Of a stretch of 64,000 nucleotides of DNA, positions 1 to 64,000 are shown piece by piece. Each line of letters opens with the position of its first letter. Position 1 is the stretch's first letter. Location: NCBI RefSeq assembly GCF_003611035.1, contig NZ_CP030033.1, positions 3,472,001-3,536,000 on the forward strand, read 5' to 3'. The stretch comes from Cryobacterium soli. GTDB lineage: Bacteria > Actinomycetota > Actinomycetes > Actinomycetales > Microbacteriaceae. The position numbers were made by a program, and so were the translations under genes. The notes under the pieces are model-generated. The model had not been told where the DNA came from, made no database searches, and was given only the letters and a program-made list of their open reading frames with translations.

Positions 1-1257
1 CCGTTGCTGATCGCCAACACCGGTGGCCGCATGGTCTACGGCACCCGCGGTGGAGTGATCGCCTCGATCGCCACCATGGGCGTCATCGTCGGCAGCTCGA
101 TCCCGATGTTCATCGGTGCGATGATCGTCGGACCGCTCTCCGCGTGGATCCTGATGAAGGTCGACAAGATCTGGGCCGGCAAGATCCGGCCCGGCTTCGA
201 GATGCTGGTGGACAACTTCTCCGCCGGTATCCTCGGCTTCGCCCTGGCCCTGGGTGCGTTCTTCGGAATCGCCCCGCTGGTCACCGGACTGAGCGCCTTC
301 CTCGAGTCGGTCGTCGACTGGCTGATCGCCAACGGCCTGCTGCCGATCGCGTCGATCTTCATCGAACCGGGCAAGATCCTCTTCCTCAACAACGCCATCA
401 ACCACGGCGTGCTCACCCCCATCGGTGTGCAGCAGGTACAGGAGAGCGGCAAGTCCATCCTGTTCCTCCTCGAGGCGAACCCCGGCCCCGGCCTGGGCAT
501 CCTGCTCGCGTTCACGTTCTTCGGCGTGGGCCTGGCCCGTGCGAGTGCACCCGGCGCGATCATCATCCAGTTCCTCGGTGGTATCCACGAGATCTACTTC
601 CCCTACGTACTGATGAAGCCGATGCTCGTCTTCGCCGCCATCGGTGGTGGCATGACCGGTGTTGCCGTGAACGTCGCCTTCCAGACCGGCCTCCGCGCTC
701 CCGCCTCGCCCGGCAGCATCATCGCCGTGCTCGCACAGACGCCCGGAACCGACTACGTCGGCGTGATCCTCTCCGTGATCGCCTCCGCCGGTGTGTCCTT
801 CGCGATCGGTGCGGTCATCCTCCGCGCCAGCCGCAAGAAGGACCTGGCCGCTGAGAACGACAACGAACTGGCCGCCGCCATCGCCAAGACCGAAGCCAAC
901 AAGGGCAAGTCCAGCTCCGTGCTGAGCAACCTGGGCGCCTCGGCCGCCACCGGTCACGCTGTGAAGAACATCGTCTTCGCGTGCGACGCTGGTATGGGCT
1001 CGAGCGCCATGGGCGCCTCGGTGCTCCGCAACAAGATCAAGAAGGCCGGCATCGAAGGGGTCACGGTGACCAACCAGGCCATCGCGAACCTCGACGGAAC
1101 CGCCGACCTCGTGATCACCCACCAGGACCTGACGGACCGCGCCCGGGGCAAGAGCCCCAAGTCGGTGCACGTCTCGGTGGACAACTTCATGAACAGCCCG
1201 AAGTACGACGAGGTCGTGGAATCTCTCCAGGGCACAAGCGAGGAAGTGACTAAGTAA
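1..1257 (+). CDS. mtlA: PTS mannitol transporter subunit IICB (5'-truncated by window edge)
   Basis: Membrane permease of the phosphotransferase system that imports mannitol and phosphorylates it to mannitol-1-phosphate. The frame is open from base 1, so the start lies outside the window; about 80-90 N-terminal residues are probably missing, judged from the family length. The visible part holds the EIIC membrane domain with the mannitol-type GGIHEIYFPYVLM segment and NHGVLTPIGVQQ, a charged linker after codon 835, and a C-terminal EIIB domain with the phosphocysteine in CDAGMGSSAMG (Cys codon 982-984). The stop overlaps the mtlF start by one base (TAATG), so the genes are translationally coupled. 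EIIA is supplied by mtlF, and mtlD uses the product. The first ATG or TTG in frame is not the true start. Confidence 0.95.
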   Translation, partial: PLLIANTGGRMVYGTRGGVIASIATMGVIVGSSIPMFIGAMIVGPLSAWILMKVDKIWAGKIRPGFEMLVDNFSAGILGFALALGAFFGIAPLVTGLSAFLESVVDWLIANGLLPIASIFIEPGKILFLNNAINHGVLTPIGVQQVQESGKSILFLLEANPGPGLGILLAFTFFGVGLARASAPGAIIIQFLGGIHEIYFPYVLMKPMLVFAAIGGGMTGVAVNVAFQTGLRAPASPGSIIAVLAQTPGTDYVGVILSVIASAGVSFAIGAVILRASRKKDLAAENDNELAAAIAKTEANKGKSSSVLSNLGASAATGHAVKNIVFACDAGMGSSAMGASVLRNKIKKAGIEGVTVTNQAIANLDGTADLVITHQDLTDRARGKSPKSVHVSVDNFMNSPKYDEVVESLQGTSEEVTK

Positions 1258-1697
1258 TGACCCAGAGCATTCTGGAACCGCAGAACGTGGTGGCCGCGGG
1301 AACGGCCACCACCCGGGACGACGCAATCCGGGAGGCCGGCGCACTGCTGGTCGCCTCCGGAGCGGTCACGCAGGAGTATGTCGACTCGATGTTCGAGCGC
1401 GAGAACTCCGTCTCGACCTACATGGGTAACTTCCTGGCGATCCCGCACGGCACGAACGACGCGAAGGAGTCGATCGTGCGGTCGGCTCTCTCGCTCGTGC
1501 GCTACGCGGATCCGATCGACTGGGACGGACAGCCCGTCAAGTTTGCGGTCGGCATTGCCGGGCTGAACAACGAACACCTGGAGATCCTCTCCAAGATCGC
1601 CGTCGTCTTCTCGGACGAGGACGAAGTACAGAAATTGATCGATGCAGCAACGCAGGAAGACATTTTCGCGTTGCTCGAGGAGGTAAACGCAGAATGA
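1257..1697 (+). CDS. mtlF: PTS mannitol transporter subunit IIA
   Basis: Cytoplasmic EIIA protein that passes phosphate from HPr to the EIIB domain of MtlA. It is 146 residues, normal for a stand-alone EIIA(Mtl). The phosphorylated histidine is in NFLAIPHGT, residue 64 (codon 1446-1448). Its ATG overlaps the mtlA stop and its own stop overlaps the mtlD start (ATGA), giving a compact three-gene mannitol operon. The C-terminal half shows the usual EIIA pattern of [16 protein letters not shown]. No regulator gene is visible in the window; any PRD-type or other activator would lie upstream of base 1. Confidence 0.95.
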
Positions 1698-2845
1698 AAG
1701 CCATTCACTTCGGCGCGGGCAACATCGGCCGCGGTTTCGTCGGGCTCCTGCTTCACGAGGCCGGTTATGAGGTCGTCTTCGCCGATGTGAATGCTCCTCT
1801 TATTGAGGCTCTGCAGGGTGCAACGTCCTACACGGTGCACGAGGCGGGGGAGACGCCCACCGACAAGGTGGTCGACAACTTCCGCGCCATCAACAGTTCC
1901 ACCCACGAGGCCGATCTCATCAACGAGATCGCCACGGCCGACGCGGTCACCACCGCCGTCGGACCGAACGTGTTGCGTTTCGTGGCTCCGGTCATCGCGG
2001 CGGGCCTGGCCCGCCGCGATGCCGGCCGCGCGCCGCTGGCCGTGATGGCCTGCGAGAACGCGATCAACGCCACGGATGTGCTCGCCGAGCAGGTCTGGGC
2101 AAACGTGCCCGACGGCGACCGCGACGCCCTCGCCGGCCGGGTGGCCTTCGCGAACACGGCCGTGGACCGCATCGTTCCCGGCCAGGCGGCGGATGCCGGC
2201 ATCGACGTCACCGTCGAGGCCTTCTACGAGTGGGTCATCGAAAGCCCCGCTTTCGGCGACGCCCCGCCGACGATCCCCGGCGCCACGTTCGTCGAGGACC
2301 TCGCCCCGTACATCGAGCGGAAGCTCTTCACGGTGAACACCGGGCACGCCACGGTGGCTTACCTCGGCACCCAGGCCGGTGTCTCCAAGCTCTCCGACGC
2401 CCTGCTGGTGCCCTCGGTCGCCGACGGCGCCCGCCGGGTGCTCGAAGAGACCAGCGCCCTCCTGGTGGCCAAGCACGGCCTCGACGAGGCCACCCAGCGC
2501 GCCTACCGGGAGAAGATCCTCGGCCGCTTCGCCAACCCGTCGCTGCCCGACACCGTCGAACGTGTCGGCCGCCAGCCGCTGCGCAAGCTCAGCCGGCACG
2601 AACGCTTCATCGGCCCGGCGGCCGAGATCGCCGAGCGGGGCACCCGCCCCGTGGCGCTGCTCGAGGCCATCGCCGCGGCGCTGCGCTTCAACGTGGCCGA
2701 CGACGAGCAGAGCGTCGAGCTGCAGCGGATGCTCGCCACTGACTCGGCCGAGACCATCGTGGCCGACGTGTGCGGGCTCGAGCCCGCGCATCCGCTCTAC
2801 GCGGACGTGCTCGAGGTCGTTCGCGGAGCCGTCACCGCATCCTGA
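1694..2845 (+). CDS. mtlD: mannitol-1-phosphate 5-dehydrogenase
   Basis: NAD-dependent enzyme that oxidises mannitol-1-phosphate to fructose-6-phosphate, the step after PTS uptake. The protein has 383 residues, as usual for bacterial MtlD. The N-terminus [17 protein letters not shown] is the Rossmann dinucleotide-binding motif. The [12 protein letters not shown] stretch near residue 215 and the [12 protein letters not shown] region are typical of the polyol dehydrogenase C-terminal domain. The ATG overlaps the mtlF stop by 4 bases (ATGA). A stem-loop directly after the stop probably ends the operon. Confidence 0.95.
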
Positions 2846-2860
2846 GTGCTGTCCCACCGT

Positions 2861-2886
2861 CCCTCGGCCTGGAAACGGGCCGAGGG
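2861..2886 (+). terminator. stem-loop after mtlD
   Basis: CCCTCGGCC (2861-2869) pairs with GGCCGAGGG (2878-2886) around an 8-base loop, 15 bases after the mtlD stop, followed by an AT-rich stretch instead of a clean T-run. It probably ends the mannitol operon before the ribosomal block. Confidence 0.6.
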
Positions 2887-2900
2887 ATTATAGGGATGAA

Positions 2901-2930
2901 TTGCCAAAAGGCAATTGCATAGCATAGGAT
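2901..2930 (+). promoter_or_regulatory. candidate promoter of the infA operon
   Basis: TTGCCA (2901-2906) and TAGGAT (2925-2930) are 18 bases apart, about 90 bases before infA, in an unusually AT-rich patch for this genome. TTGCCAAAAGGCAA here also forms a small hairpin. The position fits the start of the ribosomal transcription unit; the hexamers are read by eye only. Confidence 0.4.
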
Positions 2931-3021
2931 AAATCCTTGGTGTCTAGCACCGCCTTTATTGGCGTGTCTGGCCGCCACATCCACGCACGACCAGCAACCA
3001 ATACTTTAGCGATAGTGAGTT

Positions 3022-3243
3022 ATGGCCAAAAAAGACGGTGTCATCGAGATCGAGGGCGCAGTAGTCGAAGCTCTTCCCAATGCGATGTTTCGCGTTGAGT
3101 TGACCAACGGCCACAAAGTTCTTGCCCACATTTCGGGCAAGATGCGTCAGCACTACATCCGCATCCTCCCTGAGGACCGCGTGATCGTGGAGCTGAGCCC
3201 TTACGACCTGACCCGCGGTCGGATCGTTTACCGCTACAAGTAA
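3022..3243 (+). CDS. infA: translation initiation factor IF-1
   Basis: Small OB-fold protein that occupies the ribosomal A site during initiation. The 73-residue protein [18 protein letters not shown]... ending in RGRIVYRYK is nearly invariant in actinobacteria, including the [19 protein letters not shown] core. It opens the infA-rpmJ-rpsM-rpsK-rpoA-rplQ block, the end of the classical spc/alpha cluster. The start ATG at 3022 follows a weak ribosome site; no upstream in-frame alternative fits the family. Confidence 0.98.
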
Positions 3244-3311
3244 AGCGTTGCTGTAAGTAACGGCCCACGGCATCCCGAGGGTACGAAGACAGCGATTACA
3301 AGGACACACCC

Positions 3312-3425
3312 ATGAAGGTCAAGCCCAGCGTCAAGAAGATCTGTGACAAGTGCAAGGTCATCCGCCGTAACGGCAACGTGATGGTCATCTGCGAGAACCC
3401 GCGTCACAAGCAGCGTCAGGGCTAG
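3312..3425 (+). CDS. rpmJ: 50S ribosomal protein L36
   Basis: A 37-residue zinc-ribbon ribosomal protein. The sequence begins [19 protein letters not shown] and ends NPRHKQRQG. The zinc ligands are the two Cys of CDKC, the Cys of VICEN and the His of PRHK, so this is the zinc-binding (C+) form. It sits 68 bases after infA and before rpsM, the normal actinobacterial place. ATG at 3312 follows an AAGGACACACCC ribosome site. Confidence 0.97.
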
Positions 3426-3455
3426 TCACCTGGCAAGCCCAGCAGCCTCAGGGCT

Positions 3456-3474
3456 GGTCGAGCTTGTCGAGACC
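3456..3474 (+). repeat. dispersed 19-bp repeat (intact copy; same as the IS110 target)
   Basis: GGTCGAGCTTGTCGAGACC lies between rpmJ and rpsM. Near-identical copies are at 51727-51745 and 51780-51798, and a copy split by the IS110 element is at 51848-51855 plus 53154-53166. This copy equals the reconstructed unsplit target. Confidence 0.8.
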
Positions 3475-3522
3475 CGCAGGCCGATCTCACCGCGGCCAGC
3501 AGCTTAACAACTAAATACTTAG

Positions 3523-3580
3523 CAGTGCCGGGAACCCCTCGGGGTGACACCATCGGTTGGAGGCCGATGCACAGGCACTG
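3523..3580 (+). ncRNA. candidate structured leader RNA of rpsM (three-way junction)
   Basis: CAGTGCC (3523-3529) pairs with GGCACTG (3574-3580), closing two inner hairpins: ACCC-CTCG-GGGT (3534-3545) and CATCGG-7nt-CCGATG (3551-3569). The second loop contains GGAGG. The element ends 36 bases before the rpsM start. It looks like an autoregulatory ribosomal-protein leader, but I do not recognise it as a named family. Confidence 0.4.
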
Positions 3581-3616
3581 TTACAGACCTCCACTCATCC
3601 CACAGGAGAAGCCACA

Positions 3617-3991
3617 ATGGCACGTCTAGCCGGCGTAGACATTCCGCGCGATAAGCGCGTGGAAGTTGCACTTACTTACATTTTCGGTGTTGGCCGTACG
3701 AGGGCCCTCAAGACCCTCGCCGACGTCGAGATCGATGGAAACATTCGCGTCAAGGACCTGACTGACGAGCAGCTCGTCCAGCTCCGCGACTACATCGAAG
3801 GAACCTTCAAGATCGAGGGTGACCTTCGACGCGAGATCGCCGCTGACATCCGCCGCAAGGTCGAGATCGGTAGCTACGAAGGTATTCGTCACCGCAAGGG
3901 CCTGCCCGTTCGCGGCCAGCGCACCAAGACCAACGCTCGCACCCGCAAGGGCCCGAAGCGCACCGTAGCCGGCAAGAAGAAGGCGCGCTAG
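3617..3991 (+). CDS. rpsM: 30S ribosomal protein S13
   Basis: Ribosomal protein of the 30S head that contacts 16S rRNA, the P-site tRNA and the 50S subunit. The 124-residue protein starts [21 protein letters not shown], has the helix-two-turn-helix core and ends with the basic tail [22 protein letters not shown] chose ATG 3617 because it follows AGGAGA (3603-3608) and gives the universal MARLAGVD start; a longer frame from 3557 adds non-conserved residues that overlap the leader. Confidence 0.98.
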
Positions 3992-4033
3992 GCCTCGCCT
4001 AGCCCGTCTCGCCTCTAGGATTCAGGAGAAATC

Positions 4034-4432
4034 ATGGCAGCACCCAAGTCGGCCGTACGGAAGCCGCGTAAGAAAGAAAAGAAGAACATTGTTGTGGGCC
4101 AGGCTCACATCAAGTCCACGTTCAACAACACCATCGTCTCGATCACTGACACCACCGGTGCAGTCATCAGCTGGGCGTCCTCAGGTGGAGTCGGCTTCAA
4201 GGGTTCGCGCAAGTCGACCCCGTTCGCCGCTCAGCTGGCCGCCGAGTCGGCTGCCCGCCAGGCGCAGGAGCACGGCATGAAGAAGGTTGACGTCTTCGTC
4301 AAGGGACCGGGCTCCGGCCGCGAAACGGCTATCCGTTCGCTGCAGGCTGCCGGCCTCGAAGTTGGTTCGATCAACGACGTGACGCCCCAGGCTCACAACG
4401 GTTGCCGTCCCCCGAAGCGCCGCCGCGTTTAA
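4034..4432 (+). CDS. rpsK: 30S ribosomal protein S11
   Basis: Platform protein of the 30S subunit, next to the Shine-Dalgarno helix. The protein has 132 residues with the conserved [32 protein letters not shown] and [17 protein letters not shown] segments and the C-terminal [12 protein letters not shown]. The basic N-terminal arm is typical of actinobacteria. ATG at 4034 follows TCAGGAGAAATC. rpsD does not follow it, as it would in many bacteria; rpoA comes next after a 164-base spacer with hairpins. Confidence 0.98.
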
Positions 4433-4457
4433 TTCCTTTCAGTGACTGGCGATTGGG

Positions 4458-4529
4458 CTTGTCTGGGTCGAAAGATCCGGGCAGGCTCACTCGCCGTTCA
4501 CCGCGACAGGGTGGCCAGCCACCCCGTCG
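4458..4529 (+). promoter_or_regulatory. paired hairpins in the rpsK-rpoA spacer
   Basis: CTTGTCTGGGTC (4458-4469) pairs over 12 positions, with G-U wobbles, with GATCCGGGCAGG (4474-4485) across a GAAA tetraloop. A second stem joins CGACAGGGTGG (4504-4514) and CCACCCCGTCG (4519-4529) with one mismatch. Neither is followed by a T-run. They could be a processing or attenuation site inside the operon. Confidence 0.4.
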
Positions 4530-4596
4530 AGTCTCACAACTTAACAACTCGCCACTAAGTGTCATATAGCGGACACTTCGCCGAAAGGAATCAATA

Positions 4597-5586
4597 GTGC
4601 TTATCGCACAGCGCCCCACGCTCACCGAAGAGAACATCTCGGAGTTCCGGTCCCGGTTCGTCATCGAACCGCTCGAGCCCGGCTTCGGCTACACCCTCGG
4701 TAACTCGATGCGCCGCACCCTGCTTTCCTCGATTCCCGGCGCTGCTGTCACCAGCATCCGTATCGATGGAGTGCTTCACGAATTCAGCACCGTTCCCGGG
4801 GTCAAGGAAGATGTCACCGAGATCATCCTGAACATCAAGGGACTCGTCATCTCGAGCGAGCACGACGAGCCGATCACCGCGTACTTGCGCAAGCAGGGCT
4901 CCGGCCAGGTCACCGCTGCCGACATCTCGGCTCCGGCCGGCGTGGAGGTTCACAACCCCGAGCTCGTCATCGCGACCCTGAACGACAAGGCCAAGTTCGA
5001 ACTTGAACTGACCATCGAGCGTGGCCGTGGTTACGTGTCGGCTACCCAGAACCGCAACGAGTACTCCGAGGCCGGCCAGATTCCGGTCGACTCGATCTAC
5101 TCGCCGGTTCTCAAGGTGACCTACCGTGTCGAGGCAACTCGTGCCGGTGAGCGCACCGACTTCGACCGCCTCGTCGTTGACGTGGAGACCAAGTCGGCTA
5201 TCTCGCCTCGCGACGCCATCGCATCCGCCGGTCGTACGCTGACCGAGCTGTTCGGTCTGGCCCGCGAGCTCAACACGGCCGCTGAGGGCATTGAGATCGG
5301 CCCCGCGCCGGTCGACGCCGTTCTCTCGACCGAGCTGTCCGTGCCGATCGAAGACCTCGATCTGTCCGTGCGCTCGTACAACTGCCTCAAGCGCGAAGGC
5401 ATCAACAACGTCAGCGAACTGGTCGCCCTCTCGGAGACCCAGCTGATGAACATCCGCAACTTCGGTCAGAAGTCGGTGGATGAGGTCAAGGACAAGCTCG
5501 TCGAGCTTGGCCTGTCGCTCAAGGATTCTGTGCCCGGCTTTGACGGTGCGCACTTCTACAGCGGCTACGACGAAGAAACCATCTAA
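4597..5586 (+). CDS. rpoA: DNA-directed RNA polymerase subunit alpha
   Basis: Alpha subunit that nucleates RNA polymerase assembly and binds upstream promoter elements and activators. The protein has 329 residues. The N-terminal domain (about 1-230) has [24 protein letters not shown]; the C-terminal domain (about 250-310) has the helix-hairpin-helix region [17 protein letters not shown] and [17 protein letters not shown] 4597 follows GAAAGGAATCAATA and gives the family start MLIAQRPTL. rplQ follows after 51 bases. Confidence 0.98.
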
Positions 5587-5637
5587 GGCTCGTCGTTCCT
5601 CGACGCCTTTCGACTTTGATACTGGAGATTACCGATA

Positions 5638-6162
5638 ATGCCTAAGCCCACTAAGGGAGCCCGTCTCGGTGGCGGACCGGCGCACGAGCGCCTCATGCTC
5701 GCGAACCTGGCCGCCAGCCTGTTCACCCACAAGTCCATCAAGACGACCGAGACGCGCGCCAAGCGCCTGCGTCCGGTCGCCGAGCGCCTGGTGACTTTCG
5801 CCAAGCGTGGCGACCTGCACGCTCGTCGTCGCGTTCTCGCGACGATCGGCGACAAGACCGTCGTGCACGAGCTCTTCACCGAGATCGCGCCCCAGGTTGC
5901 GCTGCGCGATGGTGGCTACACCCGCATCACGAAGCTCGGCTTCCGTAAGGGCGACAACGCCTCCATGGTGCAGATGGAGCTCGTTCTCGAGCCCGTTTCG
6001 CCCAAGGTGAAGTCGAACAAGGCCTCCGCGAAGGCGTCCGCGCCGGTCGCAGAGGAGACCGTCGTTGAGACCGAAGCACCCGAGGCCGTCGAGGCTGAGG
6101 TTGTCGAAGCCGACGCCGTCGAGGCCGACGCTACCGAGGCATCCGCTGAGGAAGCCAAGTAG
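5638..6162 (+). CDS. rplQ: 50S ribosomal protein L17
   Basis: Large-subunit protein next to the exit tunnel. Residues 1-120 are the conserved fold ([37 protein letters not shown]). Residues from about 121 to 174 form a long acidic, alanine- and valine-rich tail made of irregular VEA/EA(D)A units. Such tails are common in actinobacterial L17 and are probably disordered. ATG 5638 follows a GGAGATTACC site. A strong terminator lies 34 bases after the stop. Confidence 0.97.
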
Positions 6163-6195
6163 CATCAGCGTCACCTGCTGAACCTGTAGTACCTG

Positions 6196-6226
6196 AAAGG
6201 GCCCGACTTCGGTCGGGCCCTTTTTG
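6196..6226 (+). terminator. rho-independent terminator after rplQ
   Basis: AAAGGGCCCGAC pairs with GTCGGGCCCTTT around a TTCG-type loop (6196-6223) and continues into a run of T. It is 34 bases after rplQ and closes the ribosomal/rpoA unit. Confidence 0.9.
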
Positions 6227-6252
6227 TGTGCCCGGATGCGTCGACCGCACCT

Positions 6253-6298
6253 CTGGTGGGTGACCGCGCCCGCTGTAGCGGGCGCGGTCACCTACCAG
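6253..6298. repeat. 22-bp-arm palindrome between rplQ and the acyltransferase gene
   Basis: The arms 6253-6274 and 6277-6298 are inverted with one mismatch (T for C) and a 2-base centre. It lies between the convergent ends of rplQ and the 6366-8462 gene and has no T-run. It could stop transcription from both sides or be a mobile palindromic repeat. Confidence 0.6.
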
Positions 6299-6365
6299 GC
6301 GGTGCAGCGAAGGCCCAGAAGCCTCCGGCACGGCGGCGGTCGGGCTTGGGTGCCGTGGCGAGCGG

Positions 6366-8462
6366 CTAGCGGGGCTGCGGGCGGAAGGCCTGGAGGGTGT
6401 CGGCGCCGGGCACCGGGGCCAGCGGCGCATCCGCCAGGCTGTCGAGTGCGGTCGCCACGGCGTCGGCGTAGATCGCACCGCCGGTGGGGCCGGGGTGGAT
6501 GCCGTCGTCGGCGAGCACGTCCACGTGCGGGGCGATCGCGCCGCTCCAGTCGGCCAGGGCGACGCGGGCGCGGTGCGCCGAGAAGTCCGCCAGCTCGGCG
6601 TTGACGCCGGCGGTCCAGTCCCGGTCGGCGAAAGCGTTGACCACGATAAGTTCGCGGCTCGGCCCGATGGATCGCATGATGGCGGCGAGCTCGGCCGGAG
6701 TGATCGGGCCGTTGGTGCCCAGTCCTACGACCACGACCGGGCGCAGGGTGCCGGCGTCGCGCTGCGCGGCGAGGATCTCCGGGGCGGCGTCCATGCCGCG
6801 GGAGACCTGCGCGTCGATCGCGATGCCGGGGAACTCCGCCTGCAGTTCCGCCGCGGAGGCTAACATGACCGAGTCGCCGACCGCGGTGATGGTGGAGCCG
6901 CGGGTGGCTTCAGCGGCCACCCCGGCGGCCTGCGCTGCGGCGACGGCAGCGGCCTGAGCCTCCGCGGCCTCGGCCGCCCGGTCGAGCGCCTGCTGGCCGC
7001 GCAGCACCTCGGCCTGCGCCGAGGTCATCGACGGCGCCGTCAGAACGGATGCGGCGGTGCCGGCCAGCAGCAGCACCGTCGCCACGGCGACAATGGCGAG
7101 GACATACCGCGGTCGCTGGTGTCGAGGGGCGCCGGGCGCGCTCGATGATCCGGCGGCCCAACCGCGTAGACGGCGGAGCGCGCCGCGCAGGCCGAACCGG
7201 CGGATCGGGGTCTCCAGCCAGCGGTGCGAGAGTGCGGCGGCGCTGAGGGCGAGAACCAGGGTGGTGAGTCCGGTGCCCACGATGCTCCAGGGGCCGGTGC
7301 CGACGGGATCCCAGAGCTGCACGAGCACCAGCAGCGGCCAGTGCCAGAGGTAGAGGCCGTACGACCGCTCGCCGAGGTAGCGCAGGGGAGCGGTGTCGAG
7401 TATGCGCCCGAACCGGCCGTCGGCGATGGCCGCCCAGATGACCACGGCGCTGAACAGCGAGACCAGCAGCAGCCCGCCCCGGTAAGTGACGGCGGAGTTG
7501 TCGGGCAGCCAGATCGCGGCGGCGAGGAGGCCCGCCACGGCGCCCGCGCCCCACCACGGGCGGGCGGCGGCGATGGATCGACGGATCGGCGCGCGCTCGG
7601 GGTCGACGCCGGCCGGGCCCGAACGAGTCTGCGGAGCGATCTCGGCGTTCTGGCTCGCTTCAGGGTGTTGCGTTCCCCGCGCGACCGGCCGCGGGCGGAG
7701 CAGCAGGGCCAGGCAGGCGCCGATGAGCAGGCCGAAGCTGTGCGTGTCGGAGCCGTAGTAGACCCGGGTGGGGTCGCTGCCGGGGTGGAAGCCGATGCCC
7801 ATCCAGGCCGCCGAGGCGAGCGCGAGAGCCGCTACGAGGGCCAGGCGGAGGCCCGGGCGGCGGAGGCGGAGCAGCAGCAACAGGAGGAGCGGCCAGAGCA
7901 GGTAGAACTGTTCCTCGACCGCGAGCGACCAGAAGTTGCGGAAGAGCTCGGGCTGGCCGGAGTCGAAATAGCTGGTGTGCGCGGTCAGCGACACCCAGTT
8001 GTAGCTGAACGTGGCGGTGCCGAGAAGCTTCCAGCCGAGGCCCACGAGCACGTCGCCGCCGATCAGCCAGGCCGCCGTGCACGCCACGAGCACCAGGGGC
8101 ACCAGGGCGGGGATCAACCGTCGGACCCGGTGCAGCCAGAACCGACGGGGCGAGAACCTGCCGGTGCTGTCCTGTTCGGCCACGATCAGCCCGGTGATGA
8201 GGAAGCCGCTGATGACGAAGAAGATGTCCACGCCGATGAAACCGCCCCGAAGCGCCGGCGGGAACAGGTGGTAGATCACGACGAGAGCCACGGCGAGCCC
8301 CCTCAACCCGTCGAGGCCGCTCAGACGGCGGCGGCCAGGCCCGGTCAGGCCGGCGACCCCGGCGGCGCTGCCGGCACCGGATGCCCCGGCCGGCGTGCTC
8401 GACCCGGCCGCGGAGAGGGCTGTGGCGCGGGAGCGGGGATCCGTGCGGAAAGTACTGGTCAT
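6366..8462 (-). CDS. acyltransferase 3 family protein with C-terminal SGNH domain (OafA/YrhL-like)
   Basis: Integral membrane O-acyltransferase that probably transfers acetyl or another acyl group to a cell-surface polysaccharide or peptidoglycan. The 698-residue protein has a short variable N-terminus, then the acyltransferase-3 domain starting with GLDGLRGLAVALVVIYHL (His is the likely catalytic residue), GVDIFFVISGFLITGLI, EEQFYLLWPLLLL and about ten membrane spans to residue 470. The C-terminal 220 residues are an extracellular SGNH hydrolase-like domain with GDSVMLAS (block I), GLGTNG (block III) and DGIHPGPTGG (Asp-x-x-His, block V). This two-domain layout is the OafA type. It stands alone on the reverse strand within the ribosomal block. 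The substrate cannot be told from sequence. Confidence 0.88.
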   Translation of the reverse strand: MTSTFRTDPRSRATALSAAGSSTPAGASGAGSAAGVAGLTGPGRRRLSGLDGLRGLAVALVVIYHLFPPALRGGFIGVDIFFVISGFLITGLIVAEQDSTGRFSPRRFWLHRVRRLIPALVPLVLVACTAAWLIGGDVLVGLGWKLLGTATFSYNWVSLTAHTSYFDSGQPELFRNFWSLAVEEQFYLLWPLLLLLLLRLRRPGLRLALVAALALASAAWMGIGFHPGSDPTRVYYGSDTHSFGLLIGACLALLLRPRPVARGTQHPEASQNAEIAPQTRSGPAGVDPERAPIRRSIAAARPWWGAGAVAGLLAAAIWLPDNSAVTYRGGLLLVSLFSAVVIWAAIADGRFGRILDTAPLRYLGERSYGLYLWHWPLLVLVQLWDPVGTGPWSIVGTGLTTLVLALSAAALSHRWLETPIRRFGLRGALRRLRGWAAGSSSAPGAPRHQRPRYVLAIVAVATVLLLAGTAASVLTAPSMTSAQAEVLRGQQALDRAAEAAEAQAAAVAAAQAAGVAAEATRGSTITAVGDSVMLASAAELQAEFPGIAIDAQVSRGMDAAPEILAAQRDAGTLRPVVVVGLGTNGPITPAELAAIMRSIGPSRELIVVNAFADRDWTAGVNAELADFSAHRARVALADWSGAIAPHVDVLADDGIHPGPTGGAIYADAVATALDSLADAPLAPVPGADTLQAFRPQPR

Positions 8463-8524
8463 AGCGAAGGGGCCGTCGAAGGCCCGTCCAACGATAACCC
8501 GGTCGGGCCTCTACACTGACCTCT

Positions 8525-9508
8525 GTGAGTTTTCCCGAGCCCGTAGACGGCCTTCCGCTGCCGGTGCTGACGGACCTCAACCCGGATGGCGCGCTCGCGG
8601 AGCCGTCCGACGCGATGCCCGAACCCGGCTCCACCCGCATCCGCCTGGACGTGGCGTACGACGGCACCGGTTACTTCGGCTGGGCCCGTCAGCCCGGCTA
8701 CAAGACCATCCAGGGCCAGATCGAGGAGGGCCTGGGCGCCATCCTGAAACGGCACCAGCCCACCCCGGATCTCGTGGTCGCCGGCCGCACCGACTCCGGT
8801 GTGCACGCCCTGGGCCAGGTGGCGCACTTCGACCTCAACGCCGACCAGGTCGACAGCCTCGTGCGCGTCAAGAGGGGCCGGGGCGCCCCCAAGTACCCCA
8901 ACGAGCTGGCCTCGATGGTGCAGCGCCGGCTCGGCGGCATCTTGGTCACCCAGCCCGAGATCGTGATCCGCAGCGCCACCGTCGCACCCGCCGGGTTCGA
9001 CGCGCGCTTCTCCGCCCTCTGGCGTCGCTACGAATACCGCATCGCCGACCCCCTGGCGCTGCACGATCCGCTGCAGCGGCTGCGTACCACGTGGCACGGC
9101 TTCGCCCTCGACCTGGAAGCCATGCAAGAGGCCGCGGCCACCCTGATCGGGCTGCACGACTTCGCCACCTACTGCAAGCCGCGGCCAGGGGCCACGACCA
9201 TTCGCACCCTGCAGTCCTTCGACTGGCGGCGGGACCCCGACGGGGTGCTCGTGGCCACCGTGCAGGCCGACGCGTTCTGCCACTCGATGGTGCGCGCGCT
9301 CGTGGGCGCCTGCGTCTCGGTGGGGGAGGGCAAATTGGTGGGCACCCGTCTGGTGGACCTGCGGATCGAGCGCGCCCGCACCAGCGAGTTCAAGGTGATG
9401 CAGGCGCACGGACTCACCCTCATGGAGGTGGGCTACCCCGAGGACGCCGGAATGGCCATCCGTGCCGCTCAGACGCGCGCGCGCCGCGAACTGCCCGAAG
9501 ACGAGTGA
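8525..9508 (+). CDS. truA: tRNA pseudouridine(38-40) synthase TruA
   Basis: Converts uridines 38-40 in the anticodon arm of tRNAs to pseudouridine. The catalytic aspartate is in AGRTDSGVHALGQ, Asp90 (codon 8792-8794). The RLDVAYDGTGYFGWARQPG start of the domain and the DFATYCKPRPG and FCHSMVRALVGA motifs are clear. The protein is 327 residues, longer than the usual 250-280, because of about 37 residues before the domain and an insert near residues 105-130. An internal ATG at 8615 would give a more typical N-terminus, so GTG 8525 is uncertain. It precedes rplM-rpsI, the normal arrangement. Confidence 0.92.
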   Translation: MSFPEPVDGLPLPVLTDLNPDGALAEPSDAMPEPGSTRIRLDVAYDGTGYFGWARQPGYKTIQGQIEEGLGAILKRHQPTPDLVVAGRTDSGVHALGQVAHFDLNADQVDSLVRVKRGRGAPKYPNELASMVQRRLGGILVTQPEIVIRSATVAPAGFDARFSALWRRYEYRIADPLALHDPLQRLRTTWHGFALDLEAMQEAAATLIGLHDFATYCKPRPGATTIRTLQSFDWRRDPDGVLVATVQADAFCHSMVRALVGACVSVGEGKLVGTRLVDLRIERARTSEFKVMQAHGLTLMEVGYPEDAGMAIRAAQTRARRELPEDE

Positions 9509-9693
9509 GTGCGCACGGATCTGCCCTGCGGAGTTGTGCCTTAGCCGTCCCGTGAACTAGTGTTGACCTTTGGTGTCTGAGCGTTGCAGCCAGGCCCGCG
9601 AACGTGAGCCCTCCATCGATCGTGTTCTCCTCGAGAACACACCCGGAGCGGGATTCACGAACACCTCCGTTCGAACAAGAAAGCAGCACAACA

Positions 9694-10140
9694 GTGACGC
9701 GCACTTATACCCCCAAGGCAAGCGAACTCCAGCACGACTGGGTCGTTATCGATGCCACCGACATCATTCTGGGTCGGCTCGCCAGCCACGCCGCGATTCT
9801 CCTTCGCGGCAAGCACAAGGCGACCTTCTCCCCCCACATGGACGGTGGCGACTTCGTCATCATCATCAACGCCGAGAAGATCGCCCTCACGGGCGCCAAG
9901 CTCGAGCAGAAGAAGGCCTACCGCCACTCCGGTTACCCGGGCGGCCTGACGGCTACCACCTACGCGGAGATGCTCGAGAAGCACCCCACCCGTGCGGTTG
10001 AGAAGGCGATTCGCGGCATGCTGCCGAAGAACTCGCTCGGCCGTGCACAGCTGCTGAAGCTCAAGGTCTACGAAGGCCCGACGCACCCGCACGCTGCGCA
10101 GCAGCCCAAGCCGTACACCCTCAGCCAGGTCGCTCAGTAG
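9694..10140 (+). CDS. rplM: 50S ribosomal protein L13
   Basis: Early-assembly large-subunit protein. The 148-residue product begins [23 protein letters not shown] and has [16 protein letters not shown] and [21 protein letters not shown], all typical. I chose GTG 9694 because actinobacterial L13 starts with (M)RTYTP(K)...; the frame extends to 9604 without conservation. The ribosome site is weak (AAGAAAG). A small perfect hairpin, GTGTTCTC-CTC-GAGAACAC (9622-9640), lies in the leader and may be regulatory. rpsI follows after 50 bases, the classic L13-S9 pair. Confidence 0.97.
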
Positions 10141-10190
10141 CGTCGGCCCCCAGACTTCTCGATATCTAAGAAAAAAGGATTCACACCATC

Positions 10191-10676
10191 GTGGCGAAGA
10201 TCGCAGACCAGATTGACGCAGCTCCCGAGAGTTACTCCACCGAGACTCCCGCTGAAGCAGCAACCAAGGCGCCCCGCGCCGTCCTCAACGTTCCCGGCGC
10301 AGCCGTGGGCCGTCGCAAGCAGGCCATCGCCCGCGTGCGCATCGTCCCCGGCGCCGGCAAGATCGTCGTCAACGGGCGCGAGCTCGACGACTACTTCCCG
10401 AACAAGCTCCACCAGCAGCTCATCAACGACCCGTTCAAGGTCCTCGACCTGCTCGGCAGCTACGACGTCATCGCACGCATCACCGGTGGTGGCCCGTCCG
10501 GCCAGGCCGGCGCGCTGCGCCTCGGCATCGCCCGCTCGCTGAACCAGATCGATGAAGAGAACAACCGCGCCATCCTGAAGAAGGCCGGCTTCCTCAACCG
10601 TGACGCTCGCGTCAAGGAGCGCAAGAAGGCCGGACTCAAGAAGGCCCGCAAGGCGCCGCAGTTCTCGAAGCGCTAA
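10191..10676 (+). CDS. rpsI: 30S ribosomal protein S9
   Basis: 30S head protein whose C-terminal tail reaches the P-site tRNA. The protein has 161 residues: a variable 35-residue N-terminus, then [38 protein letters not shown] and the conserved end [15 protein letters not shown] 10191 follows an AAAAAAGGAT site. Length and sequence are normal for actinobacteria, which carry N-terminal extensions. glmM follows after 24 bases and may be co-transcribed. Confidence 0.98.
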
Positions 10677-10700
10677 CCCGTTAGTCGAGTACACACTCAT

Positions 10701-12077
10701 ATGGCTCGACTATTCGGCACGGACGGCGTCCGGGGCCTGGCTAACCGTGATCTCACGGCTGGCCTGGCCCTGGGCCTCGCCCAGGCGAGCGCCGTGGTGC
10801 TCACCTCGGGCCGCCGCGCGGAACTCCGCCGCGCAGAGGGCCGCCGCCCTGTCGCCGTGGTCGCTCGCGACCCCCGCATTTCCGGTGAATTCATCACCTC
10901 CGCCGTTGCAGCAGGCTTGGCCAGCTCCGGCGTGGACGTGTTGGATGCCGGCGTCATCCCGACGCCCGCCGCCGCGTTCCTCATCGCCGACATCGGCGCA
11001 GATTTCGGCGTGATGATCTCCGCCTCGCACAACCCTGCCCCGGACAACGGCATCAAGTTCTTCGCCTTCGGTGGCACCAAGCTTCCCGACGACGTCGAGG
11101 ACCGCATCGAGGCTGTCCTCGCCGCCGGCGACCAGCTCCTCACCCCGATCGCCGGTGATGTGGGCCGCATCCGCCGCTTCGCCGACGCCGAGGACCGCTA
11201 CGTCGTTCACCTGCTCGGAACCCTGCCTCACCGGCTCGACGGCATCCACGTGGTTCTCGACTGTGCCCACGGTGCGGCCGCCGGTGTCTCCCCGCAGGTC
11301 TTCACGGATGCCGGCGCCCGCGTCACCGTGATCGGCGCTGACCCTGACGGCCTCAACATCAATGACGGCGTGGGCTCCACGCACCTCGACAACCTCGCCC
11401 GTGCAGTGCTCGAGCACGGCGCCGACGTGGGAATCGCCCATGACGGCGACGCTGACCGCTGCCTCGCAGTGGACCGCGACGGCAACATCATCGACGGTGA
11501 CCAGATCATGGCGATCCTGGCCGTCTCGATGGCCGAACGCGGCGTGCTGACGGACCGGACGCTGGTGGCGACGGTGATGAGCAACCTGGGCCTGAAGAAG
11601 GCCATGGCGGCCAACGGCATTTCGATGATCGAGTCCAAGGTGGGCGACCGCTACGTGCTCGAGGAACTCGACGCGCACGGTCTGTCGCTCGGCGGCGAAC
11701 AGAGCGGCCACGTCATCATGACGAAGTTCGCCACCACCGGCGACGGCATCCTCACCGGCCTGCACCTCGTGGCCGAGATGGCCCGCACCGGCAAGACCCT
11801 GGCCGAGCTGGCCAGCGTCATGACGGTGTTCCCGCAGATCCTGGTGAACGTGCGCGGCGTGGACCACCACGCTCTCGCCGGCGACGAGGTCATCGCCCAG
11901 GCCGTGCGCGACGCAGAGCTCGAACTCGGCGACACCGGCCGCGTACTGTTGCGCCCCTCCGGCACCGAGCCGATGGTGCGGGTCATGGTGGAAGCCGCCG
12001 ACCAGCCCACCGCCGACCGGCTGGCGCACGCCCTCGCCGACGTCGTGCAGTCCCGTCTGGCCCTGCAGCCCAGCTAA
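10701..12077 (+). CDS. glmM: phosphoglucosamine mutase
   Basis: Interconverts glucosamine-6-phosphate and glucosamine-1-phosphate on the way to UDP-GlcNAc for peptidoglycan. The protein has 458 residues, the usual length. The active-site phosphoserine is in [12 protein letters not shown] (Ser109), the metal loop is DGDADRCL, the sugar-binding loop is GGEQSGHVI and the phosphate-binding loop is [12 protein letters not shown]. Position directly after rplM-rpsI is conserved in actinobacteria. glmS, which supplies the substrate, lies 2.8 kb downstream. Confidence 0.97.
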
Positions 12078-12119
12078 CGCGCCCGTCCGGCCGGCGTGCC
12101 CTGCCAACTGTTCCCGGTG

Positions 12120-12157
12120 CGGACGATTGCGCCCGGCGTACCGGGCGCAATCGTCCG
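12120..12157. terminator. perfect 17-bp hairpin between convergent glmM and SDR genes
   Basis: CGGACGATTGCGCCCGG (12120-12136) is followed by CGTA and its exact reverse complement (12141-12157). An outer CAACTGT/ACAGTTG pair brackets it. There is no T-run on either strand, but the place between two convergent genes suggests a shared bidirectional terminator. Confidence 0.6.
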
Positions 12158-12196
12158 CTGTGGCGACAGTTGCTCACTCGCGAGCGCCGTCGTGGG

Positions 12197-13108
12197 TTAC
12201 GGCGTGGGCATGCCGCCGTTCACGTTCAGGGTCTCGCCGATGACGTAGCTGGATTCGCCCGACGCCAGGAAGACGTAGGCCGGAGCCAGTTCGGCCGGCT
12301 GGCCCGGACGACCCAGCGGGGTCTGCTCGCCGAACTCGGGGAGTTCCTCGGTGGGTTGGCCGCCCGCGGTCTGCAGCGGTGTCCAGATCGGTCCGGGCGC
12401 CACGGCGTTGACCCGGATGCCCTTGGGCGCCAGCTGCTGGCCGAGCGCCTTCGTGAACGCGTTGATGGTGGCCTTCGTGGATGCGTAGTCGACAAGGTTC
12501 TCGGAGGGGGAGTAGGCCTGGATCGAGGTGGTATTGATGATGCTCGAGCCCGGCGTGAGGTGGGGAAGAGCCGCTTTGGTGAGCCAGAACATCGCGTACA
12601 CGTTGGTCTTGAAAGTCTCGTCGAACTGTTCGTCGCTGAGTTCGAGGAGGTCCTCCACGTGCTGTTGCTTGCCGGCATTGTTCACCAGGATGTCCAGGCC
12701 GCCGAGTCCGTCGACCGCGCTGCTGACGATCTCGCGACAGAAAGCCGAGTCGGTCAGGTCGCCGGGCAGGGCGACGGCGGTGCGGCCGGCTTCCTCGATG
12801 AGTGTGACGATCTTCTGGGCGTCTTCCTCCTCCTCGGGGAGATAGGAGATGGCCACATCCGCCCCCTCGCGGGCGAACGCGATGGCGACGGCGGCTCCGA
12901 TGCCGGAGTCGCCGCCGGTGACGAGTGCCTTACGTCCGGAGAGGCGTCCGGTGCCGCGGTAGGAGGTCTCTCCGCGGTCGGCAGTCTCGTTCAACGTGGC
13001 ATCCAGCCCTGGCCCCTTCTGCGATTGAGCGGTGGTGTCGATGTCGGCGTACTTCTTGGACGGGTCTTCGAAGGTGTACTGGTCGGAGGACAATGTTGTA
13101 CCTTTCAT
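12197..13108 (-). CDS. SDR family oxidoreductase (YhdF/YghA-like)
   Basis: Short-chain dehydrogenase, probably NADP-dependent. The ~300-residue type begins with a leader (PSKKYADIDTTAQSQKGPGLD) found in the general-stress SDR subgroup. Then come the cofactor motif TGGDSGIGAAVA, NNAG(K), the active-site Ser and Tyr-x-x-x-Lys as YASTKAT, and the C-terminal NGGMPTP. The start is ambiguous: ATG 13108 has no ribosome site, whereas TTG at 13093 (LSSDQYTFEDP) has GAAAGG seven bases upstream, inside the first codons of the longer form. The substrate is unknown. It stands alone between convergent glmM and the GNAT gene. Confidence 0.85.
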   Translation of the reverse strand: MKGTTLSSDQYTFEDPSKKYADIDTTAQSQKGPGLDATLNETADRGETSYRGTGRLSGRKALVTGGDSGIGAAVAIAFAREGADVAISYLPEEEEDAQKIVTLIEEAGRTAVALPGDLTDSAFCREIVSSAVDGLGGLDILVNNAGKQQHVEDLLELSDEQFDETFKTNVYAMFWLTKAALPHLTPGSSIINTTSIQAYSPSENLVDYASTKATINAFTKALGQQLAPKGIRVNAVAPGPIWTPLQTAGGQPTEELPEFGEQTPLGRPGQPAELAPAYVFLASGESSYVIGETLNVNGGMPTP

Positions 13109-13225
13109 CGGTCGTCGGCATGCCGCCGCCGAGAAGAGCGGCGGACACGACAAATAAGCCTAAAACCGTCGGTCTGGGTGCTCCCTGCGCGAATCCTTAC
13201 GGCCCGGTTACGGCGGTCAGTCGGT

Positions 13226-13783
13226 TCAGGGAGCGGCGTTGGGGACCGTGCCCGTTGCGGTGAGGACGTAGCGAACGTGGCGCCGGAGGGGCGAGCCGGG
13301 AGGCAATCGCGGGTGGTCGAATTCGACGGACGGCCGCATGCCAAGCCGTTCCATCACTCGCCGTGAAGGTGAGTTCACCAGCGCTGTGATCGAGTTCACC
13401 TCAGCCAGACCCAGGGCATCGAAGCCGAACCGTAGGGCGGCCGTGGCTGCCTCGGTGGCGAAGCCGTGGCCCCACGCCGACATCGCCAGCCGCCACCCGA
13501 CCTCGACACCACCGGACCCAGGGACGCCCTCCGGCATTGGCGCCAGACCCGTGAAGCCGATGAACGCACCCGTGTCCAACCGTTCCAGCGCCCACAGCCC
13601 GAATCCGTGCTGGTCGAAGAGGGCGTCTGCCCGGGCGGCGAGGGCGTCACTGTCGAACCGGCTCAGAGGAGCGGGGAAGAAGCGCATCACCTCGGCATCC
13701 GCGTTCAGCCGCGCGAACGGCTCACGGTCCGTGTCGAGCCAACGCCGCAGCAGGAGCCGGTCGGTGCGGCGCTGGAAGTCCAT
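13226..13783 (-). CDS. GNAT family N-acetyltransferase (RimJ/RimL type)
   Basis: Acetyl-CoA-dependent N-acetyltransferase of the RimJ/RimL-like subfamily (Acetyltransf_3). The 185-residue protein begins with TDRLLLRRWLDTDREPFARLNAD, has the GWRLAMSAWGHGFATEAATAALRFGFDALGL region that holds the acetyl-CoA loop, and ends near VNSPSRRVMERLGMR, the typical final strand-helix. ATG 13783 follows TGGAGGA on the reverse strand. The substrate is not predictable; members acetylate protein N-termini, small amines or antibiotics. Confidence 0.85.
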   Translation of the reverse strand: MDFQRRTDRLLLRRWLDTDREPFARLNADAEVMRFFPAPLSRFDSDALAARADALFDQHGFGLWALERLDTGAFIGFTGLAPMPEGVPGSGGVEVGWRLAMSAWGHGFATEAATAALRFGFDALGLAEVNSITALVNSPSRRVMERLGMRPSVEFDHPRLPPGSPLRRHVRYVLTATGTVPNAAP

Positions 13784-13900
13784 TCCTCCACCGTAACGGC
13801 CGCCTCCAGGGCCGAGCGTTGCGTGGTGACAATATGTGCAGCACCCCCAATAGGAGGTACGCGGGTACCGGCGGTCTGGCCGGGCCGTCTCGGCCGACGC

Positions 13901-14857
13901 TCAGACTTTGCGGAGCAGCACCTTGTCCACAGTGTGGTCGGAAGCCTTGCGCAGCACGAGGGTCGCGCGGGACCGGGTGGGGCGGATGTTCTGCAGCAGG
14001 TTCGGCTCGTTGATCGTGCCCCAGATAGTGCGTGCCCGCGCCCTGGCCTCGTCTTCGCTGAGAGACGCGAACCGGTGGAAGAACGACTTGGGGTTGGTGA
14101 AAGCCCCGCGCTGCAGCCCCAGGAAACGCTCCTCGTACCAGCGCGAGATGTCCGACGTGCGCGCGTCCACGTAGATGGTGAAGTCGAACAGGTCGCTCAC
14201 CGCGAGCCCGTGGCCCGGCGCTGGCGGCTGCAGCACATTGAGGCCCTCGACGATCAGGATGTCAGGCTGACGCACGACCACCTGAGCGTCCGGGACGATG
14301 TCGTAGTTGAGGTGCGAGTAGAACGGGGCGCGCACTTCCGCGGCGCCGCTCTTGATGGCGCTGACGAAACGCAGCAGCGCCCGCCGGTCGTAGGACTCGG
14401 GGAAGCCTTTGCGCTCCATGAGCCCGCGCCGGGCCAGCTCGGCATTGGGGAAGAGGAACCCGTCGGTGGTGACCAGCTCCACCCGGGGCGTGTCCTCCCA
14501 CCGGGCCAGCAGTTCGCGCAGCAGCCGCGCAATGGTGGATTTGCCCACCGCCACCGACCCGGCCACACCGATCACGAACGGAGTGGCCTGTGCGCGCTCA
14601 CCGAGGAAATCGCTCGTGTCGCGATGCAGTTTGCGGGCCCCGGCGGCGTAGAGGTTGAGCAGTCGGCTGAGCGGTAGGTAGACATCCGACACCTCATTGA
14701 TGTCGAGCGGCTCGCCCAGGCCGCGCAGCTGCACGACCTCTGTCTCGCGCAACGGCAGCGGGGTTGAGGGCGCGAGGGATGCCCACACAGCACGATCGAG
14801 CTCCACAAAGGGGGTGCTGTGACCGGTATTACCTTGGCTCACCAGCGGCTCGGACAT
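13901..14857 (-). CDS. coaA: type I pantothenate kinase
   Basis: First enzyme of coenzyme A synthesis; phosphorylates pantothenate with ATP. The 318-residue protein has the P-loop GSVAVGKST (residues 100-108), the [11 protein letters not shown] segment, [23 protein letters not shown] and [12 protein letters not shown], all of the prokaryotic type I family that is feedback-inhibited by CoA. I chose ATG 14857 (MSEPLVSQ) because the longer frame to 14944 runs over the divergent glmS start. The gene is divergent from glmS with only 34 bases between, so their promoters must overlap. Confidence 0.95.
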
Positions 14858-14891
14858 CGAGACCAAGCATAGTGCGACTAAAATCAGGGCC

Positions 14892-16742
14892 ATGTGCGGA
14901 ATTGTGGGATATGTAGGAGACAACAAGAGCGTCGAAGTCCTCATGGGCGGGTTGCGCCGACTCGAGTACCGGGGCTACGACTCCGCGGGAATCGCGGTGA
15001 TCGACGATGCCGGTCAGCTCAGTACGGCCAAGCGTGCCGGCAAGCTCGCGGTACTCGCGGCGGCGCTGGCCGAGACCCCGATCAACAACGGGCGAACCGG
15101 CATCGGCCACACCCGTTGGGCCACCCACGGCGGACCGACCGATCAGAATGCGCATCCGCACCTGGGAGACAACGGCAAGCTCGCCCTCATCCACAACGGA
15201 ATCATCGAGAACTTCTCTCCCCTCAAGGCTGAGCTTCTGGCCGAGGGCTACACGTTCCTCAGCGAGACAGACACCGAGGTGGCCGCGGTGCTGCTGGGAC
15301 GGGAATACCAGCGCCTGGGCGACCTGGGCGAGGCGTTCCGCACCGTCGTGGCCCGCCTCGACGGCGCCTTCACCCTTCTCGCGGTACACCAGGACCAGCC
15401 CGGCGTCGTCGTCGGCGCCCGTCGCAACTCGCCGCTCGTGATCGGCCTGGGCGACGGGGAGAACTTCCTCGGCTCCGACGTCGCCGCTTTCGTGGAATAC
15501 ACCCGTCGTGCCGTCGCTATCGGCCAGGATCAGATCGTGACCATCACTCCTGACCTCGTCACCGTCACCGACTTCTTCGGCAACCCCGTCGAAGTCGAAG
15601 AATTCGACATCGCCTGGGATGCCTCCGCCAGCGAAAAGGGCGGCTGGTCCAGCTTCATGGCCAAGGAGATCTCCGAGCAGCCGGATGCCGTCACCAACAC
15701 CCTGCGCGGCCGGATCCAGGACGGTCAGGCGGTCGTCCCCGAGCTCGTCGCCTTCGGCGATGACGTGCTCGCGAGCATCCGCCGCATCGTGATCGTGGCC
15801 TGCGGCACGGCCGCCTACGCAGGCCAGACCGCGAAGTACGCCATCGAGAAGTGGGCGAAGGTGCCGGTCGATGTCGAACTCAGCCACGAGTTCCGTTACC
15901 GCGACCCGGTGCTCGACGAGCACACCCTGGTGATCTCGATCAGCCAGTCCGGCGAGACGATGGACACGCTCATGGCCGTCAAGTACGCCCGCGAGTCCGG
16001 CGCCAAGGCGATCTCGATCTGCAACACCCAGGGGGCCACCATCCCCCGCGAGTCCGACGCCGTGATCTACACGCACGCCGGGCCAGAGGTCGCGGTCGCG
16101 TCCACGAAGGGGTTCACCGGCCAGATCGCCGCGCTGTACCTGTTCGCCCTGCACCTGGCCCGGGTGCGCAACACGCTGCCCCTGGCCGAACTGGCCGAGC
16201 AGGTCGTCGAACTGCAGGCCATTCCGGAGAAGATCGCCACCACCCTGCTGCAGGGCGACGCCGTGCGCCAGCTCGCCGTGTGGATGACCGACTCCCGCGC
16301 TGTGCTGTTCCTCGGCCGCCACGTCGGATTCCCGATTGCGCTCGAGGGCGCGCTCAAGCTCAAGGAGCTCGCCTACATCCACGCCGAGGGTTTCGCGGCC
16401 GGCGAGCTCAAGCACGGCCCGATCGCGTTGATCGAACCCGGCCAGCCCGTCTTCGTCGTGGTGCCGAGCCCCCGCGGCTCCGCGCACCTGCACCCCAAGG
16501 TGGTGTCCAACATCCAGGAGATCCGCGCCCGCGGCGCCCGGATCATCGCGATCGCCGAACAGGGCGATGCCGCGGTGCTCCCGTTCGCCGACACCGTGTT
16601 CCACATCCCGCTGGCCGCACCGCTGTTCGAACCGCTGCTCGCTGTCGTGCCGCTGCAGCTGTTCGCCATCGAACTGGCCACCGCCAAGGGCCTCGACGTG
16701 GACCAGCCGCGCAACCTGGCCAAGTCCGTCACGGTCGAATAG
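14892..16742 (+). CDS. glmS: glutamine-fructose-6-phosphate aminotransferase (isomerizing)
   Basis: Makes glucosamine-6-phosphate from fructose-6-phosphate and glutamine, the entry to amino sugars. The 616-residue protein begins [10 protein letters not shown], with Cys2 as the N-terminal glutaminase nucleophile. [17 protein letters not shown] and the glutaminase domain run to about residue 235. Two SIS domains follow ([26 protein letters not shown]), and it ends [13 protein letters not shown]. No glmS ribozyme is present; the divergent spacer is only 34 bases. acpS and alr follow. Confidence 0.97.
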
Positions 16743-16845
16743 GCCGGTCGGATAAGACACGGATGCCCAGGGCGTGCCGCCTCATCGCTCAGCGGTGCGG
16801 CGCGCACCCTGGGCATTCCGCCGCCACCCACGGGATGAGGACACG

Positions 16846-17202
16846 TTGATCAAGGGCATCGGGGTCGACATCGTCGACCTGGCACGCTTCGACCGGCAGG
16901 TCGCCCGCACCCCGGGGCTGATCCCCAGGTTGTTCGCACCCGCCGAACGCGCCCTGCCGCCGCACTCGCTGGCGGCCCGGTTCGCGGCCAAGGAAGCGCT
17001 GATCAAGGCGCTCGGCGGTAGCGTGGGCGCAAGCTGGCAGGAGATGGAAGTGGTCTCAGACCCCGACGGCAACCCGTCCTTCGCGCTCACCGGGGTGGCC
17101 GCGGCGGCCCTGGCTGCGCGCCGCATCACCGGCGTACACCTCAGCCTCACTCACGATGCCGGCGTCGCCTGCGCGTTCGTGGTGCTGGAGGGCGACAAAT
17201 GA
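16846..17202 (+). CDS. acpS: holo-[acyl-carrier-protein] synthase
   Basis: Transfers 4'-phosphopantetheine from CoA to acyl carrier protein. The protein has 118 residues, normal for AcpS. The metal-binding Asp is in GVDIVDLARF and the conserved Glu is in LAARFAAKEALIKALGG; HLSLTHDAGVACAFVV closes the fold. I chose TTG 16846 because GATGAGG (16833-16839) precedes it at proper spacing and it gives the family start (L)IKGIGVDIV; the earlier ATG 16774 adds a basic stretch without family support. The stop overlaps alr by 4 bases. Confidence 0.93.
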   Translation: MIKGIGVDIVDLARFDRQVARTPGLIPRLFAPAERALPPHSLAARFAAKEALIKALGGSVGASWQEMEVVSDPDGNPSFALTGVAAAALAARRITGVHLSLTHDAGVACAFVVLEGDK

Positions 17203-18413
17203 GCGCTGCATTCCGCGAGGCGCTCATCGACCTCGCCGCCGTGCAGGCCAACGTGGCGCACCTGCGCAGCCTCATCGGCACGCGGCACACCATGGCCGTG
17301 GTCAAGGCCAACGGCTACGGCCACGGCGCCGTCCCGGTGGCTCGTGCGGCCCTGGCCGGGGGAGCGGACTGGCTCGGTGTCGCCGACCTCGACGAGGCCC
17401 TGGCCCTCCGGGCCGCCGGCATCGATGCACCGCTGCTCGCCTGGTTGCACGGCCCGGACAGCGACTTCACCGCGGGCATCTCCGCGGACATCGACCTCGG
17501 CCTGTCGTCGGCCGTGCAGGTGCGCCAGGCGGCGGATGCGGCGCTGAGCGTGGGCCGCACCGCATCCGTGCAGATCAAGATCGAGACCGGCCTCAACCGC
17601 AACGGGGTGGACGAAGCGGACTGGGCTGAGGTGTTCCGCCTCGCCGCGGCGTTCGAGCGTGTGGGCCGGCTGCGCGTGCGCGGCGTGTTCAGCCACCTCG
17701 CCAACACCTCGCCGGCCGACGATGAGGCAGCGCTGCTGAGCTTCGACCGGGGTCTGGCCGCCGCCGCGGCCGCCGGCCTCACGGTCGACCTGGCGCACCT
17801 GGCCTCCACCGCGGCCGCGTTGCGGTTGCCCGCTGCCCGTCACTCGATGGTGCGTCTGGGCATCGGCATCTACGGGCAGTCCCCGTTCGACGACGCCGAC
17901 TCCGCCGCGCTCGGGTTGATCCCCGCGATGACCCTGCGCGGCCGCGTCGCCGCGGTGCGCCAGGTCGCCGCCGGCGCGGGCGTCTCCTACGACTACCTCT
18001 GGCGGGCCGCCGCCGACACCACGCTGGCTCTCATCCCGCTCGGCTACGCCGACGGGGTACCGCGGCAGGCCATGAACGCCGCCTTCGTGGCGATCGGCGG
18101 GGTACAGCATCCCGTGGTGGGCCGCATCGCCATGGACCAGTTCCTGGTCGACGTGGGCGCTGCGCCGGTCGCCGTCGGCGACGATGTGGTGCTCTTCGGC
18201 GACCCCGCCACCGGAGCCCCCAGCGCCGCAGAGTGGGGCGCGGCGGCCGGCACCATCAACTACGACATCGTCACGCGGGTGGGTGCCCGGGTGCCCCGGC
18301 GCTATGTGGGCGGGGCCGTCGACGGCGCGGCACCGGATGCGGCGGCCTCGTCACCTGCAGCCGGCGCGCCGGGCAGCGCTGAGAGCACCGAGGCCGAGAG
18401 CGTGGGGGAGTAG
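17199..18413 (+). CDS. alr: alanine racemase
   Basis: PLP enzyme that makes D-alanine for peptidoglycan. The protein has 404 residues. The PLP lysine is Lys36 in AVVKANGYGHG; the second catalytic residue is the Tyr in AGVSYDYLWRA; LIPLGYADGVPR and VGRIAMDQFLVDVG are typical. The last 40 residues are an Ala/Ser-rich tail not found in the core family. The ATG overlaps the acpS stop (ATGA) and tsaE starts 6 bases after its stop, so the genes form one operon. Confidence 0.96.
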   Translation: MSAAFREALIDLAAVQANVAHLRSLIGTRHTMAVVKANGYGHGAVPVARAALAGGADWLGVADLDEALALRAAGIDAPLLAWLHGPDSDFTAGISADIDLGLSSAVQVRQAADAALSVGRTASVQIKIETGLNRNGVDEADWAEVFRLAAAFERVGRLRVRGVFSHLANTSPADDEAALLSFDRGLAAAAAAGLTVDLAHLASTAAALRLPAARHSMVRLGIGIYGQSPFDDADSAALGLIPAMTLRGRVAAVRQVAAGAGVSYDYLWRAAADTTLALIPLGYADGVPRQAMNAAFVAIGGVQHPVVGRIAMDQFLVDVGAAPVAVGDDVVLFGDPATGAPSAAEWGAAAGTINYDIVTRVGARVPRRYVGGAVDGAAPDAAASSPAAGAPGSAESTEAESVGE

Positions 18414-18419
18414 CCGCCG

Positions 18420-19055
18420 ATGCGCCGCATCGTCGACGACCCCGACGCCATGCACGCGCTGGGCGTAGAGCTGGCCGGAGCGCTCCGCGCCGGGGACCTC
18501 ATGGTGCTCACGGGCCCGCTCGGTGCCGGCAAGACCACCTTCACCCGCGGCCTCGGCGAGGGGTTGCAGGTGCGCGGCCCGGTCACCAGCCCCACCTTCG
18601 TGCTCGCGCGCACGCATCCGAGCACCGTCGGCGGCCCTTCGCTCGTGCACGTGGATGCCTACCGGCTGAACAGCGCCATGGAACTCGACGACCTCGACAT
18701 CGACTTCGCCCGCTCGATCGTGGTGGTGGAGTGGGGCCGGGGGCTGCTCGAGGGGATCACCGAGTCCTGGCTCGACGTGGAGATCGTGCGGCCGCTCGGC
18801 GCCTCCGAGGCCGTGGCCGGCGCGGGCTCTGATTCCGATGCAGACACGGATGCCGACCTCGACCGGGCCGAGCCGCGCACGGTGACGGTCACCGGCTTCG
18901 GTCCCCGCTGGGAGGCCGGGCTCGGTCTGGCCCCCTCGGCCGGCACCGACGGCCACGCGGCCGGATCCACGTCCGCCGTCGCCCCCGACCAACCGGCGAC
19001 CTCCGTCGGCTCCGATGACGCCGCGGTCCGCCCCGACGGGAGGGTAGGCGAATGA
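18420..19055 (+). CDS. tsaE: tRNA threonylcarbamoyladenosine biosynthesis ATPase TsaE
   Basis: ATPase that works with TsaB and TsaD to make t6A37 in tRNAs. The Walker A motif is GPLGAGKTTF (about residues 32-41), followed by VTSPTFVLARTHP and the Walker B-like HVDAYRL and VVEWG. The core ends near residue 135. The protein is 211 residues against a usual 150-165, because of an acidic, Ala/Asp-rich insert and tail (from about residue 140) with no recognisable domain. It overlaps the next gene by 4 bases. Confidence 0.93.
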   Translation: MRRIVDDPDAMHALGVELAGALRAGDLMVLTGPLGAGKTTFTRGLGEGLQVRGPVTSPTFVLARTHPSTVGGPSLVHVDAYRLNSAMELDDLDIDFARSIVVVEWGRGLLEGITESWLDVEIVRPLGASEAVAGAGSDSDADTDADLDRAEPRTVTVTGFGPRWEAGLGLAPSAGTDGHAAGSTSAVAPDQPATSVGSDDAAVRPDGRVGE

Positions 19056-19855
19056 GCGCCACTCCGGCCGTTCCCGCGAGCCCCACCGGCGCCCGGTACT
19101 GGATCGCCCTCGTCCTCACCGGCCTGATCGGCGGCCTGCTCTCGGGCGTCTTCGGCGTGGGTGGCGGCATCGTGATGGTGCCCCTGCTCATCTCCCTCGT
19201 GCACATGAACCAGCGCCAGGCCGCCACCACCTCGCTCGCGGCGATCGTGCCCACCTCCATCGTGGGCTCGATCACCTACCTGGCCAACGGGCACATCGAC
19301 CTGGTCGCGGGTGTGATCATCGCCGGCGGCGCCGTGGTGGGGTCGATCATCGGCAGCAACCTGTTGCAACGCATTCCGCTGTTCTGGCTGCGCTGGCTGT
19401 TCATCGCGCTCCTCGTGGTCGTCGCCGCGCGCATGGTGGTCGTCGAGCCCGAGCGGGGCGCCGCGCTCGAGCTCAGCGTGCTCGTGGTGCTCGGCTACCT
19501 TGCCCTCGGCCTGGCCATGGGCATCGCGTCCGGCCTGTTCGGCATCGGCGGCGGCGTCATCGCGGTGCCGGCGCTGGTGGCGGTCTTCGGTGTGAGCGAC
19601 CTCATCGCCAAGGGCACCTCCCTACTGGTGCTGGTGCCCACGAGCATCGTCGGCACCATCGCCAACCTGCGGGCCAAGCTCGTGGACCTGCGCGCCGGCC
19701 TCGTGGTCGGCGTCGCCGCCACCGTGGCCGCGGTGCCAGGGGTGGCGCTCGCGCTGCTCATCCCGCCGCGTCTGTCGAGCATCCTCTTCGCCGTGCTGCT
19801 GGTCCTCGCCGCCGCCCAGCTCACCGTCAAGGCCCTCCGCACTCCGCGCCCCTGA
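19052..19855 (+). CDS. TauE/SafE (TSUP) family sulfite exporter-type permease
   Basis: Membrane protein of the TSUP family, whose members export or import sulfite, sulfoacetate or related organosulfur anions. The 267-residue protein has eight predicted spans and the two family repeats: GLLSGVFGVGGGIVMVPLL near residue 30 and GIASGLFGIGGGVIAVPAL near residue 155. Its ATG overlaps the tsaE stop (ATGA), so it sits inside the t6A operon between tsaE and tsaB. No sulfur-metabolism gene is nearby; the substrate is unknown. Confidence 0.9.
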   Translation: MSATPAVPASPTGARYWIALVLTGLIGGLLSGVFGVGGGIVMVPLLISLVHMNQRQAATTSLAAIVPTSIVGSITYLANGHIDLVAGVIIAGGAVVGSIIGSNLLQRIPLFWLRWLFIALLVVVAARMVVVEPERGAALELSVLVVLGYLALGLAMGIASGLFGIGGGVIAVPALVAVFGVSDLIAKGTSLLVLVPTSIVGTIANLRAKLVDLRAGLVVGVAATVAAVPGVALALLIPPRLSSILFAVLLVLAAAQLTVKALRTPRP

Positions 19856-19938
19856 CCCCACCCCGTCTCGAGGGCTCGCCCTGCTGTTCCCCGTGGGCCC
19901 GGGCGAGCGGATGTGCCGGGGCCGCATAGGCTGGACGG

Positions 19939-20574
19939 GTGCTCCTCGCCATCGATACCTCCGCCGGCACCGGCGTCGCCGTCGTCGACCTGACCCAGGG
20001 TGTGATCGCCGAACGCGGCATCCCCGACACCATGCGCCACGCCGAGGTGGTCGGCCGCCTCATCCAGGAATGCCTCACCGAGGCCGGCATCCCCGTCACG
20101 GCGCTTTCCGGCGTGGTCGGCGGCATGGGCCCCGGCCCGTTCACCGGCCTCCGCGTCGGCATCGCCGCCGCCCGGGTCTTCGCGCTCGGCATCGGGCGGC
20201 CCCTCGTGCCCGTGATCAGCCACGATGCCATCGCCTACGGCCACTACCGCACCGGCCACACCGGCCCGCTGCTCGTGGTCACCGACGCCCGCCGCCGTGA
20301 GGTCTACTGGTCCGCCTACAGCGGGGCGGATGCGGCAACCCTGCCCGTGCGCATCGGTCCGCCCGCCCTCGCCAAACCCGCCGAGCTGCTCGAGGACGAC
20401 TTCGCCCACGCTGGTATGCCCCGCCTGGACGCCACCACCATCTCCGCCGGTGACCTCGGCATGGTTGCCGAACTGACCTTCGCCGCCGGCCGCCCGTTCG
20501 CTGCCGACGACGCGCTCTACCTGCGCTCGCCCGACGTCACGGTGTCCAAAAACGGCCCCAAGCGGGTGAGCTGA
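19939..20574 (+). CDS. tsaB: tRNA threonylcarbamoyladenosine biosynthesis dimerisation subunit TsaB
   Basis: ASKHA-fold partner of TsaD in the t6A complex; inactive alone. The 211-residue protein begins [18 protein letters not shown], has the dimerisation helices around [14 protein letters not shown] and the [21 protein letters not shown] motif. GTG 19939 is the first codon of the conserved region. The stop overlaps the start of the rimI-tsaD gene by one base (TGATG), so both are translationally coupled. Confidence 0.94.
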
Positions 20575-22235
20575 TGACCTGGCAGCTGCGCCGCGCCACC
20601 GCCGAGGACGTCGACAAGATCATGGCCTTGGAGACCTCGATCTTCGAGAACGACGCCTGGTCCACCGAGATGATGGCCCGCGACGTGGCCGACCCCGGCT
20701 GCTACTACCTGGTGGCGTTCCCGCCCGACGCGCCAGACCACATCGTCGCCTACGCCGGCCTGCAGGCCGCCCAGCGGTCGCCCGAGAGCGATATCCAGAC
20801 CATCGCCGTGGCCGAGGAGGCCCGCGGCCGGGGCCTCGGCCGGGTGCTCATGCTCAGCCTGATCACCGAGGCCCGCAAGCGTGGCGCCCGCGAGACCTTC
20901 CTCGAGGTGCGCGCCGACAACCCCGGCGCCCAGCACCTCTACCGCTCGCTCGGCTTCGAGGACCTCGGCGTGCGCCGGGGTTACTACCAACCAGACAACG
21001 TGGATGCGATCGTCATGCGCCTGCCCATTCCTCCCGCCGAAATGCAGTTCACCGTGGATGCCGCCGCCGCCGACTCGGCTCTCGCCGCCGATTCAGCCGC
21101 CGAACCTGTCGCCGCCACAGCTGCCCCCGCCGAACCCGCACCCGCATCCGACCCCCGGCACCGCCCATTCAACCGCACCGACCCGCTCGTGCTCGGCATC
21201 GAGACTTCCTGCGACGAGACCGGCATCGGCATCGTGCGCGGCACCACCCTGCTCTCCAACACCATCGCCTCCTCCATGGACGAACACGCCCGCTACGGCG
21301 GCGTCGTGCCCGAGGTCGCCGCCCGCGCCCACCTCGAGGAGATGGTGCCCGCCATCCGCGCCGCGCTCGCCGAGGCCGAGATCCAGCTCGACGAGATCGA
21401 CGCCATCGCCGTCACCAGCGGCCCCGGCCTCGCCGGCGCGCTCATGGTGGGTGTGGGCGCCGCCAAGTCGCTGGCGCTGGCGCTGGACGTGCCCATCTAC
21501 GCCGTCAACCACCTCGTCGGCCACGTCGGCGCCGACCTGCTCCGCGGTGAGGGTGTCGCGACGGATGCGCCGCTCGAATACCCCACCATCGCCCTGCTGG
21601 TCTCCGGCGGCCACACCTCGCTGCTGCTCGTGCGCGACCTTGTCTCCGATGTGGAACTGCTCGGCGAAACCATCGACGACGCCGCCGGCGAGGCCTTCGA
21701 CAAGGTGGCCAGGGTGCTCGGCCTGCCCTACCCCGGTGGCCCGCAGATCGACCGGGTCGCCGCGACCGGCGACCCCACCGCCATCCGTTTTCCGCGCGGC
21801 CTCAGCCACCAGAAGGACATGGCCCAGCACCGCTACGACTTCTCGTTCTCCGGCCTGAAGACCTCGGTGGCCCGCTGGGTGGAGCAGAAGCAGGACGCCG
21901 GAGAGCCGGTGCCGATCGACGACGTCGCGGCGAGCTTCCGCGAAGCCGTCGTCGACGTGCTGCTCACCAAGGCCGTCGCGGCGTGCACCGACCTCGGGGT
22001 GCCTAGGCTCCTACTCGGCGGCGGCGTGATCGCCAACGCCAGGCTGCGCCAGGTGGCGCAGGAACGCGCGGATGCGGCGGGCATCGCCCTGCGCATCCCG
22101 CCGCTGTCGCTGTGCACCGACAACGGCGCCATGATCGCGGCCCTCGGCGCCCAGCTCATCATGGCCGGGCACGCTCCCTCCACCCTCGACTTCGGTGCGG
22201 ACTCGACCCTTCCGGTGCCCGTCATCCAGGCCTGA
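20574..22235 (+). CDS. tsaD: fused ribosomal-protein-alanine N-acetyltransferase RimI / tRNA N6-threonylcarbamoyltransferase TsaD
   Basis: One 553-residue frame joins two enzymes. Residues 1-150 are a RimI-type GNAT domain with the acetyl-CoA loop [12 protein letters not shown] (81-92) and the end [25 protein letters not shown]; RimI acetylates the N-terminal Ala of ribosomal protein S18. Residues 151-203 are an Ala/Pro-rich linker. Residues 204-553 are full-length TsaD, starting [12 protein letters not shown], with the metal ligands His313 and His317 (NHLVGH), the GGHTSLLLV loop and the final CTDNGAMIA. There is no internal start with a ribosome site at the boundary. The gene follows tsaB directly, where most actinobacteria have separate rimI and tsaD genes. 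Confidence 0.95.
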
Positions 22236-22309
22236 AACCGCAGTTCATCCAGCGTTTCAGCGGTGGACGCGGTACTCTGGCCGTGGGGGTTCACCGCAAA
22301 GCAAGCACG

Positions 22310-22339
22310 TTGACACCCCCATGGCGTGGGTGCCACTAT
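22310..22339 (+). promoter_or_regulatory. candidate sigma70-type promoter of the 22403 gene
   Basis: TTGACA (22310-22315) and CACTAT (22334-22339) are 18 bases apart, about 64 bases before the start codon. The -35 is a perfect consensus hexamer, rare in this GC-rich window. Confidence 0.55.
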
Positions 22340-22402
22340 GGCACCGCCGCACCCAGCGCCGTCTGCCTGCCTACGCTGCACCCATGTGAAGGAGCCCTCA
22401 CA

Positions 22403-22813
22403 ATGACCGATCCGAACCAGACTCCCGCATCCAACGAGCCCACCCCGCCGCCCGCGTACACCCCGCCGGCCCCGCCCGCCTACGGCTCCGCGCCCGCTGC
22501 CCCCGCCTACGGCTCGGGGCCCGCAGCTCAGGCCTACTCGCCGCAGGGCTACGGCCAGCCGAACGCCGCAGACAAGTGGAACGTTCTCGCGATCATTTCG
22601 CTGGTCAGCGCCTTCTTCGTCTCGCTCGCCGCGGTGATCTGCGGGCACATCGCCCTCAGCCAGATCAAGAAGACCGGCGAGAAGGGCCGCGGCCTCGCGA
22701 TCGCCGGCCTGGTCCTCGGCTACGTAGGCCTGATCGGCTTCATCATCTTCGTCGTCGTCGTGATCGTCGTCACGGTCGCGGGCATCAACAACGGCTCGTA
22801 CAGCACCTACTAG
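22403..22813 (+). CDS. DUF4190 domain-containing membrane protein
   Basis: A 136-residue protein of unknown function. Residues 1-55 are a disordered Pro/Ala/Tyr-rich segment with AYGS repeats. Residues 58-130 are two membrane helices joined by the short basic loop HIALSQIKKTGEKGRGLAIAG, the DUF4190 signature. ATG 22403 follows GAAGGAG (22388-22394). Two proteins of the same plan follow on the same strand. Similar proteins are common in actinobacteria; some are thought to act at the membrane in cell-envelope processes, but no function can be assigned here. Confidence 0.85.
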   Translation: MTDPNQTPASNEPTPPPAYTPPAPPAYGSAPAAPAYGSGPAAQAYSPQGYGQPNAADKWNVLAIISLVSAFFVSLAAVICGHIALSQIKKTGEKGRGLAIAGLVLGYVGLIGFIIFVVVVIVVTVAGINNGSYSTY

Positions 22814-22932
22814 CCCCGGCTGCACCGGCTCGGCACACTGGCCGGGTCGGTCGACCACCGGCGTCGGCGCGGGCCACGAATGCCGGTCTCGGCTCCGCAG
22901 GCAGCTCCGGCAGCACAGGAAAGGAACCAGTC

Positions 22933-23508
22933 ATGACTGATCCGAACACTCCGCACCCCGAGGTTCCCCAGGTACCCGACGTTCCGCAGGTGCCCGACGT
23001 GCCCCAGGTCCCGGATTTCCCCCAGGACACCGCCGCGGGGAACCCGTCGGCCTCCGAGCCGTCCGCCGCGGGCACACCCGCCGGCCCGCCGCCCGAGCAG
23101 GGACCGCCCGCCCCGCCGCCCTACGGCGCCCCGCAGCCCGGCTACGGACCGCCGCCGCCCGGATACGGCCCGCCCACACCGGGTGCCCCGGCCACCGGCT
23201 ACGGCCCGCCGCCCTCGTACACGCCCACGAAGCAGCCGATCCTGAGCATCCTGTCGATGGTGGCCGGCGTGATCGGCATCCTCGGCTCTCCCGTCGCCTT
23301 CTTCCCGATCTTCGGCGGCATCCTGGCGCTCATCCTGCCGGCTGCCGGCGTGGTGCTCGGCTTCATCGCCCGCAACCGGGAACCCAGCGGCAGGGGCTTC
23401 TGGCTCACCGGCATCATCACCGGGTTCGTGGGCGTCGCCCTGGCGCTATTGAGTATTCTGCTGTGGGCACTGATCTTCGCGAGCATGCCCAACAACTACT
23501 ACTACTGA
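22933..23508 (+). CDS. DUF4190-like membrane protein with proline-rich repeats
   Basis: A 191-residue protein of unknown function. Residues 8-30 repeat the unit PQVPDV three to four times; residues 60-110 are rich in PPxYG/GYGPP motifs. Two membrane segments follow (LSMVAGVIGILGSPVAFFPI and the stretch after RGFWLTGII), joined by GFIARNREPSGRGFW, which corresponds to the basic loop of DUF4190 proteins. It ends in a run of Tyr. ATG 22933 follows AAGGAA. It is probably a paralogue of the neighbours on both sides; the function is unknown. Confidence 0.8.
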   Translation: MTDPNTPHPEVPQVPDVPQVPDVPQVPDFPQDTAAGNPSASEPSAAGTPAGPPPEQGPPAPPPYGAPQPGYGPPPPGYGPPTPGAPATGYGPPPSYTPTKQPILSILSMVAGVIGILGSPVAFFPIFGGILALILPAAGVVLGFIARNREPSGRGFWLTGIITGFVGVALALLSILLWALIFASMPNNYYY

Positions 23509-23582
23509 TACCGGATCACCCCCGCGGCCGGTAGCCGCATCGGCTCACCCACGTCGGCCGACTTGAGAAACGAGTCCCACCC

Positions 23583-24107
23583 ATGGCGCAGTCCGGGCAG
23601 CCCGACACTCGGGCAGAGTCGCAGGAGACGGCCGGAGCGCAGACCCCCCTCGGGCAGGGCTCCGCCGGCCAGGCCCAAACGCGCGCTGAAGCGCGGGCCA
23701 GGCAAGCCGCGCAGGCAGAGGCCGCCACCGACCCGGCCACAGCCCCGCCCGGCCTCACCCGGCCCCCTGTCGCAGGCGAGCTCGCCTACGAGTCCACCAT
23801 CACCGCGCCCACCGAGTGGGTGCCCTACGTCTACACCACCGCCGAGATCCAGACCCATGCGGCCCGTCGCGGCCTGAGCGTAGCCGCCGTCATGTGCGGC
23901 TCGCTGAGCGTCCTGGCCGGCATCTTCGTGGTGTGGGCGGTGCCGCTTGCGGTCGCCGCGGTTGTGCTCGCGCTGGTGGCCCGGGTCGTCGAACGCCGCA
24001 GCGGCGGACTCTGGATCCTCGGCCTGGTCACCGGGCTCGCCGGCATCCTGCTCGGCGTGGTCTGGTTCGTCGTGATCACCCAGGTGCTGCCGCCGTACTA
24101 CGGCTGA
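23583..24107 (+). CDS. hypothetical membrane protein, third of a DUF4190-like trio
   Basis: A 174-residue protein: about 100 mostly polar residues rich in Ala, Gln and Thr, then two membrane segments (LSVAAVMCGSLSVLAGIFVVWAVPL and WILGLVTGLAGILLGVVWFVVI) joined by a short ARVVERRSGG loop. The loop and the spacing match the two preceding DUF4190-type proteins, so a common origin is likely although the N-termini differ. The stop is 11 bases before the end of the convergent methyltransferase gene. Function unknown. Confidence 0.75.
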   Translation: MAQSGQPDTRAESQETAGAQTPLGQGSAGQAQTRAEARARQAAQAEAATDPATAPPGLTRPPVAGELAYESTITAPTEWVPYVYTTAEIQTHAARRGLSVAAVMCGSLSVLAGIFVVWAVPLAVAAVVLALVARVVERRSGGLWILGLVTGLAGILLGVVWFVVITQVLPPYYG

Positions 24108-24118
24108 GCGATCGTGGG

Positions 24119-25306
24119 TCAGGCGCGTTCGACGAGCAACGCTACCTTGTGCCCGGCCGCGCGGGTCAGCACCAGGGTGCCCGACTCCGGACCCTTGAGC
24201 TTCAACCGCGTGCGCAGCGTGGCGGGGTCCACATCCACCCCGCGCTTCTTGATCTCCAGAGTGCCGATACGCCGTTCGGCCAGGGCGATCCGCAGCTTCT
24301 TCTCGTCGGCGGGCAGCACCTCGACCACCCGGAACGCGGTCGCGAACGGGGTCTCGGTGAGCGTGGCGCTGGTCAGGTACGCCAGCCCCTCGCTGAGCAT
24401 GAGCGCATCCATCGACCGGGCCAGGTCGCCGATCAGCCGGGCACGGATGATGGCACCATCGGGTTCGTAGAGGTACTCGCCGAGCTCGCCGACAGGTACG
24501 TCCTCGCTGTCGTCGGGAGCGGTCAGCTCGGCCGCGCCGTCCTTGGTCAGCAGCAGCGCAGCACGGCGGATGCCCGGGCGGGCGAGCGGGCCGAACCACA
24601 GACCCATTTCCACCAGCTTGCCGTCCACCGACACCCACTGCGCCTCGGCGGTCTCCGGGATCTGGTCCCGGTCGTGGCCTGGGCCGAGTTTGACGCCCAC
24701 GGGCATCCGTTCGGCCAGGGCGTACACGTCATCGAGGTGGGGAGAGTAGTCCTCAGAACGGGTGAGCCGACTGGTGTTGCCGTGCCCGGCGGTGCGGCGG
24801 GCCGGGTCGAACCAGAGCGCGTCGTACTCGGACGGGTCGACGTCGGCGGCATCGGCGCAGAGCACAGAGGCCGTGGGGAACGGGGCGAGGTTGAAGCTGG
24901 CGACGGTAGCGGTGACCTCGTCGATATCGATGGCGGTCACGGTGAGCTCCATCGCGGCCATGGCCATGGCGTCGCCGCCGATGCCGCAGCCCACGTCGGC
25001 GACCCGGGCGAGTTTGGCTTCGACGAAACGGCCGGCGTGCAGGGCGGCGACCCGCAGGCGGGTGGCCTGCTCCAGGCCGGCCTCGGTGAACAGCATCCGG
25101 CTGGCGAAATCACCGAACTTAGCCGTAGCCTTGGCGCGCAACCGGGACTGGTACAGCACCGCGTTCACGAGGGCGGGGGAGTGCCCGGCCTTCCGCAGCG
25201 CGCTGACCGTGCGCACCACGTCGCCGCCGGCCTCGTAGGGCGGCAGGGAGTCCAGCAGGCGCAGGCCTTCGGGTGAGAGCAGCTCAACGAGCTCGGCGCG
25301 ATCCAT
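24119..25306 (-). CDS. class I SAM-dependent methyltransferase with THUMP-like domain
   Basis: A 395-residue protein. Residues 1-90 form an all-helical region; the methyltransferase core has motif I VADVGCGIGGDAMAMA (about 100-115), the acidic loop AIDIDEV and the post-IV motif DALWFDPARR, which resembles the (D/N)PP(F/Y) motif of nucleic-acid methyltransferases. The C-terminal 90 residues contain EIKKRGVDVDPATLRTRLKLKG, typical of the Thump_like domain. An RNA substrate is therefore probable but not shown. The gene is convergent with the DUF4190-like trio and divergent from groES. Confidence 0.82.
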   Translation of the reverse strand: MDRAELVELLSPEGLRLLDSLPPYEAGGDVVRTVSALRKAGHSPALVNAVLYQSRLRAKATAKFGDFASRMLFTEAGLEQATRLRVAALHAGRFVEAKLARVADVGCGIGGDAMAMAAMELTVTAIDIDEVTATVASFNLAPFPTASVLCADAADVDPSEYDALWFDPARRTAGHGNTSRLTRSEDYSPHLDDVYALAERMPVGVKLGPGHDRDQIPETAEAQWVSVDGKLVEMGLWFGPLARPGIRRAALLLTKDGAAELTAPDDSEDVPVGELGEYLYEPDGAIIRARLIGDLARSMDALMLSEGLAYLTSATLTETPFATAFRVVEVLPADEKKLRIALAERRIGTLEIKKRGVDVDPATLRTRLKLKGPESGTLVLTRAAGHKVALLVERA

Positions 25307-25350
25307 CCCGCAAACCTATCAACCGAAACCGGCGTGAGTCTCGAGCGCTC

Positions 25351-25375
25351 TGGCACTCACGTTGCGTGAGTGCCA
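25351..25375. promoter_or_regulatory. CIRCE element 1 (HrcA operator) upstream of groES
   Basis: TGGCACTC-N9-GAGTGCCA is a perfect inverted repeat in the CIRCE layout (known consensus TTAGCACTC-N9-GAGTGCTAA). The candidate -35 hexamer of groES, TTGCGT (25362-25367), falls inside it. Confidence 0.85.
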
Positions 25376-25390
25376 GTTGCGCCCTAAACT
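25362..25390 (+). promoter_or_regulatory. candidate groES promoter
   Basis: TTGCGT (25362-25367) and TAAACT (25385-25390) are 17 bases apart. The -35 lies in CIRCE element 1, and element 2 starts five bases after the -10, so HrcA bound to either site should block RNA polymerase. Confidence 0.55.
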
Positions 25391-25394
25391 CGAC

Positions 25395-25421
25395 TTAGCA
25401 CTCTCGCTGTGAGTCTGCTAA
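25395..25421. promoter_or_regulatory. CIRCE element 2 (imperfect HrcA operator)
   Basis: TTAGCACTC, an exact consensus left half, is followed by N9 and GTCTGCTAA, which matches 7 of 9 bases of the consensus right half. It covers the expected groES transcription start. Confidence 0.7.
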
Positions 25422-25450
25422 CTACGTCTTAGCTAAGAAAGAGGTCAACC

Positions 25451-25747
25451 GTGTCGGTCTCCATCAAGCCGCTCGAAGATCGCATCGTCATCAAGCAGGT
25501 GGATGCAGAACAGACCACCGCTTCCGGACTTGTGATCCCGGACACCGCCAAAGAGAAGCCCCAGGAAGGCGAAGTTGTCGCCGTCGGCCCCGGCCGCATT
25601 GACGACAACGGCAACCGCATCCCGCTCGACGTCGCCGTCGGCGACAAGGTGATCTACTCCAAGTACGGTGGAACCGAAGTCAAGTTCGGTGGCGAGGACC
25701 TCCTCGTTCTGTCGGCCCGCGACGTTCTCGCGGTCGTCGTTCGCTAG
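25451..25747 (+). CDS. groES: co-chaperonin GroES
   Basis: Ten-kDa lid of the GroEL chaperonin. The 98-residue protein begins [17 protein letters not shown], has the mobile loop with [21 protein letters not shown] (IVL-like GLVIP contact) and the [17 protein letters not shown] end. GTG 25451 follows AAGAAAGAGG. groEL is not adjacent: a terminator and rarD follow, so any partner groEL lies elsewhere, as often in actinobacteria. Two CIRCE operators upstream indicate HrcA heat-shock control. Confidence 0.97.
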
Positions 25748-25765
25748 TAACACCCCATATCGTTG

Positions 25766-25798
25766 AATCCCGGATGGCCTCGGCCATCCGGGATTTTT
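25766..25798 (+). terminator. rho-independent terminator after groES
   Basis: AATCCCGGATGGCC (25766-25779) and GGCCATCCGGGATT (25782-25795) form a 14-bp stem that runs into a T-stretch, 19 bases after groES. Confidence 0.9.
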
Positions 25799-25849
25799 CG
25801 TGTCCGCGCTCGCGGAACGAGACCGCTCCCCAGACAGGATCACCGGCAC

Positions 25850-26794
25850 ATGACGCAGGGCCCCACACGACGTAAGCCTGCGGCGCGCAGTGCCGCCAGC
25901 ACCGGCCTGATCTACGCGATCTGCTCCTACGGCATCTGGGGCTTCCTGCCGCTCTACTTTCTGCTCCTGGCGCCCACCGGCGCCTTCGAGATCGTGGCCT
26001 GGCGGGTTCTGTTCTCCCTGGTGTTCTGTGCCGTGCTGATTGTCGCGACTCGGGCCTGGCGCCCCTTCGTGGCGGCCCTGCGCACCCCGAGGGTGGTGTG
26101 GACGATGGGGCTGGCCGGCGTGCTGATCTTCATCAACTGGCAGACCTTCATCCTCGCCGCCCTGAGCGGGCACGTCGTCGAGACGGCGTTGGGGTACTTC
26201 ATCAACCCGATCATCACGGTGCTGCTCGGGGTGCTCGTGCTGCATGAACGGTTACGCGCCGCCCAGTGGGCCGCCGTGGTGATCAGTTTCATCGCCGTGA
26301 TTGTGCTCAGCGTCGGCTATGGCACCGTGCCGTGGATATCGCTGATCCTGGCGTTCTCCTTCGGCCTCTACGGGCTGATCAAGAAGCGGGTGGGCGGGCG
26401 TCTCGACGCCCTCACCGGCCTGACTCTGGAGACGATGTGGCTCGCGCCCATCGCGATCGTGCAACTCGTGGTGGTGTCGCTGCTCACCGGGCTGACCTTC
26501 GGCTCGGTCTCACCGCTGCACACCATCGCGCTGGTCGGATCCGGGGTGCTCACCGCGGTGCCGCTGCTGTTCTTTGCCGCCGCCTCCCGCCGCCTGCCGC
26601 TGTCCACTCTCGGCCTGGTGCAGTACGTTGCGCCGGTGCTGCAGCTGATCGTTGGCGTGGTGGTGCTGCAGGAGCCGATGCCGCCCGAACGCTGGCTCGG
26701 CTTCGGCCTGGTCTGGCTGGCGCTGATCGTGCTCACCGTCGACATGATCGTCGCCGGACGCTCGCAGCGCCGGTTGTTGACCGATCTCGTCTGA
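25850..26794 (+). CDS. rarD: EamA family transporter RarD
   Basis: Drug/metabolite-superfamily permease with ten predicted membrane helices. The 314-residue protein starts its first span with TGLIYAICSYGIWGFLPLYFLLL and has EIVAWRVLFSLVF, the conserved INWQTFILAALSGHVVETALGYFINPI and PLLFFAAASRRLPLSTLGLVQYVAP, all typical of the RarD family. I chose ATG 25850 since the frame upstream covers the groES terminator. E. coli RarD is annotated from a chloramphenicol-sensitivity link; the natural substrate is unknown. Confidence 0.9.
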   Translation: MTQGPTRRKPAARSAASTGLIYAICSYGIWGFLPLYFLLLAPTGAFEIVAWRVLFSLVFCAVLIVATRAWRPFVAALRTPRVVWTMGLAGVLIFINWQTFILAALSGHVVETALGYFINPIITVLLGVLVLHERLRAAQWAAVVISFIAVIVLSVGYGTVPWISLILAFSFGLYGLIKKRVGGRLDALTGLTLETMWLAPIAIVQLVVVSLLTGLTFGSVSPLHTIALVGSGVLTAVPLLFFAAASRRLPLSTLGLVQYVAPVLQLIVGVVVLQEPMPPERWLGFGLVWLALIVLTVDMIVAGRSQRRLLTDLV

Positions 26795-26944
26795 CCCGGC
26801 CGGCCCACGGCCTCCGGAGCCCGGTCGCGTTACCGTTTCTTACGCCCGCGCCATGGCCCCTGTTCGGGGGGAAATCGTTAGCGCCCGCTGAACGACTGCT
26901 GAAGGCATCCTGATCAGAAGCCCGTTTCGTAACGATTTGGTCGC

Positions 26945-26960
26945 GTTACACGCCTGTAAC
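26945..26960. promoter_or_regulatory. GTTAC-N6-GTAAC palindrome upstream of the binding-protein gene (GlnR-box-like)
   Basis: GTTACACGCCTGTAAC is a perfect inverted repeat about 100 bases before the ABC binding-protein gene. Its layout resembles half of a GlnR box (gTnAC-N6-GaAAC). A further GTAAC (26929-26933) lies upstream. The regulator is a guess. Confidence 0.35.
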
Positions 26961-27061
26961 ACGACCGCCTTGTTTGATGTCGTTCCGATGAATACCTTTG
27001 CAACACGGCAACGATCGTTTGCCGTGCTCGACCTCTCGATTCCCCTTACCCTAGGAGCAAC

Positions 27062-28360
27062 ATGAGCGTATTCGCGAAGGCCTCGGCCTCCCGCTCGGCC
27101 CGCGCCGTAGTCACCGGCGTCGCCATCTTCGGCGTCAGCGCACTTCTGCTCACCGGATGCAGCACGGCGGAGAGCACGCCCGCAGCATCTGAAGAGCCCG
27201 CCGCGACCAGCAGCGATGTCAGCCCCGTTGAGGCCGGCGACCGCGATCTGGCCCTCAAGGTCGGAACGATCCTCCCGCAGAGTGGTGGACTCGCCTTCCT
27301 CGGCCCGCCCGAAGAGGCCGGCGTCAACCTGGCCATCGAAGAGGTCAACGCTGCCGGTCTCGGCATCGACATCGAAGCCATCCTCCGCGACTCCGGCGAC
27401 ACCACGACCGACACCGCCACGGTCTCCGTGACCGACCTGCTCTCGCAGAAGGTCTCCGCGATCATCGGTGCGGCATCCTCGGGTGTCTCCAAGACCGTGA
27501 TCGACCAGATCACCGGTGCCGGCGTCGTGCAGTTCTCCCCGGCCAACACCTCGGCGGACTTCACGAAGTACGAGGACAACGGCCTCTTCTGGCGCACGGC
27601 CCCGTCCGACATCCTGCAGGGTGAAGTCCTCGGCAACCTGATCGCCGAAGACGGCAACAGCACCCTGGGCCTGATCGTGCTCAACGACTCCTACGGAACC
27701 GGCCTGGCCCAGTACACCACCGAGGCGTTCGAAGCGGCCGGCGGAGAGGTCGTCGCCAGCGCGAGCTTCAACGAAGGCGACGCGAACTTCTCGGCGCAGA
27801 TCGCTGAGGTCACCGCGGCCAACCCCGACGCGATCGCTCTGATCACGTTCGACCAGGCCAAGGTCATCACCCCGGACCTGGTCGCCAGCGGCTTCCCCGG
27901 AGACAAGCTCTACTTCGTCGACGGCAACCTCGCCGACTACAGCAAGGACTTCGCTCCCGGGCTGATCGAGGGCTCCAAGGGCACGCTGCCCGGCCTCGAC
28001 ACCGCCACCCTGGGCGACTTCACCGACCGTCTGCTCGAGGTCGACCCGACCCTGACCGACTTCAGCTACGCAGCTGAGTCGTACGACGCCGTCATCCTGA
28101 TCGCCCTGGCCGCTTACGCGGGCAACGACGTGTCGGGTGAGTCCATCGCCAAGTACCTGCAGCAGGTCTCGGGCGGTACCGGCGAGGGCACCAAGGTCAC
28201 CGACTTCAAGTCGGGCGCCGAGGCGCTCGCCAAGGGTGACCAGATCGACTACGACGGCTACTCCGGCCCGATCACGTTCGACGAGAACGGCGACCCGACG
28301 GACGCGACCATCGGTATCTACCAGTTCGATGCAGAGAACAAGTACACCCGCATCAACTAG
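27062..28360 (+). CDS. branched-chain amino-acid-type ABC transporter substrate-binding lipoprotein
   Basis: Extracellular binding protein of the LivJ/type I periplasmic-binding fold, anchored as a lipoprotein. The 432-residue protein has a signal peptide with lipobox LLLTGC (Cys at about residue 34), a Ser/Ala-rich spacer, and the Peripla_BP_6 fold starting LKVGTILPQSGGLAFLGPP, with VSAIIGAASSGVSKTV and LIVLNDSYGTGLAQY. It faces, and is convergent with, the livH-livM-livG-livF operon on the other strand, its obvious partner. The ligand could be a branched-chain amino acid, another amino acid, an amide or urea. ATG 27062 follows CTAGGAGCAAC. Confidence 0.92.
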   Translation: MSVFAKASASRSARAVVTGVAIFGVSALLLTGCSTAESTPAASEEPAATSSDVSPVEAGDRDLALKVGTILPQSGGLAFLGPPEEAGVNLAIEEVNAAGLGIDIEAILRDSGDTTTDTATVSVTDLLSQKVSAIIGAASSGVSKTVIDQITGAGVVQFSPANTSADFTKYEDNGLFWRTAPSDILQGEVLGNLIAEDGNSTLGLIVLNDSYGTGLAQYTTEAFEAAGGEVVASASFNEGDANFSAQIAEVTAANPDAIALITFDQAKVITPDLVASGFPGDKLYFVDGNLADYSKDFAPGLIEGSKGTLPGLDTATLGDFTDRLLEVDPTLTDFSYAAESYDAVILIALAAYAGNDVSGESIAKYLQQVSGGTGEGTKVTDFKSGAEALAKGDQIDYDGYSGPITFDENGDPTDATIGIYQFDAENKYTRIN

Positions 28361-28410
28361 TCATCACCGCTGACCCGGTACACCCACAGCAGACGTACCG
28401 CACAGCACCA

Positions 28411-28440
28411 GAAGGGCCCCGGCTTCGGCCGGGGCCCTTC
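28411..28440 (+). terminator. terminator after the binding-protein gene
   Basis: GAAGGGCCCCGGC (28411-28423) pairs with GCCGGGGCCCTTC (28428-28440) around a TTCG tetraloop, 51 bases after the stop. Confidence 0.85.
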
Positions 28441-28441
28441 T

Positions 28442-28823
28442 GCGTGCCCGCATACCCGTGTCCGCCCTTCGTGTCCGCCGCCCTCGTGGTCACTGCACTC
28501 GCGTCCGCTGCATTCGTGCCTGCTGTGCCCTGTCCTTCGTGCCTGCTGTGCCCTGTCCTTCGTGCCCTGTTCGCCGTGCCCGTGCCCGCTGTGCCCTGCC
28601 AGTCGAACCCCGTGCCCGCTTGTTCCCGCCCGTGACCGTGCATCCGTCGCCGGGAGAAACTGCAGGAGTCACGCACTCGAGGCGCATCGAAGCCTCCGCG
28701 GGCGGGTCAGCGACGGCGCACAGGAGGCCGCTGGGAGGCCTGGGGCGAGCGATGCGCCCGGAAGGGCGCCCGGCGAGATCTGCGTCTCCAGAGGGCCGCA
28801 GCGGCCGCGCGGTTAAACACCGC
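28442..28823. other. non-coding spacer between convergent transporter units, with a degenerate tandem repeat
   Basis: No supported gene. A 23-bp unit GCCTGCTGTGCCCTGTCCTTCGT occurs twice in tandem at 28518-28563 and fades into TGCCC/GTGCCC-rich copies to about 28600. Long open frames cross the rest in several phases but have no ribosome site, start or known domain. Confidence 0.6.
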
Positions 28824-28881
28824 GTGCCCCGGGCGGACCGGCTGCTCCGTGGGAACGGGCAGCACGTCCGCGCCGGGGCAC
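28824..28881 (-). terminator. candidate terminator of the liv operon
   Basis: GTGCCCCGGGCGGAC (28824-28838) and GTCCGCGCCGGGGCAC (28866-28881) pair with one bulge, and an inner GCTGC/GCAGC pair extends the stem. It lies 30 bases after the livF stop on the reverse strand. There is no T-run. Confidence 0.5.
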
Positions 28882-28910
28882 GAAGGTGTTACGGGGTGAT
28901 GCGGCCGGGA

Positions 28911-29681
28911 CTAGTCGTCCTGGCCCAGGGTGCCGAGATAGAGGCCGATCACCTTGGGGTCATTCAGCAGTTCACGGCCGGTGCCGGTGTAGGCATCCCG
29001 ACCCTGGTCGAGCACGTAGCCGCGGTCGCAGATCTGCAGGCAGCGGCGGGCGTTCTGCTCCACCATGATCGTGGTCACGCCGGCCTTGTTGATCTCCTTC
29101 ACGCGCAGGAACGCCTCGTCCTGACGCACGGGGGAGAGCCCGGCGCTCGGCTCGTCGAGCAGCAGCACGTGCGGGCCCATCATGAGCGCCCGCGACATGG
29201 CCACCATCTGGCGTTCGCCGCCCGAGAGCGACCCGGCCCGCTGGCCGAGGCGCTTGCGCAGCTCCGGGAAGATCTCGGTGACGAACTCGAGCCGTTCGGC
29301 CAGGCCCTTGGGCTTCTGGTACATGCCCATCTCCAGGTTCTCCTGGATCGTGAGCGTGGGGAACACATTGTTCGTCTGCGGCACGAACCCGACGCCCTTG
29401 GAGACCAGCTTGTTGGCCTTGAGGTTGGTGATGTTGTCACCGCGAAGCCGGATCTCGCCCTCGCGCACCTTGACCAGGCCGAAGATCGACTTGAGCAGCG
29501 TGGACTTGCCGGCGCCGTTCGGGCCGATGATGCCGATCAGTTCGCCGTCATAGGCGGTCAGTGAGCACTCGTTGAGGATGTTGACCCCGGGCACATACCC
29601 GGCGGTCACGTTCTTGACCTCGACGACGGCAGAGCGCACCGGCGGCGGTGTCGCGTCGATCAGCGGGCTAGAGTTCGTCAT
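28911..29681 (-). CDS. livF: branched-chain amino-acid-type ABC transporter ATP-binding protein LivF
   Basis: One of two ATPases that drive the LivHM permease. The 256-residue protein has Walker A GPNGAGKST, the Q-loop GFVPQTNNVFPTLTIQENL, signature LSGGERQMVAMSRAL, Walker B HVLLLDEPSAGLSP and the switch His of MVEQNARR. The Q-loop text and length are of the LivF type. I chose ATG 29681 since AAGGAG lies 7 bases upstream; the gene then overlaps the end of livG by 14 bases. It is the last gene of the livHMGF operon. Confidence 0.93.
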   Translation of the reverse strand: MTNSSPLIDATPPPVRSAVVEVKNVTAGYVPGVNILNECSLTAYDGELIGIIGPNGAGKSTLLKSIFGLVKVREGEIRLRGDNITNLKANKLVSKGVGFVPQTNNVFPTLTIQENLEMGMYQKPKGLAERLEFVTEIFPELRKRLGQRAGSLSGGERQMVAMSRALMMGPHVLLLDEPSAGLSPVRQDEAFLRVKEINKAGVTTIMVEQNARRCLQICDRGYVLDQGRDAYTGTGRELLNDPKVIGLYLGTLGQDD

Positions 29682-30591
29682 CGAGCAGCTCCTTAATGGC
29701 TCCGACATGTTCCTTCTCGGCGTCAGGATCTTCGCCGAGGTCTTCATCGTGGTGCTGCCCCAGGTAGGCGTCGATGACGGCCTGGTTGCGCATGACCTCG
29801 TGCGGGTCGCCCTCTGCCACGACCTTGCCCTCGGCCATCACGATCACCCAGTCGGCGATGTGGCGCACCATGTGCATGTCGTGCTCGACGAACAGCACGC
29901 TCATGCCCTCCGCCTTCAGGTTGAGGATGTGGTCGAGCAGGGATTGGGTCAGCGCCGGGTTGACACCGGCCATGGGTTCGTCGAGCATCACCAGCGACGG
30001 GTCGCTCATGAGCGCCCGCGCCATCTCGAGGAGCTTGCGCTGCCCGCCGGAGAGGCTGGCGGCGTAGTCGTCCTTCTTGGCGTCGAGCTTGAACTTGGCG
30101 AGCAGGTCGAGGGCCTTGACCTTGTTGGCCGCCTCCTGCTGACGCCACAGGAACGGCAGGATGGCGCGGAACAGATTCTCGCCGATCTGAGCCTTGGCGC
30201 CGAGCAGCATGTTGTCCATCACGGTGAGCAGGCCCAGGGCCTTGGTGAGCTGGAAGGTGCGCACCTGGCCCATCCGCGCCACCTTGAACGCGGGGACCCC
30301 ACCGATCGGGGTGCCCTCGAACGTCCACGAGCCGGTGTCGGGCTTGTCGAACCCGGTGAGCAGGTTGAACAGGGTGGTCTTGCCGGCGCCGTTGGGGCCG
30401 ATCAGGGCGGTGATCGCCCCGCGCGGAATCTCCAGGTGCTCGACATCCACGGCCTTGAGGCCGCCGAAGGTGCGGCTGACGCCGTCGACCACGAGGATCG
30501 GGTCCTTCTTCTTGCACCCGGGAACGGCCTCGCCGATGTGCATGTCGACGGTCTTGACGGGCTTGGCGGTGGGAACGGTGTTATTTGACAA
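29668..30591 (-). CDS. livG: branched-chain amino-acid-type ABC transporter ATP-binding protein LivG
   Basis: Second ATPase of the transporter. The 307-residue protein has Walker A GPNGAGKTT, the LivG-type VARMGQVRTFQLTKALGLLTVMDN segment, signature LSGGQRKLLEMARALM, Walker B SLVMLDEPMAGVNP and the switch region FVEHDMHMVRHIADWV. About 25 residues precede the domain, and the C-terminus has an acidic extension (HHDEDLGEDPDAEKEH). The start is TTG 30591, with AAGGAG 6-8 bases upstream; it overlaps the livM stop. Confidence 0.93.
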   Translation of the reverse strand: MSNNTVPTAKPVKTVDMHIGEAVPGCKKKDPILVVDGVSRTFGGLKAVDVEHLEIPRGAITALIGPNGAGKTTLFNLLTGFDKPDTGSWTFEGTPIGGVPAFKVARMGQVRTFQLTKALGLLTVMDNMLLGAKAQIGENLFRAILPFLWRQQEAANKVKALDLLAKFKLDAKKDDYAASLSGGQRKLLEMARALMSDPSLVMLDEPMAGVNPALTQSLLDHILNLKAEGMSVLFVEHDMHMVRHIADWVIVMAEGKVVAEGDPHEVMRNQAVIDAYLGQHHDEDLGEDPDAEKEHVGAIKELLDDEL

Positions 30592-31564
30592 AAGCCAGCT
30601 CCTTCTTGTTTCCGAAGATGCCCTGCGGTCTGTAGATGACTATGAGCATGATCGCCACACCCACGAGGATGAAGCGCAGCTGCCCGGCCTGGATGCTCGA
30701 CATGAACGGCAGCCAACCGGCTTCCACCGCACGGGCGATGAAACCGGAGAAGAACGACAGGAGCACCCAGAAGATCATCGAACCGATGACGGGGCCCAGG
30801 ATCGTCGCGGCGCCACCGAGCAGCAGGATGGCGTAGACGAAGAAGGTGAGCGACGTCTGGTAGTTGGACGGCACCACGGCCCGGGGCAGCACGAAGATCA
30901 TTCCGGCGATCGTGCCGAACACGCCACCGAGGATGAGCGACTGCATCTTGTAGGCGTAGACGTTCTTACCGAGCGCACGCACGGCATCCTCGTCTTCACG
31001 GATGCCCTTGATCACGCGGCCCCAGGGGCTCCGCATGATCTGCCAGGTGAACAGGCAGGCCAGGATCACGATGGTCCAGGCCACGATGCGTAGCCACCAG
31101 TCGTAGGCGTTGTACTCGAACGGACCGAACCCGTAGGTGCCGTCGGGGATCGGGTTGAGGTCGGCGAAGCCGCCCTTGTAGCCGCTGAGCCCGTTGGCCG
31201 AACCCGTGACGGGTTCGAAGGTGTTCGTCGTGAACAGCAACCGAACGATTTCCGCGGCCGCGATCGTCACGATGGCCAGATAGTCCGCCCGCAAGCGCAG
31301 AGTCGGGATGCCCAGGACCAGCGCGAAGACCACGGATGCGCCGATGCCGACGAGTACCGATGCCCAGACCGGGAACCCGAAGGTCAGGGTCGAGATCGCG
31401 TACCCGTAGGCGCCGAGGGCCATGAAGCCCGCCTGGCCGAAGTTGAGCAGGCCGGTGTAGCCGAAGTGCACGGCCAGGCCCAGCGCCGCGAGGGCGTAGG
31501 CGGCGGTAGTCGGGCTGATCAGCTCGACGGCCGCGTTGCTAAAGATTGCTCCCCAGTCGATCAT
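30581..31564 (-). CDS. livM: branched-chain amino-acid-type ABC transporter permease LivM
   Basis: Membrane subunit that pairs with LivH. The 327-residue protein has about nine hydrophobic spans, with YALAALGLAVHFGYTGLLNFGQAGFMALGAYG (the GQAGF loop is the family signature) and the coupling-helix region SPWGRVIKGIREDEDAVRALGKNVYAYKMQSL that meets the ATPases. Its stop overlaps the TTG start of livG, and livH ends 9 bases upstream, so it is mid-operon. Confidence 0.93.
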   Translation of the reverse strand: MIDWGAIFSNAAVELISPTTAAYALAALGLAVHFGYTGLLNFGQAGFMALGAYGYAISTLTFGFPVWASVLVGIGASVVFALVLGIPTLRLRADYLAIVTIAAAEIVRLLFTTNTFEPVTGSANGLSGYKGGFADLNPIPDGTYGFGPFEYNAYDWWLRIVAWTIVILACLFTWQIMRSPWGRVIKGIREDEDAVRALGKNVYAYKMQSLILGGVFGTIAGMIFVLPRAVVPSNYQTSLTFFVYAILLLGGAATILGPVIGSMIFWVLLSFFSGFIARAVEAGWLPFMSSIQAGQLRFILVGVAIMLIVIYRPQGIFGNKKELAFVK

Positions 31565-31573
31565 CGTCAGCCC

Positions 31574-32881
31574 CTAGCCAATTCTCTCTTTGCGACCCAA
31601 GATGCCTTGCGGCCGAAGCAGCAGCACCAGGATCAAAACGACAAGTGCACCGACGTACTTCAGGTCGGACGGAATCCAGAGCGTCGACAGCTCGACGAAC
31701 AGGCCCACGATGATCGAGCCCACCAGGGCGCCGAACGCGGTACCGAGACCACCCAGGGTGGTGGCGGCGAAGACCAGCAGCAGGATCTGGAAGCCCATGT
31801 CCCAGCTGACCCCGGGACGGAAATACGCCCAGAGGACACCGGACAGGCCGGCCAGCGACCCGCCGACGATCCAGACGATGCGGATGACGCCGTCGACGTC
31901 GATGCCGCTCGCGGACGCCAGGCTCGGGTTGTCCGAGACGGCGCGGGTGGCCTTGCCGATGCGGGTACGCAGCAGGAAGTAGGACACCGCCAGGAGCACG
32001 ACGATGCTGATGCCCATGCTGGCCAAGTCGATCGGCGAGAGGGAGATCGGCCCGAACTTGAGGTCGGTCATTCCAGAGCCGGGCAGCTGGCTGGTGCCGC
32101 CGCCGTAGAACAGCTGGAAGGTGTACCGCAGTGCGAGCGACAGGCCGATGCTGACGATCATCAGCGGGATCAACCCGACGCCCTTCTTCCGCAAGGGTTT
32201 CCAGATCGCCGCGTCCAAACCGAAGCCGAGGACACCGCTGAGCGCGATGGCGACGATGATCGCCAGCCAGATCGGCACGCCAAAGGTGACGGACAGGGTG
32301 AGGGTGGCCAGGGCGCCGAAGGTGATCATCTCGGCGTGGGCGAAGTTGCTCAGCCCGGTGGTGCCGAAGATCAGCGACATCCCGATGGCGGCCAGCGCCA
32401 GCAACAGCCCGAAGTTCAGCCCGTTGACGAACCGGTTCACGAACTGGTCGAAGAAACTGACGGTGGTGCGTTCTCCCTCACCGAGGAAGAAGTTCACTGA
32501 CTTCACCTTTGTGAGGCCGAACTCGGCATCGATGGTCGACCCACCCTTGGCCACGACGACGCCCTTGGGCAGGGTGTCTTCGTCGAGGCTGACCGTATAG
32601 GTCTCCTTCTCTGGGACACCGATGCGCCACTTGCCGTCGGCGTCGGTGACGACCTCGGCCTTGTAGCCGGAGCCCTCGACGGAGATGAGCACGTCTTCGA
32701 TGGGTTCGCCGTCGAATTGCACGTTGCCGGCGATGACGTAGTCGTACTGGTCCGTATTGATCTCGTCCGCCTGAGCAGCTCCCGCGCCAAGCGTGGAAAA
32801 GGTCAGGGCGGTGAGGAGTAGGCCGAGTAACAGCACCACCCTCCGGGGTGTGAATTTGCGAACTGCGTGTGTATTACTCAC
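31574..32881 (-). CDS. livH: branched-chain amino-acid-type ABC permease LivH with N-terminal secreted beta-domain
   Basis: First gene of the operon. The 435-residue protein is much longer than usual LivH (about 290-300). Residues 1-38 look like a Sec signal peptide (LLGLLLTALTFSTLGAGAAQADE). Residues 45-130 form a beta-rich domain of the carboxypeptidase-regulatory/transthyretin-like type (YVIAGNVQFDGEPIEDVLISVEG, VVTDADGKWRIGVPEKETYTVSLD). From about residue 150 comes normal LivH: NGLNFGLLLALAAIGMSLIFG, GLSNFAHAEMITFGA and ends LLLRPQGILGRKER. The topology implies the domain lies outside the membrane, where it could touch the binding protein. The role is an inference. Confidence 0.9.
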   Translation of the reverse strand: MSNTHAVRKFTPRRVVLLLGLLLTALTFSTLGAGAAQADEINTDQYDYVIAGNVQFDGEPIEDVLISVEGSGYKAEVVTDADGKWRIGVPEKETYTVSLDEDTLPKGVVVAKGGSTIDAEFGLTKVKSVNFFLGEGERTTVSFFDQFVNRFVNGLNFGLLLALAAIGMSLIFGTTGLSNFAHAEMITFGALATLTLSVTFGVPIWLAIIVAIALSGVLGFGLDAAIWKPLRKKGVGLIPLMIVSIGLSLALRYTFQLFYGGGTSQLPGSGMTDLKFGPISLSPIDLASMGISIVVLLAVSYFLLRTRIGKATRAVSDNPSLASASGIDVDGVIRIVWIVGGSLAGLSGVLWAYFRPGVSWDMGFQILLLVFAATTLGGLGTAFGALVGSIIVGLFVELSTLWIPSDLKYVGALVVLILVLLLRPQGILGRKERIG

Positions 32882-32952
32882 TGCACCTCCAGGGCGGCAC
32901 CGTCGGTGCGGATTCGAGCCGGCACGGACTTGCCTGCCAGCGACGTTGCTGA

Positions 32953-34620
<1,668 letters not shown>

Positions 34621-34640
34621 CCATACGCGAACTGTGAGCA

Positions 34641-34671
34641 GAGCCCCGAAACCCAAAAGTTTTCGGGGCTC
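34641..34671 (+). terminator. stem-loop after guaB
   Basis: GAGCCCCGAAA (34641-34651) pairs with TTTCGGGGCTC (34661-34671), with an outer TGTGAG/CTCACA pair, 20 bases after guaB. The T-run is broken, but the position suggests termination before guaB3. Confidence 0.75.
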
Positions 34672-34745
34672 TTCTCACACGGCGGCGCAGGTCGGCGGCC
34701 GGAGGTATGGACTGGCTGAGTATGGCCTGCGACTAAACTGGGCGG

Positions 34746-35861
34746 GTGAGTATGGAAATTGAGATCGGCCGGTCCAAGCGCGCTCGGCGTGTGTACGCCT
34801 TCGACGACATCGCGGTGGTGCCCTCGCGGCGCACCCGTGACCCCGAGGATGTGTCCGTCGGCTGGTCCATCGACGCGTACCAGTTCGACATCCCCTTCCT
34901 GGCCGCCCCGATGGACTCCGTCGTCTCCCCGACGACCGCGATCATGATGGGCCAGCTCGGCGGACTGGGCGTGCTCGACCTCGAGGGCCTCTGGACCCGC
35001 TACGAGAACCCCGAGCCGCTGCTCGCCGAGATTCGCGAACTGCCTGCTGACAAGGCCACGGCCCGCATGCAGGAGATCTACGCCGAGCCGATCAAGCCGG
35101 CCCTCGTCACCGAGCGCCTCGCCGAGATCCGCGCCGCCGGCGTCACCGTCGCCGGCGCCCTGTCACCGCAGCGCACGCAGGAACTCTACGAAACCGTCGT
35201 CGCGGCCGGCGTCGACCTCTTCGTCATCCGCGGCACCACGGTCTCGGCCGAGCACGTCTCCCGCAACCAGGAGCCGCTGAACCTCAAGAAGTTCATCTAC
35301 GACCTCGACGTGCCCGTCATCGTCGGCGGCGCCGCCACCTACACCGCGGCCCTGCACCTGATGCGCACCGGCGCGGCCGGCGTGCTCGTCGGCTTCGGCG
35401 GCGGCGCGGCATCCACCACCCGCACCAGCCTCGGCATCCACGCCCCCATGGCCACGGCCGTGGCCGACGTCGCCGGTGCCCGCCGGGACTACATGGACGA
35501 ATCCGGCGGCCGGTACGTGCACGTCATCGCCGACGGCGGACTCAGCACCTCCGGCGACATCGTCAAGGCCATCGCCTGCGGTGCGGATGCCGTGATGCTC
35601 GGCACCGCCCTCGCGCGCGCCACCGACGCGCCGGGCGGCGGTTTCCACTGGGGCGCCGAGGCGCACCACTCTCAGCTGCCGCGCGGCAAGCGCGTCGAGG
35701 TGGGTTCCGTCGCCCCGCTCGAGGCGATCCTGTATGGACCGTCCACAGTGGCTGACGGCACCGCCAACCTGGTCGGCGCGCTGCGCCGCTCGATGGCCAC
35801 CACCGGATACAGCGGAATCAAAGAATTTCAGCGGGTTGAGGTAGTTGTCGCGCCGTACTGA
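34746..35861 (+). CDS. GuaB3 family IMP dehydrogenase-related protein
   Basis: A paralogue of GuaB found next to it in actinobacteria (as the mycobacterial guaB2-guaB3 pair). The 371-residue protein is a TIM barrel without CBS domains. Where GuaB has GSICTTR, this protein has GAASTTR, so the catalytic Cys is replaced by Ser, and the YRGMGS flap is absent. The GGAATYTAALHLMRTGAAGVLVG and ADGGLSTSGDIVKAIACGADAVMLG segments keep the phosphate-binding site. It is probably not a classical IMP dehydrogenase. GTG 34746 and ATG 34752 are both possible starts. Confidence 0.9.
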   Translation: MSMEIEIGRSKRARRVYAFDDIAVVPSRRTRDPEDVSVGWSIDAYQFDIPFLAAPMDSVVSPTTAIMMGQLGGLGVLDLEGLWTRYENPEPLLAEIRELPADKATARMQEIYAEPIKPALVTERLAEIRAAGVTVAGALSPQRTQELYETVVAAGVDLFVIRGTTVSAEHVSRNQEPLNLKKFIYDLDVPVIVGGAATYTAALHLMRTGAAGVLVGFGGGAASTTRTSLGIHAPMATAVADVAGARRDYMDESGGRYVHVIADGGLSTSGDIVKAIACGADAVMLGTALARATDAPGGGFHWGAEAHHSQLPRGKRVEVGSVAPLEAILYGPSTVADGTANLVGALRRSMATTGYSGIKEFQRVEVVVAPY

Positions 35862-35910
35862 GTGAACTAGCGTCGAAGCAAGCACCACCGATGGCGATGG
35901 GAGTTTGCAG

Positions 35911-37635
35911 ATGACGCACGATAATTCGGTGACCAGGTCCACAAAGCTCGGACCAGAGGAACGCGCGGCCGCGATCGAACGCCTCAAGGGCAAGGAGCTC
36001 GACATCCTCGTCGTCGGCGGGGGCATCGTGGGCACCGGCTGCGCGCTGGACGCGGTGACCCGCGGCCTGAGCGTGGGCATGCTCGAGGCCAGGGACTGGG
36101 CGTCGGGCACCTCCAGCCGGTCGTCGAAGCTGGTGCACGGCGGCATCCGCTACCTCGAACAGCTCGACTTCCGCCTGGTGCGGGAGGCCCTGACCGAACG
36201 CGGACTGCTGCTCAAGCGCATCGCCCCGCACCTGGTGAAGCCCGTGCGTTTCCTCTACCCGCTCAAGAAGCGGGTGGTCGAACGCGCGTATGTGGGCGCG
36301 GGCATGCTGCTCTACGACGTGCTCTCCTACCTCGGCGGGCGACCTGGTGTGCCGCACCACCGCCACCTCACCCGCGGCCAGGTCGCCAAGCTGGTGCCCA
36401 GCCTCAACCACAACGCACTCGTCGGCGGGATCACCTACTACGACGCTCAGGTCGACGACGCGCTCTACGTCGCATCGCTGGCCCGCACCGCCTCAGCCTA
36501 CGGCGCCCACGTGGCCAGCCGGGTGCGCGTGGAGGGGTTCATCAAGGTGGGCGAACGGGTCGTCGGCGTGCACGCGCACGACCTGCAGACCGGGGAGCGC
36601 TTCGACGTGCGCGCCAAGCAGGTGGTCAACGCCACCGGCGTCTGGACCGACGACACCCAACGGATGGTGGGGGAGCGCGGCACGTTCAAGGTGCGCGCGT
36701 CCAAGGGCATCCACCTGGTTGTGCCGCGCGACAGGTTCCAGTCCGCGATGGGGCTGCTGCTGCGCACCGAGAAGAGCGTGCTCTTCGTGATCCCGTGGGG
36801 CCGCCACTGGCTGATCGGCACCACCGACACCGACTGGCACCTCGACAAGGCGCACCCCGCGGCCACCGCCGCCGACATCGACTACCTGCTCGAGCACGTC
36901 AACGCCGTGCTGCAGGTTGCGCTCACCCGAGAAGACGTGGAGGGGGTCTACGCGGGCCTGCGGCCCCTGCTGGCGGGGGAGAGCGAGCAGACCTCGAAGC
37001 TCTCCCGCGAGCACCTGGTGGGGCATTCGGTGCCCGGCCTGGTCGTGATCGCCGGCGGCAAGTGGACCACCTACCGGGTGATGGCCAAGGACGCCATCGA
37101 CGCGGCCGTGGATGCGCTGGACGACCTGGTGCCGCCGTCCACGACCAAGGAGATCCCGTTGCTCGGCGCCGAGGGGTACCGGGCCGCGTGGAACAAGCGA
37201 GCCAAGATCGCCCACGCGTTCAACCTGCACACGGTGCGGGTGGAGCACCTGCTCAACCGCTACGGCACCCTCACCGATGAGCTCCTCGACCTGATCAAGG
37301 AACATCCGGAGCTGGCCGAGCCGTTGCCCGGCGCGGACGACTATATCCAGGCCGAGGTGGTCTACGCCGCCACCCACATGGGCGCCCTGCACCTCGAGGA
37401 CGTGCTCGCCCGCCGTACCCGCATCTCCATCGAGGCCTGGGACCGCGGGGTGTCGGCGGCGCCGGTCGCCGCGCGGCTGCTCGCCGGGGTGCTTGGCTGG
37501 GATACCGAACGTGAGGAGCGCGAGGTGTCGATCTACCTCAAGCGGGTCGCCGCCGAACGGGCCTCGCAAACCCAGCCCGACGACGAGTCCGCGGACCGGG
37601 TGCGCCTGGAGGCCCCCGACATCGTCACGACCTGA
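35911..37635 (+). CDS. glpD: glycerol-3-phosphate dehydrogenase/oxidase (FAD)
   Basis: Membrane-associated flavoenzyme that oxidises glycerol-3-phosphate to dihydroxyacetone phosphate and passes electrons to quinone. The 574-residue protein has the FAD motif ILVVGGGIVGTGCALDA, the SSRSSKLVHGGIRYLEQ signature, the NATGVWTDD and LIGTTDTDW segments and a C-terminal DAO_C domain. I chose ATG 35911 over TTG 35905 because of the GATGGGA site before it. No glpK or glpF is adjacent. Confidence 0.95.
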   Translation: MTHDNSVTRSTKLGPEERAAAIERLKGKELDILVVGGGIVGTGCALDAVTRGLSVGMLEARDWASGTSSRSSKLVHGGIRYLEQLDFRLVREALTERGLLLKRIAPHLVKPVRFLYPLKKRVVERAYVGAGMLLYDVLSYLGGRPGVPHHRHLTRGQVAKLVPSLNHNALVGGITYYDAQVDDALYVASLARTASAYGAHVASRVRVEGFIKVGERVVGVHAHDLQTGERFDVRAKQVVNATGVWTDDTQRMVGERGTFKVRASKGIHLVVPRDRFQSAMGLLLRTEKSVLFVIPWGRHWLIGTTDTDWHLDKAHPAATAADIDYLLEHVNAVLQVALTREDVEGVYAGLRPLLAGESEQTSKLSREHLVGHSVPGLVVIAGGKWTTYRVMAKDAIDAAVDALDDLVPPSTTKEIPLLGAEGYRAAWNKRAKIAHAFNLHTVRVEHLLNRYGTLTDELLDLIKEHPELAEPLPGADDYIQAEVVYAATHMGALHLEDVLARRTRISIEAWDRGVSAAPVAARLLAGVLGWDTEREEREVSIYLKRVAAERASQTQPDDESADRVRLEAPDIVTT

Positions 37636-37960
37636 CCTGTTGGCGCGGGGCCCGGCGCGCTGCGCCCCCGCCCGCCGCGCCGTGCCCCGTCGCCGCACCC
37701 CATGTGGCCGGATGCGCCCCCTATAGCGGGATCATCCAGCCATCTGGGGTGCGGCGACCGGTTTTCTCGTGGGTGGCGCATCCGTGCATGGTCGCGTGCT
37801 CCGGGTGCGCCTCGTGTGGCTGGATGAGCCTCCTAGAGCGGCATCATCCAGCCACCGGGGGTGCGGTAACGCTCGTGGATGGCGGTGGAAGACCAGGCGC
37901 GCGGTCAGCCACCCCTGCTTCAGCCCGATCACCCTGGACGCACCGGGCTACCCCCCCCAC
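37636..37960. repeat. gene-free stretch with two long palindromes (36-bp cores at 37706-37741 and 37818-37853)
   Basis: No gene is seen. Each core runs GGC(T/C)GGATG ... CATCCAGCC with a CCTA-centred middle. The first is extended by perfect outer arms, CGCCGCACCCCA and TGGGGTGCGGCG, to 66 bp (37691-37756), centred on CTATAG. The second has weaker outer arms. A third core is at 39121-39156. The copies share sequence as well as symmetry, so they are one repeat family. Confidence 0.8.
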
Positions 37961-38935
37961 CTACCGGGCTCGGGGGATTCCGTTTCGGGCGAGGAGGTCG
38001 CCGAGCGCTGAGAGGTCGCGCGCGACCGGCCAGTCCCAGCGGATGACGCCGAACCCCAAGGCACGAAGCCGGTCTTCCCGGATCTTCTCGGCGATAACCA
38101 CGTCGGCGGTGGAACGTCCACCGGTGAACTCTTCCCGCAGGTACTTGCCGAGCCCGTCGAACTCGCCGACAGATCCCACACCGCGCCAGAAGAAGTCCGT
38201 GAATCCGATCAGGCCGTCGCGATCCCAGTGCGGCACTTGCAGCTCGGGCAGGAGAAAGCCCAGCATGAAGATTCCCGCCCGGCTGATCGACTCTCCAGGT
38301 GACCCGGACAGCGGCGACGCGAATTCCAGCACTCGTCGGGCTGCAGTGCGGCCAGGAATTCGGCCGAGTTGGGCGAGGGCGCGGTCGAGCTCCGCCCTGG
38401 TGGTCAACGACTGGCCGTCGCGCGGCTCGTGAATCGCCTTGTCCATCACCGCCACCGCCTGGCCGAACCGGAGCACCCGGGCCAGAGTCACCGCGGTGGC
38501 GGCGACGGACGTCACGCGGAGTCCGTCGTGCACGGTCACATCGAGGTCGTGGTCCTGCGTATGGCGCACCACGCCGTGGCGGGAGCGGCCCCCGGCTGCG
38601 GCCGCGACCGACACATGGATCTCCGCCGGCCACGCGCCTACGATCGGCAGGCCCCAGAGCGCGGCAGCCGACACGTGCGAGTACACCACAGGCTGCTCCG
38701 CCATCGCAGCGTGGGCGTGGATGCGCCGGAGGTAGCGCTCATCCGCGCCGAGGGCTTCCCACTCAGCGGCAAGCACATACACGCCGCGGCGCAGACGGAC
38801 GAGGGTCTGATGGTTGAACTCCCGGCGGAGTTCGTGCTGGAGGCCGACCCGGGCTGCGTCGCTGGCCAGGACAAGCCCGTTGTGATCAGACATGGCGGTG
38901 AGAACCTGCAAGGTGGTCGATGATGTGGCGTCCAT
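37961..38935 (-). CDS. AbiEi-type antitoxin domain protein (orphan)
   Basis: A 324-residue protein of the large actinobacterial group annotated as type IV toxin-antitoxin AbiEi family antitoxin domain-containing. The N-terminus (residues 8-55) resembles the AbiEi winged-helix region, with FNHQTLVRLRRGVYVLAAEWEAL. Then come VVYSHVSAAALWGLP and RTQDHDLDVTVHDGLRVTS-like segments. The C-terminus, with IGFTDFFW and GEFDGLGKYLREE...EKIREDRLRALGFGVIRW, resembles a PD-(D/E)xK endonuclease-like fold (DUF559 type). No AbiEii-type nucleotidyltransferase toxin is adjacent, so it may not be part of a working TA pair. The start could also be ATG 38893. Palindromic repeats flank it on both sides. Confidence 0.72.
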   Translation of the reverse strand: MDATSSTTLQVLTAMSDHNGLVLASDAARVGLQHELRREFNHQTLVRLRRGVYVLAAEWEALGADERYLRRIHAHAAMAEQPVVYSHVSAAALWGLPIVGAWPAEIHVSVAAAAGGRSRHGVVRHTQDHDLDVTVHDGLRVTSVAATAVTLARVLRFGQAVAVMDKAIHEPRDGQSLTTRAELDRALAQLGRIPGRTAARRVLEFASPLSGSPGESISRAGIFMLGFLLPELQVPHWDRDGLIGFTDFFWRGVGSVGEFDGLGKYLREEFTGGRSTADVVIAEKIREDRLRALGFGVIRWDWPVARDLSALGDLLARNGIPRAR

Positions 38936-39325
38936 GCCGAGAGGGTCGCAGAACACGAGAGGCCCGACAGCGGGACAGGTGTATCTGTGTACTTCTGAGA
39001 AGGGTTTGCCGCCTGTGGAATGACTCCCTCGAGCTCAGCGCACCCGCTCTGGCTGGGCCAGTCCGCTCTGGCTGAATGCGCCCCCTCTCGCTGACCCTGA
39101 ACGGCGGATGCACCCACTTTGGCTGGATGTGCTCCCTATCGCGGTGTCATCTAGCCAGAGGGGGCGCACCGAGCAGGGGCGGGGCATCCGCGGGTGCGCC
39201 GGATCGCCGCGGAGCGGGCGGATGCGTCCCGCCGCGGCTCGGTCACCCGGCCCGGCGGCCCGGCCAACCGGCCGAAAGCCTCCGGTAGAATAGTCACACC
39301 GCCCACAAGCCTCAGGAGTCGCACC
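38936..39325. other. gene-free stretch with palindromic repeat copies
   Basis: No supported gene. It contains a third full 36-bp palindromic core at 39121-39156 (GGCTGGATG ... CATCTAGCC, CCCTATCGCGG centre) and a partial left half at 39070-39097. It must also hold the divergent promoters of the AbiEi-like gene and the khtT-like gene, but I see no clear hexamers. Confidence 0.6.
39121..39156. repeat. palindromic repeat core, third copy
   Basis: Same length (36 bp), half-sites and centre as the cores at 37706 and 37818. GC-rich outer arms continue on both sides (GCACCCAC / AGGGGGCGC). Confidence 0.75.
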
Positions 39326-39853
39326 ATGGTTGACGTTCGACGGGTCAAGCTCCCCGGTGTGGGTGTGCTGCACACCTTCATCACCGATGACGGCGGCAAG
39401 GTCGGCGTGATCGCCCACCGGTCAGGGCACAGCGACCTGATCACCTTCGCCGACGACGAGGGCGGACCCGACGCCAGCAAGGTGTCCCTCCGGCTCAGCG
39501 AGGACGAAGCGCACACCCTCGCCGAACTCCTCGGCGGCACCCAGATCACCGAGTCGCTCACCGCGCTCGACCAGATCCCCGGCCTCAGCATCGACTGGTT
39601 CACCGTGGACTACGAGGACCATATCGCCGGCCAGCCCCTGGGCAACCCCGCCGAGCGTGGCATCGCCGGGCTCACCGTCGTGGCCGTGGTACGCGGCGAA
39701 TCCGCCAACCCGGCCCCCGCGGCCGACTTCAAGGTCTTTCCCGGCGACACCCTGGTCGTGGCCGGCTCGCCAGAAAAGGTGGCGAAGGCGTTCGCGTTCT
39801 TCCGCACCGGCGAGATCAAGGCGAAGCCCGTCGACTCGCCGCCCGGAGGCTAG
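39326..39853 (+). CDS. TrkA C-terminal (RCK_C) domain protein, KhtT-like antiporter regulator
   Basis: Likely cytoplasmic regulatory subunit of the next gene's antiporter, as KhtT is for KhtU in Bacillus subtilis. The 175-residue protein has an N-terminal part starting VDVRRVKLPGVGVLHTFIT, typical of KhtT-type proteins, and an RCK_C domain (about 85-165) with GLTVVAVVRGESANPAP and FKVFPGDTLVVAGSPEKVAKA. RCK_C domains bind small ligands such as c-di-AMP; which one here is unknown. ATG 39326 follows CAGGAGTC. It ends 3 bases before the antiporter gene. Confidence 0.88.
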   Translation: MVDVRRVKLPGVGVLHTFITDDGGKVGVIAHRSGHSDLITFADDEGGPDASKVSLRLSEDEAHTLAELLGGTQITESLTALDQIPGLSIDWFTVDYEDHIAGQPLGNPAERGIAGLTVVAVVRGESANPAPAADFKVFPGDTLVVAGSPEKVAKAFAFFRTGEIKAKPVDSPPGG

Positions 39854-39856
39854 CCG

Positions 39857-41224
39857 ATGAACCTCGGTGAAGATCTACTCACCCTGGGCATCCTCCTCGT
39901 GGTTGCCTACGTCCTGGGCCGCCTGGGCAAGCTGATCGGCCTGCCGTCGATTCCGATCTACATGATCGTGGGTCTCTTGGCGAGCCCGTACAGCGGATGG
40001 TTCCCCCTCGACTTCCACTCCGCCGACATCGAACTCATCGCCGTCTTCGGGTTGATCCTGCTCCTGTTCAGCCTGGGCCTGGAGTTCGACCAGGAGGCGT
40101 TCTTCGGCGACGCCGGAAAATTGTTGATCTCCGGCGGCTCCTACATCCTGATCAACATGGGCGCCGGTTTCGCGTTCGGCCTGATGACCGGCTGGGGCAC
40201 CCGCGAGGCCCTTGTGATCGCGGGCATGACCGGCACCTCCTCGAGCGCCATCATCACGAAACTGCTCATCGAACTGCGCCGGCTGGCGAACAAGGAAACC
40301 CCGATGATCCTCGGGGTGACCGTGGTGGGCGACATCTTCATCGCCGTGTACCTGGCCATCGTGTCCGTCGTGCTCAGCGGCAAGACCGAGATCTGGCCCA
40401 TCGTGCTGCAACTGTTCATCGCGTTCCTGTTCCTCGTGGTGATGTTCTCCGTCGCCCGGTGGGGCGGCCGGGTGGTGTCGCGGCTGATGCGCACCAAGGA
40501 CGACGAGCTGTTCACCATCCTCTTCTTCGGCCTCGCCGTGCTCTTCGCCGGCATCGGCGAGATCATCGGCGTCACCGACGCGATCGGCGCGTTCCTCATC
40601 GGCGTGGTGCTGGGCGCCAGCACCTACCGCGGCCGCATCGAACGGGTCGCCGTGCCGCTCCGTGACGTGTTCGGCGCGTTCTTCTTCCTCAACTTCGGGT
40701 TGGCCCTCAACGTGGCCGAGTTCGGTTCGGTCATCTCCCTGGTGGCCATCGCCATCCTGATGACCTTCGTGCTCAGCCTGGGTTCGGGCATGCTGCTGGC
40801 GCGGATGCACCAAATGGGCATGCGGGAAGGCCTCAACACCGCGGCGATCTTCGTCAACCGCGGGGAGTTCACCCTGATCCTGGCGACCCTCTCGGTGGGC
40901 GCCGGACTCGACCAACGGCTGCAGCCTTTCGCCGGTCTCTACGTGCTCTCCATGGCGATCCTCGGCCCGCTGTTCACCGCCAACTCCGAGAAGATCGGCG
41001 CCGCCCTCGGCCGCCGCTCCCGCACCCCCCAGCCGCCCACCCGCACCCCCGAGCGTGACGCCATGCGCGCCGAGGAGATCGCGCTGGTCGAGGCGGCCAC
41101 CCACGACCAGAAATCCGGCGACCCGATGGTGGACTTCATTTCCGAGACATACCCGACCCCCGACAAGAAGCCCGACAAGGCCGGCCAGTCCGGTAAGGAC
41201 GACGGGGCGGGGGACTACTCATGA
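39857..41224 (+). CDS. CPA2 cation:proton antiporter, KhtU-like
   Basis: Monovalent cation/H+ antiporter, probably K+ efflux, with about 12 membrane spans. The 455-residue protein starts LTLGILLVVAYVLGRLGKLIGLPSIPIYMIVGLLASP and has the CPA2 signatures LLLFSLGLEFDQEAFF, GMTGTSSSAIITKLL and GVTDAIGAFLIGVVLG. The C-terminal 80 residues are hydrophilic and include a lysine-rich end. The partner RCK_C gene is directly upstream. The stop overlaps the SURF1 start by 4 bases. Confidence 0.92.
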   Translation: MNLGEDLLTLGILLVVAYVLGRLGKLIGLPSIPIYMIVGLLASPYSGWFPLDFHSADIELIAVFGLILLLFSLGLEFDQEAFFGDAGKLLISGGSYILINMGAGFAFGLMTGWGTREALVIAGMTGTSSSAIITKLLIELRRLANKETPMILGVTVVGDIFIAVYLAIVSVVLSGKTEIWPIVLQLFIAFLFLVVMFSVARWGGRVVSRLMRTKDDELFTILFFGLAVLFAGIGEIIGVTDAIGAFLIGVVLGASTYRGRIERVAVPLRDVFGAFFFLNFGLALNVAEFGSVISLVAIAILMTFVLSLGSGMLLARMHQMGMREGLNTAAIFVNRGEFTLILATLSVGAGLDQRLQPFAGLYVLSMAILGPLFTANSEKIGAALGRRSRTPQPPTRTPERDAMRAEEIALVEAATHDQKSGDPMVDFISETYPTPDKKPDKAGQSGKDDGAGDYS

Positions 41225-42078
41225 TCGGCATGATGCTGCGCCCGCGCTGGATCGCCGCGCTGCTGTTGGCCCTGGCGATCGCCGCGGCGTTCGCGTTGCT
41301 GGGACAATGGCAGCTGGACCGCGCCATCAGCTCGGGCCAGGTTGTGGAGCGCAGCACCGAGATCGTGCAGCCGCTGCGCGACACTGTGTCACCGGACGGC
41401 CCGCCGCCGCAGATCGCGGAGGGCCAGCGGGTCGAGACCAGCGGCTCCTTCGTTCCCGGGGATGACCAGATCATCAGCGGCCGGCACAACGGCGGCGAAA
41501 CCGGCTATTGGGTGGTCAGCCACTTCGTCACCGACGACGGCATCAGCATCCCCGTCGCCCGCGGCTGGACCGCCGACGCCGACCAGGCGGCCACGGTGCG
41601 TGACCGGCTCGCCACCGAGATGAGCATCGCGTCGCTGCAGCCGCTCACCGGCCGGTTCGTGCCCGACGAGGCGCCGCAGGTGCCCGCAGAGGGCGTCGAC
41701 CCGCACACCATGACCACGGTGTCCACGGCCGCGCTGATCAACCTCTGGGCCAACTGGGACGACCAGTCGGTCTACCAGGGGTACATCGTCGACAGCGCCG
41801 CGGCCGACGGCCTCGACGTGATCGACTCGCCCGAGCCGGTCGTCGAGGTGCCGCTGAACTGGCTGAACATCTTCTACGCCCTCGAGTGGGCCGTGTTCGC
41901 CGGGTTCGCCGTGTTCCTCTGGTACCGCCTGGTGCGGGATGCGTGGGAGCGCGAAGTCGAGGAAGCCGAGCTCGCCGCCAACGGCGGCGGCACCGACGCC
42001 GGGGGCTCAGCCGGCGACGGGCCCGACGCATCCGCGCCGCACGGCGGTCCCGACCGGAGCCACGCGAAGGCCCCGTAG
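41221..42078 (+). CDS. SURF1 family protein (cytochrome oxidase assembly)
   Basis: Membrane protein of the SURF1 family, which helps insert heme a into aa3-type cytochrome c oxidase. The 285-residue protein has the expected layout: one N-terminal membrane span with the [11 protein letters not shown] motif, a 170-residue outer domain ([41 protein letters not shown]), and a C-terminal span preceded by [27 protein letters not shown]. The C-terminal tail is Gly/Asp-rich. It overlaps the antiporter stop (ATGA). Confidence 0.9.
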
Positions 42079-42087
42079 AATTAGCCC

Positions 42088-42525
42088 ATGCCACTTGCAC
42101 CCAAGCCTGCCGACCTGCCCAGAATCCCGGGGGCGCTCAAGCTGTACCAGGTCTCATCGATCATCACCGGTGTCTTCCTCCTGCTGCTCTGCGCCGAGGT
42201 GGTGGCCAAGTACTTCTTCGGCACCGAGCTCGAGGGCGGCGGCCCCAACGGTTTCCTGGCCCTCGTGCCCGAGGGCACCGTGACGGCCGCGAACCTGAGC
42301 ACCGGGCTGCTGATCGTGCACGGCTGGTTCTACGTTCTCTACCTGTTCGCCGACTTCCGCCTCTGGAGCCTCATGCGCTGGCCGTTCCCCATGTTCCTGC
42401 TGATCGCCCTGGGAGGCATCATCCCGTTCCTGTCCTTCTTCCTGGAGGTGAAGGTCGGCCAGCGGGTCAAGGCCTACCTCGCCGCCCACCCGACTCCAGC
42501 CGTACAGGCCGGAGCAAACGCATGA
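42088..42525 (+). CDS. DUF3817 domain-containing membrane protein
   Basis: A 145-residue protein with three predicted membrane spans: [55 protein letters not shown] and [23 protein letters not shown]. The spacing and the HGWFYVLYL segment match the actinobacterial DUF3817 family, which often stands between a SURF1 gene and guaA. Function unknown. The stop overlaps the guaA start by 4 bases, so the two are translationally coupled. Confidence 0.88.
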
Positions 42526-44198
42526 GCGCCGTGAACCCGATGGATGTCGTGGGCGCCGACGGCGCCGAGGGCGCCGAGGGCCTCGAGAACCAGCTCGCCA
42601 CAGAGGAGGGCACCGCGCCCACGGCCTCCGGCATCAGCCGCCCCGTGCTCGTGGTCGACTTCGGCGCGCAGTACGCGCAGCTGATCGCCCGCCGCGTGCG
42701 TGAGGCATCCGTGTACTCGGAGATCGTGGCGCACTCGATCACCGCCGCCGAGGTCGCAGCCAAGAACCCCATCGGCATCGTGCTCTCCGGCGGGCCGTCC
42801 AGCGTCTACGCCGAGGGCGCCCCCACCTTCGACCCGGCGATCTTCGACCTCGGCATCCCGGTGCTGGGCATCTGCTACGGCTTCCAGGTGATGGCCACCG
42901 CTCTCGGCGGCGAGGTCTCGCACACCGGCCAGCGCGAGTACGGCTCCACCCCGGTGGTCGTCGCCGACAGCAGCAACGCTCTGCTCGCCGACCAGCCGGT
43001 GGAGCAGACCGTGTGGATGAGCCACGGCGACTCCGTCTCCAAGGCCCCCGACGGTTTCACCGTTCTGGCCTCCACGGTGTCGACCCCGGTCGCCGCGTTC
43101 GCCAACGACGAGCGCCGGCTCTACGGCGTGCAGTGGCACCCCGAGGTCAAGCACTCCGCGCACGGCCAGCACGTGCTGGAGAACTTCCTGCACCGCGCCG
43201 CCGGCATCCCCGCCGACTGGAACAGCGGCAACGTCATCGCCGAGCAGGTCGCCCTGATCCAGGCCCAGGTGGGCACGGGCAAGGTCATCTGCGGCCTCTC
43301 CGGTGGAGTCGACTCCGCTGTTGCCGCGGCCCTCGTGCACAAGGCCATCGGCGACCAGCTCGTCTGCGTGTTCGTCGACCACGGCCTGCTGCGCGAGGAC
43401 GAGCGCCGCCAGGTCGAAGAGGACTACGTCAAGGCCACCGGCATCCGCCTGGTCACGGTGGATGTGCGTGAGCAGTTCATCAACGCCCTCGCCGGGGTCA
43501 GCGACCCGGAGACCAAGCGCAAGATCATCGGCCGCGAGTTCATTCGCACCTTCGAGCAGGCCCAGGCCGAGCTCATCAAGGAGTCCGCCGAGATCGACGG
43601 CGACCCGATCCGCTTCCTCGTGCAGGGCACCCTGTACCCCGACGTGGTCGAGTCCGGCGGCGGCAGCGGCACCGCAAACATCAAGAGCCACCACAACGTG
43701 GGCGGCCTGCCCGAAGACCTGCAGTTCGAGCTCGTCGAGCCGCTGCGCGCCCTGTTCAAGGACGAGGTCCGCGCGATCGGCGCCGAGCTGGGCCTGCCGG
43801 CCGAGATCGTGCAACGCCAGCCGTTCCCCGGACCCGGCTTGGGCATCCGCATCGTCGGCGAGGTCACCCAGGAGCGTCTGGACCTGCTGCGCCAGGCGGA
43901 TGCGATCGTGCGGTTCGAGCTGACCGCCGCGGGCCTGGACCGGGAGATCTGGCAGTGCCCCGTGGTGCTGCTCGCCGATGTGCGCTCGGTGGGTGTGCAG
44001 GGCGACGGCCGCACCTACGGTCACCCGATCGTGCTGCGTCCGGTGTCCAGCGAGGACGCCATGACGGCCGACTGGACCCGCCTGCCGTACGACCTGCTCG
44101 CGAAGATCTCCAACCGCATCACCAACGAGGTCGACGGGGTCAACCGCGTGGTGCTCGACGTCACGTCGAAGCCGCCGGGGACCATCGAATGGGAGTAG
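42522..44198 (+). CDS. guaA: GMP synthase (glutamine-hydrolysing)
   Basis: Converts XMP to GMP with glutamine and ATP. The 558-residue protein has a 38-residue acidic extension, then the class I glutaminase ([20 protein letters not shown], nucleophile Cys in GICYGFQ, His in [10 protein letters not shown]), the ATP pyrophosphatase P-loop [14 protein letters not shown], and the C-terminal dimerisation domain ending [12 protein letters not shown] 42522 overlaps DUF3817 (ATGA); the extension starts there since the fold itself begins at about residue 39. Confidence 0.96.
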
Positions 44199-44224
44199 GC
44201 GTTTCGCCGCTCCCGTAGTCGTTC

Positions 44225-44258
44225 CGGAAGCACCCCCGCCCGCGCGGGGGTGCTTCCG
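44225..44258 (+). terminator. terminator-like hairpin after guaA
   Basis: CGGAAGCACCCCCG (44225-44238) pairs with CGGGGGTGCTTCCG (44245-44258) around a 6-base loop, 26 bases after guaA. Confidence 0.8.
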
Positions 44259-44306
44259 TCGTTGACCCCGATGCAGAGGAGTCCTCGCGCCGGCGGCAGT
44301 GCGTGT

Positions 44307-44437
44307 TGCGCGGGTGGGGCGCCGGTTCGCGGGTGGCGTGCCACGGGCGGAGCGGCGCGGTGCCCGCGCAGCTCGGGATGTGGGCGCGGGCCGGGCTGGT
44401 GCGCGGGTCAGGCGCCGCTTCGCGGGAGCGGCGCCTG
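44307..44437. repeat. 131-bp direct repeat, copy A
   Basis: Matches 44553-44683 at 128 of 131 positions. It contains a long hairpin with GCGCGGG/CCCGCGC arms and, at its end, GGCGCCGCT-7nt-AGCGGCGCC. The stretch 44199-44829 holds no supported gene. Confidence 0.9.
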
Positions 44438-44552
44438 AGTCGGAGACCATCCTGCCGAGGACGACGGGGAGTTCCGTTCTCGGACCGCCCGCGCCCGTCC
44501 GCGCCACACGGCCGGGGGCATCCGCTCAGGGCGGGCACGGTGGCGGATGAGG

Positions 44553-44683
44553 TGCGCGGGTGGGGCGCCGGTTCGCGGGTGGCGTGCCACGGGCGGAGCG
44601 GCGCGGTGCCCGCGTAGCTCGGGATGTGGGCGCGGGCCGGGCTGGTGCGCGGGTCAGGCGCCCCTTCGCGGGAGGGGCGCCTG
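44553..44683. repeat. 131-bp direct repeat, copy B
   Basis: Second copy, 246 bp downstream of copy A in the same orientation. The differences are one C-to-T and a paired change that turns the end hairpin arms into GGCGCCCCT/AGGGGCGCC, keeping the stem. Confidence 0.9.
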
Positions 44684-44745
44684 GGTAGGCCCCGCCGAGG
44701 CCCGAGCCAGCCGAACGCATCCACCTGATCAGCGGGGGAGACGAC

Positions 44746-44778
44746 GAGAGGGCCGGCCCGTGGTGGGCCGGCCCTCTC
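44746..44778 (-). terminator. hairpin after the BI-1/YccA gene
   Basis: GAGAGGGCCGGCCC (44746-44759) and its exact complement (44765-44778) enclose a 5-base loop, about 50 bases beyond the stop of the reverse-strand gene at 44830. Confidence 0.75.
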
Positions 44779-44829
44779 GGGTGGTGCGGATGCCGCGACT
44801 GCGGCGGGTGGCGGGGGGCGCCGAGTGCG

Positions 44830-45645
44830 CTACTCGCGGGCGATCGCGAAGATGCGCAGCAGCTCCACGTAGAGCCACACGACGGTGACCATGATGCCGA
44901 AGGCGCCGCTCCAGCCGTACTTGCGCGGGGCGCGGTTGTTCACGCCCTTCTGGATGAAGTCGAAGTCGAGCACGAGCGAGTACGCGGCCATGAGCACGGC
45001 CAGGATGCCGATGACCAGGCCCAGCTTGATCTCGAAGCCGGCGATCTCGATGCTGCCGCTGCGCATGCCGAACGCACCGTCGGTGGCGCCGAAGATCATC
45101 ATGCCGACGTTGACCAGCGAGAACACCGCGTAGCCGACCATCGCGATGAGGAAGACCTTGGTGGCCTTCTTCGAGGCGCGGATCTTGCCGCTGGAGAACA
45201 GCGCGAGGGTCACACCGACCACGACGAGGGTGGCCAGGACGGCCTGGGTGACGACGCCTGCGTAGATCTGCTCGAAGACGCGGGAGATGCCACCGACGAA
45301 CAGGCCCTCCATCGCGGCGTAGGCCAGGATCAGGGGCGGCGACGGCTCCTTCTTGAAGGCGTTGACCAGGCCGAGCACGAGGCCGCCGATGGCGCCCAGG
45401 ATCAGCAGGAACGGGGCGACCGGGGTGAGCACCCACGCGGTGGCCGCGGCGGCCAACAGGATGGCGAACGCGAGCACGGTCTTGCCGATGGTGTCTTCGT
45501 AGGTCATCCGGTCGGTGTCCTGCGAGCCGGCGGACGGCGAGTTGTACAGCGCCTGCAGGTCGTTGTCGGAAAGCACCTTGGTCGTTGCAACGGCGCCGGG
45601 AGCGCCGAACGCGGCGTTTCGGAATGCGGGGTTGGAGGTTGCCAT
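44830..45645 (-). CDS. Bax inhibitor-1/YccA family membrane protein
   Basis: A 271-residue membrane protein with seven predicted spans and the BI-1 family pattern: MTYEDTIGKTVLAFAILLAAAATAW, YAAMEGLFVGGISRVFEQIYAGVVTQAVLATLVVVG and YSLVLDFDFIQKGV(N) near the end, which holds the conserved Asp residues. Bacterial members are proposed to be pH-dependent calcium leaks (YetJ) or FtsH-associated proteins (YccA); the role here is not known. I chose ATG 45645 (MATSNPAFRN); actinobacterial members start in this way. Confidence 0.9.
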   Translation of the reverse strand: MATSNPAFRNAAFGAPGAVATTKVLSDNDLQALYNSPSAGSQDTDRMTYEDTIGKTVLAFAILLAAAATAWVLTPVAPFLLILGAIGGLVLGLVNAFKKEPSPPLILAYAAMEGLFVGGISRVFEQIYAGVVTQAVLATLVVVGVTLALFSSGKIRASKKATKVFLIAMVGYAVFSLVNVGMMIFGATDGAFGMRSGSIEIAGFEIKLGLVIGILAVLMAAYSLVLDFDFIQKGVNNRAPRKYGWSGAFGIMVTVVWLYVELLRIFAIARE

Positions 45646-45741
45646 GGTTTTCTGCCTAACAATCAGCTGGATGCGGGTGCGCCGGGACCCGGCGCGAGTG
45701 TGCAACAAATCTACTGGAACAACCCGAAGTTTGCTGAGAGA

Positions 45742-46485
45742 CTACTCAGGGTTGACAGGGCGAGCATCACCCCGGAGCGCCGGCTGCGCCTCCGCCGGCG
45801 GCGGCACCGGTGACTGCCCGAACACCGCTCGGGATCGCGGCGCGTCAGGGGCCGGCCGCATCTCGGGCACCTGCGGCGCCTGCGCCACCTCCGGATCCTC
45901 CGGATCCTTCGGCGAATCCGGCGAATCCGGCGAATCCGGCGAATCCGGCCCCGCCGACCTCGCCGGCCCCGCTCGCCGGAGCCACCGCCGGGCCCGCCGG
46001 ACATCGAGCGTCCGCCGGCGCCACAGCATCAGCGCCCAGGCCAGCCAGGCGCACGCCACCGTGGTGAGAGCGCCGCTGAGCAGCGCGACCCAGTTCTGTC
46101 CGTACTCGTTCAGCAGGTCCTTGAGCACGAAGCTCAGCACGATCACCGGCAGCAGCGCCAGGTAGCTCAGCACCGGCCGGTGCCGGGCGAATAACCATCC
46201 GGCCAGGAGTACGGCGAAGGCCCCAGCAAAGTCCGGCCCGGCCACGAGCACGAGCGCCGCCACCAGGCACGGCAGCAGAACCAGCAGCCGGCGCCACAAG
46301 GGCCCCGGCAGGATCAGCCAGCCGAGCAGCTGCACGGCCGGCCCGATGGCCAGGAACCACAGGCTGTAGGTGCTGATGAGGTTGGTCGCGGCCGCGCCGA
46401 GCACGATCGTGACCAGGCCGAATCCGTACCGCCACCGGGGGTCGCCCCAGCGCACGCGGGCGGCCGGATCGATCCGAGTGGTCAT
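45742..46485 (-). CDS. hypothetical membrane protein with C-terminal DSP repeats
   Basis: A 247-residue protein not assigned to a known family. It has about five to six hydrophobic spans (LVTIVLGAAATNLISTYSLWFLAIGP, LLGWLILPGPLWRRLLVLLPCLVAALVLVAGP, YLALLPVIVLSFVLKDLL, ALLSGALTTVACAWLAWALML), then a basic RRRTLDVRRARRWLRR stretch and a disordered Pro-rich tail with the tripeptide DSP four times, encoded by a 9-base tandem repeat at about 45911-45950. ATG 46485 follows TGGAG. It is divergent from the GDPD gene, 48 bases away. Confidence 0.75.
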   Translation of the reverse strand: MTTRIDPAARVRWGDPRWRYGFGLVTIVLGAAATNLISTYSLWFLAIGPAVQLLGWLILPGPLWRRLLVLLPCLVAALVLVAGPDFAGAFAVLLAGWLFARHRPVLSYLALLPVIVLSFVLKDLLNEYGQNWVALLSGALTTVACAWLAWALMLWRRRTLDVRRARRWLRRAGPARSAGPDSPDSPDSPDSPKDPEDPEVAQAPQVPEMRPAPDAPRSRAVFGQSPVPPPAEAQPALRGDARPVNPE

Positions 46486-46533
46486 AACTCCAGATTCTCG
46501 CAGCCCACAGCGACGCGCAGCTAACCTTGTGTC

Positions 46534-47571
46534 ATGAAACCCCTTGTGATCGGCCATCGCGGAGCCAGCGGCTACCGGCCGGAGCACACCGAGGCCGCCT
46601 ACCGCCTCGCGTTCGCTCTCGGTGCCGACGCCGTCGAACCCGACATCGTGGCCACCAAGGACGGGGTTCTGGTGTTGCGGCACGAGAACGAGATCTCCGG
46701 CACGACGGATGTGGCCGCCCACCCCGAATTCGCCGACCGACGCACCTCGAAGGTCATCGATGGCGCCGCCCTGACCGGCTGGTTCACCGAGGACTTCACC
46801 TGGGCCGAGCTGACCACACTCCGTGCCAGGGAACGGCTGCCCGCCCTGCGCACCCTGAGCGCCAGCTTCGACGGGCTCTTCCCGATCCTGCGGCTCCGCG
46901 ACCTGTTCCGCCTCGTCGACCTGGCCGAGGCCCCGCTCGACCGGGAACTCGGCATCGTCGCCGAGCTCAAGCACGCCAGCTACTTCGAGTCCATCGGACT
47001 GCCGCTGGACGAACTCTTCGCCGCCGAGGTGAACGAGGCCGGCTGGAACACCGGCGAGGGCCGCCTCACCATCGAGAGCTTCGAACGCACCGTGCTCGCC
47101 CAGGTGCACGCCAGGGGCGTATTCGGCCGCCGGGTGTTCCTGCTCGAGGCCACCGGAGCCCCCGCCGACCTCGTGGCCCGGTTCGGCGACCGCGCCACGA
47201 GCTACGCCGACTACCTCAGCGACCTCGCGCTCTACCAGCTCGGCCACCAGGTCGACGGCATCAGCGTGCCCAAGTCCCTGATCCTCAACACCGATGAGCA
47301 CGGCATCGTCGACGGCGCCTCCGACCTCGTCGACTCCGCCCACGCCGCCGGCCTGCAGATCTACACCTGGACGCTGCGCCCGGAGAACCGCTTCCTCGCC
47401 CCCGGCAACCGGGTGGGCACCCGCAAGGCCGACGTGGGCAACTGGCAGGCAGAGTTCCGCACGATCATGGACACCGGCATCGACGGGGTCTTCGCCGACC
47501 ACCCCGACCTCGCGGTGTTCGTGCGGGACGGCCTGCACACCCGGATGCCGCATCCGCTCTCGCAGTACTGA
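46534..47571 (+). CDS. glycerophosphodiester phosphodiesterase
   Basis: Hydrolyses glycerophosphodiesters to glycerol-3-phosphate and an alcohol. The 345-residue protein has the GDPD fingerprint: IGHRGASGYRPEHT (catalytic His and Arg), GADAVEPDIVATKDGVLVLRHEN (metal Glu and Asp, second His), ELKHASYFESIG, and the C-terminal LQIYTWTLRPEN and GIDGVFADHPDLA. There is no signal peptide, so it is probably cytoplasmic. The glycerol-3-phosphate it makes could feed glpD, which is 9 kb away. Confidence 0.93.
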   Translation: MKPLVIGHRGASGYRPEHTEAAYRLAFALGADAVEPDIVATKDGVLVLRHENEISGTTDVAAHPEFADRRTSKVIDGAALTGWFTEDFTWAELTTLRARERLPALRTLSASFDGLFPILRLRDLFRLVDLAEAPLDRELGIVAELKHASYFESIGLPLDELFAAEVNEAGWNTGEGRLTIESFERTVLAQVHARGVFGRRVFLLEATGAPADLVARFGDRATSYADYLSDLALYQLGHQVDGISVPKSLILNTDEHGIVDGASDLVDSAHAAGLQIYTWTLRPENRFLAPGNRVGTRKADVGNWQAEFRTIMDTGIDGVFADHPDLAVFVRDGLHTRMPHPLSQY

Positions 47572-47625
47572 CCCGCGCCAGGCGCCGGGTGCGGTGTCAG
47601 CCGCTGCGCCTAGAATTGAGCGGCC

Positions 47626-50103
47626 ATGACTTTGTCTTCAGACCTGCCCAACACCCCGGCCACGCGGCCTTCGGCGACCCCGATCATCCTCGACGGACGG
47701 GCGGGCCCGAACGACGGGTCGCACGGTAGCTCCGAGCAGCAGAACCCGCTGTTCGACGGCCTCAACCCGCAGCAGCTCGAGGCCGTGCAATACCGCGGCC
47801 CGGCCCTGCTCATCGTCGCCGGCGCCGGCTCCGGCAAGACCAGTGTGCTCACCCGCCGGGTCGCCGGGCTGATCGAGAGCCGCGAGGCCTGGCCCAGCCA
47901 GATCCTCGCGATCACGTTCACCAACAAGGCCGCCGCCGAGATGCGCGAACGTGTGAGGGGCCTCCTCGGCCAGGCCTCCGACGGCATGTGGATCAGCACC
48001 TTCCACTCCTCCTGTGTGCGCATCCTGCGTCGAGAGGCCGAGAGCGCGGGCCTGTCGACCAACTTCAGCATCTACGACTCGGCCGACTCCAAGGTCACCA
48101 TCAAGCGCATCATCAAGCAGCTCGACGCCGACACCCTCGGCTTCACCCCCGGCAATGTCGCCTCCAAGATCTCGAAGCTCAAGAACGAGCTGGCGGATGT
48201 CGACTCGTACGCCCGCAACGCGAACATGAGCGACCCGCAGGAGGTCATGTTCGTCGAGATCTTCCGCCAGTACACGAGAAGGCTCCGCGCGGCCAGCGCC
48301 CTCGACTTCGACGACCTGATCGGCGAGACGGTGTTCCTGTTCCGCGCCTTCCCCAAGGTCGCGGCGCTGTACCGTCGCCGGTTCCGGCACATCCTGGTCG
48401 ACGAATACCAGGACACCAACCACGCCCAGTACGCGCTCGTGCGCGAGCTCACCCGCCCCGTCGAGCCGGAGCTGGCCGACGACATGGAGGACCAGGGCCT
48501 GCACATCAAGAACCTGCAGGATGCTTCCGGGCAGATCCCCGGCGCCTCGCTCACCGTGGTGGGCGACTCCGACCAGTCGATCTACGCCTTCCGCGGCGCC
48601 TCCAGCCGCAACATCACCGAGTTCGAGCGGGACTTCCCGGGCACCAAGGTGATCCTGCTCGAGCAGAACTACCGCTCCACCCAGAACATCCTCTCGGCCG
48701 CGAACGCCGTGATCGGCAACAACTTCGACCGCCGCGAGAAGCGGCTCTGGAGCGCCGGTGGCGACGGCGAGAAGATCGTGGGCTACACCGCGTACAACGG
48801 GCACGATGAGGCCCAGTTCGTGGCCGACGAGATCGAGGTGCTGCACCGAGCCGGCATGGCCTACCGCGACATGGCCGTGTTCTACCGCACCAACGCGCAG
48901 ACCCGAGCGCTGGAGGAGATCCTGGTGCGCGCCGCGGTGCCGTACCGGGTCGTCGGCGGCACCAAGTTCTACGAACGCGCCGAGATCAAGGATGCGCTGG
49001 CGTACCTCATCGCGGTCGCCAACCCGCAAGACGAACTCGCGCTCCGCCGCATCCTGAACACCCCCAAGCGCGGCATCGGCCCGGCCACCGAAACCCAGCT
49101 GGCCAGCTTCGCCGAGACCAACGGCATCTCCTTCCGCCAGGCCATGCGCGATTCCGGCGGACTGGGCCTCGGCCCCAAGGTGACCGGCGCCATCCTGCAG
49201 CTGGCCACCCTGCTCGACTCGGCCGCGTTGATGATGGACCCGGAGAACCCGGCCGGCGCCGCGAACGTCAGCGACCTGCTCACCTTCCTGCTCGACGGCA
49301 GCGGCCTGCTCGCCGTGCTGCGGGCCAGCCGCGACGCGCAGGACGAGGTGCGGGCGGAGAACATCGAGGAGCTCGTCGCCCAGACCAAGGACTTCAACCG
49401 GGAGAACCCCGACGCGGGCCTGGTCGACTTCCTCACCCAGGTGTCGCTCGTCGCCGCCGCGGACGACCTCGACGACGCCTCGGGCACAGTGTCGCTGATG
49501 ACGCTGCACACCGCCAAGGGCCTCGAATACGAGGCCGTGTTCCTTACCGGCGTGGAGGAGGGGCTGCTGCCGCACCAGATGTCGGCCGGCGAGCCCGGCG
49601 GCCCCGCGGAGGAGCGCCGCCTGTTCTACGTGGGCATCACCCGTGCCCGGCAGCGGCTGTACCTGTCGCTGGCGATGACCCGCGCGCAGTTCGGCGAGGT
49701 CAACGTGGCCATGCCCAGCCGCTACCTGCAGGAGATCCCGGCGGCGCTGATCGACTGGAAGCAGTCGCCCGGCATGGCCAATTCCCGTGGCGGCACCCAG
49801 CCGCGCGCCCTCAACGCCAGGCGAGACGGAGGCGGCTTCGGCAGCCGCTCCGGTACCCCAGGGCAGCTGCCGCCGGCGCCCAAACCGAAGACCGAGTGGG
49901 CCAACCGGGTCACCGCGCAGGTGCGTGACAACGGTGACCTCACGCTCAACGCGGGCGACCGCATCCGGCACGTGGACTTCGGCGACGGCAAGGTCAACCA
50001 GGTCACCGGCGAGGGCACCAAGCGCATCGCGCACGTGCAGTTCGACACCGCCGGGGCGAAGAAACTGCTGATCAAGATCGCGCCGATCGAGAAGATCGAG
50101 TGA
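47626..50103 (+). CDS. pcrA: ATP-dependent DNA helicase PcrA/UvrD
   Basis: Superfamily 1A 3'-5' helicase for repair and replication restart. The 825-residue protein has motif Q LNPQQLEAV, motif I VAGAGSGKTSVLTRR, Ia ITFTNKAAAEMRERV, II VDEYQDTN, III VVGDSDQSIYAFRGA, IV LEQNYRSTQNIL, V LMTLHTAKGLEYEAVFLTGVEEGLLPH and VI RRLFYVGITRARQRLYL. A ~25-residue insert (MEDQGLHIKNLQDASGQIPG) sits between motifs II and III. The last 70 residues form the PcrA-type C-terminal Tudor-like domain (GDRIRHVDFGDGKVNQVTGEG). The stop overlaps the next gene. Confidence 0.96.
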   Translation: MTLSSDLPNTPATRPSATPIILDGRAGPNDGSHGSSEQQNPLFDGLNPQQLEAVQYRGPALLIVAGAGSGKTSVLTRRVAGLIESREAWPSQILAITFTNKAAAEMRERVRGLLGQASDGMWISTFHSSCVRILRREAESAGLSTNFSIYDSADSKVTIKRIIKQLDADTLGFTPGNVASKISKLKNELADVDSYARNANMSDPQEVMFVEIFRQYTRRLRAASALDFDDLIGETVFLFRAFPKVAALYRRRFRHILVDEYQDTNHAQYALVRELTRPVEPELADDMEDQGLHIKNLQDASGQIPGASLTVVGDSDQSIYAFRGASSRNITEFERDFPGTKVILLEQNYRSTQNILSAANAVIGNNFDRREKRLWSAGGDGEKIVGYTAYNGHDEAQFVADEIEVLHRAGMAYRDMAVFYRTNAQTRALEEILVRAAVPYRVVGGTKFYERAEIKDALAYLIAVANPQDELALRRILNTPKRGIGPATETQLASFAETNGISFRQAMRDSGGLGLGPKVTGAILQLATLLDSAALMMDPENPAGAANVSDLLTFLLDGSGLLAVLRASRDAQDEVRAENIEELVAQTKDFNRENPDAGLVDFLTQVSLVAAADDLDDASGTVSLMTLHTAKGLEYEAVFLTGVEEGLLPHQMSAGEPGGPAEERRLFYVGITRARQRLYLSLAMTRAQFGEVNVAMPSRYLQEIPAALIDWKQSPGMANSRGGTQPRALNARRDGGGFGSRSGTPGQLPPAPKPKTEWANRVTAQVRDNGDLTLNAGDRIRHVDFGDGKVNQVTGEGTKRIAHVQFDTAGAKKLLIKIAPIEKIE

Positions 50104-51206
50104 CGACCCCGCACCACAACGATTCGACGGATGCGTCCTCCCGGCCGGAATCCCTGCGGCAGTGGGCGCGCTCGCTCCGCGCCCTCGACCTGGAGGTCGC
50201 CGTGCGGGCGACACTCGCGATGGTGGTTCCGCTCGTCGTGCTGGCGCTCCTGGGCCGCATCGACTGGGCGGTGTACGCCACCTTCGGCGGCATGACGGCC
50301 CTATTCGGCCGCGGCGAACCGTACAAACTGCGCGCCCGGTCGGTGAGCATCGCCGCCGTCGGGATGCTGGGCAGTATCGCCTTCGGGGTGGGGATGGCCG
50401 CCATCGGTGCGCCGCTGGCGCTGCTCACGCTCGGGCTGGTGTTCGTGATCGTGCTCGGGGTGCTGCTGATCAGCACGGCCGGCCTGTTCCCGGGCACTCC
50501 GCTGTTCTTCGTCTTCGCGTACACGGTGTGCGCGCAGGTGCCCACCGACCCCGCCGACGTTCTGCCGAGCCTGGTCGTCGGCGTGGCCGGCGCCGCCTTC
50601 GCGTGGACCGTGACCATGTCGGGCTGGGCCGTGCGCCGCGCGGCGGCCGACCGCTCGGCGGCCCTCTTCAAGGAACTGCCGCGGCATCCCCGGATCAACC
50701 CGGCGGCGTACCGCGACAAGCTGGTCTGGCTGTCGATCGGGCAGATGCTGGTGGGTGTGCTCGTGGCCGGCGGACTGGCGATTCTGGTGGGCATCGGGCA
50801 TCCGTACTGGGCCGTGGTGAGCGTGGTGGCGGTGCTGCCGCCGCCTGGTGCCCGGCACTCCACCGCGCGGGCGTTCCACCGTATCTTCGGCACCGTGGCC
50901 GGGGTGCTGCTCACCGCGCTGATCCTGCTGCCCGGCCCGCCGGTGTGGGTGCTCATCCTCACCATCGCGATCGGCCAGTTCGGCGCGGAGATCCTGATCG
51001 GACGGCACTACGGTGCCGCCCTGCTCTTCATCACCCCGCTGGCCCTCTCGGTGTCGCACCTGGCCAGCCCGGCGCCGGTCTCGGAGCTGCTCGTCGACCG
51101 GGTCGTCGAGACCGCGCTGGGCGGGGCGGTGGCACTGGTGGTCGTGCTCGTCAGCCGAGCCGTCCTGGCCCGCGCGGCGGCCCGGCGCCCGGCCCCGTCC
51201 GCCTGA
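50100..51206 (+). CDS. FUSC family membrane protein
   Basis: A 368-residue integral membrane protein of the FUSC (fusaric-acid-resistance-like) superfamily. Two groups of hydrophobic spans (about 35-175 and 225-355) are separated by a polar segment around RHPRINPAAYRDKLVWLS. The second half has HPYWAVVSVVAVLPPPGARHSTARAFHRIFGTVAGVLL, the conserved FUSC core with the HRxxGT motif. Members are linked to export of aromatic acids; the substrate is unknown here. GTG 50100 overlaps the pcrA stop by 4 bases (GTGA). Confidence 0.88.
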   Translation: MTTPHHNDSTDASSRPESLRQWARSLRALDLEVAVRATLAMVVPLVVLALLGRIDWAVYATFGGMTALFGRGEPYKLRARSVSIAAVGMLGSIAFGVGMAAIGAPLALLTLGLVFVIVLGVLLISTAGLFPGTPLFFVFAYTVCAQVPTDPADVLPSLVVGVAGAAFAWTVTMSGWAVRRAAADRSAALFKELPRHPRINPAAYRDKLVWLSIGQMLVGVLVAGGLAILVGIGHPYWAVVSVVAVLPPPGARHSTARAFHRIFGTVAGVLLTALILLPGPPVWVLILTIAIGQFGAEILIGRHYGAALLFITPLALSVSHLASPAPVSELLVDRVVETALGGAVALVVVLVSRAVLARAAARRPAPSA

Positions 51207-51238
51207 GTGACGACCGTTTATCAGGACAGCGGCCGATT

Positions 51239-51280
51239 GTGAGGACCTGTCGCCATCGCGTCCTCGTAACCTCACTTTTT
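51239..51280 (+). terminator. terminator-like hairpin after the FUSC gene
   Basis: GTGAGG (51239-51244) pairs with CCTCAC (51270-51275), or GAGGAC with GTCCTC (51260-51265), followed by TTTTT (51276-51280), 33 bases after the stop. Confidence 0.6.
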
Positions 51281-51489
51281 GCTCTTCAAGTCGTCGCTCT
51301 CATGGGCTGATTCGAACCTGTCCGTGGCCACGCCGGCGGCCTGAGAAATCTGCCGAATCGGATGCCCGCACCCTTGCCGCTGACCGACGGCGCAGGTACG
51401 GTGTCACGCACTGGCACGTCGCACAGTCGGCGTGGCAGACATCCGTTTCGTTTCCCGCTGTACACCCGTGTGTCCGAAGGAGGCTCGCA

Positions 51490-51711
51490 ATGACCCATGA
51501 CTCAGACGGCCTGTGGCCGCACGACCCCGAGGCTCTCGACGATAATCGCAGCGTCGACGATCTGGAGATCCCCAACGACCTGCTTCCCGACGAGGACGAC
51601 ACGGCCGAGAACGAACTCGACGAAGACGAGTGGGGCGACGACGCCGACAACCGCCTCGTCGAACTCGGCGACGACGACATCGACGACGAAGACGACGACC
51701 TGGCCCGCTGA
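51490..51711 (+). CDS. small highly acidic protein of unknown function
   Basis: A 73-residue protein in which roughly half the residues are Asp or Glu and only a few are basic; no Cys and no hydrophobic segment, so it is soluble and likely disordered. It starts MTHDSDGLWPHDPEALDD and ends in a run of Asp followed by LAR. ATG 51490 has a very good ribosome site (AAGGAGG, 51477-51483), which supports real translation. I do not recognise the family. It lies directly before repeat copies and the IS110 element. Confidence 0.7.
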   Translation: MTHDSDGLWPHDPEALDDNRSVDDLEIPNDLLPDEDDTAENELDEDEWGDDADNRLVELGDDDIDDEDDDLAR

Positions 51712-51726
51712 CCCGGGCGGCTCATT

Positions 51727-51745
51727 GGTCGAGCTTGTCGAAACC
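51727..51745 (+). repeat. dispersed 19-bp repeat copy (GGTCGAGCTTGTCGAAACC)
   Basis: One mismatch from the copy at 3456. It lies 129 bp from the insertion site of the IS110 element. Confidence 0.8.
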
Positions 51746-51779
51746 CGGTGAGCCGGCCTGCGGCGCGTTCCCGATCGTC

Positions 51780-51798
51780 GGTTGAGCTTGTCGAAACC
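51780..51798 (+). repeat. dispersed 19-bp repeat copy (GGTTGAGCTTGTCGAAACC)
   Basis: Two mismatches from the copy at 3456, same orientation as the 51727 copy, 53 bp apart. Confidence 0.75.
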
Positions 51799-51869
51799 GG
51801 GTGGGCCGTTCCTTGCCCGTTGGTCGGCTTGACCTGTCGTCTCGTAGGGTCTCGATGCTCCTATTGATG

Positions 51870-52936
51870 TCAAGCGGCGATTTGGGTGGTCGCGTGGCGT
51901 TCTTGGACGGCGATGAGGATGGGGAAGATCTCTCGGGCGAGGTAGCGCTTGAGTAGTCGCATGGTGTCGCGTTTGGTCTTGCCGCGGGCGAGGGTTTCTC
52001 GACGTAGGCGCGGGTTTCGGGGTGGCGTTTCATGCGGACCAAGACAATGCGGTGGAACGCGGCGTTGCCTTGCCGGTTGCCGCCACGGTTGAGCCGGTGC
52101 CGGTTCGTTTTCCCTGACGACGCCGGGATGGGTGCGGTCCCGGCTAAGTGAGCGAGGGCGGATTCGGTGCCGATCCGGTCAACGTTCTCGCCCGCGACGG
52201 TCAGCAGCGTCGCGGCAACATCCGGTCCAACCCCATAAACCGCGAGCAGTTCCGGGGCGTAAGCGGTAACGAGGGCGCGGATGCTCTCCTCGAACCGGTC
52301 AGCCTCAAGGCTCAACTCAACGTGACGGCGGCCCAAGGACTTCGCGGCGTCCTTGGTTGCGGCGGTGACGACGTCATCTCCGGCCAGGTCCCGTAGCCTG
52401 GCGCAGGCCTTCGCGAGGTCTTTGGCCTTGAGGCCGGTCAGCTTCGCGCGGAGGGTTTCCGGGGCGCTGACGAGCAGGCTGTGCAGTTGGTTCATGATCT
52501 CGGTGCGCTGCTTGACGACCAGCCGGCGAGACGTGCGGAGGATCCGCATCGCTTCGACTTCACCGTCGCGAAGCTTCGGCACCGTCGTCGCCCGCTTGGA
52601 TAGGACAGCGCGGGCGGCGGAGTACGCGTCGATCTGGTCGGTCTTACCGCGCAGCCGGCGTTCCTGCTTGTCCGGCGCCAGGACGTCAATCACATCGATG
52701 CCCGCGGTGCGCAGCCGCGCGGTGAGGCCGGCACCGTAGGAGCCGGTGCCCTCAACGCCGGCGCGGAGCACGGCGCCTTGCTCGGTGACCCAGCGGATCA
52801 GGTCGGCGTAACCGTCCGGGGTGGCATCGAATTTACGATCCGTGAGGGACTCGCCCAGCGCGCTGATCACAGCGACGTGGTGGAAATCCTTGTGCGTATC
52901 GACGCCGATGATGATCTTTTGCTGATTGTCGGTCAT
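51870..52936 (-). pseudogene. IS110-family transposase with a frameshift near the C-terminus
   Basis: DEDD-type serine recombinase-transposase. The N-terminal RuvC-like domain shows the acidic residues Asp13 (IIIGVDTHKD), Glu62 (GVEGTGSYG), Asp100 and Asp103 (GKTDQIDAYSAA). The C-terminal Transposase_20 domain has the candidate nucleophile Ser273/274 (PIPASSGKTNRHRLNRGG). After residue 314 (HPETRAYVEK) one base is missing at 51991-51994. The expected continuation LARGKTKRDTMRLLKRYLAREIF lies in the -1 frame and ends at TGA 51872-51870, giving about 355 residues if repaired. The unrepaired frame runs on beyond the element's end to 51722 with unrelated sequence. Start ATG 52936. Confidence 0.88.
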
Positions 52937-52959
52937 TCTGGTTACAGCCCTTCTTCGTA

Positions 52960-53150
52960 AGGGTCAGCGTTCAGGGTGCCGGCAGACAGGTCAGTGAAGA
53001 GACTTTAGCCAGGCTCCTATCAGGTCATGATCGGCATCCTGAACGCGACTAATAGACGCCAGAGCCAGGCCAGTCGACGCATCGAGACAAAGACAGCCAC
53101 AGCGTCGGACAAGCTCTGAGTCAGACCAACCCGACCCCGCCTCAATCATC
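52960..53150 (-). ncRNA. IS110 bridge RNA (ends approximate)
   Basis: Reverse-strand leader of the element. Target loop: GAGCTTGTC (53116-53108) equals the left target including core TC; GTCTCGA (53088-53082) is the reverse complement of TCGAGAC, the right target with core. Donor loop: ATAGGAGC (53020-53013) equals the donor left of the core (ATAGGAGCATC at the element's right end); CACTGA (52996-52991) is the complement of TCAGTG, the core plus left end. Order (target loop, then donor loop) and strand sense agree with the IS621 bridge RNA model. Confidence 0.8.
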
Positions 53151-53213
53151 ACTGACAAGCTCGACCGACGAGATGGTGACGTACCCGGGAACGGCGCGAC
53201 CCACCCGAGGCGC

Positions 53214-54533
53214 TCAGTCAGGGGTGGTCTCGCGAGTGACCGCCGGGGGTACCCAGGCGCCGTCGAGTACCTCCCGGCGCGGCCCGTACAGGCGCATCGT
53301 GACCCCGAGCGGTCCCAGCGGTGCGGGCAGCCAGTTGGCCACCAGCTCCGGCGCCGGGCGGTCGTGCTGCAGGTACAGGTCGAGCGACCCGTCACCGTTG
53401 AACCGCAGGTCGTCCCTGTCGCCGATCGCATACCGGTCGATCTCGTTCGCGGTCTGGAAACCGTCGGAGTCGTACATCGTCACTGACCAGAACGCCTCCA
53501 CCGGCGGCAACTCGGCCTTCTCGAAGTGCATCCGATACCGGTTCTCGCCGGTGAGCGGGCGCCCGTCGGCATCCGCCATCAGGATCGGGTACACGGCATC
53601 CTCCGGCGGGTTGGCGCCCAGCCCCACCAGCGCCACCACGGCGCGTTTGAGGTAGTCGTTGCCGTAGTTGCCCATGGTCTCCACGTTCAGCAGCCAGCCG
53701 TTCACCCGCCGTCCCATCAGGGGGAGGGTGGCCAGCAGGGTCGCCCGGGCCTCGGCCACGCCGGCTTCGAGTTCTTCGACGGTGTCGTCGGTGAGCCGGT
53801 CGCCGTCGAACGGGGTGCCAGGCACCAGGCCGAGATGGGCAAGCCGTGCGAGAACGGAGAAATCGGTGGAATGCGGCGGCACGGCCCGCAGCAGTGAGGA
53901 CGCCCGGCGGAAGAACTCCACGCCGCTCATCTGCGCCACCGTGCGTAGCGGCGGAGTGGTCGAGTCCACCGTGGGATCCAGTGGGAACGGCTCATACCCA
54001 TCCGGCAGGGTGAGCGAAAGCTGGTCTTGCAGGGCGCGCACCGCGGGGTAGTCGTCGACGCCGTTGGTCTGGAACCGGCCCACGATCCACACGTACGGGG
54101 TGGGCGCGTGGATGAGGATCTGTCCGGCGGGCACCTCGCCCGACCAGCCCGGTGGGGCGACGAACAGGTCCGTCGCCGCGGTTCCGGTGGTCCGTTTGCC
54201 CGGGTTGGCGAACACCTCGGTCCACATGTCGATCAGCGGCAGCATGTAGTACCGGTCGGCGGTGTCCGGCACGTGCACCACGACCGGCCCCGCCCCGAGG
54301 TCGAGCCAGGCGATCGAGTAGAGCGTGTCGAAGTTGGGCCGCACCACATCGCGGAACTCGGCCGTGGGGAAAGTCCGGGTGTGCACGAACGTGTTGGCCG
54401 GCCCGCGGCCGAAGACCCGCCCCGGCGCGGTGTTGATGCTCTGCTGCCGGGTCACGTCCATGAGCACCAGCGGGTAGAGGTAGACATAGGCCTCTTCGGC
54501 CAGGGTCTTGGGGTCGATCGACAGGGTGCTCAT
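53214..54533 (-). CDS. DUF1254 domain-containing protein
   Basis: A 439-residue protein with the DUF1254-DUF1214 pair. The N-terminal DUF1254 domain includes EEAYVYLYPLVLMDVTRQQSIN, NTFVHTRTFPTAEFRDVVRPNFDTLYSIAWLDL and YYMLPLIDMWTEVFANPGKRTTG; the C-terminal DUF1214 domain includes ENRYRMHFEKAELPPVEAFWSVTMYDSDGF and NWLPAPLGPLGVTMRLYGPRREVLDG. No function is firmly established for the family. I chose ATG 54533 (MSTLSIDPK); the 18 residues upstream in the frame are not conserved. No signal peptide is seen. It lies 58 bp beyond the IS110 end. Confidence 0.9.
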   Translation of the reverse strand: MSTLSIDPKTLAEEAYVYLYPLVLMDVTRQQSINTAPGRVFGRGPANTFVHTRTFPTAEFRDVVRPNFDTLYSIAWLDLGAGPVVVHVPDTADRYYMLPLIDMWTEVFANPGKRTTGTAATDLFVAPPGWSGEVPAGQILIHAPTPYVWIVGRFQTNGVDDYPAVRALQDQLSLTLPDGYEPFPLDPTVDSTTPPLRTVAQMSGVEFFRRASSLLRAVPPHSTDFSVLARLAHLGLVPGTPFDGDRLTDDTVEELEAGVAEARATLLATLPLMGRRVNGWLLNVETMGNYGNDYLKRAVVALVGLGANPPEDAVYPILMADADGRPLTGENRYRMHFEKAELPPVEAFWSVTMYDSDGFQTANEIDRYAIGDRDDLRFNGDGSLDLYLQHDRPAPELVANWLPAPLGPLGVTMRLYGPRREVLDGAWVPPAVTRETTPD

Positions 54534-54854
54534 CGGGCTCCTCGGCGTGGGCGGGCGCCCGGGTGGGCACGGACCGTTCACGGGCATTGTGCCCCAGCCC
54601 GGCAGCGAGGCACAGGGCCCGCTCGGTTCTGTCGAGTGAGCGTTCCGCGGGACGGGCGCCGGTGCGCGCCTGGCACGCCATCAGCGAACCGGCGCTCCAC
54701 CCGCGGAACTCGTCAACGGCCAGGGCGGCCCTCTCGAACGCTGGGCAAGCGCCGATTCGCGGGGCAAACGCCGGTACGCGGCCGGGCCGAGCGCTGCGCG
54801 GGGCAGGCGGTAGGAGATACGCGGATGGCGCGAGCGGCCGGTTGCGCCCCCGGC
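54534..54854. repeat. gene-free stretch with a diverged relative of the 44307/44553 repeat
   Basis: GTTCCGCGGG (54642-54651) and CCCGCGGAAC (54700-54709) are perfect 10-bp arms of a 68-bp palindrome. Its right half, 54671-54704, on the reverse strand matches the start of the 131-bp repeat with about four differences. No supported gene; frames crossing it are by-products of high GC. Confidence 0.6.
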
Positions 54855-55241
54855 TCAGCCGATGCGCGCGGAGCGCCGACGCTGCACGAGCAACGCGATC
54901 GCGCGCCAGCCCAGCAGGAACACGCCGAGCACGATGACCGTGACGATGACGAAGCTGAGCTGCACGCCCTGGCCGCTGGCGACGCGCAGGAACATGCCCA
55001 CGACGACGGTGACCAGCCACACGATCACGCCGGTCCAGACGAGGCGGAGCGGGTGCCGCCAGGCGCGGGAGACCAGCCAGCCCACCGCGAGCCCGGCCAG
55101 GAACGGCCACCAGGTGAGCAGCACGCCCCAGAGCCCTTCGCCGTGGCTGGCCCGGCCGATCAGCACAAAGAGCAGTACCAGGGCCGCGTCCGCTCCGGCG
55201 GCCAGGGGAACGAGCGAAGGGCCGGCGGGGCGAGAAGGCAT
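54855..55241 (-). CDS. DUF3054 domain-containing membrane protein
   Basis: A 128-residue protein with four predicted membrane spans. The order ADAALVLLFVLIGRASHGEG, TWWPFLAGLAVGWLVSRAW, LRLVWTGVIVWLVTVVVGMFLR and FVIVTVIVLGVFLLGWRAIA matches DUF3054, a small actinobacterial and cyanobacterial membrane family of unknown function. The GRASHGEG loop is the best-conserved part. ATG 55241; a short basic tail (QRRRSARIG) ends the protein. It is downstream of the VIT1/CCC1 gene on the same strand, separated by a tandem repeat. Confidence 0.88.
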   Translation of the reverse strand: MPSRPAGPSLVPLAAGADAALVLLFVLIGRASHGEGLWGVLLTWWPFLAGLAVGWLVSRAWRHPLRLVWTGVIVWLVTVVVGMFLRVASGQGVQLSFVIVTVIVLGVFLLGWRAIALLVQRRRSARIG

Positions 55242-55269
55242 GATTCCAGACTACGTCGATACCGCGCCG

Positions 55270-55395
55270 CCCAGACCCTGACGGGAGTTCCAGACCGTGT
55301 GGCCCAGACTCTGACGGGAGGTCCGGGCTGTGTGGCCTAGACCCTGACGGAGAGCCGTGTGGCGCTGTCCCTGAGGGAGGTCCGGACCTGGTCGG
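55270..55395. repeat. 33-bp tandem repeat, about four degenerate units
   Basis: Units at 55270-55302, 55303-55335, 55336-55362 (27 bp, internal loss) and 55363-55395 share (C)CCTGACGGGAG-(G)TCC and the end GTGTGG. It lies between the ends of the VIT1/CCC1 gene and the DUF3054 start. Confidence 0.75.
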
Positions 55396-55423
55396 CCTGA
55401 CCGAGCCGGCCGGACCGGCGCCG

Positions 55424-56188
55424 CTAGACCGTCGTGCCGAGCAACCCGCCGATCAGGTAGGTCACACCGAGGGCGAGCAGTCCGCCGATGAGCACCCGCG
55501 CGATCGCGCGCATCCGTGGGCTGTCGCCGAGGAACGCGCTCAGCCAGCCGGTGATGATCAGCGCGACGGCCACCGAGACGAACGTCGCCGGCACGCGCCA
55601 CTCCGGCGGCGGCAGCAGCACCGCAAGCAGTGGCAGGATGGCGCCCACCGTGAACGCCACCGCTGATGCCAAGGCGGCATGCCAGGGGTTGGTGAGCTCG
55701 TCGGCGCCGATGTGCAGCTCCACCTCGAGGTGCGCGCCGAGCGCGTCGTGCGCGGTCAGCTCGTCGGCCACAAGGCGGGCGGTCTCGGCGGAGAGCCCCT
55801 TGGCCTGGTACAGCCCGGCGAGCTCGGCCAGCTCCTGCTCGGGCATCGTGGCCAGCTCGCTTCGTTCCTTGTTGATCAGGGCCCGCTCGGTGTCTCGCTG
55901 GCTGCTCACCGACACGTATTCGCCGAGCGCCATGGAGATCGCCCCGGCGAGCAGGCTCGCGACCCCGGCGATGAGGATCGCCGCGGAGTCGGAGGTGGCC
56001 GCGGCGACGCCCACGACCAGGGCCGCGACCGAGACGATGCCGTCGTTGGCGCCGAGCACCCCGGCGCGCAGCCAGTTGAGCCGGGAGGCGTGCCCGGGGG
56101 AGTGTGGCTCGGTGGCGTGGTCGGGTTCAGCGGCGGGGGAGGAGGGTGCGGGACCGGTGGGCTGGCGCGCCGGGTCTGATTCGCTCAT
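55424..56188 (-). CDS. VIT1/CCC1 family (VIT family) transporter
   Basis: Membrane protein related to plant VIT1 and yeast CCC1, which move Fe2+/Mn2+ out of the cytosol. The 254-residue protein has a hydrophilic 40-residue start, then NWLRAGVLGANDGIVSVAALVVGVAAA, the SLLAGAISMALGEYVSVSSQRDTERA signature, a cytoplasmic acidic helical segment (about 105-150, ERSELATMPEQELAELAGLYQAKGLS, probable metal-binding region), and three further spans. I chose ATG 56188 (MSESDPARQ); the longer frame upstream is not conserved. Confidence 0.92.
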   Translation of the reverse strand: MSESDPARQPTGPAPSSPAAEPDHATEPHSPGHASRLNWLRAGVLGANDGIVSVAALVVGVAAATSDSAAILIAGVASLLAGAISMALGEYVSVSSQRDTERALINKERSELATMPEQELAELAGLYQAKGLSAETARLVADELTAHDALGAHLEVELHIGADELTNPWHAALASAVAFTVGAILPLLAVLLPPPEWRVPATFVSVAVALIITGWLSAFLGDSPRMRAIARVLIGGLLALGVTYLIGGLLGTTV

Positions 56189-56254
56189 GAGGCCAGCCAA
56201 GCACTGTGGGGGCGCCCTGACCAGCGGTACCGCACGTTCGGTGCGCCCCTTCTG

Positions 56255-56289
56255 GGCCGGCACGCCCGCCACGGCGGACGCATCCAGCC
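56255..56289. repeat. degenerate palindrome resembling the 36-bp repeat cores
   Basis: GGCCGG ... CATCCAGCC over 35 bp with a GCCCGCC/GGCGG inner pair, between the divergent VIT1/CCC1 and sucC genes. The right half is identical to the 37733-37741 half-site; the middle differs. Confidence 0.4.
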
Positions 56290-56460
56290 ATACGCGGTGC
56301 AGCGAAGCGCCCCGCGGTACCAGCGGGCATGGCGCCCGATCTGAGAAGGTAGAGTTTGAGATGGTCAGTATCTCTCGACGTCGAGCTAGTTTTCGCGCCG
56401 GGGCATCAGGCCACACCTACCCCATGCACGGAACGCTATGACGCGGATTGGAAGAGCAGC

Positions 56461-57630
56461 GTGGATCTTTACGAATACCAGGCCAGAGACCTGTTTGAGC
56501 AGTATGGAGTCCCGGTTCTGCCCGGGATCATCGCAGACACGCCCGAGGAGGTGCGCGCCGCGGCCGAGAAGCTGGGCGGTGTCGTCGTCGTCAAGGCGCA
56601 GGTCAAGGTCGGAGGCCGCGGCAAGGCCGGCGGCGTCAAGGTCGCAAAGACCCCGGATGAGGCCGAAGCCGCCGGGCGCGCCATCCTGGGCCTGGACATC
56701 AAGGGCCACACCGTGCACCGCGTGATGGTCGCCGGGGGAGCCCGCATCAAGCAGGAGTTCTACTTCTCCGTGCTGCTGGACCGGTCCAACCGCTCCTACC
56801 TCTCGCTCGCCAGCTACGAGGGCGGCGTGGAGATCGAGGTCCTCGCGGTGGAGAAGCCCGACGCCCTGGCCTACGTGGCCATCGACCCGAACGCCGGCAT
56901 CGACCTGGCCACGGCCAAGGGGATCGCCGTCCAGGCGAAGTTCCCGGCTGAACTGGTCGACAAGGTCGCTCCCGTCTTCGTGCAGCTGTACAGCGTCTTC
57001 GCCGGCGAGGACGCCACCCTCGTCGAGGTCAACCCGCTGGTTCTCACCGAGGAGGGCGACATCATCGCCCTCGACGGCAAGGTCACCATCGACGAGAACG
57101 CCGACTTCCGCCACCCGGGCCACGCCGCCCTGGAGGACAAGGCCGCGGCCGACCCGCTCGAGGCCAAGGCCAAGCAGAACGACCTCAACTACGTCAAGCT
57201 CGACGGCGAGGTCGGTATCATCGGCAACGGTGCCGGGCTGGTCATGTCGACCCTCGACGTGGTCGCCTACGCCGGTGAGAACTTCGGCGGCGTCAAGCCG
57301 GCCAACTTCCTCGACATCGGCGGCGGAGCATCCGCTGCCGTCATGGCCGCCGGCCTCGACGTCATCCTCGGCGACCCGCAGGTCAAGAGCGTCTTCGTCA
57401 ACGTCTTCGGCGGCATCACCGCCTGCGACGCCGTGGCCCACGGCATCGTCGGCGCGCTCGCCACTCTCGGCGACGCCGCGAACAAGCCCCTGGTCGTGCG
57501 CCTCGACGGCAACAACGTCGAGGAAGGCCGCCGCATCCTCAACGAGGCCAACCACCCGCTGGTCACCCTGGCCGCCACCATGGACGAGGGTGCCGCCAAG
57601 GCCGCCGAACTCGCCCACGCCGCCCGCTGA
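56461..57630 (+). CDS. sucC: succinate-CoA ligase (ADP-forming) subunit beta
   Basis: TCA-cycle enzyme with SucD; makes ATP or GTP from succinyl-CoA. The 389-residue protein begins [22 protein letters not shown] (ATP-grasp domain, [20 protein letters not shown]), has [20 protein letters not shown] and the C-terminal ligase domain with [17 protein letters not shown] chose GTG 56461, which gives the family N-terminus after a GGAAGAG site; the frame upstream is not conserved. sucD follows after 34 bases. Confidence 0.96.
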
Positions 57631-57664
57631 TCCGCACGCGTCGAGATCAAGGAATAGGAACAAC

Positions 57665-58552
57665 ATGTCAATCTTCCTCAACAAGGACTCCAAGGTCATC
57701 GTCCAGGGCATCACCGGCGGCGAGGGCACCAAGCACACCGCTCTGATGCTCAAGGCCGGCACCCAGATCGTCGGCGGCGTCAACGCCCGCAAGGCCGGCA
57801 CCACCGTCACCCACGGCGACGTCGAGCTGCCCGTCTTCGGCACGGTCGCCGAGGCCATGGAGAAGACCGGCGCGGACGTCTCCATCGCGTTCGTGCCGCC
57901 GGCCTTCACCAAGGACGCCGTGATCGAAGCGATCGACGCCGAAATCGGCCTGCTCGTCATCATCACCGAGGGCGTGCCCGTGCAGGACTCCGCCGAGTTC
58001 TGGGCCTACGCCCAATTGAAGGGCAACAAGACCCGCATCATCGGGCCGAACTGCCCCGGCATCATCACGCCCGGTGAGGCGCTCGTGGGCATCACGCCGG
58101 CGAACATCACCGGCAAGGGCCCGGTCGGCCTGGTCTCCAAGTCGGGCACCCTGACCTACCAGATGATGTACGAACTGCGCGACCTGGGCTTCTCCACCGC
58201 CATCGGCATCGGCGGCGACCCCATCATCGGCACCACCCACATCGACGCGCTCGCCGCGTTCGAGGCCGACCCCGAGACCCTCGCGATCGTCATGATCGGG
58301 GAGATCGGCGGCGACGCCGAGGAGAAGGCCGCCGAGTACATCAAGGCACACGTCACCAAGCCCGTCGTGGGCTACGTGGCCGGCTTCACCGCTCCAGAGG
58401 GCAAGACCATGGGCCACGCCGGCGCCATCGTCTCCGACGGGGCCGGAACCGCGCAGGGCAAGAAGGAGGCCCTCGAGGCCGCCGGGGTCAAGGTCGGCAA
58501 GACGCCGAGCGAGACCGCCACCCTGCTGCGCGAGGTTCTCGCCGCGCTGTAA
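57665..58552 (+). CDS. sucD: succinate-CoA ligase subunit alpha
   Basis: Alpha subunit that binds CoA and carries the phosphohistidine. The 295-residue protein has the CoA-binding Rossmann start [36 protein letters not shown], and the active His in [12 protein letters not shown]. The ATG 57665 follows AAGGAATAGGAA. A terminator lies directly after the stop, so sucCD form a two-gene unit. Confidence 0.96.
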
Positions 58553-58563
58553 ACCGTTCGACG

Positions 58564-58592
58564 AAGGGCCCGCCGATTCGGCGGGCCCTTTC
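58564..58592 (+). terminator. rho-independent terminator after sucD
   Basis: AAGGGCCCGCC (58564-58574) pairs with GGCGGGCCCTT (58580-58590) and runs into TTTCT, 12 bases after sucD. Confidence 0.85.
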
Positions 58593-58670
58593 TCGTGCCC
58601 GGGGCGACGAGTAGCATGCCGGTCAGACCCGTCGCCCGCCGACGGATGCCCGGCCCGCGATCGGAGGACC

Positions 58671-60230
58671 ATGTCCCGCAATGACGCCACGGTTCCCGCG
58701 CGACCGGAACCAGCCCGCTCCGAGGGCAAGGGCCTGGCCACCGGCACCCTGAGCCTGTTCGGCTCCACCGTGATCGGGTTGGCGTCCACCGCCCCGGTGT
58801 ATTCGCTGGCGGCGACGCTCGGCTTCGTCGTCCTCGCCGTGGGCACCCAGGCTCCCGTCGTATTCGTGATCGCGTTCATCCCCATGCTGCTGGTGGCCTT
58901 CGCCTACCGGGAACTGAACCGGGACATCCCGGACTGCGGCACCACCTTCACCTGGGCGACCAAGGCGTTCGGCCCGTGGGTGGGCTGGATGGGCGGGTGG
59001 GGCGTGGCCGTGGCCGGCATCGTGGTGCTCGGCAACCTCGCCCAGATCGGCGGCATCTACTTCTGGCTGCTCGCAGCCCCCGACCTGGCCGAGAATGAAC
59101 TCGTCGTCACCCTCACCGGGGTGGTTTTCATCGTGCTGATGGTGTGGGTGAGTTACCGCGGCATCGAGATCGGCGAACGGCTGCAGAACGTGCTGCTCGG
59201 CTTCCAGTACCTGGCCCTCGTGCTGTTCACGGTGTTCACCCTCTGGTCGGTGTTCGACGGCAGCGCCCCGGCCGGCTCCACGGTTCCGCAGGCGGACTGG
59301 TTCAACCCGTTCGCGCTCACCTCGTTCAACGGGCTCGTCGAGGGCGTGCTGCTGGCCCTGTTCATCTACTGGGGCTGGGACACCTGCCTGGCCCTGAACG
59401 AGGAGACCCGCGACCCGAAGCGCATCCCGGGCCGCGCCGCGGTGCTCACCACGATCATCCTGCTGGTCACCTACGTGGGCGTCACGGTCGCGGCGATGGC
59501 CTACGCCGGGCTCGGCACCAGCGGCCTCGGCCTGGGTAACGAGGGCAACGCCGACGACGTGTTCTTCGCCCTGAAGGACGCCGTCTTCGGCCCCTGGGCG
59601 TGGTTGCTCGTGGCGGCCGTGATGATCTCCGCCGTCTCCTCCACCCAGACCACCATCCTGCCCACCGCCCGCGGCACCCTCGCCATGGCCGTGTACAAGG
59701 CGCTGCCGCGCCGGTTCGCGCAGGTGCACCCGCGGTTCCAGACGCCGTCGTTCTCCACCCTGATCATGGGCGTCGTGGCGGTGGCGTTCTACGTGGGGAT
59801 GACCCTGGTCAGCTCCAACATCCTCAACGACACCATCCTCTCGCTCGGCCTGGCGATAGCGTTCTACTACGCCATCACCGGGTACGCCTGCGTCTGGTAC
59901 TTCCGGCACGATCTGTTCACCAGCTGGCGCAACGCCTGGATGCGCTTCGTCTTCCCGCTGGTCGGGGCGCTGCTGCTGACCGGAGCGTTTGTGTTCTCCG
60001 TGATCGACATGCTCGACCCCGACTACGGCTACACGGTGCTGTTCGGCATCGGCGGGGTGTTCGTGGTGGGGGTGGGCTCGCTGCTGGCCGGGGTGGTGCT
60101 CATGGTGATCTGGTCGTTCTTCGCCGGCGCCAAACCGTTCTTCCGGGGCGAGTCGCTCAACGCGGCCACCCCGGTGCTGGTGCCCGACGAGGATGTGCCC
60201 CTCACCCGGTCGGTCGACGGCGGCGTCTGA
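58671..60230 (+). CDS. APC family amino acid permease
   Basis: A 519-residue amino-acid/polyamine/organocation transporter with about 12 membrane spans. The first span region KGLATGTLSLFGSTVIGLASTAPVYSLAATLGFV carries the unwound-helix motif (STAP instead of the usual GSG), as in the actinobacterial branch. ELNRDIPDCGTTFTWATKAFGPWVGWMGGWGV and FIYWGWDTCLALNEETRDPKRIPGRA are further hallmarks. ATG 58671 follows TCGGAGGACC. The substrate is not predictable; neighbouring genes give no hint. Confidence 0.9.
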   Translation: MSRNDATVPARPEPARSEGKGLATGTLSLFGSTVIGLASTAPVYSLAATLGFVVLAVGTQAPVVFVIAFIPMLLVAFAYRELNRDIPDCGTTFTWATKAFGPWVGWMGGWGVAVAGIVVLGNLAQIGGIYFWLLAAPDLAENELVVTLTGVVFIVLMVWVSYRGIEIGERLQNVLLGFQYLALVLFTVFTLWSVFDGSAPAGSTVPQADWFNPFALTSFNGLVEGVLLALFIYWGWDTCLALNEETRDPKRIPGRAAVLTTIILLVTYVGVTVAAMAYAGLGTSGLGLGNEGNADDVFFALKDAVFGPWAWLLVAAVMISAVSSTQTTILPTARGTLAMAVYKALPRRFAQVHPRFQTPSFSTLIMGVVAVAFYVGMTLVSSNILNDTILSLGLAIAFYYAITGYACVWYFRHDLFTSWRNAWMRFVFPLVGALLLTGAFVFSVIDMLDPDYGYTVLFGIGGVFVVGVGSLLAGVVLMVIWSFFAGAKPFFRGESLNAATPVLVPDEDVPLTRSVDGGV

Positions 60231-60248
60231 TCGACGCGAGTTCATGAG

Positions 60249-60305
60249 GACTTCGGAGGAGTAGAAGGACCTGAGGCTCAATTTCATCCTCCTGAAGTCA
60301 CTTTT
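60249..60305 (+). terminator. terminator-like hairpin after the APC permease
   Basis: GACTTCGGAGGA (60249-60260) pairs with TCCTCCTGAAGTC (60287-60299) with one bulge, followed by ACTTTT. It resembles the hairpin after the FUSC gene, which also ends CAC-T(4-5)-GC. Confidence 0.6.
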
Positions 60306-60388
60306 GCCCCATAACCGTTCACGGTTCTGCACTGCCCGGCGGGGTACGGCGAACCTGCGGCCGGCCCACGGTAGGCTCCCTTTCGGAT

Positions 60389-61648
60389 ATGAACCGTATA
60401 ACGACTGCCCTGCTCGCCGCCCTCGAGGCGCTCATCGTCGTCGCCATCGGCGTGGGCATCGCATTGGTGCCGCTCACCGTGCTCTGGGGCACCCACTACG
60501 GTCTGGGCATCGACTGGTTCGTGTTCTGGCGGGCCGCCGTGGATGTCTGGCTGCTCGGCAACGGCGTGGACCTGGCGGTACAACTGCCCGTCGATGTCAC
60601 CACCGCCTTGGGGCTAGCCGGGGCCGAGGCCCCGTTCAGCCTCACCATCGCGCTGCTCGGCTTCGCCGTGCTCGCGGTGCTGCTCGGCGTGCGAACCGGG
60701 CGCCGTGCCGCCAGCACCGACTACCGCCTCACCGCGGCCGGCGCGGCCGTGCTCACTTATGCGCTGCTCGCCGCGCTGCTCACTCTCTCCGCCGGCACCG
60801 CTGTGGTGACCCCGGCGCCAGTGCAGGGCATTCTGCTGCCCACCCTGGTCTTCGCGCTCGGCGTGCTGATCGGCGCGTGGGCCCCGGGCCGGGCCGCCGG
60901 CACCGTGTGGCCCGGCTGGCTGGCCCGCCCGGTCACCGACCAGCTCAACCGCATCCCGCCCGAGGTGCGCAGCCAGTTGGCCGCCGCGCTCCGCGGCGGA
61001 ACGGCCGCCGTCGCAGGCATCCTCGTCGTAGCGGGCGTGGCCGTGTTCGTGTCGGTGCTGGCCAACTTCGCCACCGTGATCGGCCTCTACGAGACCCTGC
61101 AGGCCGATGTGATGGGCGGCATCAGCCTCACCATCGGCCAGCTCGCCTTTATCCCCAACATCGTGATCTGGGCCGCCAGCTGGTTCGCCGGCCCCGGCAT
61201 CGCGCTGGGCACCGGCAGCAGCATTACCCCGCTCGGCACCTCCGTCTCGGCCGTACCCGGGCTGCCGCTGTTCGGCGTGCTGCCGCACGGCACCCTGGAC
61301 TTCGGCTTCCTTGGCCTGCTCGTGCCCGTGCTGATCGGCTTCGTCGTGGCCGTACTCGTGCGGCAGGGCTTGGACAAGCGCGCCAACTCCCCGCACGGCA
61401 CCGCACGGATGCTGATCACCGGCGGCCTGATGGGCCTGGTCGCGGGCATCCTGCTCGGCCTGCTCGCCTGGTGGTCGGCCGGCGCGATGGGCCCGGGCCG
61501 GCTCGTCGACGTGGGACCGAACCCGCTGCTGGTCGGAGCCCTCACCGTCGTGGAGGTGGGCATCGCCGCCGCACTCGGTATGCTCGTCGGTGGCCGTCGG
61601 GCCCGGAGCACGGATACGCGCGCCGAGGAAGTCTCAACGAAACGGTAG
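60389..61648 (+). CDS. DUF6350 family membrane protein (PerM-like)
   Basis: A 419-residue membrane protein with about ten hydrophobic spans. It begins MNRITTALLAALEALIVVAIGVGIALVPLTVLWG and has the family segment GLGIDWFVFWRAAVDVWLLGNGVDL, then FIPNIVIWAASWFAGPGIALGTGSSITPLGT. Its place between sucCD and purN matches mycobacterial PerM (Rv0955), which affects cell division and persistence, so the same role is plausible. There is no catalytic domain. It ends 6 bases before purN. Confidence 0.88.
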   Translation: MNRITTALLAALEALIVVAIGVGIALVPLTVLWGTHYGLGIDWFVFWRAAVDVWLLGNGVDLAVQLPVDVTTALGLAGAEAPFSLTIALLGFAVLAVLLGVRTGRRAASTDYRLTAAGAAVLTYALLAALLTLSAGTAVVTPAPVQGILLPTLVFALGVLIGAWAPGRAAGTVWPGWLARPVTDQLNRIPPEVRSQLAAALRGGTAAVAGILVVAGVAVFVSVLANFATVIGLYETLQADVMGGISLTIGQLAFIPNIVIWAASWFAGPGIALGTGSSITPLGTSVSAVPGLPLFGVLPHGTLDFGFLGLLVPVLIGFVVAVLVRQGLDKRANSPHGTARMLITGGLMGLVAGILLGLLAWWSAGAMGPGRLVDVGPNPLLVGALTVVEVGIAAALGMLVGGRRARSTDTRAEEVSTKR

Positions 61649-61654
61649 GCTCGG

Positions 61655-62247
61655 ATGGTGCTGTCACTGGTCGTATTGATCTCCGGCGGAGGCTCGAACC
61701 TGCGCGCGCTTCTGGAGGCGTCCGGCGACGCCGAGTTCCCCGCCCGGGTGGTCGCCATCGGCGCCGACCGGGACGCCGAGGGGCTCGACCTGGGTGAGGA
61801 GTTCGGCATCCCCACCTTCACGGTGCCGTTCTCGTCGTACCCCGACCGGGACGCCTGGGGCGACGCCCTGCTGGAGCAGGTGCAGCAGTGGCAGCCCGAC
61901 CTCACGGTGCTCAGCGGCTTCATGCGCCTGCTGCCGCCACGAGTGGTGTCGGCGCTGTCGCCGCACCTGATCAACACGCATCCCGCCTACCTGCCCGAGT
62001 TCCCCGGCGCCCACGGGGTGCGCGACGCTCTCGCCGCCGGCGTGACTCAGACGGGCGCCAGCATCATCGTCGTCGACAACGGAGTGGACGACGGACCGAT
62101 CGTGAGCCAGGAACGGGTGCCGGTACTCCCGGACGACACCCAGGACTCGCTGCACGACCGCATCAAACTCGTCGAACGCCGGCTGCTTGTGCAGGCCGTG
62201 CTCGACATCGCCAACGGACACGTCGATCTCAAGGAGCATTCCCCCAT

Positions 62248-62251
<4 letters not shown>
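61655..62251 (+). CDS. purN: phosphoribosylglycinamide formyltransferase
   Basis: Third step of purine synthesis; formylates GAR with 10-formyltetrahydrofolate. The 198-residue protein has [54 protein letters not shown] (catalytic Asn and His) and [10 protein letters not shown](R). ATG 61655 or GTG 61658 could be the start; there is no clear ribosome site. The stop overlaps purH by 4 bases (ATGA). Confidence 0.95.
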
Positions 62252-63927
<1,676 letters not shown>

Positions 63928-63946
63928 GCCTCCGCCGAGCATTTGA

Positions 63947-63993
63947 CACGCCGGGCACGGCATCCGACTCACGGATGCGGCGCCCGGCGCGTG
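63947..63993 (+). terminator. terminator-like hairpin after purH
   Basis: CACGCCGGGC ... GCATCCG (from 63947) pairs with CGGATGC ... GCCCGGCGCGTG (to 63993) with a small bulge, followed by TTTAA, about 20 bases after purH. Confidence 0.7.
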
Positions 63994-64000
63994 TTTAACG

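Follow-up and report, generated by a model that had tools for sequence, protein, structure and literature searches.

A putative bridge RNA in the leader of an IS110 element of Cryobacterium soli, with single-base guide variants and, in its clade, unequal cores

The leader of an IS110 element in Cryobacterium soli almost certainly encodes a bridge RNA of the IS110 type, in which one internal loop would read the insertion site and a second would read the joined ends of the element. The element lies in the window, by which we mean the whole 64,000-nucleotide stretch of contig NZ_CP030033.1 that was analysed; all positions given below are positions in it. Because this conclusion rests on DNA sequence, we infer that the RNA is produced in cells. 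The assignment of the system to the known bridge-RNA kind, represented by IS621 and ISEc21, is well supported, and the Cryobacterium element adds to that kind. Two features stand out as worth following: apparent retargeting by one base within one genome, and unequal cores in the clade that the right guides read as they stand in the product.

Published work already describes bridge RNAs, their guides and the covariation of these guides across thousands of elements, as well as handshake pairing and the targeting of REP sequences (PMC11208160, PMC11208158, PMC1525189); the natural redirection of ISMch6 by three guide bases is likewise on record (PMC11187229). In Cryobacterium, the bridge RNA is readable and can be checked from sequence alone.

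The element and its target repeat

The element occupies positions 51856-53153 on the minus strand, or 1298 bases without its core dinucleotide. A sister genome (G005), in which a genome search gave no match to the element, keeps the insertion site uninterrupted (L063). The alignment of the left flank extends to 53154 and that of the right flank begins at 51855; their overlap of two bases, TC, delimits the element as 51856-53153 with a TC core. This site confirms the ends that had been proposed in the preliminary description, and the other copies have the same ends; insertion therefore took place at the core dinucleotide, without a longer target duplication. The left target, GAGCTTGTC (53154-53162, minus strand, with the core TC at 53155-53154), is present in the empty site, and thus its GAGCTTG half is host DNA that lies outside the element. 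The right target on the same strand, TCGAGAC (51849-51855), is defined by the sequence, the empty site and the other copies, and its TC at 51855-51854 is the core of the right junction. We also considered a misplaced boundary, which would put the covarying left target inside the element; this is ruled out by the empty site together with 88 intact sites in the window genome.

Those sites belong to a REP-like repeat. The window genome (G000), a single contig of 4,385,465 bases, has the element in three copies (100, 93 and 93% identity), and it contains 88 TCGAGCNNGTCGAGA sites, compared with 1 for the same pattern read backwards, which establishes that the target repeat described earlier is real. 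By our own count from the listing, the 88 sites comprise 27 of the TT variant, 27 of the CT variant and 34 others. Half-site copies of the repeat are found directly downstream of the element (51775-51792 and 51721-51739), within the prolonged frame of the recombinase. The empty site of G005 (L063, 2925-3391) is part of a tandem array, with further repeat copies 115 to 169 bases apart; that genome has 521 TCGAGCNTGTCGAGAY sites, yet it is without a copy of the element.

Four putative guides in the leader

The leader is a long non-coding left end of 217 bases (52937-53153, minus strand) situated directly upstream of the recombinase gene. Four guide segments can be read on its minus strand. The left target guide, GAGCTTGTC (53108-53116), includes one position at which other copies have either C or T, in agreement with their targets, and the right target guide, GTCTCGA (53082-53088), is defined by the sequence and by a comparison of 44 elements. 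The left donor guide, ATAGGAGC (53013-53020), matches the right end of the element, and the right donor guide, TCACTGA (52991-52997), complements the left junction TCAGTGA. The segments named in the preliminary description are where it placed them, at 53116-53108, 53088-53082, 53020-53013 and 52996-52991; the last of them, CACTGA, stands as described except that the full guide is one base longer, reaching 52997. Two further bases on the minus strand are candidate handshake bases, placed by analogy with IS621 (PMC11208158): T at 53081 in the target loop, which fits donor position 7 (A), and C at 52990 in the donor loop, which fits target position 7 (G).

When the leader is compared with the four end segments, exact matches in the right order form a best chain that scores 31, a value reached by none of 5000 dinucleotide-preserving shuffles (maximum 28). 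The earlier judgement that four such matches are unlikely by chance is thus borne out, and chance matching is ruled out by these shuffles of the leader together with a permutation over 13 guide types (see below). A scan of the whole window gave no Rfam family at or above its gathering score.

Predicted structure of the leader RNA

The predicted fold of the window leader consists of two hairpins with the guides in internal loops. The first (53050-53148, minus strand) holds the target-binding loop and the second (52963-53049, minus strand) the donor-binding loop. The folding energy of this single sequence is unremarkable (z -1.53; 12 of 200 shuffles fold as well).

When 15 leaders were aligned, a two-hairpin consensus of 37 pairs had 94.2% of its cells paired, with 19 of the 37 pairs changed on both sides, and a covariation score of 0.427. 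Versions of the structure slid by 1 to 3 columns had at most 49.6% of cells paired and scores of at most 0.137, a comparison that favours the consensus in that it was derived from the same 15-leader alignment. The inner helices of the second hairpin are supported; its outer, donor helix is poorly aligned, with 75% of cells paired. An alignment of 18 more diverse leaders was left out of these counts. The two loops thus pass the covariation check. The interpretation offered in the preliminary description, an IS621-like bridge RNA with a target loop followed by a donor loop, is supported, having survived both this check and the comparison of other copies presented below.

Circle junction and recombinase gene

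Joining the right and left ends of the window element would create a promoter-like junction, in which TTGACA, a -35-like box near the right end (51868-51873, minus strand), is followed after 17 bases by GATGAT, a -10-like box at the left end (53145-53150, minus strand). Of 32 distinct junctions, 31 outscore the integrated left end; for four of the 32 (L136, L143, L148 and L149), shuffles equal the junction in 7 to 51% of cases. Promoters formed by joined ends are known for IS621 (PMC11208160, PMC11208158) and ISEc21 (PMC11187229).

The IS110 recombinase frame (51722-52936, minus strand) encodes 404 amino acids. Its product contains the domains PF01548 (DEDD, RuvC-like; 86.6 bits) and PF02371 (Transposase_20; 57.5 bits), and it scores 153.8 bits against NF033542, 'IS110 family RNA-guided transposase' (cut-off 140). 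The protein is distant from that of IS621, the sole match in a search of PDB chains being the ISCro4 transposase (E 1.6e-8). Relative to the two other copies in the same genome (L011 and L012), both with 355-residue frames, the gene has a one-base deletion near 51996, with which the C-terminal part is altered, the usual stop codon is lost and the frame extends beyond the right end of the element. At the right end, about 16 bases separate the usual stop codon and the core. In our own reading of the ISCro4 alignment, the acidic residues and the serine stretch precede the frameshift. With this deletion, normal recombinase is probably not produced from the window copy, which would have to rely on the other two copies in its genome; as a consequence, it is probably mobile only in trans.

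It could well be, although we lean somewhat against it, that the window copy is a dead relic, that is, an element of the bridge-RNA kind whose RNA is no longer made or used. The one-base deletion and the frame that passes the right end are what such a relic might show, whereas the four guides and the junction boxes are intact in this copy, the two 355-residue frames (93% identity) reside in the same genome, and the RNA-encoding region was able to act in trans in both IS621 (PMC11208160) and ISEc21 (PMC11187229).

Agreement of guide and target bases among copies

If the leader encodes a guide, other copies of the element should lie in sites that their own guides describe, and this comparison, which the preliminary description had recommended, came out in favour of its reading. 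The left end could be read in 12 copies of this element type, from four genomes. Every one of them sits inside the same REP-like repeat, and in every one the polymorphic guide base (C or T) is also the base found in the target. Guide and flank are both GAGCTTGTC in the window copy and both GAGCCTGTC in the two other G000 copies. G026 has two copies with C in guide and target and three with T in both, G041 has two with C, and G048 has two with T. Eleven of the 12 copies are delimited at both ends and one (L051) at the left end only. Of the 16 loci fetched, L052 and L058, which are damaged, were left out, as were the five right-end pieces L053 to L057, each of which runs on into GAGAY.

The probability that all 12 copies would agree, when the pools of intact sites are taken into account, does not exceed 7.3e-6. 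T sites make up 27 of 63 in the G000 pool, 17 of 30 in G026, 41 of 112 in G041 and 17 of 143 in G048, where the pools are those of today's intact sites, the C counts for G026 and G041 are upper bounds, and the G000 site pattern is shorter than that of the other genomes by one base, the last. Fisher's test gives 0.0022. The guide base has changed at least three times on the tree of element bodies, and in G026 bodies that are 98% identical carry C and T guides. Two guide alleles in one genome amount to a natural experiment on single-base target choice. In G048, T is found in only 17 of 143 TCGAGCNTGTCGAGAY sites, yet both left-readable copies have a T guide at a T site; the remaining copies in that genome are split at contig ends.

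The same agreement would arise if the left target guide and the target, a 9-base direct repeat about 45 bases apart, had been converted one to the other after insertion, with no choice of site by an RNA. We give this explanation very little credence. The two stretches do interact once, in a damaged relative (L058, G023:C1:1554400-1556466) whose target half, TCGAGCTTGTC, joins directly to the sequence after the left target guide; its left end seems to have been lost as if the target half and the guide had recombined. However, the uninterrupted site in G005 already has the T of the window copy, and other guide types agree with targets that are unconnected to the leader. Moreover, the base preceding the guide differs from the flank in all 12 copies of the window type, and hence a converted stretch would need to have the 9-base length. 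We therefore favour choice of the site by the RNA, in which case a change of one base in the left target guide would send a copy to whichever variant of the repeat matches the new guide.

A leader pattern searched against 398 genomes of the family matched only the window genome's own three copies; this search is uninformative on spread because the sample contained 10 genomes of the genus without G026, G041 and G048, and because the pattern, by reading, would miss the G026 leader.

Guides in related elements

Of 120 relatives searched with the recombinase, 29 gave matches at E 1e-40 or better. The set that we compared has 44 elements, namely the 12 copies of the window element type and the 32 delimited among 40 further loci fetched; the ends of L116, L122, L128, L133, L135, L145, L146 and L147 were not delimited and these were left out. 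A contig scan showed one close relative, L004, and six distant ones, the latter left out. Guides were read at fixed anchors, which gave one pick in each of the 44 elements, with the left target guide starting 20 to 40 bases before the right guide. The choice of anchors followed inspection of the sequences, and the rule for the left target guide was fixed after earlier rules had misread most of subfamily C.

Read in this way, the left target guides fit their targets at 368 of 396 positions and the right target guides at 284 of 301, and the left and right donor guides fit at 333 of 344 and 230 of 264 positions, respectively, in counts over related elements that are non-independent events. Permutation over 13 guide types, with target guides scored at non-core positions, equalled the observed fit in none of 100000 trials for the left target, right target and right donor guides, and in 5 for the left donor guide. 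Weak rows are L127 (5/9), L131 (6/9), and L124 and L129 (7/9) for the left target guide, L136 (4/7) for the right target guide, L136, L143, L148 and L150 (6/8 each) for the left donor guide, and L126 (1/6) and L149 (2/6) for the right donor guide, where the fixed rule picked the wrong place. Subfamily E was considered as an exception to the guide rule and dropped as such; it fits once its left end is placed at TGTGA, a shift that was made after the misfit had been noticed.

Even less credible than conversion after insertion is the idea that the guide-like segments are fortuitous, the recombinase protein alone recognising the repeat and the leader being merely regulatory: the element does have a protein-coding recombinase, four short matches within 217 bases could be picked by eye and the single-sequence fold is weak, but none of the 5000 shuffles equals the leader, guides track targets over the 13 types, and the guide base agrees with the target base in each of the 12 copies despite a nearly identical recombinase, as in the 98% identical C- and T-guided bodies of G026.

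Probable handshake pairing into unequal cores

In IS621, the base beside the right target guide pairs with donor position 7 after strand exchange, and the base beside the right donor guide pairs with target position 7 (PMC11208158). The equivalent base of the target loop fits donor position 7 in 43 of 43 elements, and that of the donor loop fits target position 7 in 42 of 44 (L150 has a G-U pair and L149 a misfit). When the handshake is scored on the 13 types, 13 and 11 hold, respectively, numbers that are reached by 150 and 651 of 100000 permutations. The donor loop was misplaced by the rule in L126 and L149; at the right place, chosen by eye, both fit the handshake.

IS621 and its close orthologues have a CT core, with an almost invariant T in IS621, whereas the core here is TC. 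The clade has C as its second core base in 42 of 44 left junctions and 43 of 43 right ones, and a core of this type broadens the candidate recombinases for genome engineering. Also unlike IS621, the left-junction core differs from the right-junction core in 23 of 43 elements of the clade, in which the left junction is mostly AC and the right junction TC. In all 23 elements with unequal cores, the right target guide reads the donor (right-junction) core, and in none the left-junction core; the right donor guide reads the target (left-junction) core in 20 and the donor core in none. Thus, where cores are unequal, the right guides are complementary to the incoming core, the one expected after strand exchange. 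The view that the left junction retains the core of the target is based on uninterrupted AC sites, one in subfamily B (L031) and two places in subfamily C (L137 and L142); the other three uninterrupted-site rows are these same L137 and L142 places, and empty sites were seen for B and C, not for D, G and H. A check of the target-core pattern in nine genomes gave 12 matches (5 AC, 4 CC and 3 TC) and 22 for the reversed pattern, and hence is no proof alone.

We think it rather probable that target and donor cores are often unequal in nature, that the core bases of the right guides fit the product and not the substrate, that the handshake extends into the core and is under selection, and that single guide bases retarget copies within a genome. 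PMC11208160 gave priority to CT-core boundaries, and unequal non-CT cores may thus, in our view, be under-sampled in the data it describes. With native elements whose cores are unequal, the handshake model of strand exchange can be tested directly.

In the mechanism that we propose, the recombinase would cut the element out as a circle, in which the junction of the two ends would form a promoter-like sequence that drives the bridge RNA and the recombinase. The internal loop of the first hairpin would then read the repeat TCGAGCYTG-TC-GAGAY, to which it fits in sequence, with the left target guide pairing with the bottom strand and the right target guide with the top strand. The second hairpin would likewise read, through its own loop, the joined element ends, ATAGGAGCA-TC-AGTGA. 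By extension from IS621, the top strands would be cut just after the core and exchanged, with assistance from the handshake bases, which would pair with the partner DNA.

Relation to known systems

The recombinase domains, the structured long left end and the presence of target and joined-end guides in two loops place the element in the IS110 group. As in IS621 of Escherichia coli (PMC11208160, PMC11208158), the predicted RNA lies in the left end upstream of the recombinase and has two hairpins, with the target loop preceding the donor loop; the left guides have the sequence of the top strand, to which the right guides are complementary; candidate handshake bases fit position 7, the circle junction would be promoter-like, and the target is a REP-like repeat. 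ISEc21 and ISMch6, with their seekRNA (IS110 group; PMC11187229), are similar in that an upstream non-coding region sets the target. The redirection of ISMch6 involved three bases, two species and one copy (PMC11187229), whereas here it would involve one base and copies within one genome, in both G000 and G026. The IS1111 group (ISPa11, IS4321 and others) has related recombinases and the same guide principle, but its RNA is encoded in the right end and its subterminal inverted repeats are longer (PMC11208160), whereas the guides described here are in the left end. A full-text literature search found no paper pairing Cryobacterium with IS110, and in the literature searched, with most subscription journals outside its coverage, we found no further report of handshake guides or of natural single-base retargeting.

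The target of subfamily E resembles, in our own reading, the codons GAY-AAC of IS3-family transposase genes. Judged by eye from their flanks, the elements L129-L132 (G027, G015, G029 and G037) apparently lie in such genes at a Trp-Asp^Asn-Ala stretch, and subfamily E would thus use a target like that of ISEc21, an IS3-family transposase gene (PMC11187229). The targets of subfamilies F and C occur about 100 bases apart in one repeated sequence (L137, L142, and L141 with L123; G007, G028 and G036), and in G036 one F and one C element sit side by side in that repeat.
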